This document shows, piece after piece, positions 1 through 64,000 of a stretch of 64,000 nt of DNA. The position numbers were made by a program, and so were the translations under genes. The notes under the pieces were generated by a model. The model was not told the origin of the DNA, did no database searches, and saw only the letters and a program-made list of their open reading frames with translations. Source of the stretch: Pocillopora verrucosa (lineage: Eukaryota > Cnidaria > Anthozoa > Scleractinia > Pocilloporidae). Positions within the stretch are counted from its first letter, which is position 1. Each line of letters begins with the position of its first letter. The DNA is taken from positions 18,234,317 through 18,298,316 of the forward strand of contig NC_089312.1 of the NCBI RefSeq assembly GCF_036669915.1. Reading direction: 5' to 3'.

Positions 1-592
1 TTTAGTTTCATATCAGCTTTTTTATCCATTTTCTACAAAGTTCAGTTCATAATGCAAATTTATTTTGTTGCTTGGACACATTTTTGACTTCTCGTGCGAC
101 GCGCCAAAGTTTGAAGGTATTAAACCTAAGACATGTCTTTGCTGAACTCAGCAGTATTTCAGTGGTGGATATGGAGACTATAGATGACAAAATAGATGCC
201 TGGTACGTTGGACCAATTTAAAATTGAGGGTTGAAAGCAATCTTTGTAATTGGTCAAGAAATTTCACACCACTCTCTCAACCAATAAGATTGACACCAAT
301 TACCACTTAGTGGCTTTTTTACTTTGAGCTTTCATTGGCTCATTAATATGAATCTTCGATTTTATTGGTTGCCTTGATCGCATTGGTTTGGGTTAGATTC
401 ATGACACTCAATCGAAATCCGCTTCAGATTACAGGATCACCCCCAGAAGGTTATCCCACTCTTAGAGTAAAATAAGGTCTACACCCATAAGTTATATCAA
501 GCACCAATAGCTCCTTTTTGATCATGACGGGGAAACTGTTCTGGACCTAGTGGGAGTGTTTTAAAATAAACGATGTATAACTTCCTACACAG

Positions 593-3411
593 GGGCATCT
601 ATCAATCAAGCTGACAAATATGGCCGCACCCCTCTGCACGTGGCAGCCGCGGTGGACTATCCTGAGATGGTCCACTTCCTGGTGCAGCGAGGCGCAGACA
701 TTCATGCTAAGACAGGCAAAGAACTACAGACACCCATACACTTTGCTGCACGCAACGATGCAACTTCCTCACTAAAGATGTTGATGAAATGTGGCGCTTG
801 TATAACCGATAAGGATTTCAAACAGAGAACCGCTCTGCAGGTCTGCACTAATGACTGGAGACAATTTTCAATGTTGATCCGTTTTTGTAGAAAAAAAAAA
901 TGTATATCGGTTGGTGGGTGCGCTATTATTGACACAATCTCACAAAGTTCGTGTCAAAAGTCAACATCAGTTGGTGCACCACCTACACTTTGATGTTCAC
1001 CGCAAGACGTCATGAGATTGTTACTTACTCTGGCAAACACAATGATAGGTTGGGAGATCTCATTCGCAAAGTGAGAATGAGAAAATAGTGGGAAGGGGAG
1101 AAAAGAAAAAAGAAATCTAGAGGAAATGCAAGGGGAAGGAAGGGGAGGGCTAAAATGTGTACCAACTGATTATGTCTGAAAGTTGCATTTTTGATGCGCA
1201 TCAGGAGAGTGGGTTTTATAAAAAATAATGTAAGAAAAAGATAAAAAGATTTTTTTCCACTGCGTTTTCAAGAATGAGTTCTTCGAATTTAACTGGCCAT
1301 CCACTTTCTCGTTAGGTCGCTGCCGAATTGGATCGCTCGGAAACAGCGAAATGTTTGGTAGAACGCTCAGCGGAGGCTAATGTGGCTGATGACAGCGGCA
1401 TGACAGCACTTGTCATGATGATCAGCAAGATGCCCAGTGTGGTAGGTGGTAACTGAACAAAACTGAACCAACTTTATCACTATGTATGATCAGAAAAAAA
1501 AAGAGAATGGTAAGTGGACCCATGTGATCTCAAAGTGAATATATGTAAGCTGCCACAAGAGCGGGAAAAATGCAAATGACCAAGCCACAATTGATTTTAG
1601 ATTTCGCATCTGGTTGGTTGAGAGGGTGTCGCAACTTTTCTGGACCGGGCATAGAGGATAGTGGAGCAGAAGGAATAAAATATCGTAGTAATTTCGACAC
1701 TCAATTAAAAATTGCATTTCCATGTAACTCGAGCGTGTTACCGTGAAGAGAGGGTAATACGATTCGACACAGTGTGTGAGTGTGTTTGTGTGTGTGTGTG
1801 TGAGAGAGAGGTGTCGGAGATAATGGTTTTATCCTTTCGGCCAAGGGCAACTCACTGAGACAATGATTGTTTTCTGTTGAATATTTTGACCCTAATTAAT
1901 TTGTTTGTGTATTTCTCGCGCAGGCTAAAGAAGCACTAAATCAGTTTTACTCCACCGATCGAGCAAATAGAAAACAATATTTCTATTTAAACTACCTTGA
2001 GCCCCCAGTACCGACTTGCATGAGCAGCGGATGTGCCAGGACAGCACTTGAAGTCATTGTGCAACTCAAGCAGTTTGATTTGATTATGCATCCAGTGATA
2101 CAGAGGCTTATCAAGGTGAAGTGGAATTATTTTGGAAAGCGAGGAGCCTGGATTCAAGTCGTAGTAAACCTGTTTTTCGTGTTAGTCTGGACTGTGCTTG
2201 GCATCACCACACCAAGTAGGGCTGGTGAACTTTATGAACCAATCAAGGAGAAGTGGTGGAGGATTACGCTGAGTATCATAGGGGTACTGATGACCTTGAA
2301 TTTCATCAGACAAGAAGTCATGGAATATTTCTCATCGAAAAGAGAACATAGACTTTGGGTGAAGTGGCGGGAAGATAAGTTGAGAGGAGATTTGGAGTTC
2401 TGTCATCCGAGATGGCCTGGTGAAAGGTTATATTTGATGCAAGAAATTGACTCGTTGCATCATCAGGAACCAGCTTATTTCAGAGATGCCTGGAATTTTG
2501 TCGACTGGCTGGCATACTTCATGATCCTTGCCTCCATAGCGACGAATCTAATCGCTTATCTCTATGGCAACACATGGGCTCTGATAGTGCACGTGAACAT
2601 TTCATCTGCAACTCTTGTGATTTTGTGGATTCGTCTCATGAAGTATGCGCGTGCGTTCACTTCGTTGGGACCCTTTGTTGTCATGCTCGGTCACGTGATC
2701 AATGACATACTCAAATTTGGATTTCTATTCTTCACGTTTTACATACCATACGCTGCCTCGTTTTGGATGGTTTTCAGTGGACATCAAGTGGAGGGTTATT
2801 CCGACATTACCGATCTTCTCTACAGCATGTTCAGGATGACTGTTGTGGACGAGTACAATTACGATGGACTCGAGCAAGTTAAGCCTATTATGGCTAAAGT
2901 TCTTTGTGGTACATACATTGCAATCTCAGGAGTGATTTGTCTGAATCTCTTTATCGCTTTGATGTCTGACACTTTTCAAAGAGTGTATGACAATGTCAAG
3001 GCAAACGCTGTTATGCAGCAAGCCACTACTATTCTGACTTTGGAGAAAAGCCTTTCCGCTTCAAAGCGGCGCGCTTTCACGAACTTCATCTACACGAGAT
3101 GCAACCCTGAGGAGCTTTACTATGACGACGACTTGTCTGAGGGGGAAGAAAAAGATCTACAAAGAATGACGCACCAAATAAAGGAGCAGGTCGATCATAT
3201 CTACGCGCATATAGCTGAACAAGACAGTGATAGAAAAAAGAAAGGAACCGCATCCACGAACGATGTACATAAGTTGCGGGAAGATTTAAAAAAACTAGAG
3301 CAACAGCACAGAGCCCTGACAGCGCAGTTTCACAATCAGATCGGTGAAGTCAAAGATATGTTGGGTGACATTATCCATACTCTAGGCAAACGAAAGAAAA
3401 AGAAACACTGA
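593..3411 (+). CDS. Ankyrin-repeat TRP-type cation channel, 5' partial
   Basis: Three exons are visible: 593-840, 1316-1441 and 1924-3411, all with AG/GT borders and an open joined frame (about 620 residues plus stop). The gene starts upstream of the window, because the first visible exon opens inside a codon within an ankyrin repeat. Exons 1-2 encode ankyrin repeats (GRTPLHVAA, QTPIHFAA). Exon 3 encodes the channel: a pre-S1 helix (MHPVIQRLIKVKW), six hydrophobic segments, a pore loop with VDEYNYDGLE before S6 (CLNLFIALMSDTFQRVYD), and a charged C-terminal coiled coil ending in a lysine-rich tail. By family knowledge this is a plasma-membrane, non-selective cation channel of the TRP superfamily; the TRPA/TRPV/TRPN class cannot be fixed by eye. 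It faces a minus-strand paralog 1.55 kb downstream. A possible AATAAA signal lies near 3822. Confidence 0.85.
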
Positions 3412-4965
3412 ACAACCTTGTTACCAAGTGGTGATGAGAAAGTCACGTAATTTCTCTTAATAGTTTTCATGACATTGTTGAGACTACAGTAGGGAGAATA
3501 TAGACGTTGACTCTTCTAGAAGGAATGAGGGTTAAGGTTAAGGTTAAGGCAATTCACATGAAAACCATGCCAGCATTACCCATCTAATTATAACCTTCTA
3601 AACAATTGTATGCGCCTTTTATAGTTTAGTAAAGCTGTTATGAGACCGTACTTGACAGCCAGTTTATTGCTGGTTAAACAATTAACTTGAAGTACACCTT
3701 TTTAAATATCTTTAACTTTGTACGCACTGCAGATTATTGTACAGCCAATCATTTTACCGTAAGATACGTATCCGAGTAAATAGTCCACGGAAACTAATCA
3801 GTTACCAATTTCAGGGATGCGAATAAACGAAAGTTTGTTACCCTTCGTAAGGAAGAGATATGTGTCTTATAGGAGAAGGTATAAGCAAGAGCCGCAATAA
3901 TAAATCGGGTATACTTAAGCAATTGTTGAACCTGGTTTGATAAATCATTGGAAATAAGTCCGTGAAAGGCAAGCCGCGTGTTACACATGAACCTATGGCA
4001 AATGCCCTAGCTCAAAGTAGAGTATTGGGATTTTCTTCGTCTCACGCTCGTGACACGACGAAAATACATCTTCCTTGATTCCTTTAAATTCGAGTCCATT
4101 CAGTTGTCGATACGGAGAACGAGGCAACCGTGCATTGCGAACCGAACACAGCTTCGCCTGTTTCCAACGTTGACTTACTAAACAGGGCGCAATAGAAGCG
4201 CAAAGCTAATAGGGAGGAGGTTTGTTTCTTGTAGAGTACAGAAATCCTCCGCCTAGTTTCTCTCTGTTTTGCCATTGCATCTCAGGGGGCGTTTTCAAGA
4301 GGTTCCTGCGTTGCAGCCTGTTTCCTTACTGGATGCCTGAACGCTGTCTGCATCAAAAACGTGCGCTTAGAAGTCGGATTTGCAAAGTTTGTCTCTAAAA
4401 TAACAAAAATGTATACGAACAAAGGTAAAATCCTTTCAAGTTTGCGCAAACATCATTGCACTAATAACTCAGGAATACACACAAGAAATGCTCGGATTTA
4501 CCGGGCCCATATGCGAGCTATTGAATCGTGTTTCAAGAAATGTCGTGCTGGGTGCGCTGTAAATATCTCAATGTATTACTTTTTCAAATTTTATTAGTGC
4601 GTTTTAGTTAAGGAGTCTTTCCCAAATTTACGCTTAATAAGGAAGTCTACGTTTATGCCAGAAACACTGGAATTTAAAGAAAAATCTGATTATTTTTAAT
4701 GTACGAGTCAATTTGTATTACGAATTCCTAACAGCGATCTTTAGCCCCAGCCTTCATATCTGCTCAAAGGCTCTGTCACTATGATCATTTCATTTACTGG
4801 CTTTATTGCCTCTTTCAAAACATCGAACCGATTAAATAAGTTAATTTTCCATTTCTATTTACACTAGCGTATGGACTACGAAAAAGTACAAGGTGGGATG
4901 ACAAAGTCATTTTTTTAAAATGTCTTTACTTTGGGATACTTAATCGAGTTTCAACAAATGGAAGC
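3412..4965. other. Intergenic gap between convergent TRP genes
   Basis: No exon-like ORF is convincing here. The gap should hold the 3' UTRs of both convergent channel genes: a plus-strand AATAAA is near 3822 and a minus-strand one near 4802-4807. A short GGTTAA-type hexamer run sits at about 3529-3550. Small ORFs at 4084-4275 (-) and 4361-4597 (+) look like chance. Confidence 0.5.
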
Positions 4966-7900
4966 TCAGTCAGTTTTGTCTAATGCTTTGTCTGCCTCGC
5001 TCTCTTCACACGGAGGTAAATTTGGGGGTGAAATCGGTGCCAATATTCCTCTTAGTCGAGCCACATACTCGTCTCTCGCGGCTTGACCAGACATATTGAT
5101 TGATCTTTTTCTCTGCTTCTCAGCCATTGCATTTCCAGTGGCACTTTCTAAGTCAGTTTTGTTCGCCTCACTATCCTCTGTAGGCGGGGCTAAATCTGGG
5201 GATGGAATAGGTGCCAATGGTTCCTTGAGTCGAGCCACATACTCGTCCCTTGCGGCTTGACCTGACATAATGACTGATTTTTTTTTCTGCTTTTCAGCTA
5301 TCGCGTTTCCATTAGCACTTTCCAAGTCAGTTTTTTCTAATCCTTTGTTTGCCTCACCATCCTCTGTACGCGGAGTTAAATCTGAGGGTGGAATCGGTGC
5401 CAATGCTCCCTTTAGTCGAGCCACGTACTCGTCTCTCGCGGCTTGACCCGACATAATGACTGATTTTTTTTTCTGCTTCTCAGCTATGGTATCTCCATTA
5501 GCACTAACCAGGTCAGAGACAGTTTCCACATCGAGTGCGCTTTTCCCTAGAGACGTTCCTGCCACTTTGACCACTTCTCTGTCGCCATCAATCATTTGGA
5601 ATGGTTTCGGGGTGGTCGCTCTGGATTTAGGTCGTGCACTGGTTTTTCTTCCTTTGGGTTTCTCCTTGATTTTGTCGTCCTCCATACTTACTACAAACGC
5701 CTCCAGGTGTTCTACTCTAGCCATGAGATTCTCTTCATACTGCTTGATATGTGATTCGTGTTCATCGCACTTGGAGTTAATTGCCATGAGTTCTGTCTGT
5801 AGCTGGTCAAATCTTGCGCCTAAGTTGCCCTCTAGCACACTGTTTCTCAGGTTGGCCTCAGCTTCCACAGTTTCGAATCCAGAGTCGATGCCTCTGGAAA
5901 GACTCTCAACCTTGTACTCCATGTTAGTGTTCACGTTGGTAACTTCGGTGTTAACATCACTAATCGCCGAGATCTGTTTTTTCCCGTGTTGCATCAATTT
6001 AGCAATTTCTTCATAGATTAAGGCATTGAGGCTTCCAAGCTCATCCAAACGAAGATGAAGGTGATCAACAGATTTCTGCATTTCATTCTGAGAGCGTTTC
6101 AAGGAGTCGACATCTTCCAGCACTGTGTCAAACTCGCTCTTTCGTACTTTTCCAAACTTCTTCCCTCCCAGACGATCGCTAACAATGGTATGGACTAAGG
6201 CGATTTTCTCTACTTGTTTCCTGTTTTGTTCTTCTTCGTCAGATATGATTACCAAGAAGTCGTTCCCCTCTGGGCTGCATCTGTTACGGATATGATCCCT
6301 GTATCGCTCCACTCTACGTTCGGAGGCAGACGATTCAAGATCTTGCAGAAGGCGCGCGCGCTGCATTGCAGCTGTCGCGCGTGCGTTGTCATAAACACGT
6401 TGAAACGTGTTCGACAGTAACGCAATGTACAAGTTCATTAATACGATGGCAGCGAGAATGAGGAAAGAACCACAGAGTATGCGCGACATGACCGGGTACT
6501 CTTTTTCCAGGTCGTCGAAGTTGTAGTTATCCACAAGTGGGAAGCGGATGATAGTGAAGGCTAAGTGTCCCACGTTGTCGTATCCTTTCACAGGCTCACG
6601 CATGGATCCCGGGCCAAACAACATCCAAAAAGCTGCTGCGTAAGGGATGTAAAACATGGCTATGACAAAGCCCCATCTGATTGTGTCCAATAGGATGTTG
6701 TCCAGGATGACTACAAAAGGTCCCTGACTTGGAAAGGGTCTAGCAAACTTCAGCAGGCGGACCCAAATGATGATAATCGTGCAGGCATGTATCCGGGTGA
6801 AATATCCATTATACTGATTGTTTTCGACGACGACATTGATGATGTGAAGTATGATCACAATGATCAGCATTAGATACGCCACCCAATCCAAATAATTCCA
6901 CTTGTCTTGGAAGTACGTCTTCTTTCGGTGTTTGATCTGTTTCACATGTTGTTTGATAAAGTTTTTTTCTTGCGTCCATCGAGGATGACAATATTGCAAA
7001 TCGCGTTTAACTTCTTTCTTCCTCCAGCTTATGAACTTTGTATTTTCTCGTTTAGACTGGTAAAACTCTTTTATCTCTTTTCTGATTTCGTTGAACGTTA
7101 AAAGCACGACGGCAGCCTCCAGGGGAATCTTCCACGCATTTTTGCTGAGTGGGTAATAATAATCAGCCACGTCGGTAGGATGCGTCACCCCGAGCACAGT
7201 GTAGGCCACAGCAAGCAGGACGTTCAGAAAGATCCCCAGCCAAGCCCCAAGACCAAAGAATCCCCATTTGACTTCAATTAGTCTTTGGAAAATCGGATGC
7301 ATAATAAGCTCGAAGCAGTTTACTTCCACGACTGCTTGCAAGGGTGAGAGGTTGACTGGTTGACGTTTGGTATCTGGGTCGCATTGTTCCAAGAAGTTGA
7401 GATAATATCGTTGCTTGCGATGAGATCTGTCTGTGACGTGGAACTGATCCAAGGCTCGAAGCGCCTGATATTAGGAAGAAAAAAAAAGTTTAAGAATAAC
7501 GAAGTATACTGCCTGTGTGATAAGTATTTGTTCCACGCACTGAACGCCAGCAAGGTCCAGCTGTGTCAAGTGGTTCCAATTCACCATCGTTGAGTTTTCT
7601 GACCTTTTCCACTGTAAGTAACTGAAATTTTTCTTCTCTAAGCAACGGGGATACATTTTGTTGGTGGCTTTTCACTTCTTTACTCATGCAATAGCCTTAT
7701 ACTATTTAATACTTGTACGGGGAATGTATCACCTCTGAGAGCGTAACCTTATGCCTTTCAAAGGCATCAAAGTTGTGCAATCGCGGTGCTTAAGCGTTGA
7801 AATGAAATGGTGCCTGAATTTAAAGAAAAAAAAAGGGTTTAGGAGTAAACAGATTAGATTAGTTAAGCCATAGCGAGCTGCGTTTCATTAGCACTCAAAG

Positions 7901-10900
7901 CATGGTCACAGTTGAAGCCCGCGAAAGCATCCGCCCTCCATTTACGCAAACAAAACATTCTTACAATAGACGCGTGAATTAGTGCATTAATTCTGCAAGT
8001 ACTCATACTCTCGTTTCCAATTGCAAAGGGAGAAGGCTAAAGTTACACAGACTGCTCGAGAATGAACTTCTCGCACATTCTCCGGGTCTTGCCAAATTGT
8101 GAGTCTATGTCGGTTAAGAAGCAGTGATGTATTGAATGATTTTCAACGAGGATCATTTTGACAGCAAAAAAACATTTACCACTCACCACACTCGGCATTT
8201 TCGTGATCATCAGCGTGAGTACTGTCATTCCACTGTCGTCTCTTGTTCCGGCTGTTGCACCTCCTTCCAATAAAATTTTAGCGCATTCAGCGCTGTTGCT
8301 TTCAGCTGCAAGCTGTAAAGAAAACACAGAAGCTGTTGCATGAATAAAATGACATATCTTTGCCGATAGTGTCTTTTTGAAACACTTCTTTTCCGATTCG
8401 TTTTTTTTCTTTCATATGCTCTTATTTTCTCGTTGCCAAAACTGACTGAATTAAATAAAGGCTTTGAAAAATTGAACAGAAGAATGCTATTATCAAGAAT
8501 TTGGAGTTTGGCATCCTTTTCATTCCTGACTAATAATTGTATAGGATTTCATGGTTGGTGACTTGCGTAATGACACCCTAAACTCAACTTGAAGCGATCT
8601 AGCTACGCAAACTCCACCGTTATCTTTACAATTATATCTTAATAACAAACCTATTCTAGGTCATGGAACTCGCCGTCTGAGAATAAAGCAGTAAAGAAAA
8701 CTTGAGCAGAAAGTTCAATTTTGCTAAGTTTGTTATGGGTTTTTTTTGTGTTGTTATGTAATACCGTCATGCAACCATCTACGTAATTTATCTTAATTTG
8801 TAATGATATCTGTGGTTCTTGTCCACCTTTTTCTCGGCCTACAACTTCATGGAGTTGTTGGTTTTCTTTCTCCGGTTTCTTATTATTTCGATTTCGTCTG
8901 CTTTTTGCCACCGAAAGTAAATCAATGGATTTGAAATTTGCCACTGTTATAATTTGGCAATAGTTATATTTGAAGTGCAATTTTGTACAAGGCAATTTTG
9001 TAGCGATATCATTTCTCAGTCGCAACATGTGCATATTATGAGTCATAACAATTCTATCGATTCGAACTAAAACTTTTAAACATTTTAGTGGCGGTGTTTA
9101 TTCATCAGGACGAAGACCCAGAGAATTTGAATCAGGACAGCGGGGGTGAAATCATCGAGCTTAAGTGTACCCCATTCCTTGACCAAAAGACAAAAAAACC
9201 CCTCAAAACTTCTAAGTGTCCAGTGGCTAGGAGGAAAATGTCAAACAACAACTAAAAATTGCAGAAATGGCCGGGGGATGGCTTTGTTGCCACCCTCTGT
9301 ATCTAAATATGTTTAATACCCATCCGTAAGCTGGCTTTAAAGGACAAAGCATATCGCAATCACATCTCCGTCTGGTGATCAATAAATAAAGACGAACTAA
9401 ACTTAAGACGAACTCAAATCTGAGACAAACGATCGAACTGAAAGCGAAGGAGAAAAGAAAAGAAAGAAAAACTAAAATTAAAAAAACGAAGCGAAACAAA
9501 AGAGAAAATGATAAAACAGCAAAACTGCATAAAGTAAAAATGACCCTACCTGCAATGGGGTGCGTTGTTTGTAGTCTCGAACTTCCAACTCCGCACCGTA
9601 AGCCAAAAGAATTTTAACACTTTGTGGTGCTTCATTTTTGGCCGCAAAATGAAGAGGAGTTTGTTTCTCTCCATTGGTTGTCAAGTCAACATCAGCACCA
9701 TTTTCGATAAGAAATCTGACCATCTCGGAATAATCAGCCGAAGCTGCCACATGTAAAGGAGTTCGTCCAAAATCATCGGCACTGTTGACGTCTGCGCCTG
9801 AAAAACAAATGCCATTAGAACAATAAATTTTTTGTTCCCGTAAAAGATGAAAAGAAAATTTAATCACATAAGTATAGAAGTGACTAAGGAGCGAAAAAGA
9901 CTAAAAGAATGGCGACCATCTGACGAGTTCTTAAAATGAAACTAGATTTTCAAAATTAGATGAATAGATGGAGTAGAAGGTATACCTTATCAAGATAAAG
10001 ATACTGGCAATTATGAGATAAGCATAGTAAGATCGCTTTTACAGTCAAATCTTTTGTAAGAGAACAACCAAATAGCTTTTGATACCCCGCGGGAGCTGGT
10101 AAGTTATTAGGATATGTTCTATGCTGAAAAAGTTTCAACTACCATTTAAAACTAGTGAGGGTTCTCACATTCTGGTCGCATGGGGTAAATGAGCTAATCA
10201 GAGGTTTTACGGCATTTGAATACCGAAGTTCATGGTATGGTTTAAGGATATCAGCAAGGTTATGTCCACATGAAACGCAGAGGTGTAAAAAATATTTATG
10301 TACAATGAAATCATCAAATACTGCCAAGTATAATTACAGGAATCTACTGGAGAATATTGATTGATAATAGTTCTTTTTTCTTTTTTTTTATTTTTTTCCC
10401 CTGCCTATCTATTCTTGATACAATTCTTTTCAAATTAGTTTCAATCATTTGGTTTTATTGTAGGTGTGACATACCTTTATCGATGAAAAACTGCGCTACA
10501 TCTGTCCCCCAGTTCCTGGACACTTCATGGAGTAACGTTTGACTAAAGCGATCACAAGTATTGACACAGGCTCCTTCAAGTAACAGCGATTGAATGTGTC
10601 CTAAATCCAGCGAATCATTACAATCGCTCGAGCTTGATAGCGTGACGAAATATTTCAGTAGAGCTTGATTCGGCTCTTCTGCTTTAGATAAACATGGTTC
10701 ATTTTTTGTCCTTCCAATGCTTTCCTCTCCACTCTCGCTCGGTTCTTGTCCCTTGCCGTCCTCTTCGTTCTGTTCTGCAGTCCCATCGACCGCAAATTCC
10801 AAAATGGGCTCATAGGCAGGGACACTCTCCTTTCTACTTCTTGAAGACGAATCAACGCCTGCAGATGCATTTATCTCTTTCAGCATTTTCTCAACATAAA

Positions 10901-11384
10901 CATAATCACTATTCCTTCTCTTCGTGTAGGAACTCGGTGATGAAGGAGGACGAGCAGGGAGATCACTTTGCACTGTTAAAGCGCTTTTACTCACCGAAGA
11001 ATTAAGTCTTACAATTTGACCACGAAACTCTACGGCTGAGACTTGAGAAGTAAAGCCATTCGCCGAACTATTCGAAACATGATGGGCAGCTTCTTGCGAG
11101 CTATTTTGCTCATTTTCCCGTTTTGCTTCGTCTTCCATCGGGGAAACTCTGGAGGGAGGTCGAGACTGAGTTTCACATGTACTTGCCTCCGCTAAAGCAT
11201 TTTGGTCGTGACTCAAGGATGAATCGAGTCTTGCAATTTGACCACAAAACTCCACGGCAGAGAAGTGTGAAGCAAAACTGTTTGCCAAACCATTTGAAAC
11301 AGGACATGTTTCTTGCAGGCTACCTTCTTCATTTTCACTTTTCTCATCGTTTTGTATTGGACAAACTCTATTACGACTCCCCAT
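4966..11384 (-). CDS. Ankyrin-repeat TRP-type cation channel with terminal repeat domains
   Basis: Four exons in transcript order: 11384-10475, 9797-9550, 8312-8187, 7464-4966. They sum to 3783 nt, giving about 1260 aa. The N-terminal ~230 residues are Ser/Glu-rich and contain a duplicated block (SAVEFxGQIxRL twice). About five ankyrin repeats follow (DDFGRTPLHVAA, KQTPLHFAAKN), spanning the exon 1-3 joins. Exon 4 encodes the pre-S1 helix (MHPIFQRLIEVKW), six hydrophobic segments, pore loop VDNYNFDDLE and S6 (LMNLYIALLSNTFQRVYD). A long coiled coil then leads to three tandem ~60-residue repeats centred on SGQAARDEYVARL. The internal exons of 248 and 126 nt and their phases match the plus-strand paralog exactly. 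The initiator Met at 11384 is tentative, as I did not exclude an upstream coding exon. The likely role is a sensory cation channel; ligand and subfamily are unknown. Confidence 0.85.
4969..5510 (-). repeat. Three tandem ~60-aa coding repeats in the TRP C-terminus
   Basis: Reading on the minus strand, three consecutive blocks (about 5510-5329, 5328-5146 and 5145-4969) each run: SANG or SATG, AEKQ[KR]K[KR]S, then the near-invariant MSGQAARDEYVARL, then a Pro-rich LAPIxxxxLxP linker and an acidic E..EA(D/N)K..KTD end. The third copy closes the protein. Conservation of the core with a drifting linker suggests selection on the core motif. Confidence 0.85.
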
Positions 11385-14300
11385 ATTTTCAAAATCACGT
11401 TTTCTTTGTGGGAACTTGGAGCTATCTTCATGCGCTTGTCGTCAAAAACATCATAAACATAGCGTGATACTCCCACCTAAGAGAAAGAGTGAAATGGCCA
11501 TGGAGCGGAACATTCATAATTTTATTTTATGGCTAGTCCTTGACAATTAACGTGTTCTGTATCTAAACAAAGTGACAATGACGAAGGCAAACAAAGACAT
11601 CGTGGTTAACTTCTATAGATTCGCTGTCTAAACTGACCACAATGCTTTGTTTAGGCTGCAATAAAATTGGAGCTCAATATCGCAAAGAATGACGTCAGTA
11701 AAGGCTGAGAATTCACGCGATAATATTTACTTCAGGTGAACACCGAAATTGTTGATGTATTTGACTATCCATGATAGCTGGTTATTATAAACAGTGAACT
11801 TCGCTTTGAGCTCCTAAAGCAAAAATAATCTGAAATATTACAACTTAACGCTGATTTAGTGTCATTCAGAAATGTTTGCGTCAAACAAATTACTAGCGAA
11901 TGATATTGAACTGAAGTTAGAACTCTCTAGGTTGCACTTTTTTTTATAATCTAGTAAAGGTTAACAAGAGACTGGTGCCAGATATTTTAAACAATTTGAC
12001 ACTACCTATAATTGTGCAAATGAAGGAGACAAAAATTGCTAGCCAAACTGTATCACGAGTGCCACTGATTGTCATCCTCAACTGACTAATCCAACAAAAC
12101 CACTGGTGAAGGGAATAAATAAAAGAAACGACGTCACTTATGTAGACCATTTGTTGTTGTTTTATCAATACACTGCTTCCAGGAAAATATGAGTTAGTTA
12201 CTAGCTAGGAAACTAAAGAACTTTGTGAAGACTGAATGATCTATTACTAATTTCAAAACAATAAATATTAAACCATGAATTTAAATATAAAGTGAAACTA
12301 TATAATTTTTTACATTAATCCAGCAATTAATTATTAATATTTCCTTCGCAATCATTAGAGCATCAATGCAGTTTTCAGACCGGAGCCACAACAGTTGGCG
12401 ATCTTTGAACAACCTGACAACACTGAATAGTCATATTTAACATATGAATTGAATTATAACGAATTTCGTCCGCAAAACTAATTTTATTCTGTCAGCTTAC
12501 ATATCATTCAAGAGATTGTGACGCAGTAGAAACCGACATCAAAATAAACTGCGAAAAACTTCCAAAATCGCATCGTCATGGTGGTGCCACTTGGTCAATT
12601 TTACTCAGCCTTTAGATAATAACTGATCTCAGTAGTATTGATACTTCACTGGTTATTAGAGCAACTCTATTTGATAGTTTGGCTTCTTTCCCTTCGCCTC
12701 CAAAGGCTAAAAGAATAAAGTAATAAAAAAAATTATATAAAGAAGTCACATCATCATAAAACAATCAGTGCGTGCTAATCTTTTATCAACCAATAATGAG
12801 TAATCGTACTAAACTTAGGCAAATTAATCACTTTTTCCGCTTTGTATTGTTCACTTACTACGCGTTTCTACCCTTTCTTCTTCGTGACTTGTAATGTAAA
12901 GTGGACCCCTGTGTCTTAAAGTTCCTTTGTTATGTCTGCTTCCTGGGGATCGATCTTTCTCGAATAACTAAAGGCGACGTATCCGACTGATAATATCTCA
13001 AAAAGTTGCCAATTTTTTACGTCTGATGATCTTAAAACGCGAGAAAAATCACTCCCTTGCACAGATATTAGCAAGAAGAGACAGTATTTTCTCAAGCTGT
13101 GTTCAAATCTTTTCCTGAATGCCTTCTATAGTTATTCAGCGAGTTTAGTTAGATATACAATAGGTGATTTCATTTCACTGAGAGGACAAAAAACATGAAT
13201 GTCCTAAAGAAGTTGTCTGGGCAATGGATCAGTGTAATCTTCCTTTGCATACTTTTTAGTTTAGTAAACTAAATCATGTTTTGGAAAAAAATATTATTTT
13301 CATGAAATTATTCCATGTCCTGGTGATTTTCAGCCCCGGAAGAATGGACTAATCTTATCTCACCTTCCCTTAACATAACCCAAGCAAAGAATGGAGTTTA
13401 TCAACATTCATACCAATTTCCATGACCTCTTTTTGAGTTTTGATTGATGTAAGAAAAAGTTATTCATTCTAAACTGTGAAATTTGTTTTAATACAGCTGC
13501 TTCCAATAGTGGTGGTCCTTTAAAATAAGTAAATACAGTTGCTTTCAATTGAAATTCTGTTTTATTTGCCTCAAAATGTCATTGGTTAAAACCTTACTTT
13601 TATACAAAAAAGCTAAAATGAACAAGATGACAGCTGAGGTCATTTAAACACAACATAATATTACCTTAGAAATTCTTCACCTACCTATACATGTAAACAA
13701 TCAAAATACCATGCAATTTTTCACTCTTTAAGTATATTTGTAAACCCTTCTTTAAATTCAGTTGGTGGATTATTTCTTTACCTTTCAGTAGTATGCAAGA
13801 AGTGAAGTTCAAGACACATAATACAAGCTGCATTTTTGCTGTTACTATTCATAGGGTGGGTTGTCCATATAACCATTATTATATTTTCTTTTAGTTTGTT
13901 TATATATATGTATTTTAAAATATATTTTCAAGTTATCATTTCCTCAGGTAAGTGCCTTACATGGGTCTGAGTGTCCTGTCCATGACTTTCCCTTTCGGGC
14001 TCCAGTTGCTACTAGTAGTTATTCTCACTTGTTTTAATTAAAAGAAAAAGAAAAAGAAAACTTCTCATACAAAAAAACAACAATTTACTGGCATCAATCA
14101 AAAGGCCTTGTTGTTCAGAGATCATTGTGATTCATCTGCATGTTTCTGCTTTTAGCAAAACGTTGTTGACCACTATTAACAACACAAAGATAAAAATAAT
14201 TACTGTAAGCCTAGCTTAGAGATCATAAGGAACTAAAGAGCATTATACTCACAAGAGAAGAGCTTTAACATTGCAGAACTGATATGTCTTGGTAGGAAAC

Positions 14301-15195
14301 AGTATGTACGGTCAGACACCTATTATTGCAATCTAGTTATTTAAAAATATTTGAGAAGTATAATTCCAAACAAAGTGTAATATACTGCACCAGTTACTGA
14401 CTGGTTTTTTCACAAGCATATATTCTCAGCATTGTGGACACTGCCATCAATTCACACAAACTAGTAAAAAGTACTGGGTTACAAAAGTTTCTGTACATTT
14501 TCTTTAGAGAGGTTTTTCAATATTTATATTAAACAGAGCTAAACAAACTGATTGTCAATAAACTGAAAGCTCCTTAATTTAAATACAAAATAGGCACTGA
14601 TAAATGATGTTTCTAGGGTAGGTATGCTATATAAGAACAACTTTTGCTGAGGTTGAAAGTCCTTAGCTTAATAGCTTGTGAGAGCATGTTTGCAATGACT
14701 TGAAACTGCATTTGGAAGATCACTAACCTAAATCTCTCAAAATAAAATCTTCCTCATGGGGGTAGTAAGGAGACCTCCCTATAGATGCTTTTAAGAGGTA
14801 GGTGCCACCCCTGGAGGGGAAATCACAGGACACTATTTATGCTGTTCTCTTCTTCTTTAATAACTCAAAAAGAAAAAGAGGTACACATATCCAAAAAGAA
14901 GAGCCAAATAAAGCATTAGTAGGTTATTCACAACCAGAAAATGAGCTTCTCAAAATAATTGCGCAAAAAATAGTTTACCTTTAAGACTGATACTACCTTT
15001 AGAATAGAATGGGGTTATTCAAAAATCTCTCCTTCAATATCTGCATTTAAGGTAATGTTGGCTCCCACACACAACTGGTAAAATGTGACTTGAAGGCTGT
15101 TTTATTTTGGCTCTTCATGCCACACTTGCCATCGATCCTCAACTATTGTACGTTATGATCCAAATTGACTCTGTTCTTATTTTTCAATCTCAAAT
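11385..15195. other. Gene-poor AT-rich intergenic region
   Basis: No multi-exon or homologous coding sequence was recognised in this 3.8 kb. It contains the presumed promoter and 5' UTR of the minus-strand TRP gene on the left, and the 3' UTR of the RCHY1-like gene on the right (minus-strand AATAAA at 15101-15106, about 90 nt past the stop). An AAAAAG-type run lies near 14041-14060. The ORF at 11944-12168 (-) is hydrophobic but unsupported. Confidence 0.45.
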
Positions 15196-15771
15196 TCAAA
15201 TCATCAATGTCGAGCACAGAGGGCAGAGCCGTAGTTGTGACTTTAAACACGCTTGAAAACACGTCTGGTGCAATAAATGGCCACATCTCAACACCTGGCA
15301 AGGAACAGGAGAGGTGTGTAGGCCCTCCATGCAAATCGGACAGTCTGCTCTCGAGCTCTGCTCGATGCAGACGTGAGATCTCTTTATACTGTTTGGATAG
15401 CACATATCACACCTTAAACAGTGGAAAAAGTTTTCTTGGCCTCCGACGCGACAAACTCCACAAAGATCGCAGTGAAACTGGCCCTTATCCCGGTCGTCAT
15501 AGAGACGGCAAGTTTCACAAAAGTAAAATCCGAACTTGATTCCACATTCTGTACAATGTGAGACCACAGCTTGCAGTTTATCACACTGATTGCACTTGAT
15601 CTGTTGAATACTCTTCCTCTCTAGTTCATGGGTTTTCTCAGCATTGTCATGACAAAAGCGGCAGGGGTAAATCTTTCCACAACACGGTGCCAGGAAAGAA
15701 CATTTCCTTACATAATGCTCGCAACCCGCCATCTTGTTTATTTTTAAATGTATCCAGATCACCTCGTCCAT
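15196..15771 (-). CDS. RCHY1: RCHY1/Pirh2-like RING and CHY zinc-finger E3 ligase, intronless
   Basis: An uninterrupted 191-codon ORF. A second in-frame Met at 15732 (MAGCEHY) aligns better with the start of the family and is the likely initiator, giving 178 aa. Zinc-ligand order follows RCHY1: the CHY finger (GCEHY, PCRFCHD, CDKL), the CTCHY block (CDLCGVCRVG, FFHCLRCDMCY, HVC) and a C-terminal RING (CPICMEGL, CGHLLHQTCF, CPLC). In vertebrates RCHY1 ubiquitinates p53 and other substrates. The protein stops right after the last RING cysteine pair, whereas the human protein (~261 aa) continues with a C-terminal zinc ribbon, so this copy is truncated. No intron interrupts it, although the vertebrate gene is multi-exon; a retrocopy or lineage paralog is possible. 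A polyadenylation signal follows at 15101-15106. Confidence 0.85.
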   Translation of the reverse strand: MDEVIWIHLKINKMAGCEHYVRKCSFLAPCCGKIYPCRFCHDNAEKTHELERKSIQQIKCNQCDKLQAVVSHCTECGIKFGFYFCETCRLYDDRDKGQFHCDLCGVCRVGGQENFFHCLRCDMCYPNSIKRSHVCIEQSSRADCPICMEGLHTSPVPCQVLRCGHLLHQTCFQACLKSQLRLCPLCSTLMI

Positions 15772-16538
15772 CTACACAGGGAGGATTCCCATTTTCTCTG
15801 GGGCTGGGTACAAGCTGTTAGGCAAGCTGAGCTCCTTTTCGCAAACTTTCGCCGTTTGTACGCGCCTAATTCTGCACTATACTTCTACATCTCAGCTTAT
15901 AAGTTTCACACAATTTCATTAACATCGGCCAAAGTCTGTCTGCGAAATTCACGCAGGTTTCGCTGCACGCAAACTGGTCATAATCTTCGTGATATCCATT
16001 TCATATCACACTGAAACTGGCTATTCTTCCTGCTTTTAACGTTCTGTAATTAAGACACTACATATAACGTCTAAGCCAATTTTGCCACTGATGGCGTGGT
16101 GGAGGCGAGTTTGCTATGGTGTCAAGTTGACCGGATACCCTTGACACGTCAAAATTCGCTACGGCGGTCTATCTACCTTTATTGTCGACTATCAAATAAG
16201 TACAACAACGCAGTACAACAGTTTCTTGCCAAAAGAAAAAATCTGCACGGGAGCCTGCTTAGAGGGTAGAAGTAAAGGACAAAGGAGTCCTCTTCAGTAA
16301 AATAAGCTATATCGACAACCGCACACGGCGTCACGGTAAAGGCTGTATTAGTCGAGTGAAATATACATACAGCGTCTGAAAAACAGAGTATACCCTAAGG
16401 TGTTGGAAAAAGACATTGATGGATTGATCAACTTCGAAAACCCACCTTACGAATTCTCTATGCCATTTCGCCGAACTGAACGAAGACTTAAAATAAATCG
16501 CAACGAACTAACCCTAGACTCTTTTAAAGAGTCTTTCG
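15772..16538. other. Intergenic, RCHY1-like promoter and FBXO22 3' UTR
   Basis: Lies between two same-strand (-) genes. The right part is the presumed FBXO22 3' UTR, with a minus-strand AATAAA near 16178-16183. The left part is the RCHY1-like upstream region. The small plus ORF at 16400-16618 overlaps the FBXO22 3' end and is not considered a gene. Confidence 0.45.
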
Positions 16539-18246
16539 TTACAGTGCCAGTGAGGTTAAACAGAGCACCGTTGCATCAACGTGTAAGAAATCTCGACCTC
16601 CAGGCTTTAAACCTCTAGCCTTCAAATTTTCCCTGTCACATCCAAACGCTGCTGTTCCAAAAAATCCTACGAGACGGTTGGTAGGAAATGTATCGTTAAA
16701 TGCCAACGACTGGGCATTTTCATATCCATACGTCATGATACCCCTTGAAAAGCATGAAAACATCAAACTAAAACTGTCTTCTTTCGGTACACTGGAGCTG
16801 TCAAGTCTGTGAATTGAATCATAGAGATTATCCGTAGATTCCATTTTTGTGCCTCCTGTTATGATTACTGATGACGATTGTAAATTTCCAGCTAAGACAA
16901 GGCCAATAATCTCTCGAGTCGTGACTTCTGTGTTGTAGAATAAATAACTGTCACTGTAGCCCCCGACAATAACCACCTAAAACGTCATGTAACAACACAT
17001 TTGTAAGACACAAGAAGAAGAGTAGAACCAGTTTTCATCTAAGCCTATTACTGGACCTAATCTTTATCGCGTTCTCGGTTTGGGATCCACTTTTTGATGC
17101 ACTTTTGGGTCTTGTGATCATACAACATATTGCATTCAATTTCCATGCTTTTTGATGTGCAAAGTTATTTCCAATGAAACGTGGGCAATGAAGAGTTCTT
17201 TTGAATTAAAAAGCCCAGAGTAATATTATTTTAAGGTGACACAGTAACACAGAAACACTGAACAACCTGCTTGTGTGTGCATGATGTATGAAAAGAAAGC
17301 TGGAAAGGCTTTAGGAGGGTACGTAAGGTCGGAGATTGTCCCGAGGTGCAATTACAATTCAGAAAAGTTGGACATTTCTCTATGTTATCAACCTAGCATT
17401 CAGGCGCAGATTTCCATATTAAGCTCCAAAGAAAAAAAAAATTTTGCACCAATTAATGCCTGTAGTTTGTCGAAGTCGTGGTGGGGGGGGGGGGGGGGGA
17501 GAGGAAGATCAGATGTAGGAGGAGTGTTGAGGGGTAACGGGTGAAGATTAGAAGAAGACAATTACAAATGATCACTACAGTTAAAATGAAATTTTGATAG
17601 TGTATCTTACGTCATCGCCATACTTCGACCTTAATGCCATGGTCAAACGCGTAAGTTTACCCAGAGACAAAGGATGAGCTAACACTATCACCAACTGAAC
17701 CGGCAGGTTCATATCAGGAAGAAATGATTTGACACCACTTATTCTCTTATACTTGTTGCGAAGAGGAATATGGAAGTCCCGGATCTCAAGGCCATCACAG
17801 CGAGGAAACATCAAAAGAGACAAGCCAGCTGTATTCTCTATTTCTCGCGGCTGACCTCGTCGCCTTTCATCTGATCCGATCACCCCAAGACCAGTACAGC
17901 CAATCAACGGACAGTTCACTGGGAGACAGCTTCGCACTGACTGCAAAAAGTTATTGATAAAAGACGCACTGGATGACGGAAGCTGTCCTGAAAAGAGAAT
18001 CAAAGCTCTTGGTTCGACTTGTTGTTGCTTTATAAAGTCCACTGCTTCCTTGGAAAATTCTGAGAAGCTTGAGCCAACTGGAGATAAATAGACGGCACAT
18101 TTTCTTCTTGATCTTCGAATCCTTTCCACTGTTTCACACCAAAGATGACAGACCTGTGCAGCAACTGAAACGCACCTTCCCGGGAGGAAACGAAGAACAA
18201 TTTCTACTACTTCTGCTATCTCCAGAGGGTTATCTACTGCCGCCAT
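16539..18246 (-). CDS. FBXO22: F-box only protein 22 (F-box + FIST domains)
   Basis: Two exons in transcript order, 18246-17611 and 16976-16539, joined in phase 0, give 357 aa (human about 403). The N-terminal F-box is at residues ~7-50 (VVEIVLRFLPGR, VCHLWCETV). A FIST domain follows (CPLIGCTGLGVIG, REIENTAGLSLLMFP), continuing in exon 2 with a glycine-rich GLVLAG segment, FSCFSRG and the family hallmark LVGFFGTAAFGCDR near the C-terminus. FBXO22 is the substrate receptor of an SCF (SKP1-CUL1-F-box) ubiquitin ligase. The start codon lies within AAGATGGCGGC, a YY1-like context. The gene is head to head with UBOX5 across 73 bp. The 634-bp intron contains a long G homopolymer (about 17481-17500). 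Confidence 0.92.
17481..17500. repeat. Poly-G run in FBXO22 intron
   Basis: An almost uninterrupted run of G on the plus strand inside the single FBXO22 intron (C-run on the transcribed strand). It could adopt a G-rich secondary structure and is likely length-variable or mis-sequenced. Confidence 0.8.
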
Positions 18247-18319
18247 CTTGTATTTTGGATAGCCTGGTTACTGAGGCTGAGCAAGGCTTGGTTACAGAGG
18301 ATAAGCTTGATTTTCAAAG
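18247..18319. promoter_or_regulatory. Bidirectional promoter between FBXO22 and UBOX5
   Basis: Only 73 bp separate the two divergent start codons, so transcription start sites and core promoter elements must lie in or across this interval. The left edge carries CCGCCATCTTG, the reverse complement of a YY1-like AAGATGGCGG element overlapping the FBXO22 ATG. No TATA box is evident. Confidence 0.7.
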
Positions 18320-21300
18320 ATGCACGTCAATTTTCTCCATCCATTTTTTAAGCCCATAGCTGACTGTGATGTAGTTAGCTCCGATGGATACACTGTCCAA
18401 AACCTCATAAGCCCAGATTTAAGAGAAAATTCACGAGGATTTTTGGCTGCTCATTTTATCAAGCCTCCAACTCTGTTACTCTTTCAACTTCCATTTCCAG
18501 TTCACGTAGAATCAATGATCATCAAACCCAAAGTTGGATCTCAAATTTCATCTGGTATAGCTGTTTTGGTGGCGGGAATCGCAACAAAAAACGATCCTCA
18601 CGTGAATGGTGACATAACCAGCCATAAATCAACAGTGTCTTCTAAAATACAAAGAATTAACAACGGCCTCCTTTTGAGCTCATATAAAAGAAAAAATTGT
18701 CAGCGAAGTACAGCCGAAACTTGTCAGAAACAATCACCCAAAGAAGTTGTCACCCATCACCATAGTTATGAATTAAATGTAACCCCTACATCTGTGAAAG
18801 GTGAGCATTCACAGTTTTTTACACAAGTTGCTTGGCTTAATGACAGTGAAGGTAGAACATTTCATATGGAAAACAAATTGTTTCAAGAAAGGTTTCCTGT
18901 TCAAGGGATACACCCAGTAGGAAGATCAGATATTCAGCAAGGAGCATTTCAGCGATTATCCTTCCTTAGAAAGGTTACTCATGTAGCATTGAAGATTGCA
19001 CGATTAAGTGGCTCAAGTGTACCAGCTATTGGCAAAGTTGAAATTTGGGGACAACCATCTGCTTGTTGCCAGCCAGGAGTTTTAGAATATGCCTTACAAG
19101 TCCAGGAAAAAATTCAAGCAGGCATACATAATAAGACTGCTACCACTGTGGATGAACACATAATGAAGCCAGATTCTAAACATTGTAGATCAATCATTGC
19201 TACAAATTGTAATAGTAACCCCATTCCAGATGACTTCATTGACCCGATTACATGTGAAATCATGACAGTGCCTTTGTTACTCCCATCTGGTCACAATATA
19301 GACTCAGTTACACTTGAAAAGCACATTACGGCAGAGAGAACCTGGGGACGATTACCATCTGACCCATTTACTGGAAAATTATTCTCAGAATTTTCCAAGC
19401 CACTACCAAATAGTCTACTTAAAGTAAGGATTGACAAGTTCCTTCTGTCATCAGGACTAAATAATTCTGTTCTTGGGAGAACAGTTGGAAGTGAGACTGT
19501 GTCACTTCGAGAAAATAATCAAACTAAAAGTAAATTACTGAAAGCAAATAAGGGACCTTCAGAAGACAGTCATGCAAAAGCCCCTTCTGGTAGCAGTGAA
19601 GTCAGAGGTTCTCATCTTGAATTACCTTTATTTGGTGCAAGATATCAGCAAAGGGTTCCAAATAACTGTGAGCACAAGTCAGAACAAAAAGGTACTTCCT
19701 TCATGAACCTCTTCAAAATTGATTTACTGCGTCATTTGGTTTTTTCTTTCTCTAAATTTTGTTTGATGTTGGCTTGAGCGATTTGTGTCTTATAAAATAC
19801 ATTAAAAAATTTATTCATTCTCATTGGCAAAAAGGAATGCAATTTGAAGGTAGCACAATGTAGAAGAAAGTTAATACAGGGCAAAAGGTGGTAAAAACTG
19901 TTTAGCTGGGCTTTGAATTTTTTTGCTGCCAAAAAAGTTATAAAAAAGGGAGAAAATATTTGTTTTGATTGAATATGGTTTTTATTGAATGCATAGTGAA
20001 ATTTGTAGGGTTTGAATAATTTATATTTGCATGTGATTTGAGTGCTTTGCTTCTGTATAATTTTGAAAAGCTATGTACAATTTTTTTTTCATGTATATTA
20101 TCAAGAAGGAATCACATGATTTTTTTCATTGTAATATAATTTGGTATAAATCACAGTAAGCACAGAGTGCACGTACCCTGAACAGGTGCAGCTAGTGGTG
20201 TTACCTTTGGAACTTTTTCATGGTTGTTTATTCTAAATTCACTCAAAATCATGCATTTACTTACTAGTTAATAATTTTTTCTCTTCGTCTTAGCTTTCTG
20301 CTTGCTTTGAAGAGCAATGAGACTACAAGGATAAATTGTAGTTTGGTCACTTTGGGAGTGATAGGGTTGAATCATGGGGTGGTTGTTATTATTCTTTCAA
20401 TTTTTTTTTGTCATCTAGTAGCTATATGTTGGCCTATCAAAAAGGAGTGGTTTGTATGAGAAACTATTTTTTTTATGCAAGATCTTGAACTACCTTGTTT
20501 AAGTGTAAAATTATCTCTTATTTCAACCTTTTAACTCCTAAGGGTGACTAGCATGATGAGAAGAAGAAAGAAAATGATCACCAACTAAAGAAACTCCTTG
20601 ACGTTAAACAAATTCTCTGGGTCAGCACTTTAGGAAATGTAAAGAAAAAAGTATGGAGGATATGAATACTGGCATTGAGTGTAAAGGGATAAAAACAACT
20701 GAAGATAAAATTACAAAAAGGATTGTTTTTTTCTCCTCTTTGTTTGGTAGAAGTGGAACTTGGACATGAGGAGGCAGTTACTAGAAGTCTTGATTCAGCT
20801 GTTAATCTGACACTCCAAGGACTTCACAAGTTTACAAGAAATAGACCAGTCAATCATGAAACACAAACAGTAACACGACCTCTTACTGAAGAAACAGGCA
20901 AAGGTATCATGCTTTGGCAAGCTGTTTGTTTGGACATTGTGAATCAAATTTGAAATGTTAATTTGACTGAAAATACAAAACGATGATAATTTGATAAAAC
21001 ATTACATTAGGAAAGATGGTATTTTTTGACAAAGAAATGAGACAAAAATTTTCTCACAAGTGTGGAACAAATGTTTTTCATTTTCTTTTATCAATGTCTG
21101 AGCTTAGAATTTATCATCCTCTTCAAAATTTAGTCAGGATGCAGAACCCTTATCACCAGTGTACCAAGTTTGTGGCCTAATTACAATGAGTGGCCAAAGT
21201 AATCGGTCCATCTCCCCTTAGTAGGTAGTTGACAACATTACATTCAACTCAAATAAACACAAATCTTTTAAATGAAATCTTAAATCTGTAATAAGTTACT

Positions 21301-21911
21301 TTAAAATACTCCCTTTTCCCCTGTATAGGGGAGATGAAATTCAAACATTAGTTTAGCATGCTAAGACTTTTGCCACTCATTGTTACTTATGAGATCTCTG
21401 TGGCTTAGTTGGTGGGACATGCTGTTGAAAAAATCAGCACTGGCTAGGTTACAAACCCTCATGACTTACTCTGACCAACATTTTAAAAACATCTTTCTGT
21501 TTTGATGACCAAGCTCAAAATTTGTCCATTTTCTCATTTTCCCTAAAAGCAGATGTTTACATCTAAATTGCTTCCAAACCTACAGAGAACTGTGACCCCT
21601 TATTACTGTTAAGGAAATTGTGACCACTAATACTATGTTGTGCTTTAATAGGTTTGGGAGAAAGACTTAAGAGGCCAGCACCAAAAACTTCAGAAACTTC
21701 GAAAAACTTCATCAAAAAGAAACCCACTGTTTCATGTGTGTCATGTGATCAGGATCTGTCATCACAATCCATATTTCACCTGCCATGCCAGCACATTATG
21801 TGTCGATCATGTCTCCTGAAAGAAACAGAGCAAAGTGACAATAACAGCACATGCAAGCTGTGTAAAACAACATATAGGCGAACGAATGTCGTTCGAGTTC
21901 ATAATGTCTGA
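18320..21911 (+). CDS. UBOX5: U-box domain-containing protein 5 (RNF37)
   Basis: Three exons, 18320-19691, 20751-20903 and 21652-21911, total 1785 nt and 594 aa (human about 541), with consistent 1-nt overhang phases. The N-terminal region matches RNF37 (SADGY-type SSDGYTVQNLISPDL, FIKPP, WGQPS). The U-box is in the C-terminal part of exon 1 (DFIDPITCEIM, LLLPSGH, RTWGRLPSDPFTG). Exon 2 encodes a helical segment, and exon 3 a C-terminal RING (CVSCDQDL, LPCQHIMCRSCL, CKLC) ending in VVRVHNV, like the vertebrate ending. In vertebrates this is an E3/E4-type ubiquitin ligase that binds E2 enzymes. Start choice: the Met aligns with the family's N-terminus and is 73 bp from the divergent FBXO22 start. 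A candidate AATAAA at 22232-22237 lies inside a MITE-like repeat. Confidence 0.93.
20525..20697 (+). mobile_element. Divergent copy of the TTAA/CCCTTTAACTCC MITE family
   Basis: In UBOX5 intron 1. It begins with a degenerate terminal repeat (CCTTTTAACTCCTAAGGGTGAC) and ends in GAGTGTAAAGGGATAAAA, similar in layout to the full copies at 38835, 48364 and 60931 but with a poorly matching interior. Assignment to the family is tentative. Confidence 0.45.
21401..21457 (+). repeat. tRNA-like (pol III box) remnant, SINE-like
   Basis: In UBOX5 intron 2. TGGCTTAGTTGG at 21401 resembles a tRNA A box, and GGTTACAAACC at 21447 a B box, about 35 nt apart. Flanks do not form a convincing acceptor stem, so a functional tRNA is unlikely; a tRNA-derived SINE head or decayed tRNA is a better reading. 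Confidence 0.35.
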
Positions 21912-22189
21912 CAATCCTTTTCCCTAAAGGGATTATAATACAATGGTTGCTGCATTATGTGATCGGAGTTGGTGAAAAGTAAGATTCTTTCTAGACCGGC
22001 CATTATTAATATTATGTTATCTGTAAGAACTGTCCAGTCAGAGAAGTCAATTTCTAAATTTTAACCCCCTCCACCCCAAAAGAGAAAAAAAAAAAAAAGG
22101 AAAAGCTCTAAACAGAATTATTTACATGTGGCCCAGTCTGATAATGAAGAAGACGGAAGCCTGTACAAAGTGACTGAGAAAATAACCTT

Positions 22190-22360
22190 TCCTTGCAATG
22201 TCAATACAATATCAAACAGACAAGTGATGGGAATAAAAAAAAATATCAGTTAAGGGATTGTTAGCTGATCTGATACTAAATTCTCCAAACTTGCATCATA
22301 AGAACTGAATGGCAGAACGTAAGGAGAATTACTAATAAATCTTGGGAGTGAAAGGATTAA
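22190..22360 (+). mobile_element. 5'-truncated MITE copy at UBOX5 3' end
   Basis: Aligns by eye with the interior and right end of the 48364-48574 element: CAATATCAA, AGACAAG, AATAAA, TATCA, CTAAATTCTC, AAGGAGAATTAC and a GGGAGTGAAAGGATTAA terminus. The left terminal repeat is missing or decayed. It supplies the first AATAAA after the UBOX5 stop. Confidence 0.65.
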
Positions 22361-22550
22361 AGAAAACATACTGTAGTTTCCTCTAATGTAATGTTATGCA
22401 GGTTTCGTAAATTAGTCCACAAAATTGTCTATAATTCTTCTAGAGCTGTTGAGACACTTTAGGACTTTGTTTCTCCTTTCTACTGAAACAAACATTGCTA
22501 AAATTTTGACTCTGAACATATGAAAATCGTGTATGTGAATTGCGGTTTTT

Positions 22551-22718
22551 AAGGAATGAATATGAAAGCGATCTCCGTAGTAATGAACACAACCGACTTA
22601 AACAGTAGTGGATTTAAGGCCTGGAAAAAAGTCATGAATTTTTTTCAGGTTTTATTTTCACTACTGCTTAAGTCGGTTGTGTTCATTACTGCGGGGATCG
22701 CTTTCACATTCATTACTA
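22551..22718. repeat. Long near-perfect foldback (inverted repeat)
   Basis: The left arm (about 22551-22610) contains GAAAGCGATC, then GTAATGAACACAACCGACTT, then CAGTAGTG. The right arm (about 22660-22718) contains the reverse complement of each block, with only a few transition differences in ~57 bp. The spacer itself folds (CCTGG-AAAAAA against TTTTTT-CAGG), so the whole ~165 nt forms one extended hairpin. It is likely a palindromic MITE; a hairpin-RNA source is an alternative. Confidence 0.85.
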
Positions 22719-25700
22719 AAATTTTGCCCAGTGGACTTCCAAATAAAAGAGATATAGAAATGTTTCTGTAAGTTTTCCAATATAGCTTTGAATTTCAACG
22801 ATAATGGTCTGTTGGTTGGTAGAAAACTACGGCACAAGACAAACTGGCCTCGCCGGTGTGGAAACAGATAACCAGGATAACCTATGACGCGTCTGGCCAT
22901 GAACCGTAACATGAACAAGTTAAATCAATGAACACATGGCAGCATGGCAGCGGTCTTCAACATCATATGTAACGCGTTTTTCAATCATTGCGAGGGAAAT
23001 AAACGGCAGCAGACGTTTCAAACTTGACTTATGATTGATGAACAGGTGTACGTGAAGGCTGCTGAACAATCTCGATCTCGTGTGTTGGTTAGCTTTAGAC
23101 CTTGCCTATTCTGGGTTTATTTTTAAGCCCTGAACTTACAGTCGAGCTAATCAAAGTGCATCCGACCGGAAGAATTAAAATAAAGTGTGGAGCTGCAGTG
23201 ACCATATTTTCGACAAAAAAATAAACCGAGTGCCACCTGGCAATGAACAGCATAGTTAGGTTCCTGGAGTTATTTAACAAGATGTTGTTAGTCACGTGTT
23301 CTGTGTTGCCAGCTTAAAATATTAAAAGCCTTAGGAAACCAATGCAATAATTGACTTTAATTGATCCCTTTTGATTGTGGCGTGATTAATAATAGTTTTT
23401 TGTCAGACCCCACATATGCATACCTTATTGTATCTCGATTAATTTCGCTCCAATTACTGCACTTTTTTAGGTTATCGTAAATTGAAGAAAACCACAAAAT
23501 ATAAACACAGGAAGCATGAGGATCACTATGGAGGTCACACTTAACAAAGAGGGAACGAAAATGGGCAAGAATGGAAAAGATTTACTAGGATTGTGAATGA
23601 CATCTTGAAAAAATGTCGCCCAAAATAATCTTTCAGAATGCACCAACCTTGAAGTAGCTCTTTAACCTTAGCTTATAACAAATGAGTATTCCTCCTTTGG
23701 ATCTTCTTTATTTCCCCTTTAAATTGATTAGGAGAGTTTAGCTGAAAGATTTTTTATTCTCATCTCTTACATGCTGGATTTATTGAAATGCGAGGAGATG
23801 TTACACGTCAAATAGTTATGTGAGTTCAGGGGGGTTTCACAGCCTTGTTTAGGTGTGAAATTAAGTGCTCCTCTTCAAACAGACAGATATTATTATTCTG
23901 ACATACCTAGGAACGATAAACCTAAAAAGAGACAAATGTTTCAAAGAAGATGATTCGCACGATCAACTGTACTGATCTGTAGAAAATAAGGAAGAAATAT
24001 CATGAGGAAGAAATAAAGAGCGCTTTAGTTCGTATCCAGGACCATGCTGATGAGCCTGCGGAAAGCTAGGTCATTTGCGAGTCAATTTTGTGCAGAGGAA
24101 GTCGCTCTCCATTCTCACAAAGGCGCGCCGAAGATGATTTACATTCTATAAGAGAACAATGAAAGCGCTTAGGAACATAGCCAGAGGCAAGAGAGCATAA
24201 GTGCTATCTTGCCAAAGGTTAGATTTGGCAGTAAGACTAGATCTACTCTATAGTCTATGTGCGGTTGTGTCTTAACAAGAATTAATGAGAATTAAAAAGA
24301 ACAATACTCTACTGAGACAGTTAAAGACAAAGATTTGATCAAAATTTTAACGGGAACCTTGATGATCATTAGCTGTTGAATCAAACATGTTTAGCTTTGT
24401 GACCGCCAACATGAGAAAAATGTAATTCAGGAAAAGAACGGGAGAGATTAACTGTAAGAAGAACTGTAACAATAAATCACTATTCCTAAAAGCCAATTAT
24501 CCGAATTAAGATGTTTCAGAAAAAAGACTCAAGTCCTCTTCGTGGCTGGGACAGGCATTCAGTTAAATCTGCAGCTTGTTAGCGCGATTGTGGTAATTGA
24601 TAAATGGCCGGCTTCCTCCAGATCGCGGCACTTCCTTCTCAAGCTGCACGCATTCAGTGTTAATTCTCAGTTGGTATTGAAGAAAACCAATGAACGTGCG
24701 TCTATTTTGTGATGACTGATAACCGTTTTATAATTGTGACACAATAGCTCGAAATTATCCCCTTTCTTCGCTAGTAGGAAGGGATAACGACATGATCCCT
24801 TTAATGTTCACCATCATGTTATCCTCGCCAATTGGAAAAATATCATTAGTACTCAAGAATATCAGATGGCGACCAAGATAAGCTGTAGCGCCCAATTTAT
24901 CTTTACATTCTCATTTCCTAAGTCGTCAACTCCCTTGCAAGTGATACGGCTGTTATCTCCCGAATAGCTCGTACATAACGATAACCCCAGTTAAATTGCT
25001 TTCAGAAAGCATCGGTATATTAGATACAAAAGAGAGGCGATTTCGCGTACTCGTTGTGATTGGAATATCTCCATTATTTGCTGATAACATCGATTTCAGG
25101 TGAGATAACTGTTTTGTAGTTTTAGCGCGACAAATATGATACACTTGGCGGTAGAACAGTTTTGGCTATATCTAATGATGGTGATCGAATATACTGCGTG
25201 TTTAGTTATGGTTAACTAACTACTTAAAGGTAAGCATGCTGAATCCATAATCTCTCATCTTCTGAATAGTTGCCATTCTCTTAAATAATGAAAGGATATA
25301 TAATTTTGTAATCGCAAGTGTTTTCAATTTACTGATATCTTAGATTTCTCTCAGTAAAAATAAAAAAGACAGACAAGAAATCACTAAAAAAATTATAAAA
25401 AGTCATAATAAAAAAAAAACATGATCGAGGATATTCCTAACGTACACCGCCTGTCAGAAATATTTCACGAATGCGACTTTCTGTTGTAAGTGGCGTATTA
25501 CCGCACTGTAAACTTTTATTGATAACTAGATCGTCACGTGCTCAGAAATGATGGCCGTCGCGTCACAGCATAACAAAATTTTGGCATGGTCACTCTGAAT
25601 TGACAAAACAAAAAACGACGCCTACTCTTGTCCAACTGGAAGTGAAATAACCCCATTAAATGATCGTAATTAATTCAGAAGTAACACAGTTCTTTGTATC

Positions 25701-26414
25701 TTTTTGAAGAGTCACCCTTATACTTTCTCATTTCCTCGCTAATGTAAGATAACACAGATACGTTGTGGTTCTACATTACTTTTTATTTCATATCCAGTGT
25801 TGGCATAAACTGCGGTTTTCAAAACCCGATTATCGTGGGCCTCAAACCACGTTAAGTTCTAAAACCCCAATTGACAGAGACCAATATATTGCGAAACCAC
25901 TTGAGAGAAACAACTTTCTGCAGTGACGTCAATGGATCAACGGAAGGGGTTCTGTTGTGGTTAACCTGCCCTAATAACGCAAAGCCACGATTAATGCCTT
26001 AAATTGCATAGCAAGTCTAGCCGGAACGTTGAAACCAAATATTGTTCTGAATGCTGCGGGTGTTTTGAGCTTTAGTCTTTTCGTTACTAAGCACATTTCC
26101 CGTTAAATTGAGAAAGGGTAAACCTCAATTCTACCTTGCGTTAGTAAAATTTGTCTTTTTAATAACGAAAAGAAAAGAGAAATTAAAGTTTGAATGTCAC
26201 TTCATCGCCAACCCCGTTAAGAAAGAACTTTCCAGCTGTTAGAGTACTGAACATTCGCAGCCTTTTATTTAAGTCGGGATTCTCCCTTTGAAAAAGCAAT
26301 TGAATATTGTTAACATACTGTCAAATCATATCTTTACCTTTAATCTTGGTGTCTTAGTGAGCTTTAAGAAAGCAAATGAAGCATGACTACACAAGACTCT
26401 TGACAAGTTCACGA

Positions 26415-26460
26415 ACGATTTTGTCACGCGCGATTTTGTCACGCGCAATTTTGTCACGAC
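26415..26460. repeat. Minisatellite, three ~15-bp units
   Basis: Three consecutive units of the form CGATTTTGTCACGCG, the last drifting to CAATTTTGTCACGAC. Intergenic, no associated gene. Confidence 0.8.
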
Positions 26461-28983
26461 AAATGTTAGCGAAACCGCAGTTTTCCACCAAAATAATCAA
26501 AGTGGTCAGATAGCTCTTTCAAATGATAGTCTCTGGTAGAAGTCTCGAGGATTTTGTTACATTCAAGCATCAAACGATCTTAAAGGACATCGAGGTGGGA
26601 AATCGTAATGTTTACAGGTTGAACTTACATCACATTCCTTGGCCATTTCACGTAACTTGCTATCTTGCGCAAATTATAACATTCTTTGCTCTAACCACTA
26701 AAAATTGTTGACTGATTTGTACGCATATGTAAGTTTCTGACAGCTACGACGCCTATTAAACTGATGAGAGGCCACAGACCACAATTATTTTCAAAATGCA
26801 TGATGGAGAACTTACTCTTAAAAAAATCGCTGAACAAATATTTCGGTAGAAAAAACTGAGAGAAAGGGAGAAATCACAAAATATAGAGTGGACCACGGGA
26901 AACTTTATTTCAATTTTCTTTTTCTATCGGATATTTTCGAAATTTTAAACTTTAGAGAATTTGACGAGGTGAAAACGCTTTGACGGAGAAAGAAGAGCAG
27001 AGTATTGACAGAACAGCGATCAAGTTTCGTCTTTCCTCTTCCTTCCTTCTCCTATATCAAAAGACATACATCAAATTCTTTGGTGGATCGTAGCTCTCCC
27101 AATTTCGTTTGCGACGCGTGAAAGAATTCTTTGAGAGCCACTCCGCACTCAGAGATGATTGGCCAATCACCCCACTCTCCAGGTTAGGATTTACAAGTTC
27201 CTGCAGAAAACAAGAAAAAAATTGTATCATTACAACATTTTTATTGGTTTATTGGTATTTTTGTGCAAAGTGCAAAAGAGAGAAATCATTTAAAGAACGG
27301 AAATTGGAATTCCTGGTCTGTTTCTTTCCATCTCCATTGAGACAGACAAATCTTTCCATAAAGCGATTGGAAACTCGTGGGAGGCGATGCAGAGACAATT
27401 TTTACGTCCCATCAACAAGTCACTAGGTGCGTCATAAAACTCTAATGAAAAATTCCTCTTTTTGCGACTGAGTTTCTCTCCGAAAAAAGTGCAGAAATTC
27501 AAAATTACTTGAATTGAAAGGGTAACCACTGCGATAAAGAGAGTCTCGGCGCCTTTTTCTGGAAGCAGTACGTCCGGGCCTTTTAACTAGGATGGCAATG
27601 CAGTGCAACACGAATACCCAATGGGTCTGGGTGGAGCAAGGTGTCACGTAAAGAGTGTTTACACGTGTTAGGGCATGGTCAGCGCGTCATGAATATCAAT
27701 TTAATAGAATCATATGACCACATGGAGTTTAAGCATTTTGGTAGTCATGTGACCTGAGCTCATTTCGAGCAGCAACAAAAAGCTTAGGATATTGAAATTG
27801 CAACTACTGTGATGTTTGCTTCCTTTAGAAGTATATGAAGTGAATTTGGTCGGTGTACCACGGCATGATAGCAACCAAGAGTAACACAGTTGAACTTATC
27901 AACACGAGTTAGGTAAGACACGTTGAATACATTGAAAACTATAACTTGAAGAAATAACTAGAGGGTCATCATAAAAACTATGCAAAGAATAATAGCAACA
28001 ATGCAATGCAAGACACATCTAGCTGAGAATTTAGTAGAAACGGTGTTTTCAGCTTTCAACTCGCAAATTCATTAAAAAAAGCTGTTGATATCAGTAGTAA
28101 GAGAGTTGGGTAGAACAGCCTATGACTACCCGAGTTCAAAATGGCCCTAACACTGGCCTGACCAAATTTTTCAGTAAAGTTTCCGTTGTTTGTCAAGACA
28201 TTCTGGCCATATGAGACTTAAGGGTTTCAAATACTCTTTCTTCTTAATTCCTTGCGATTTCCTACATGCTGTGTGTTCTTACTTTCAATATTTATCAACA
28301 CAAGTGGAACATGTGCCTTTCTTATCTCCTTCTTGTGCCCTTTCAAACTACAAAATTGCTCTACGATTGTGGTTTTGGTGTCGATATTTCCTTTTCAAAA
28401 ATGCTCTGATCTTACGCAAAAAATCCTTTTGTAAACATAGCAGCGGAAATGGTTCTTGGCGTAACAATTTTGGTCTAAAAGCCGCTTTCTTTATAAATAA
28501 AAACGTCAGAGGTCACTGTAATGAATCGATCGTGTTTTTAGTAAATAGGATATATGTATATGCAAGCCAATATTGAATGGAACCAATAACAAAGATCAGC
28601 TCAGTTACACATGATCCTCTCAGCTATATGTGTTGAAGTCGAATTATATTGTGTTCAGCTCTTATTTGACTGTTTCACTTTTTCGATTTCCGTAGAGCAG
28701 TTGAAGTCTTAGCACTTCCCTTCTGTAAATAGTACTGTAGACGTAATGATTCCTTAAACAAGTAGGCGTGGCGACCGCAAACCAGTTCTGACCCCATAGG
28801 GTTAATTCCTAGCTGTTTTTAACCAAATTTATATCGTGCGTCGTAATACAAAGCTTGTATTGGTCTGTTCTTTTAGGCACACGCTTGATCTTTTATAAGA
28901 TAATGCTAACAAACCGACACGACAATCTTAGAACACTAAGGGCAATAAGCACAGTTTTGAGCCATATTTAAAACTTGCATTTG

Positions 28984-29325
28984 TATGGTGTGCAGTTAGA
29001 GCTATATCTTATTTGTTCACCTGACTGCTCTCTTGATTTTTACAGAATGAAGCCCGCTATATGTTACAACAGTCTCGTTACACCAAGCCTTGGGTGTTAG
29101 GCTCATTAAAACTCTTGAGTTATATTTGACCTCGCGCAATTCATGTGTACCACATAAGTATGGTGTACAGTTAGGAATATCTTTCACGTGAACCCCTCAT
29201 TACTCTCTTGATTTTTATAAAACACTTACGATGCTATCCAACAATCTCTTTGAATCAAGGTAATCAGCTCATTCAAACACTTGAGTTATATTTGACATTC
29301 GCACAATCGTGTACCACGATAGTGG
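28984..29325. repeat. Tandem duplication of a ~175-bp unit
   Basis: Unit 1 starts at 28984 and unit 2 at 29159. Both begin TATGGTGT-CAGTTAG and share CTCTCTTGATTTTTA, AACAATCTC/AACAGTCTC, CTTGAGTTATATTTGAC and GTGTACCAC in the same order and spacing. A more degraded third unit seems to precede them (about 28806-28983). Confidence 0.75.
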
Positions 29326-32300
29326 AGTTTTTCAGTGCTATGCCTAATCGCTTTGTTTTCGTCCTACCTGCCTGCAAATTCTAAATGTACAATTACAAAG
29401 AGAACGGTCTGAGGTAGTGGAGTGAGCTGCGCCTCAAGTTAACGTAAAAAATTTGTCACGAAGGTGCTAGGTCAAGGTTGTTGGGTAAATCTGTTTATTG
29501 TGGTTAATAATGGTTAATAACGAACTCACTGGGAGAGCGATGATCTCTAAGTGGCAAAATTGAATTGGGCCAAAACAGCACAAAAGCCGATTGCCGAAAA
29601 TTGTAAATGGTACTGATAAACAAAGATAGTCAGATGAACTTAGGCTCCTAACGTCACGATACACTAAGTTGTTTATTTCAACATGAAAAAGAGAAAGAAA
29701 AATTACATGAAACCTTAAAGGAAACCCTCGAGGGATTGGTTTGGTAAGAGAAAGAAAGACAATAAAACTGATGGAAAAGATAAACAACAAAATAACAAGG
29801 ATGGTTGGGAATAATTACGGGTCGCCAATCAGAAAATCGGAATTCGTACTACGTATGAAAGTAGAATATTAAAGAAGATTAATTCGCTATGGTTGCAAAT
29901 TACCAACATGAAGATCGCAGTTCAATTTTACAGACGTTTCTCCCTCTTATCATGAGCATGGAACATGGAAAACTTCTCGGAGTCCTCATGAGAAATCGAA
30001 CCATAGACTTACCCAAAGCTACCGAGACTCTGTGGTGAGCTTTGTCATTAAAAGTTAATACGAGTGACATGCGCCCTGCTTATTGCTAGGTTTTAAATTC
30101 TGGTACAGTTGGTCAATAGTAAGATCAAACCTTGTCAATCTCAACAACGTCCAATCAGAAAAAGTGAAAATATCGCAAGGAACCGATGAGAATTCAAACT
30201 ATAAAACAAGAAAACCACTTGAAGCACGGAGAAACACAACGGATCAAGTCATGGTTTTGGATTTGTATCCGATTGGTTGTAAATTTTGGGAAAACTTTCA
30301 GCCTACACCAATCACATAGTGTTGTGAAGTAAAACCACAGCAGTCTCCAATTACACCAAATCGAAAATTGCTCTTAGAAATGTCAAGAATGTCGCTTTTT
30401 AACCGTCTAAGATTCATCTGCAGCGTGTAACTCCTGAGAAACTGAAATTCCTTTATACTTTCGACTGCCTAAAATGAATCTATAAGCAGTGCCAAATAGT
30501 TAACGCAACTCTAATAGAAGTCAAAAGGATCGCCCCTTTATTTCTATTAAGCAGTCTCCATGTTAGGAAATTTCGACCGAACGGGTAGAATGCTATACTC
30601 TCAAACAATACTTTTGCTACAAGTACGGGAAAAACCGTGCGTGCATACGACCAAAAATTAGATAAGATTCGCCATAACATCTGGGAGATTAGAGAGACTT
30701 GTATGAAGGCGATCAAATCACTGCAGGGGACTCAGACTTTTTCTCGTCTCATGCTCGTGACCAATGCTTAACATCTTAATTCGACGACCGAGCTTAAAAA
30801 TTAACTATAATTAACCATAATTTTTTCTGCAACCCCTACCTTCTGTTAAATCTGAAGCGAGTTGATCACCTGGACTTACAATAAACACGAATTTATTTTC
30901 GAACGACATCGTTCTCCTCGTGTCGTTTTGATTTATGATCGTCTAGGTTGAAGGAATGGTCGAAAACTTCTGTACTCTTGAAGTGAAAAGCGAAGTTTAT
31001 GGCGTTAGACCTGTTACCTTCTGCATCAGTGTTCCTGAAGACCTCATATAAGTACCATTTTCAAATGATCGCCTTCGCACTAATGCACAACTATTTCCGA
31101 GTACTCTACTTTTCAGTGCATGTTGTTAATCGCACTGCTATTCACGAGGGCATCTGATCTGAGTCCTGACAAAGAAGTAACATGCGCTTATTCTTGACCG
31201 TTGCCAGCGGTTACGTAATGTATGTCAAAAGCAGTTTTTATCTCTTCTATGTCTCAGGATCTAGGAAAGAAAGCGAATTTTCATTTGCATGCTTTGGTAA
31301 GCCAAGGGACAAAAACAACACATGTCTAGTCCAAAAGATGATAACAGTTAAAAAGCTCAGCAAAGTGCCACTTACTTTTCGACCACAATTACCTTCCTCA
31401 CACATAAGCGACTGTATTGAAGTAGATACCGCAAAAGGACACCAAATAGCCAATTTCTGCGAATTGCTTCCGTTACTCTCTTTTCAAAACTATTCTGGGA
31501 CAGGAAATTGGATTTTGCGTGTACTTAACGCGCCTAAAAAGGGCCGTTGATTAGGTTAATATTAGTTCAATTATCGAAAACTGGGTCAGTATCGAGATTT
31601 GAAAAATAAACTAAACGGTGATAAGAGGCCCAGTAATGCATCAAATGAAAGAAACGAAAAACTGAAAAAAAAGGCACTTCAGTGTCAAGGAGGAAAATGA
31701 AATGATGGGTCAGATGTTGAGCTAATTTTATTCCCTAAACGGCAGTTATCTCTTAGAGGCAATGAACCACATACTTAAATGGTTTGTCGGCGACATAATC
31801 CACTTAGACGGTTTGAGGTACTAAGTTAAGTTTAAGTTTAACACTTAATCCGAAGTGGAGTATTACAGAGATTAGCTAACTGTTCCTTCTTTTGAAAACA
31901 AACGCAAATGGAGGATTAACCTGTTACTTTTTACAAACGTCTAAAAGCTGTAAGGTTTATAACAATCTTTGAAGTTTTTGTTGTTTTAAAACACCTTTGT
32001 CTCATTTTGGAAATCTGCGGTTTATTTGGAGAACGGAAGGACGCTCAATTTCAAGCCAGAGTGTCGCCGTCTACAAACCCCGGTGATAAGATTAAATATC
32101 TAAATGGGTGAGAGAAAATGAGACAATAAAGGGGCTCAACACAGTTGATGCAGAGCAATACAACAAAGGAAAGACACTAGTCGACCCAAGTCCGAGTCAT
32201 AAATTTCAAAAGCTCCTTCTTGTGACTATATCATATAGTTGGCGACAAGTGAGTCTGTTAGGTGAATACTGTTCTTAGGGAATAGACACCCTTCCGAGTT

Positions 32301-34297
32301 GTTGCGTGCATAGAACACTTAATTAACTAGTCTTAAAAAAACGTCTAGGGGCATAAAAAATTAATATTAATTCACTTCTACGTTTTTTCCATTTTTTTGG
32401 CAAGAAGACAACTAAAATTTTGAAAAAAAGCTATTAAGCTTCTTTGAAGTAGAAGCACAGACAAACTCGTTCACTATGTTGTACGCCGCAGAACATGATG
32501 AAAACTTGACCCAGAGACGTGCACAGGGAGAATGTGAATGTTTTTCAAATTACGAACGGCGCCATAGGAAAGATACTGCGTGCTTGGAATGAATAAACTA
32601 TAGTCTTTTTTGTGATGACCTGCAGGAACTATTAACGACTCCTGGTAATTATGTTGCAAGACAGAACAAACAATTATCACGCAATAAGTAGCGAGTAAAC
32701 TGTTATTTTCGCCAACTGCCCCGAGGTGGTGGGTGGTCCAAAATGACAATTTCAGTAGTAATAAGACAAGGGACTTTTTCTCCCATTCTGCGACGAAATG
32801 TCGTTTGTGAAATCTCGGTAGCACTTTTTATAAATAGGTCATCAGCGTAGAGAGTTTTTAATTACGGTCCGATATCTGTCATAGTGTTCTAAACCTAATT
32901 GGCTTTTATTTGTGTCTAAATCTGACCACCATAACATGGACTTGCCAAGCGGCAATTCAAAAAATGGCCACATGCAATAATAAAAATAATAGTTATTATA
33001 AGGATTTTAGTTAAGAAGGCTACACGCAAGTATAATTGACTTATGCTTGGGAACTTTGATTTACAGTGGCATGTTTTGCAATTAATGACCACTTGAAACA
33101 GACCTCCACCTAAGCAATATCAACACATCGAGTTTAGTTTTCATTTACAAAATGAAATTTATATCTTTTGACCGATGAACTGGTAGGAGTTTCTTGTTTA
33201 GACTACAAGTGCACCAAACCCCAGGTGGGGTTCTTTTGTGCTTGAGCCATGTTTTGACAATTTACTTTCTAGATTAAATCTAAGATAATAAAACGCTTTT
33301 GTTAGTAAGCAATTAGCGAAGCTATTGTGTCATCCAGGTCAGTTTGTGCAGACTGTTATTACAAAAGCATCTTTGAAACGCAGTTTCTTCAGCCATAAAG
33401 CTAAAGCCTATCAAGCTAAGCCGATAGAACAAATTGAGAAAAAAGCTGCTTTCTTTCCTTGGATAGGGAATACACGGACCGTGCTGTCTCAATTAACGAG
33501 ACTTTCGTGCTGATCGGTTTATAAGATGTTAGACTGAATCCCAGATAACATATCTTTACTGCAATCGAGGTTAAACGGAGCTACTTTTTTCCTCTTTCCG
33601 GTTCGAATGTTAGTTTTAGAAAGGTAAGTTGTAATATCATTTGCTAAATTTGCCATGTAATGCCACTATTATATGCTATAGGCTAGGCAATCTGCCATTC
33701 TCAGACCGTATGATTAGCAATTACCATCGTCACCCACTCGTTAACAATACTACTTGGACGGTCGGAGACACTGTGAACAGAGACCCACTAGCTTTTCTGA
33801 GCACAAAAGCTCAGCGAAGGCCGCAGTTAGCGGATCTAGACACAAGAATCAAACAAATCCCTGTATACAAATGTTAAGCTATAGAACGCCAGCGGAGCGT
33901 GGTCTTACTTTGTCCGTGGGTAAATGAAGTTGACATTAAACTTCATTAATGCAAGTCTTCTGTAAACAAGCATAAAGATTTCCAAATTCAATCCAAGTCT
34001 AATGGTTGCCACATAAGGTTTATTTGCTTCCAACCTGATGGCTCTCAGCCAAAATAACTCCAAACTGTCTAGTTATCAAACTTTGCGCGGGGGTTATGTT
34101 TGAAGTCTGCAAAAGTAGTGGGGGGCCTTTTGGTTGTTGAGATTTATGTTAAGTAAGACAACGCGTGCTTGATACACTGAAGATAACACGTGCCTCACTT
34201 TGTTGTTTTCTTTTTAGCTCTTCAGGTCAGCAGTTTCATCTACGAGTCATTCTAATGCGTAGATAGCAAACACGCGAAGGTTCCCGTACCTGACACA

Positions 34298-37200
34298 ATG
34301 TTTTCCAGAGTTGTTTGGAGTTTGTTTGTCCTGTCATTAACATTTTGGGTCGTTGCCTCCAACGAATTGAGCCGGACAAGCAGCAAATGTCCAAGAGAGT
34401 GCGAATGTACCACAACGAGCCAATTCTTCATGTCCTGTGGTTCCAAAGGAAGTTTGACAACTATTCCGTCCTCTATACCTCTCAAAGTAGAATTCTTGTC
34501 AATTTACAGGAACACGGTTACAGAGATACCGGAGAGTGCTTTAAGAAATTTGACAAATTTGATGACCTTGAATTTACGGTCGAACAAATTGCGTGATTTT
34601 CCAGCGACGGTGTTTCGTGACTTGATTCGACTCAAATCTTTCAACGCCGGTTTCAACAAGCTGTCGTCACTACCAAGGCTCCTTTTTCACGGATTAAGAG
34701 ACCTCCAACAGATCTATCTTGATAATAACGCCATTGAGAGCATTCCCGAGGAATTGTTTCAAGATCTACCGTCCTTGAGGCAATTAGATCTCCACTGTAA
34801 TAAACTCAAGAAGTTTCCGGGAAACGCTTTTCAAGGATCGTTCTCTTTACAAGTTCTGTCACTGGCAAATAACCACTTAACAAGCATTAACGAAGGAACA
34901 TTTCATTCCCAGACCACACTTAAGACGCTTACAATCGGAGACAACAGAATCGTGAACATATCGAAAAACGCATTTACAGATCTCAGAGAGCTAAAAACGC
35001 TGCAACTTCAAAACAATAACATATCTTCAATTCCAGAAGGAGCTTTCAGTGGATTAAAAAGAGGTATAGATGTTTATCTTAACGGTAATCCGTTTCATTG
35101 CAGCTGCGAATTGCGTTGGTTAAAAGTCTGGTTGAGATTCAAGGCAAAATATATCCCCTCAACTGCTCTCCGTGCAACGTGTTCAAAGCCAGATCATTTA
35201 AAGGGAACGTCAGTTATGCGCGTATCAAATGACCATTACAACTGCGTAAATGGTCAGTGGACAAATTGGAGCCCCTGGAGTGCCTGTAATAGTACTTGCG
35301 GAGCCGGTGTACGAGCCTCGACAAGAAGCTGTACAAATCCTCCACCAGGGAGAGGTGGAAAGAATTGCAAAGGGAGATATATAAAGACAAAGAGCTGTAA
35401 AGGTCAAGCCTGTGAAGCTAGCTGGACGGCCTGGTCAGAATGGAGTCCATGTAGCAAATCTTGTTCAACAGGAATGAAAAGAAAGACTCGTTCTTGTCGA
35501 CACTCTCGCAAAGGGTTGATTAGAAACACCTGTAATGGGCCTTCACAAGAAACACGCAGTTGTACAAGAGGGCCATGCAGAGGTAAGGGCGAATGGAGTC
35601 CATGGTCCTCTTGTAGTGTAACGTGTTCTTGGGGTACTAGAATGAGAATGAGAACGTGTAAGGACTCGCAAGCTAAAAATCCTGGACAACCATGCTTTGG
35701 AGCAGAAATTTCCACAGAAATGTGTTATTTAGGCTTCTGCCCAGTTCATGGTGATTGGTCAGTTTGGTCCAGTTGGTCAAGCTGTAATGCATCATGTTCA
35801 GGGGGAATAAGGACAAGATTCAGAACATGTACCAACCCTCTTCCTCAGTATGGTGGAAAAATATGTGATGGAGATTCGGCCCAAAAACAGTATTGCAATA
35901 CAGAGCCATGTGCTATCCATGGAGAATGGACTGCTTGGTCAAACTGGTCCCACTGTTCAGTGACATGTGCAAGGGGCTCTCAGATGAGGTTTAGGACTTG
36001 CAGTGACCCAAAACCTCAACATGGAGGCCACAACTGCTCTGGTAATTCCTCTGATATTAAGTATTGTGACCTTGGTTCATGTCCTATCCATGGAGGATGG
36101 ACTGCTTGGTCAAACTGGTCCCACTGTTCAGTGACATGTTCAAGGGGCTCTCAGATGAGGTTTAGGACTTGCAGTGACCCAAAACCTCAACATGGAGGCC
36201 ACAACTGCTCTGGTAATTCCTCTGATCTTAAGTATTGTGACCTTGGTCCATGTCCTATCCATGGAAGATGGACTGCTTGGTCAAACTGGTCCCATTGTTC
36301 GGTGACATGTTCAAGGGGCTCTCAGATGAGGTTCAGGACTTGCAGTGACCCAAAACCTCAACATGGAGGCCACAACTGCTCTGGTAATTCCTCTGATCTT
36401 AAGTACTGTGACCTTGGTCCATGTCCTATCCATGGAGGATGGACAACCTGGTCATCATGGAGTGACTGCAGCAAAACATGTGCAAATGGCACAAGAATTC
36501 GCAACAGAACTTGTAGTAATCCCTTTCCACAATTCTGGGGAAGAAATTGCTCTGGTGAGGTATTAGAAATCACATCATGTACCAAAGCACCTTGTCCCAT
36601 TCCTGGTAAATGGGCAGCTTGGTCACATTGGACTAAGTGTAGCAAAAGCTGCTCCACTGGTACAAAGTCTAGGGTACGAACTTGCAACAACCCTGCCCCC
36701 AAGAATGGAGGTCAAGCCTGTAATGGAAACACTATTCAGACTGAGAATTGCCAAGAAATACCATGCCCTATTCATGGAGGGTGGAGTAAATGGTCAAAGT
36801 GGACTGGTTGCAGTAAGACCTGTGGTAACAGTACAAAGTCACGCAATAGAACATGCAGCAATCCCCCTGCACGACATGGAGGGAACAATTGTCCTGGTAA
36901 TTCTAGCCAAACTGAATATTGTAGTCAGCATGCCTGTTTTTTACACAGAGAATGGTCAGAATGGTCAATTTGGACAAGCTGTAGTAAATCCTGTGATATT
37001 GGACACCAGACAAGGACACGGCAGTGCAAGAATTCAAGCCATGAAGCTGTTGAAAGAGAAAACATTGTTTCCTGCAGAGGAAACCAGACTGAAATGAGGA
37101 CCTGCTTGCAAGGACTTTGTTCCAATCAAAGCATATCAAATGAATGGTCAAACTGGACTCAATGTTCAGTCAGTTGTGGATTGGGAAAGCAACATAGATT

Positions 37201-38827
37201 CAGGAATTGTAGTGGAAATGGAGGCATGGGTGATGAAGGTTGCCAAGGTTCAGAGCTGCAGGTGAAAACTTGTTTTGAGAATGAGTGCCCGGTGAATGGT
37301 GGATGGAATGTGTGGTCTAATTGGACTGCATGTTCCTCATCTTGTGGTACTGGAGGCCAGGTGAGATTTAGATTTTGCACCAACCCCAAACCAGAGGCTG
37401 GAGGTGATGGCTGTCATGGTGAAAATGTCATGTACAAAAGCTGCTTTATCAAGCCATGTGATAAAAATGATTCTTTTTGGTCTTCTTGGACAAGTTGGTC
37501 CCAGTGTTCCACAACTTGCTCTAAGGGACATCAGACCCGATTGAGGTACTGCAGAAGGAGAAGTCCCTTTCATCTTGGAAACTGTGCAGATGCCAATGAT
37601 GGACCTATCCAAGTGGAAAGCAACATCTGTGAAGTGAAACCCTGTGCAGTATGGAGTAGCTGGTCACCATGGGAAGCTTGCAGCCAGACATGCGGTGGTG
37701 GCACAAGAAAGAGAAATAGAAAATGCAACAGCATAGATAGTGACATGATTTGTGAAGGAAATAATTCACAAGCTGTAAGCTGCAAGCCAGATCCATGTCC
37801 AACATTTCGTCCAATAACATATCCTGCAAAAATTACTCTAGGAACACCAAGTCTATGCCCTGATCCTGAAAAACCTCAAAATGGTTATTTCAAGAAAATT
37901 GAACAATATGGATCTCACTATGTCACATATCATTGTAAGCAACATTATTTCGTCCATGGACCAAGACTACGGCATTGTGAAAATGATGGTTTGTGGTCTG
38001 ATGATGTTCCTTTCTGCCTTCCCATATGTGGAGAGTCCAGGTTCAGCCATGACAATACACATCATTCCCGTTTAAGGATATTTGGAGGTGGCACAGCCAT
38101 GCCTGGTCAGTGGCCATGGCAAGTAGCTTTGATTGTTGATGAACATTTTCACTGTGGTGGATCTCTTGTGGCAGAAAACTGGGTTGTAACAGCTGCTCAT
38201 TGTGTATATGACAGACAAACAAGAAAGCTTTATTCCAGTATCAAAATTCATCTTGGAGTTCATGATATTACTTATGCACTAGGAGATCCACATGTCCAAA
38301 GTACAGACAGCATAGAAATAGTGCCCCACCCAAACTTCAACTGGACAACCTTTGACTCAGATTTAGCACTGATAAAACTTAGAAGGAGAGCAAATATGAC
38401 TGATCATGTACGTCCAGTGTGTTTACCCAGCAAGCAGCAAAGGCGCGGTGTAACTCCTGGTACAATGGGTGTAATGTTAGGGTGGGGAGTCACAGAAATA
38501 GGAAAAAACACAACTGAATTACAACAAGTTGACATGCCAGTTGTCTCTAATAAAAACTGTCGAAGGGCTTATTTGAGTGAGACTTGGCTTGTTACATCTA
38601 ATATGCTCTGTGCAGGGTATTCTAGTAACCATAAAGATTCTTGCAAAAGAGACAGTGGGGGAGGGTTTCTATTTCGAGATACAAAAGGTAAAAAGAAGAA
38701 ATGGTTTCTGGGAGGAATAATTAGCTGGGGTAATCCTAAATGTGGAATTCCTGGTAAATATAGTGTTTTTACTCATATTAATGGCAGATTTACAAGATGG
38801 ATTAAGGATCATATATTTTATAGTTAA
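34298..38827 (+). CDS. Secreted LRR - 15xTSP1 - sushi - trypsin-like mosaic protease
   Basis: A single 1509-codon ORF without introns. Order: signal peptide (residues 1-~21); LRR N-cap (CPRECEC) with about eight leucine-rich repeats to ~265; LRR C-cap (NPFHCSCELRW); 15 thrombospondin type-1 repeats (~318-1170) with WxxW and CSxTC/CSKSC motifs; one sushi/CCP module (~1188-1245); and a chymotrypsin-fold protease to the end. The activation site is R|IFGGG (Ile at 1261). The triad is complete: His1301 in TAAHC, Asp1355 in SDLAL, Ser1453 in RDSGG. Asp1447 at the S1-pocket position predicts cleavage after Arg/Lys. Arg1451 replaces oxyanion-hole Gly193. The protein is extracellular with many N-glycosylation and C-mannosylation sites. 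Complement-like, matrix or immune roles are possible but unproven. I know no orthologue with this order, so no symbol is given. Confidence 0.92.
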   Translation: MFSRVVWSLFVLSLTFWVVASNELSRTSSKCPRECECTTTSQFFMSCGSKGSLTTIPSSIPLKVEFLSIYRNTVTEIPESALRNLTNLMTLNLRSNKLRDFPATVFRDLIRLKSFNAGFNKLSSLPRLLFHGLRDLQQIYLDNNAIESIPEELFQDLPSLRQLDLHCNKLKKFPGNAFQGSFSLQVLSLANNHLTSINEGTFHSQTTLKTLTIGDNRIVNISKNAFTDLRELKTLQLQNNNISSIPEGAFSGLKRGIDVYLNGNPFHCSCELRWLKVWLRFKAKYIPSTALRATCSKPDHLKGTSVMRVSNDHYNCVNGQWTNWSPWSACNSTCGAGVRASTRSCTNPPPGRGGKNCKGRYIKTKSCKGQACEASWTAWSEWSPCSKSCSTGMKRKTRSCRHSRKGLIRNTCNGPSQETRSCTRGPCRGKGEWSPWSSCSVTCSWGTRMRMRTCKDSQAKNPGQPCFGAEISTEMCYLGFCPVHGDWSVWSSWSSCNASCSGGIRTRFRTCTNPLPQYGGKICDGDSAQKQYCNTEPCAIHGEWTAWSNWSHCSVTCARGSQMRFRTCSDPKPQHGGHNCSGNSSDIKYCDLGSCPIHGGWTAWSNWSHCSVTCSRGSQMRFRTCSDPKPQHGGHNCSGNSSDLKYCDLGPCPIHGRWTAWSNWSHCSVTCSRGSQMRFRTCSDPKPQHGGHNCSGNSSDLKYCDLGPCPIHGGWTTWSSWSDCSKTCANGTRIRNRTCSNPFPQFWGRNCSGEVLEITSCTKAPCPIPGKWAAWSHWTKCSKSCSTGTKSRVRTCNNPAPKNGGQACNGNTIQTENCQEIPCPIHGGWSKWSKWTGCSKTCGNSTKSRNRTCSNPPARHGGNNCPGNSSQTEYCSQHACFLHREWSEWSIWTSCSKSCDIGHQTRTRQCKNSSHEAVERENIVSCRGNQTEMRTCLQGLCSNQSISNEWSNWTQCSVSCGLGKQHRFRNCSGNGGMGDEGCQGSELQVKTCFENECPVNGGWNVWSNWTACSSSCGTGGQVRFRFCTNPKPEAGGDGCHGENVMYKSCFIKPCDKNDSFWSSWTSWSQCSTTCSKGHQTRLRYCRRRSPFHLGNCADANDGPIQVESNICEVKPCAVWSSWSPWEACSQTCGGGTRKRNRKCNSIDSDMICEGNNSQAVSCKPDPCPTFRPITYPAKITLGTPSLCPDPEKPQNGYFKKIEQYGSHYVTYHCKQHYFVHGPRLRHCENDGLWSDDVPFCLPICGESRFSHDNTHHSRLRIFGGGTAMPGQWPWQVALIVDEHFHCGGSLVAENWVVTAAHCVYDRQTRKLYSSIKIHLGVHDITYALGDPHVQSTDSIEIVPHPNFNWTTFDSDLALIKLRRRANMTDHVRPVCLPSKQQRRGVTPGTMGVMLGWGVTEIGKNTTELQQVDMPVVSNKNCRRAYLSETWLVTSNMLCAGYSSNHKDSCKRDSGGGFLFRDTKGKKKKWFLGGIISWGNPKCGIPGKYSVFTHINGRFTRWIKDHIFYS
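35921..36433 (+). repeat. Three nearly identical 171-bp TSP1-coding units
   Basis: Units at 35921-36091, 36092-36262 and 36263-36433 encode TSP1 repeats 5-7. By direct comparison units 1 and 2 differ at about four bases, and units 2 and 3 at about five, mostly silent. The flanking TSP1 repeats are far more diverged. Confidence 0.93.
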
Positions 38828-40448
38828 AATATCTTTAACCCTTTAACTCCCAGAGGTGATTAACATGTGACCTCTCCCTATAATATCCATAAATTATCCA
38901 GCAGGCAGGTAATAAGAATAGTCAAACCTATCAGGTTAAAGTTGTTATCTTGATCTAACACCAAATTCTTGCAGCTATTTTACAAGGAAATTTGTTGCAG
39001 CTAGAGGAGAGCGTTAACAATCAGATCATTGGGAGTAAAAGGGTTAAAAAGCTAAAGGTCCAACTTTCTCTTTTAGTGTTTATGTTGTTAATGATATATC
39101 TGCTACACATTCATAAAATACCATGTATATTTTACTGCTGAAAGAAGCATGGCTTTTGAAGCATTTAGTTTTTCATTAAGAAATTGATAGACATTGTCAT
39201 CAGATGTTCATTGAAAAGAGAAACATTTTGTATCAAATTTTAGATTTTCACAAATTGGTATATATAGTTTACACAATTAGTATCATTATTACAATTTATT
39301 TACTTCAATTTCCTATATATCTATAATTATAGTATTTTTATACAACATATGAATATTCCTGAAAATTGAATCATTGATTCAAACACAATCCAGGATTTTG
39401 GAAAAGTTAAAGTTAGAGTGAATTTTTACCAATGACATAACAAGGCACTTATTAGGAATGTTCGTATAACACTGGTTTGATATGATTTAATATTATAGTA
39501 ATGTATATTAAAATTATAAATTATACTAATAGCATATAATAACTGTATATATTAAAAAAATTCAAAACATTTTTGTAACGTATACACCATAAAGATATAA
39601 TTTAGCAAAAATGGCCAAATTTCACGCCAACATCATTGACATGAATTTTTTTACATCCATTAAAATCTGTAAAGCTCTGTCATTTTTCATTCTTTATAAC
39701 CTTCATTAGAGATATTTCCATCTGATGTGTCGTACTATAGCTTTCCAGTTTAGCGCAAAGAAATATAAACCAGTATTGCCCCCCTAAGAAATATAAATCA
39801 ATTTGAAAGAAAGTATTTTCTTTAAACAATTTTTGGTGGCTGAGTCTTTTTCTGTAGGTGAATTAATCGCAAGTGGTAAACCTTAATGATTTATCACTGA
39901 CTCAAAGATATTTTAAAGGGCAGTGTTTGCCCCTACCCCCCTGTCTACATAGCTTTTGCACATAAAAAGAGGTCCTTTTCAGGACCCTTACAGAAACCCA
40001 GATAAAAGAAAAACTGATCAATTATCATATCAACGCGCTTGGAAAATTAATAAAATTTTTGCGTTGAATTTATTCAAATTTATTCAAGATTTGCGACAGA
40101 CTTGTATCGTCCTGTATTCAAAAAATTGTGTTTTGTATAACTTGTAATGATGTACGTTACTCTTATATAAATAAAAAAAAATAAGTAGATTTTTAACCTA
40201 CCTATTTTATGAATATTCCCGTACCTTCCTGGTTGATCATGAAGAACTGTTGAGACTGAAGACGCCAGCGATAATTCAAAGCTTTTGAACAGAGGCATGA
40301 TTGATTTGCCCATGCGCCTGTTTATTTTCAACTCTCTATCTCTCTCTCAATGGCGACTATAATACTCTGTTCTGTTATGATATTATTTGGCCAACAATAA
40401 CAGATTGATTGTTGTATTTGGTTATTTCCAGTGCTAGGAGCCGTTTCC
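38828..40448. other. Intergenic, MITE plus AT-rich sequence
   Basis: Begins with a complete MITE eight bases after the protease stop codon. The rest is very AT-rich (about 39040-39600) with no exon-like ORF, ending in the NRBF2 upstream region. Confidence 0.5.
38835..39047 (+). mobile_element. Complete TTAA-flanked MITE, 213 bp (piggyBac-type)
   Basis: Starts TTAACCCTTTAACTCCC and ends GGGAGTAAAAGGGTTAA. TTAA at both outer edges followed by CCC/GGG termini is the signature of piggyBac-class insertion. The interior closely matches the reverse complement of the element at 57728-57939. It sits immediately after the protease gene's stop codon, so it probably forms part of that 3' UTR. Confidence 0.85.
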
Positions 40449-43154
40449 ATGGACTATCCCCTTAACTGGGTAAGTTTGCCTGCTATTGGGACACAAGTCC
40501 TCTAAGTTTGGCCTGTCTCCGTTCGCCTCATCGATGTCGATCGAAAAGTGCTTCTAATTGAGTCGCAAATATATACATATTAAGTCACACCGCACTATAT
40601 CCCTTTTAGGCTCACCAGCAGGACCGAAAAGCTGAGGCTTTGGTCAACCACAGGAAATTTGCCGATGCCATAATTTGTCATCAAAAGGCATCAGGTAAGG
40701 TTTAAAGGGATCAAGTAATAAAATGTTACATAGACGACAACGTGACCGTCGACTTACTGTGCATTGATTGACCTTGAGTGTGTAAGTCAATTGTACCTGT
40801 AATGCAACATACCATGTCGAATGATAGGAGTTATGTGATAACCAGAATTATTCACACAAATGTTTTGGCTCATACTTAAGAGCTGTTGGAGGAAAGATGC
40901 ATAGATGATGTGAACATGCACAACATTTTATTTTTTATCATATAAAGCAGATGTATCCCATGTTGCCATGGGTCTGTACAACAACAGATTACAGAAGAGG
41001 CTTGAATGGGGTAACAACATCAGAGACACACTTGGCTGCCACTTGTTCCACTTTTTTGTTCTTACCACAATTTGTTAATTGGAATATTGAGACTCACAAC
41101 ACTCTGGTAATAATCTATTTGATCTCCCTATTCTCACCCAAAGAATGTTGTTGCAAGAAATTATTTAATTATAAGAAAAAAAAGAAGGATTATAAAATAT
41201 GCTTAATTTTGATAGTTACTGCTAGGTAATACTTTCATAACTAGTATTTTTTTATGTACCAGAATATATGAGAGATTTCATGTCAATTATTTTCTTTTGA
41301 AATTTGTTTGATAATTTAGAATTCCTCCAGGAGGCTATGAAGATGACTCAAGTGAAACAGGTAAAAACTTATTAACCACATAAAATTTGTCATTCTTCTT
41401 ACTGTCAACCATACAACTATTATTTTCTTTATATTCAATATTTATCTGGTTGATATTGTATTGATATTGTAAGGAGAAATTCTGTCTTGGTCACTCATGG
41501 GAGTTAAAGGGTTACGAGACGAAAATGATACTTTAAACATGAAGTCCTGCTATAAGTAGATTGGTCCCTTGCTTTCAGCTCAAATGCATTTTACTCCATG
41601 GTAATATTACACTATGGCAAAGCAAATCATTTAAAATTTACCATCACAAATAAAGATGGTTTCAATTAGAGAAAGGAGATACAAACCTCAAATAATTCTT
41701 CCTTTGTGATAAAAATGTATAAACTTATCAAAGCTTTTGAGAAATCTGTCTGCTGTTCTCTTGCTTTGGGTCAGCTGCAGCTCAAGCTGTTTTGAATGTA
41801 GTGGTTGGTATGTCACAATGATTGATTAACAAACAATCCAGAGCTACCTAAGGCATCTCTCCTTTTATGGTGCACCTTTGCATTTAAGCAGTCCTCCTAG
41901 CTTAGGAGTTTCAATAGCAGGCAGGTACTAGGTAGATCTTCTTGCTTGAAACACACTGGCTACCTGTTTGTAGCTTTTATACAAACATCATTTTACTCCT
42001 AATGATCATATAATTTAGTCAAAAGTGATCAAATTGGTTGAGTTCTAGTATCAGCGGAGGCACATAATTTGCAATAGACCTCACACTGCAGGAAAATCCA
42101 ATTTCAAATGTCTGAAACTACAAAATTTCCAAGGGAAGTCCAGACCTCCCATTTAATGAGAAGCCAATCCCTGGTGTTTGACTAGATCTTATGGTCAAAC
42201 TGGTTCTAGGCATCTTCTTCTTTTGTTTGTTTGTTTTTCTGGTGACTAATTTTATTTTATTGAACTTTGCCAAACAGTTACTTTGGAAAAGTCGAGCTTT
42301 GAGACGTGGTAAATGATTTCAGTTTTCCAGTGTGACAATGATTTAATTCAAGTTATTTTGTCTCCTTCAACTAGGCATTAGTTTCCTTGCAGTTACAGAT
42401 AAACAGTCATTGTCGACAGCAAAGAGTCCTGAAAGAAAAATGGAAGCAATGTCAAATTGAGCAAGAGAGAAGAAAACAAGAGCAGGTGAAAATATTGCAA
42501 GAAAGGCAAAATCAGGAAGCTGTTCAAAGTGAAATTTCATCAAAATTAGAGGAGAAGACTTCTAATGAATCAGTTGATGGGAAAGATAATACAGAATGTT
42601 CACAATCAAGTAGCTTGGTAATATCTGCAGAGAACTTTTCAGTATCATCCACAAGTTCATCTTCTGATTGTGCTGCTTCTAGAGATGAAAAATCAGTTGT
42701 AAAAGATCTTGAAGGACAAGTCAGTGAATTGCAAATGCAGGTTCTTTCCCTCAGTCAGGATTTGGAGGACTCTAACAGAGAGAACTCAAGACTAAGGAAA
42801 GCTCTGGACAATGTACGACAATTTATACGGTTCAAATTTGGTTATGACCTTGAGGATGAAATGTTTGCCATTAATCTTATCAAGAGCCAGAAGGAAACTG
42901 ACTCTGAGGCAATTTCTCATGATACAGAATTAAATATACCAGCTAAAAATGACAAAAGGATTGCATATGTACAGTCTGATAAGGATTATGAAGAGTCAGA
43001 CCAAGAAATTAAAGAACTTGAAGAAATTAAAGAACTTAGAGAAATTAAAGAACTTGAAGAAATTACAGATTGTGAAGAAGATATATCTCTTCCACCCTTA
43101 GAGACTCCCCAATTTACCTATGAAAGTGCAGAAGGACATGAAGAAACCACTTAA
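40449..43154 (+). CDS. NRBF2: Nuclear receptor-binding factor 2 (autophagy PI3K complex subunit)
   Basis: Four exons: 40449-40469 (seven codons), 40610-40694, 41320-41360 and 42375-43154, in frame, giving 308 aa (human 287). The first exons encode the N-terminal MIT domain (PLNWAHQQDRKAEALV, FADAIICHQKAS, FLQEAMKMTQ), which aligns with human NRBF2. Exon 4 continues the helix and then encodes a Ser/Glu-rich linker, a coiled coil (LEGQVSELQMQVLSL) and an acidic C-terminus with a short EIKELEE-type internal repeat and the LPPLETP motif. NRBF2 binds the Beclin1-ATG14-VPS34-VPS15 class III PI3K complex and promotes autophagy. The tiny first exon was located from the donor GTAAGT and its match to the family N-terminus. 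Candidate AATAAA at about 43570-43580. Confidence 0.9.
41456..41514 (-). mobile_element. Fragment of the TTAA MITE in NRBF2 intron 3
   Basis: The stretch ending GGGAGTTAAAGGGTTA is the reverse complement of the left end of the 48364 element, including AGTGACCAAGACAGAATTTC. Only about 59 bp remain. Confidence 0.8.
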
Positions 43155-44684
43155 TTTAGCCTGAGTTATGAAAAGATAGCCAGGGTTTGAGTGTTGGATT
43201 TGAACTTGTGTCAACCAAATTTAATAATTTGGCCCACATATTTTAGGCCTGTCATTTTGAATCTCTGCTATTACAGGTATTCTCAAAGGTAAACAAACAT
43301 CAAAGGAAGACAAGATCTTTAAACTAAACCTTTCCTTTGGTTATTCCTTTTTTCATCTACCCTGGAAATCCATGTGTTCTTTAATTTTTCAGCAACCCAA
43401 TTAGGAAGTAGCTGAATATTTTGGTGTGGTGGAATCTCACTTAATTCAAATAGAAAAGCTAACATGTTCTGATTGTTAGGTAGATATGGCTTACCAGTAA
43501 ATACACTGTTATTGCTTTCAAAGTTCTTATATTTTTTTAACACAAATATTTGTAGTTTTTGAGTCACAATACAAAATAAATAAAATATGTTAACAGAGAC
43601 CATGTTTTTAAATACAAAGGACCTTAAATATAGATGATGGGTGCAATGAGATGACTCATTCAGAAGCTGAAACAACTTAAAGCTGTTGAGAAAAACATAT
43701 CAACCCTTAATGGATTTTAAACCAACTTTTAATGGCCATCTTTTAAAACTTGATGTCCTTCTTGTCCAGTAAAAGTAAGCCCAGGCCAGAACTAGAAATG
43801 TTCATGATAAAAATGATTTGGAACAAGCAGGGGTCATTAGCAAAGTTTCTCTTCTTGTCCACTATTTCTTGGTCAAATTTGAATTTTTTTCGTTGGCTTT
43901 TGTGTTGGGAGTAAAACAAGAACCCATAGTTAAACCCCCAGAGCAGGACAAACTCAACCCACATGCAAAGACAGGTTCAGGATCAGGATGCAATATACTG
44001 TATTAAAAGGAAAGCAGTCTCCTCATAAGCATGCTTCATTCCTCACTCCTTCCCAAAGAGAGGCTGAGGTTCCCTTACCAGCTGCTATCTACCCATATAC
44101 AAACTGGGCCACAACACTAGGTTTGCAGTACCAACTTAATGCAAGCAGTATTGGCTCTGCAAGACCCATTTACTTCAATTAGTAAATCTCCCTACTAACT
44201 GCCACAAACTTCCACATAAATTAGACTGAAGAATTTTGTTTCAAATGAAGATAAAGATAGTTAAGGTCTGTACTAGAGTCAAGGGGCCCTTATAGCCAGT
44301 GCTTATCCTGTTTTCCTAAGCATGATGTAACTATAAGTATTGCCACTCCCCCTAGCTGGGATGCTAGTCCATTGCAAGGTCACTCCCCAGCATTTCAACA
44401 GGCTTCCCTGACGTGCCGGTACCCATATAAACTCCTGGGTTTTGAGAAGCACTGTGAAAGTACAGTAGTTCACCCAGGAACACAACACAGTTAAGGGGTT
44501 AAGTATACATTACTTGTACCTCTTTTGGTTTGTGGAGTTGAAGACCCTGACTGGTATTAGAACTTCGGACAAGGGTCACATTTCAGCCCACAACCTATGC
44601 CAAACAGGTTGGGGTAACTAAAAGAAAATCAACACAATTCTTTGTTTCGATTCAACATTTATTATTAAAAAAATAATCACTTAA
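43155..44684. other. Intergenic between NRBF2 and a minus-strand exon
   Basis: Contains the NRBF2 3' UTR and a minus-strand poly(A) signal (plus TTTATT at 44658-44663) for the exon ending at 44685. A minus-strand 118-codon ORF at 43319-43675 has a plausible composition in its last 60 codons, but no splice or homology support. Confidence 0.4.
44300..44590. repeat. Probable dispersed repeat
   Basis: The stretch with GATGCTAGTCCATTGCAAGG, CCGGTACCCATATAAACTCC and AACACAACACAG resembles an interspersed repeat that I recall from coral and other marine invertebrate sequences. No second copy is in this window, so the call rests on memory and is weak. Confidence 0.35.
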
Positions 44685-44801
44685 TCAACCAGTAAGAGTG
44701 ATAACAGTTTCATCTACATGGATGTAGTTATGTGCTGTCAGGCCAGGGTTAAAGTTCTTTCTAAGACCTTTGCAAGGATTTGCTTTGATGCTCTCCATGA
44801 C
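44685..44801 (-). CDS. Orphan terminal exon of an unrecognised gene
   Basis: Read on the minus strand, a clear acceptor (TTTGATTACAG) is followed by 38 open codons in phase 0 (starting VMESIKANPCKGLRKNF, ending DETVITLTG) and a TGA. An AATAAA follows about 22 nt later, as expected for a 3' terminal exon with a short UTR. I could not place the upstream exons; they may lie between here and 51.8 kb, possibly with the 46357-47661 gene inside one of their introns, or this exon may be an alternative 3' end of that gene. No family recognised. Confidence 0.5.
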   Translation of the reverse strand, partial: VMESIKANPCKGLRKNFNPGLTAHNYIHVDETVITLTG

Positions 44802-46356
44802 CTGTAATCAAAGTGTGGGTTTGAAAATAAAATGAAGGCAATCAAAATATCATAATTTGTTATTTGCCATGATCTTTCATATACCCCACTTTCAGAATTA
44901 TAAAATTATGGCCTCCCACTCCCTTGAAAATGAAACTTACTAACTTCACAACTGGTTTATCCCAACTTGTATGAACCCTTGGTGTCACTTAAAAAGCCGG
45001 ACTTTAATTTTTACATTTTTTTCAATAAATTAATCACTAAAAGCAATTAACATGTTCTCATCTGTAATTTTCAAACTTAAAATCAATGAAGTTAATGAAT
45101 TACAGATTATTTCTAATCATAGAATTCTGATATGGATAAAACTAGTCTATACTTAATCACTTTCTTATTCAAGAGTTATGACCTGTCTTCCATAATGGTA
45201 TAAGTGCATGTTTTGTATTTTATATTAATTCTAATACTTATTAAAATACTACTTAGCATCTTAAAAAAAAATAATGCCTTGTAGCATAACTGGATAACAA
45301 AAAGAGATTCACATCATCACCTTTGAGCCAAACAACAAGTGACACTATTTGGTTAATATAGTATTTTTAAAATGCATGAGTGATAGAATACAAACCCTAC
45401 AAAATAGCTAAAATGAAAAAGGAATGAAATGTTTAACTTTGTGTCTGGGCTATAAAAGAATAATGAAATCAAATGTTCAGTATTGACAAGGTTTCAAGGA
45501 CCTTTTCCAGTTGCAGTGACAAAAAAAAAAAAAAAAAAGAAAGAGACTTGTTTCTCTGGTTGGGATATTGAATCCCCCAAACCACTGAAAAGAGTTTTTT
45601 CAAGCCTTATGACCCCCACAATAATCAAAACATTTAAATTGGAAGGTAAAAATGTGAATGTTGCATCATAATTATTCAAATTTTCCAGGGTATTGTCTTT
45701 GGTAAGTATAAATGTAGATCTTTGATAAATAATTAATACACTTCAAAAAGCTTAACACACCTGAATATAGATTTCTGCCCAAGAATAGAGTCTTCAAACA
45801 CAATTTAAGTGAAGTTAGAATTTGTAGAGAACACAAAATTATGAACACCCATCATGAATTTCTCTGCCATGACCATGGAGAGATCTTTTTAACCGTGAAA
45901 ACTTTACAAATTCATTTTACATAAACATTTCTCATTGAAATCCAGAAACAACCCATGTTTTTCAAATGCAAAGAAAGAGGCAAACTTTTTTTCAGGCAGT
46001 CATATTGGTACTGTTGCTTCATTAAAGCCTTTGGTGTGCATTTGTACAACTGTTTCTAAGCTCTTTGAACACCCACTGAGTATCTAAATACCTTTCCCAA
46101 TCAATTTTTTGACACACAATTGTATATCCTTCTTTCATGTGACAATTTTTTCTGAACATAATTTTGTTTTTTGCAGACAATGTTCAGTTGGTGACCAAAA
46201 ACTTTAAAAAAATTTAGATTTGAGCAAAAAGGCAAAAGTACATTTACAACATGCGTAACAAAAAATGCAAACACCATATATCAAAAAGCTGTAGCTAATT
46301 TACACATAGGCTGCCCTTAGTATGTGAGAAAACAATTAAGTGATAGCCTAACATCT
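44802..46356. other. Non-coding interval, intron or 3' UTR
   Basis: No exon recognised. It contains a poly-A run at about 45522-45539 and AT-rich sequence. It is either 3' UTR of the gene at 46357-47661 or an intron of the gene ending at 44685. Confidence 0.35.
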
Positions 46357-47661
46357 TCACAATGGACTTGACAGAAGGTCTTCACTATATTCATACTTTG
46401 GGCTGTAAGCCAGAGACTTCCTGAAGTAAAGTGGCACTACTTGTCCTTTTTCCTTGTCATGTTCAAACCGAGGTATTTCAGTCTTTTTCTTCAAATTAAG
46501 TTCATCAACATTAAAGGTGAATACAACCTCACTGTCTTCTTTTACATGTCTTGGAGTCCTTTGCTGTGAATTCCCTGACTTTACAAAACCATTCATCTGT
46601 TGACTGTCCCTTAGCACTTGTGGTTCATTTCTAACTGACCTGCTTGTGAGTGGTTTATTAACAACATCAGGAAAATCAACATAGTCATTTTTTGCTTTTT
46701 GAGGGGTGTTTCCTGTTAAGCTTCGGGATTGACTTCTACTCCTGTGGGAAGTAGGAGCCTCCCCCCTTGAAATTGTTCTTTCCTGATGCACAGATCTAAG
46801 GACATTTTTTCCACTAGGGGCTTCTGGAACTCTCGACACCAGCATGTGTGGCAGAGGCCTCTTGACATATCTGTTAGGCTGCCGTAGATAATCATCTTTC
46901 CTCACAACAACCATGCCTTCCTGTTTAAGGGGAGGACGAGATCTTATGACCTGACTGTGGTAATCTTTGGGTTTTAATGTAGGGTAAACAAGGTTGAGGT
47001 ACAACTTTTGATCAACCTTAAGCTGCTTATGATCTGGTCGAGCACCGGCTCCATAGATTATGGGAGCTTTTATGAGTCCCATATAAACACTCTGTTTAGT
47101 TTTCATCTGCTTGTGATTGGTAGAGAGCCCATACAGATCACTCTCAACAGATTGCTGTATTTGCATGTTCTTCTTACCAGCTAATAGCTCTGGATGGTGA
47201 AACAAATACTCTCTGACATCTCTCATGGTTCGTGCAGGTCTAGGCTGCAACCCATAGATGCTTGAGGTACTTGGTGAAACCAAAGCCCTTGAGAGTGGCT
47301 CTCTCACACTGTATGTGGAATATGAACCATTTCCATCTCTGGAACCACGATCTAAACTGCCAGGATGGTATATGTGTCTATTGCCAGGACGAATAGGCTC
47401 CAAGTTGCCATGGTAACTATGCCTGTCCACTTGATTTCTTGGACGATACTGTTTTGTGTAAGTCTTATCAAAAGTAAAGGACCTTGCATCTTGATGAGCC
47501 AGTGGGCTTGATGGTCTGAAGCTTTGCACACTTCTCAATTCTTCGTCATCATCATCACTTACTTCAATAGATGAATGTTTAGATGACTTCTGAGCAGGAG
47601 GCAATTCTTCATTGGTGCGATATTTCCGTGAGGAATTTGCTATACTTGCAGAAATACCCAT
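46357..47661 (-). CDS. Unrecognised basic, disordered protein with N-myristoylation signal
   Basis: A single 434-codon exon. It starts MGISASIANSS, a good N-myristoylation context (Gly2, Ser6), so membrane association is inferred. It is rich in Arg, Ser, Tyr and Pro, has an acidic DDDDEE patch near residue 40, and seems largely disordered. Two related tyrosine-containing segments recur (KQMKTKQSVYMGL and KQLKVDQKLYLNL, ~180-225), each a possible short linear motif. A central MRDVREYLFHHPELL helix precedes them. An acceptor (TTTTAG) lies 26 nt upstream of the ATG at 47688, with an open frame between, so at least one 5' exon exists and the true start could lie further upstream. I recognise no family; a cnidarian-restricted protein is possible. 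Confidence 0.75.
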   Translation of the reverse strand: MGISASIANSSRKYRTNEELPPAQKSSKHSSIEVSDDDDEELRSVQSFRPSSPLAHQDARSFTFDKTYTKQYRPRNQVDRHSYHGNLEPIRPGNRHIYHPGSLDRGSRDGNGSYSTYSVREPLSRALVSPSTSSIYGLQPRPARTMRDVREYLFHHPELLAGKKNMQIQQSVESDLYGLSTNHKQMKTKQSVYMGLIKAPIIYGAGARPDHKQLKVDQKLYLNLVYPTLKPKDYHSQVIRSRPPLKQEGMVVVRKDDYLRQPNRYVKRPLPHMLVSRVPEAPSGKNVLRSVHQERTISRGEAPTSHRSRSQSRSLTGNTPQKAKNDYVDFPDVVNKPLTSRSVRNEPQVLRDSQQMNGFVKSGNSQQRTPRHVKEDSEVVFTFNVDELNLKKKTEIPRFEHDKEKGQVVPLYFRKSLAYSPKYEYSEDLLSSPL

Positions 47662-48363
47662 GGTTCCTTGCCACCTCCTGTCCTGTTCTAAAATAATGCA
47701 AATATAAAAATTCAGTAAATTTTATTTAGTATACTTATGATATTTTCATCAACTATAATCCTAGTTCTCCCATTTGCTGCCAATAGAAAACAATGGGAAG
47801 AGAAAATAGCCAGAATAAATCCTCTTGCTTATACATGTACCTTGCTACTTTCCTTGCTTTTTCATTTTTCATTAAGCTGTAATGTTTCAACCCTTAGACA
47901 CTTAAGAGTGACTGGTTTCTAGTTTCTCATCTAACTATCATTTCTGAATAAAACACCAAAGTCATGAGAATTAAGAAAATGATCATCATTTTAAGAAGTG
48001 CCTCATTGCTACACAAAATCCTCTCAACAGCACTCTTTGTTCAAAATGCTATGGCCCATATGCAAAGAAACACAACCACATTTCCTCCACTTGAAAGAAC
48101 TACATTAGTTGCCTGTCTAATCAAGAATTGAATTCAAGATTTTAATTTTGACATTTAAAGCTTATCATGAAATTGGAGCAACTGGAAGTATTTGACAGAC
48201 TCTTTAGTTAAACATGCCCTTTGAAGAACACTCTACTATTCCAACAAGGAATTGTTGGTACTTCCTAAGTATAATCTTGAGCACTATGGAATTTAGGTCA
48301 TTACTCCCTCACTCTGGAACAATTTACCAGACCAAGGAAAAACTACAGCATACCTAAGTTCTT

Positions 48364-48574
48364 TTAACCCTTTCACTCCCATGAGTGACCAAGACAGAAT
48401 TTCTCCTTACAATATCAATACACTATCAACCAGACAAGAGATATGAATAAAGAAAAATATCAATTTGGGGATAATTAGTTGATCGAACACTAAGTTCTCT
48501 AAACTAATATTATAAGAATTGTATGATTGACAGTAAGGAGAATTACAAATTTGATCTGGGAGTTAAAGGGTTAA
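48364..48574 (+). mobile_element. Complete TTAA-flanked MITE, 211 bp (piggyBac-type)
   Basis: Begins TTAACCCTTTCACTCCC and ends GGGAGTTAAAGGGTTAA. The interior, with GTGACCAAGACAGAATTTCT and CCTTACAATATCAATAC, matches the element at 60931-61143 and the fragment at 41456-41514. It has no coding capacity, so it is non-autonomous. Confidence 0.88.
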
Positions 48575-49956
48575 GAGTAGAGTCAAGACCTTTTATGTAG
48601 TTGTTCCTTTTAGATTTTTTCACCTCAGATTTGTTTCTATTTTAACAAATATTATCATGATATAATTTTATATACTCAAGCAACTTCGTTTAACACTATT
48701 TGTAAATTAGTAGAAATGGTGCTTAAGAAATAATTATTATTATTACCATTTTTTATTTTTTTCTTAGAGGGCAATGTAACAAATCCTGCAATCTGATTGG
48801 TTGTTTACCCTGTCAGCATTTTCCTATCTCTGCCCATGGGCCACGCTTTTGTGAGTCGCCAAGTACATCCCAACTATCGTTGCCATTTTCCATAAATATA
48901 TCTCCTTTTTCTGGCTGGACAGTATTTTTAAGCAAACACGTCGGTCACTACCTCAAGCCGATAAGCAACTTATGAATCCTTTCTTTTCTCTCTTTCAAAT
49001 CACTTTGGTTGACAGAAAAATATTGGTTTCAGAATGAATTTTTATAAGCAATAGTGTCATTACATTGGTTGACAAGCAGCCTAAAAACCATCTGCAATTA
49101 ATTTTAACTGTGCACAAAAAGTACATAGAAAGTTAAAATGTGAAGTATTTGGTTACATTTAAACTGAACAATGGAACTTTCATTCATTTAATATCTGAAT
49201 TTTCTCAAACAATTTGTTCGTAGCGAAAGAGCAAGCGAAGTTTTAATTTAAGTTCTACAAAAAATATACGCTCTTGATGAGTCTTTCCAAGTCCGTTCAA
49301 TTTGGACATTTGTACCATAAATTGCACAACAGAAACTGAAAGAATTTGATGAGAAAAGGCTGCATTAAATCCTTGTGTGTTTTGTAAGAGTGTGCCATTC
49401 AAATTTAGTTTTTGTGGAGGAAAGACTAGATTTACACGCACCATTGCAGCAAACAAATGAACAAACTCTCACAACTTCAAAATAGAAAATTTGAATTTGC
49501 TCACAAATACTTTCCTTGCCGTTTACTTAATGAACAGAGGTAAATCTTCCTGCATGAATGAATCGTCAATGAGAATGAATAATACTTTCTGTTAGATCAT
49601 TGACTGTTTTTGAAGAAAACATTGTCTAGATAGTCCTTGCCAAACTAGTTCTGTTGTTTTTCAAATGTTCTTGCGCTTTTTTTTCTTACACACTCCCTAA
49701 TTGAAAGGTGTCAGATTGTGACAGATACTTGTAAAAATAATGTTTCAAAGTTTGTTTGGAAGCCTTTTAAATCACTTTTATCGTAATGGAAATGAAAATG
49801 TTTCAGTGAGGCATCTCTCCTTAATTTGCATCACCTCTATTTTAACTACCATCTACTTGCTCAAAAATTGTTCAGTTTATAGAAGATCTTGCCATATTTA
49901 CAGCCCTAAATCATTTGGGTTCTTTTGGAAAGAATTTTGTCAAGTTTAAAAAAAAA

Positions 49957-50111
49957 ATATGTTATTTACCAACTAAGGGTTGGTCTGTATGGTGAAAAAC
50001 TGTGACCTCGGTCTTGAAATGCTTCCCTTGGCCTATGGCCTCAGGCAGTATTTTCAAGACCTCAGTCACAGTTTTTCAGCATATGGACCCGCCAGCCGGC
50101 AAATAACATAT
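49957..50111. mobile_element. Palindromic foldback element, ~155 bp
   Basis: The ends are ATATGTTATTTACC and its counterpart GGCAAATAACATAT. Inner arms pair over GAAAAACTGTGAC/GTCACAGTTTTTC and GGTCTTGAAA/TTTCAAGACC. The centre is GGCCTATGGCC. The arms run almost the full length, so the element is one hairpin, typical of a foldback MITE. Confidence 0.8.
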
Positions 50112-51623
50112 ATATATGACATGTACAGGGAACAGTATAGAGAAAAAGAATACTGATTTTAGTGTAAAAAATAGTTAATCACTTAGCATTTACTGAGTGA
50201 AGTTTAAGTAAGATACTCATCGTTATTTTCTTTCCCAAAAAAATTGTGACTGAAAGTTAATTCTGCCAACCATGTTATGAGGTCTACCAATTGTGACATA
50301 GAAAACAGTTTAATGTGGACCAGATACTTTTATTAATAAAATCACGCAATTATCAAACTTGATCATTGCTTAAAATAGACATCTTGATGTGTTTGAGAAA
50401 ATAATTTGCCAACACAAAAGATTCCCGCAAGCTACCAACAGTAAACATGTTTACATTATTAAAGTGGCATGTGCGTGAATTATTGCATAATTAGCTAAAA
50501 ATCAAACTACAGCGCATAGTAGCCCTTCAAAATGAAATCCCTGAAAACAAGATGAAGAATTCTTCAATGTTCTAAAAGCAAAAGAGCCATAATTGCAAGG
50601 CTATGTTTTACTATTTCGTTATAAATCCTTCCAATGGTAAAATCTTCCGAACACGTTTTCGATATCTCTGCATCTGTAACTGCTTTTCTGCCACGAAATG
50701 ACTATCCTTAATGTGAATTTAATGATTTTAAATAACATCACCTTAATCTATTCTGAATGTATACAACAGATAACAAACTACAACTGCCAAACTTTGCAAG
50801 AATTCATCTTGAAAAGCGTTCGTGAATTTTCCAATTGCAATATGTCTACTTTGTTTACGCTCACTTCATATTTGTTATTTGTCATCTGAGCACAACGAAT
50901 CTTTCCCTCCTGCGTAGGATTTGTATCGTTCACATTTTCACTTCACACATAACCTGATCCCTATCTCTATCAAATCATCCGACAATAAACTGTACTGGCG
51001 TCTTCTGTGAGAATGGAATGTTAATTGTTCCAAGCAATTCTGAAAATTTCTAATTAAAGATCATTAAACCGAGCCAAATCTATAAGGTTATATTGAACGT
51101 AAGCTTAGTCCTTGAAAACGACTAAACGGTTTTCCAGTCAGTTCAAGCAAGGAAGGGGAATAAAAAGGGAAAACAAATCAAACCGTAAAATTTAATTTAT
51201 AGAAGATTAGACACAATTTGGGGAAAGTTAGGAAAGATAGAATTCTAATGAAAACCACACTCGAAGCTTCGATCTAACCGTTACCACTACAGTTCGAGAA
51301 CTATGTACGTAAACGTGCCGAATTTCATAACGATTCCTTAGCGGGTTATCCGGCAACTCATGATTTAGTCGCTATAAATTAATAATGACTCAGATAGCGG
51401 TGAATTATTTCGACTTTGTGAATTTACGCTTCTTGATCGAAAGCAGGGTTTCATGTCATACAGCTGGTTACCATCGAAACCCAAGGTTCATTAAGGTACA
51501 GACTTCATCCAAAGAAATTTTGGTTTACCGCAGATAAACCAAATAAACACGCGAAAAGTATAAAGACCTGTGTTACCTCTGAAGAAGATGTTATGGTTTC
51601 ATAGTAGACTTTTCATGAAGTAC

Positions 51624-51776
51624 TCAAGATTGTCCCAAAAGATCAAACTCGCCTTTTGTTGTTGTGACTTTCGGCGTCTCTTCTACGCTTGAGATCATTT
51701 TCATCCTCCCATAGTGCATTGCGTTTCCTTTGAAAAGCTGGGCCTCACTTGGACGACTTTGCAGTTCGTCTGTCAT
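51624..51776 (-). CDS. Small ORF divergent from POLR2B (uORF or first exon)
   Basis: A 50-codon ORF starting MTDELQSRPSEAQLF, with its ATG in a GTCCGCCATGA context 124 bp from the POLR2B start; an in-frame Met at 51833 would lengthen it. A plausible donor (TTCAGAG|GTAACA) lies about 50 nt after its stop, so this may be a 5' UTR exon with a uORF for the minus-strand gene at 46357-47661. No homology recognised; low confidence that the peptide is a functional product. Confidence 0.3.
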   Translation of the reverse strand: MTDELQSRPSEAQLFKGNAMHYGRMKMISSVEETPKVTTTKGEFDLLGQS

Positions 51777-51900
51777 GGCGGACTCGAAATATGTAGTAGT
51801 TGTGTACAAAAAATCCATCTGAATCATTAACATTTCGCGTCCATCCTCAAAAGGAAAGGTGTAGTATAAGTCATAATTAACTGAAGATTACGTAGAAGTC
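51777..51900. promoter_or_regulatory. Probable POLR2B promoter, perhaps bidirectional
   Basis: Short interval between a minus-strand ATG (51776) and the POLR2B ATG (51901). It contains ATGGCGGA at 51776 on the plus strand, a YY1-like core. No TATA box is obvious. Confidence 0.4.
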
Positions 51901-63786
<11,886 letters not shown>

Positions 63787-64000
63787 TGAGCTTAAAACCA
63801 CAACGGTTTGATTTTTCTCCTTCCGAGCGCTTTTTGACGATTTTCCAAGTCCGAAGTATTCATAAAAACAGCTGCTCTGAATTCAAAGTGATAACAAAGA
63901 AACTCCCTAAAGTGCATTTCTTCCGGTAATGTTGCAGGGAGTTTTTACTCAAGCTCTTGGCGTATGTTTCCGTTCCGCAGTTAGGAATAGTGAATGGCTA

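Follow-up and report, generated by a model that had tools for sequence, protein, structure and literature searches.

The window, as we call the whole 64-kb stretch of DNA that was analyzed, carries on its plus strand a coding sequence (34298-38827) that encodes 1509 amino acids plus a stop codon in one frame. The ORF starts with an ATG, an in-frame stop lies 45 bases upstream at 34253, and at the stop-codon frequency of the window, 1523 codons in a row would stay open by chance with a probability of about 10^-39; in a whole-genome search, the coding sequence was matched at 100% at C1:18268614-18273140. A sequence-only reading of this DNA had described a 4.5-kb uninterrupted ORF with LRRs, 15 TSP1 repeats, a sushi module, and a protease domain, and both the count and the order of these parts agree with the ORF list and with Pfam (Table 1); the signal peptide and the LRR caps that it also named are borne out by eye only.

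Table 1. Features of the mosaic gene (positions in the window; residue numbers of the encoded protein)
Feature	Position	Strand	Basis or remark
Candidate 5'UTR intron	33624..34225	+	Donor AAAG/GTAAGT; acceptor 34225, alternative 34217
Putative signal peptide	34298..34360	+	About 21 residues, by eye from translation
LRR block, N-cap, about 8-9 LRRs, C-cap	34388..35245	+	Residues 31-316; count and caps by eye
15 TSP1 repeats	35258..37810	+	Residues 321-1171; Pfam, motifs
Tandem triplication of TSP1 repeats 5-7	35927..36439	+	Unit of 171 bp; in-exon
Sushi/CCP module	37856..38017	+	Residues 1187-1240; PF00084
Predicted activation site Arg1260-Ile1261	38075..38080	+	RLR/IFGG; motif, MASP-2 alignment
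Trypsin-family protease domain	38078..38824	+	Residues 1261-1509; PF00089
Catalytic His57 (H1301)	38198..38200	+	Motif offset
Catalytic Asp102 (D1355)	38360..38362	+	Motif offset
Asp189	38636..38638	+	Predicts cleavage after Arg/Lys
Arg at position 193, usually Gly	38648..38650	+	Motif, alignment
Catalytic Ser195 (S1453), codon AGT	38654..38656	+	Motif offset
Tyr225-Ser226	38759..38764	+	Alignment; most other rows have Gly at 226

Pfam analysis of the whole protein at E 0.001 matched LRR_8 to four stretches (6.3e-38) and TSP_1 to 15 (8.7e-160); CUB, EGF, and ShK were not among the families reported at this threshold, and neither was Sushi. Scanned alone, the LRR stretch gave LRR_8 at 2.6e-41, with LRRCT_2 under its cut-off (19.9 versus 23.8 bits), and the sushi stretch gave PF00084 at 4.4e-07, its 30.6 bits exceeding the cut-off of 20.7. 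The PDB sequences nearest to the LRR block were LGR5, ALS, LRRC15, LGR4, LRRTM, and the variable lymphocyte receptors; this range of relatives is that of animal LRR proteins in general and names no ligand. For the TSP1 array, the top PDB match was properdin (1.9e-71, the best of 41), and the WxxW and CxxS/TC sequences, which we take to be C-mannosylation and O-fucosylation motifs, are kept in all 15 repeats. Repeats 5 to 7 share pairwise DNA identities of 0.977, 0.959, and 0.971 (96% for the tandem in TRF), which points to a recent triplication inside the exon. The array most likely grows by in-frame duplication of the 171-bp unit inside a giant exon, and the gene is an example of TSP1 array growth within one exon and not by exon shuffling.

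Splice sites were scored with a generic position matrix. Upstream of the ORF, the donor at 33624 ranked 4th of the 3578 GTs in the window, and the acceptor at 34225 ranked 2nd of the 3951 AGs, with the alternative at 34217 ranking 23rd. A noncoding first exon followed by a 5'UTR intron is therefore likely, and the gene is most likely composed of this exon and one giant coding exon; its earlier description as intronless holds for the coding part and, given the strong donor and acceptor, probably fails for the 5'UTR. It is very improbable that the ORF does not stand for one protein, whether by read-through between neighboring genes, through hidden introns, or as an assembly artefact. Donor-like sites inside the ORF at 37361 (7.4) and 35583 (7.2) nearly match the score of the 5'UTR donor (7.8); however, the acceptors inside the ORF are weak, the best of them scoring 4.7 compared to 9.8 for the acceptor at 34225. 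Also in favor of one protein, the frame is uninterrupted and has a single start, with no stop at the join between LRR and TSP1 segments, and the ORF sits within a 36.6-Mb contig.

The absence of introns from the coding part had been taken to suggest retroposition of an assembled gene or intron loss. A retrogene would have arisen from an assembled multi-exon parent copied via RNA, would have lost every coding intron in that one step, and would have gained its 5'UTR intron later; this is a question of origin, compatible with every function proposed below, and we rate its chances as a little short of even. The LRR block, the 15 TSP1 repeats, the CCP, and the protease are all free of introns, which favors this origin, as does the state of other trypsin-family loci. 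In the closest relative of the protease that was found (L017), frames follow in the order CCP, Ig, and protease, and the protease domain is split over two of them; its identity to the window's protease is 46% over 207 aligned positions, with weak support (0.67) in a 17-row tree; of the 16 rows beside the window, several represent one and the same stretch or are near-identical copies. The trypsin-domain search of the genome gave at least 158 matches, and by eye a full-length domain in one frame (profile 1-9 to 220) was seen in 20 of the 158 listed, including the window's, while most of the others hold part of the domain per frame. In Nematostella, 70 of 72 trypsin domains are encoded by several exons, and the excerpted text of the same study ascribes the two intronless genes of the 72 probably to retrotransposition (PMC6767649).

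Against a retrogene, open frames with several TSP1 repeats occur at other loci. Elsewhere in the genome such frames carry 4 to 14 repeats, with 14 in one frame at L002, six at L004, four each at L005 and L006, and four and two at L039; acceptor-like sites precede the arrays of L002 and L004 (by eye). There is mostly one repeat per open frame at L021, L029-L031, L034, L035, L037, and L038. Because frames with several repeats exist, retroposition does not follow from the array by itself, and its standing as the necessary cause of the missing introns was downgraded. Unbroken LRR frames of about 1000 amino acids were also found at several places in the genome, and, taken together, the one-frame cases of multiple TSP1 repeats, LRRs, and trypsin domains make the lack of introns less odd than first thought. 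The strong splice pair in the 5'UTR likewise counts against a retrogene, and no A-run of 10 or more was found between the stop codon and 41000, an interval in which a MITE-like element lies. Furthermore, no second LRR+TSP1+protease locus, and so no intron-containing parent of that composition, was found among 45 matches in the coral's own 353-Mb genome (31 of 826 candidates scored). A TSP1 gene on C9 (L011, L029-L033) was considered as the intron-containing parent and rejected, since no LRR, CCP, or protease was found in its five stretches; its repeats mix with those of the window in a rough tree, which is built from short sequences, does not place the window's own 15 repeats in one group, and is not evidence of kinship. 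At L002/L003 (C13:6589142-6594559), the frame with 14 repeats stops where a retroelement reverse-transcriptase frame begins, and this array looks interrupted by an insertion.

The C-terminal part of the protein matches the whole of the trypsin profile (PF00089, positions 1-220, at residues 1261-1502; 1.2e-55). For the CCP and protease tail, the top PDB sequence was MASP-2 (3.9e-54, the best of 576), in an alignment that spans the C-terminal part of the CCP, the activation site, and the protease. Asp194 is retained together with the catalytic triad, Asp189, and an Ile16-type activation terminus, and by eye the cysteines for the usual disulfides are present, including one that would tie the cut chains together. 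The His-loop cysteine is also present (TAAHC, compared to TAAHA in MASP-2). The intact His/Asp/Ser triad claimed for this domain is thus there; as a picture of the active site, however, the claim is incomplete, because Gly193 is replaced by Arg.

The motif around the catalytic Ser reads DSCKRDSGGG, and a second exchange places Ser at position 226 instead of Gly. In an alignment of 24 rows including the window, five rows end short of position 193 and 19 frames reach it: Arg was found in the window, Gly in 16, and no conserved motif in two degenerate rows (L014 and L015); some of the rows with Gly193 are the same stretch, and two of them lack Ser195. Among the aligned rows outside the window, Ser226 occurs only in L018, which also lacks Ser195. 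A pattern for Arg or Ser at position 193 hit 36 places genome-wide, and one of these, the window's own, lies inside the trypsin matches listed (coordinates compared by eye).

Mesotrypsin, to which this exchange invites comparison, is a trypsin isoform without extra domains. The human protein (PRSS3) has Arg193 in common with the coral protein (PMC5413004, in the text available), which does not imply close kinship. Where almost all of its relatives have Gly, mesotrypsin carries Arg193, and it is an active enzyme that both resists and cleaves canonical inhibitors, as the available portions of two reports describe (PMC5413004, PMC11170211). Gly193 is otherwise highly conserved, and its amide belongs to the oxyanion hole (PMC3123349, PMC11170211); bulky residues at this position may lower inhibitor sensitivity and substrate interaction alike, according to the excerpted text of one of these sources (PMC3123349). 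Either inhibitor resistance or weaker activity is therefore possible. By analogy with mesotrypsin, Arg193 appears compatible with protease activity; Arg193 and Ser226 may nevertheless weaken catalysis. We consider it very unlikely that they go so far as to disable the enzyme despite its triad, leaving an impaired or dead protease that serves as a binding scaffold. The conservation of Gly193 and the effects reported for bulky residues would suit such a scaffold, as would the loss of Ser195 from two other protease frames in this genome, one of them with Ser226; however, mesotrypsin is active with Arg193, and the coral protein retains its triad together with Asp189, Asp194, and the activation site, none of which a dead enzyme would have to preserve. 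The two frames, L018 (C10:14.44M) and L019 (C1:17.81M), are of the trypsin family, have Gly in place of Ser195, and are probably inactive.

The protein looks unusual, combining well-known parts in a new way. The claim that no described family has the order LRR, TSP1, sushi, trypsin stands uncontradicted in the literature searched, and no description of an LRR+TSP1+trypsin protein was found in that literature, part of which was available as excerpts. A candidate second LRR-TSP1 gene on C14 (L016; query 210-378) was rejected; its LRRs are followed by EGF-like modules instead, and beyond these come frames that resemble FN3 and transmembrane segments (all three by eye). In a plasmid collection of 176 records, none had one place that covered 80% of the query, prokaryote genome contigs gave six pattern matches and no relative, and viral contigs gave no match.

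Among known systems, the MASP, C1r, and C1s proteases have the order CUB-EGF-CUB-CCP-CCP-SP. They and the coral protein alike have a CCP directly before an S1 trypsin-type zymogen domain, with MASP-2 the nearest by sequence; however, the coral protein has one CCP and not two, no CUB or EGF domain was called in it, and it differs from MASP-2 in the His-loop cysteine, in Arg193, and in the LRR and TSP1 segments placed in front. It lacks the CUB-EGF-CUB-CCP-CCP order and lies outside the MASP family. The Ser195 codon of lamprey MASP-A and MASP-B is AGY, as it is here (PMC6015906, excerpted text). Properdin and the TSR-only (properdin-like) proteins of cnidarians share tandem TSP1 repeats with the coral protein, which in the case of properdin carry WxxW and CxxS/TC motifs, but properdin consists of TSP1 repeats only, whereas the 15 repeats of the coral protein have LRRs ahead of them and a CCP and protease behind. 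Cnidarian TSR-trypsin proteins also place TSP1 repeats before a C-terminal trypsin domain: Ap_Trypsin-like has two ShK domains, four TSRs, and trypsin, and an Acropora digitifera form is without ShK (PMC5446238). The coral protein differs from these in its 15 TSP1 repeats, its LRRs, and its CCP, with no ShK called; the terms LRR, leucine, sushi, and CCP do not occur in the available main text of that source, Figure 2 aside (PMC5446238). Sushi is among the six commonest domains of the Nematostella trypsin set, so that sushi and trypsin are combined in other cnidarian proteins as they are here, and LRRs go unmentioned in the excerpts of that study (PMC6767649). Anthozoans are reported to have both MASP and factor B (PMC4840205, in the part available); therefore, complement-type partners exist in such animals.

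The proposal that recognition and protease are united in one chain fits the anatomy, in view of the MASP-2 and properdin matches, the activation site, and Asp189; its functional side is read from the sequence. We see about an even chance that the protein, secreted as a mosaic zymogen, acts as a one-chain recognition protease, like a MASP to which the recognition part has been fused. In such a molecule, the LRR block would bind a surface or a partner, the properdin-like TSP1 array would form a long glycosylated arm for binding or for clustering the molecule, and the CCP would present the protease as it does in MASP, C1r, and C1s. Clustering, or an upstream trypsin-like enzyme, would lead to a cut after Arg1260, and a Cys1-Cys122-type disulfide (cysteines located by eye) should then tether the active protease to the arm, which would confine its action to the sites where the LRR/TSP1 part has bound. 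Arg193 would probably narrow the range of substrates and blunt canonical (Kunitz-type) inhibitors, as in mesotrypsin, and the active site is possibly inhibitor resistant or weakened.

It counts against the recognition-protease reading that LRR blocks are often structural or protein binding and not microbe binding. Furthermore, the likeness to MASP-2 concerns the CCP and protease only, and among PDB sequences the CCP alone is closer to complement receptors and factor H than to the MASPs. The retention of the His-loop cysteine and the possible weakening of catalysis, with the one other Ser226 row devoid of Ser195, point the same way. The main rival, which we hold to be somewhat unlikely, is a secreted protease of the matrix, gland, or nematocyst type that remodels matrix or acts on prey and has no part in immunity; the TSP1 array would then be an adhesive or fibrous component, and the LRR block would be a structural binding domain. 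TSR proteins, including "properdin-likes," are thought likely to be bioadhesive or fibrous (PMC12549020, excerpted text), Nematostella trypsins with varied extra domains have been studied as gland-cell products (PMC6767649), and a third source, in its available text, treats the ShK-trypsin proteins it discusses as likely nematocyst components (PMC5446238). However, no ShK domain was called by Pfam in the coral protein, and the CCP adjoining the protease, together with the likeness to MASP-2 and properdin, suggests the type of a regulated cascade.

A stronger form of the recognition-protease reading, which we regard as distinctly unlikely, would make the protein the representative of a new class of self-sufficient enzymes of innate recognition: an LRR pattern receptor, a properdin-like TSP1 arm, and a MASP-like CCP-protease would be fused into a single secreted polypeptide, whose mesotrypsin-like Arg193 would let it evade or destroy inhibitors, and which would start a cascade locally with no need of a lectin and a protease as distinct partners. 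Lampreys divide such tasks between two kinds of molecule, LRR-based antibodies and MASPs; if the new-class reading is true, the roles of a lamprey-type LRR antibody and a MASP would be united in one chain. Complement-type systems keep recognition (by lectins, C1q, or antibodies) apart from the signal-carrying proteases, and a single chain with both would be another way to build a complement-type trigger, in an early-branching animal. Corals and their relatives would gain a defined candidate for a sensor of microbes or symbionts outside cells, and the exchange at position 193 would yield a clear biochemical prediction, namely, inhibitor resistance.

Directly 3' of the ORF stop codon, at 38834-39048, lies the MITE-like element, whose terminal inverted repeats (TTTAACCCTTTAACTCCCA) are 19 nt long. 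Its 14-nt end motif (two or fewer mismatches) has 12 matches in the window, compared to 0.48 expected; at 48368-48570 and 57731-57935, paired motif ends only are present. Neither the Rfam scan nor the tRNA scan gave a hit in the window. Near its start, ion-channel frames (Ion_trans/PKD_channel) lie on opposite strands at 1900-3408 (+) and 4969-7470 (-), with ankyrin-like frames close by (by eye), and a 186-bp tandem repeat in three copies occupies 4968-5516. Further frames encode a CHY/RING zinc finger (15199-15771, minus strand) and a U-box with a DUF5918 domain (18311-19774, plus strand). At 53465-58830 on the plus strand, a gene for the second subunit of RNA polymerase has its Rpb2 domains 1, 2, and 5 in separate frames, and this split structure contrasts with the one-exon mosaic gene upstream.
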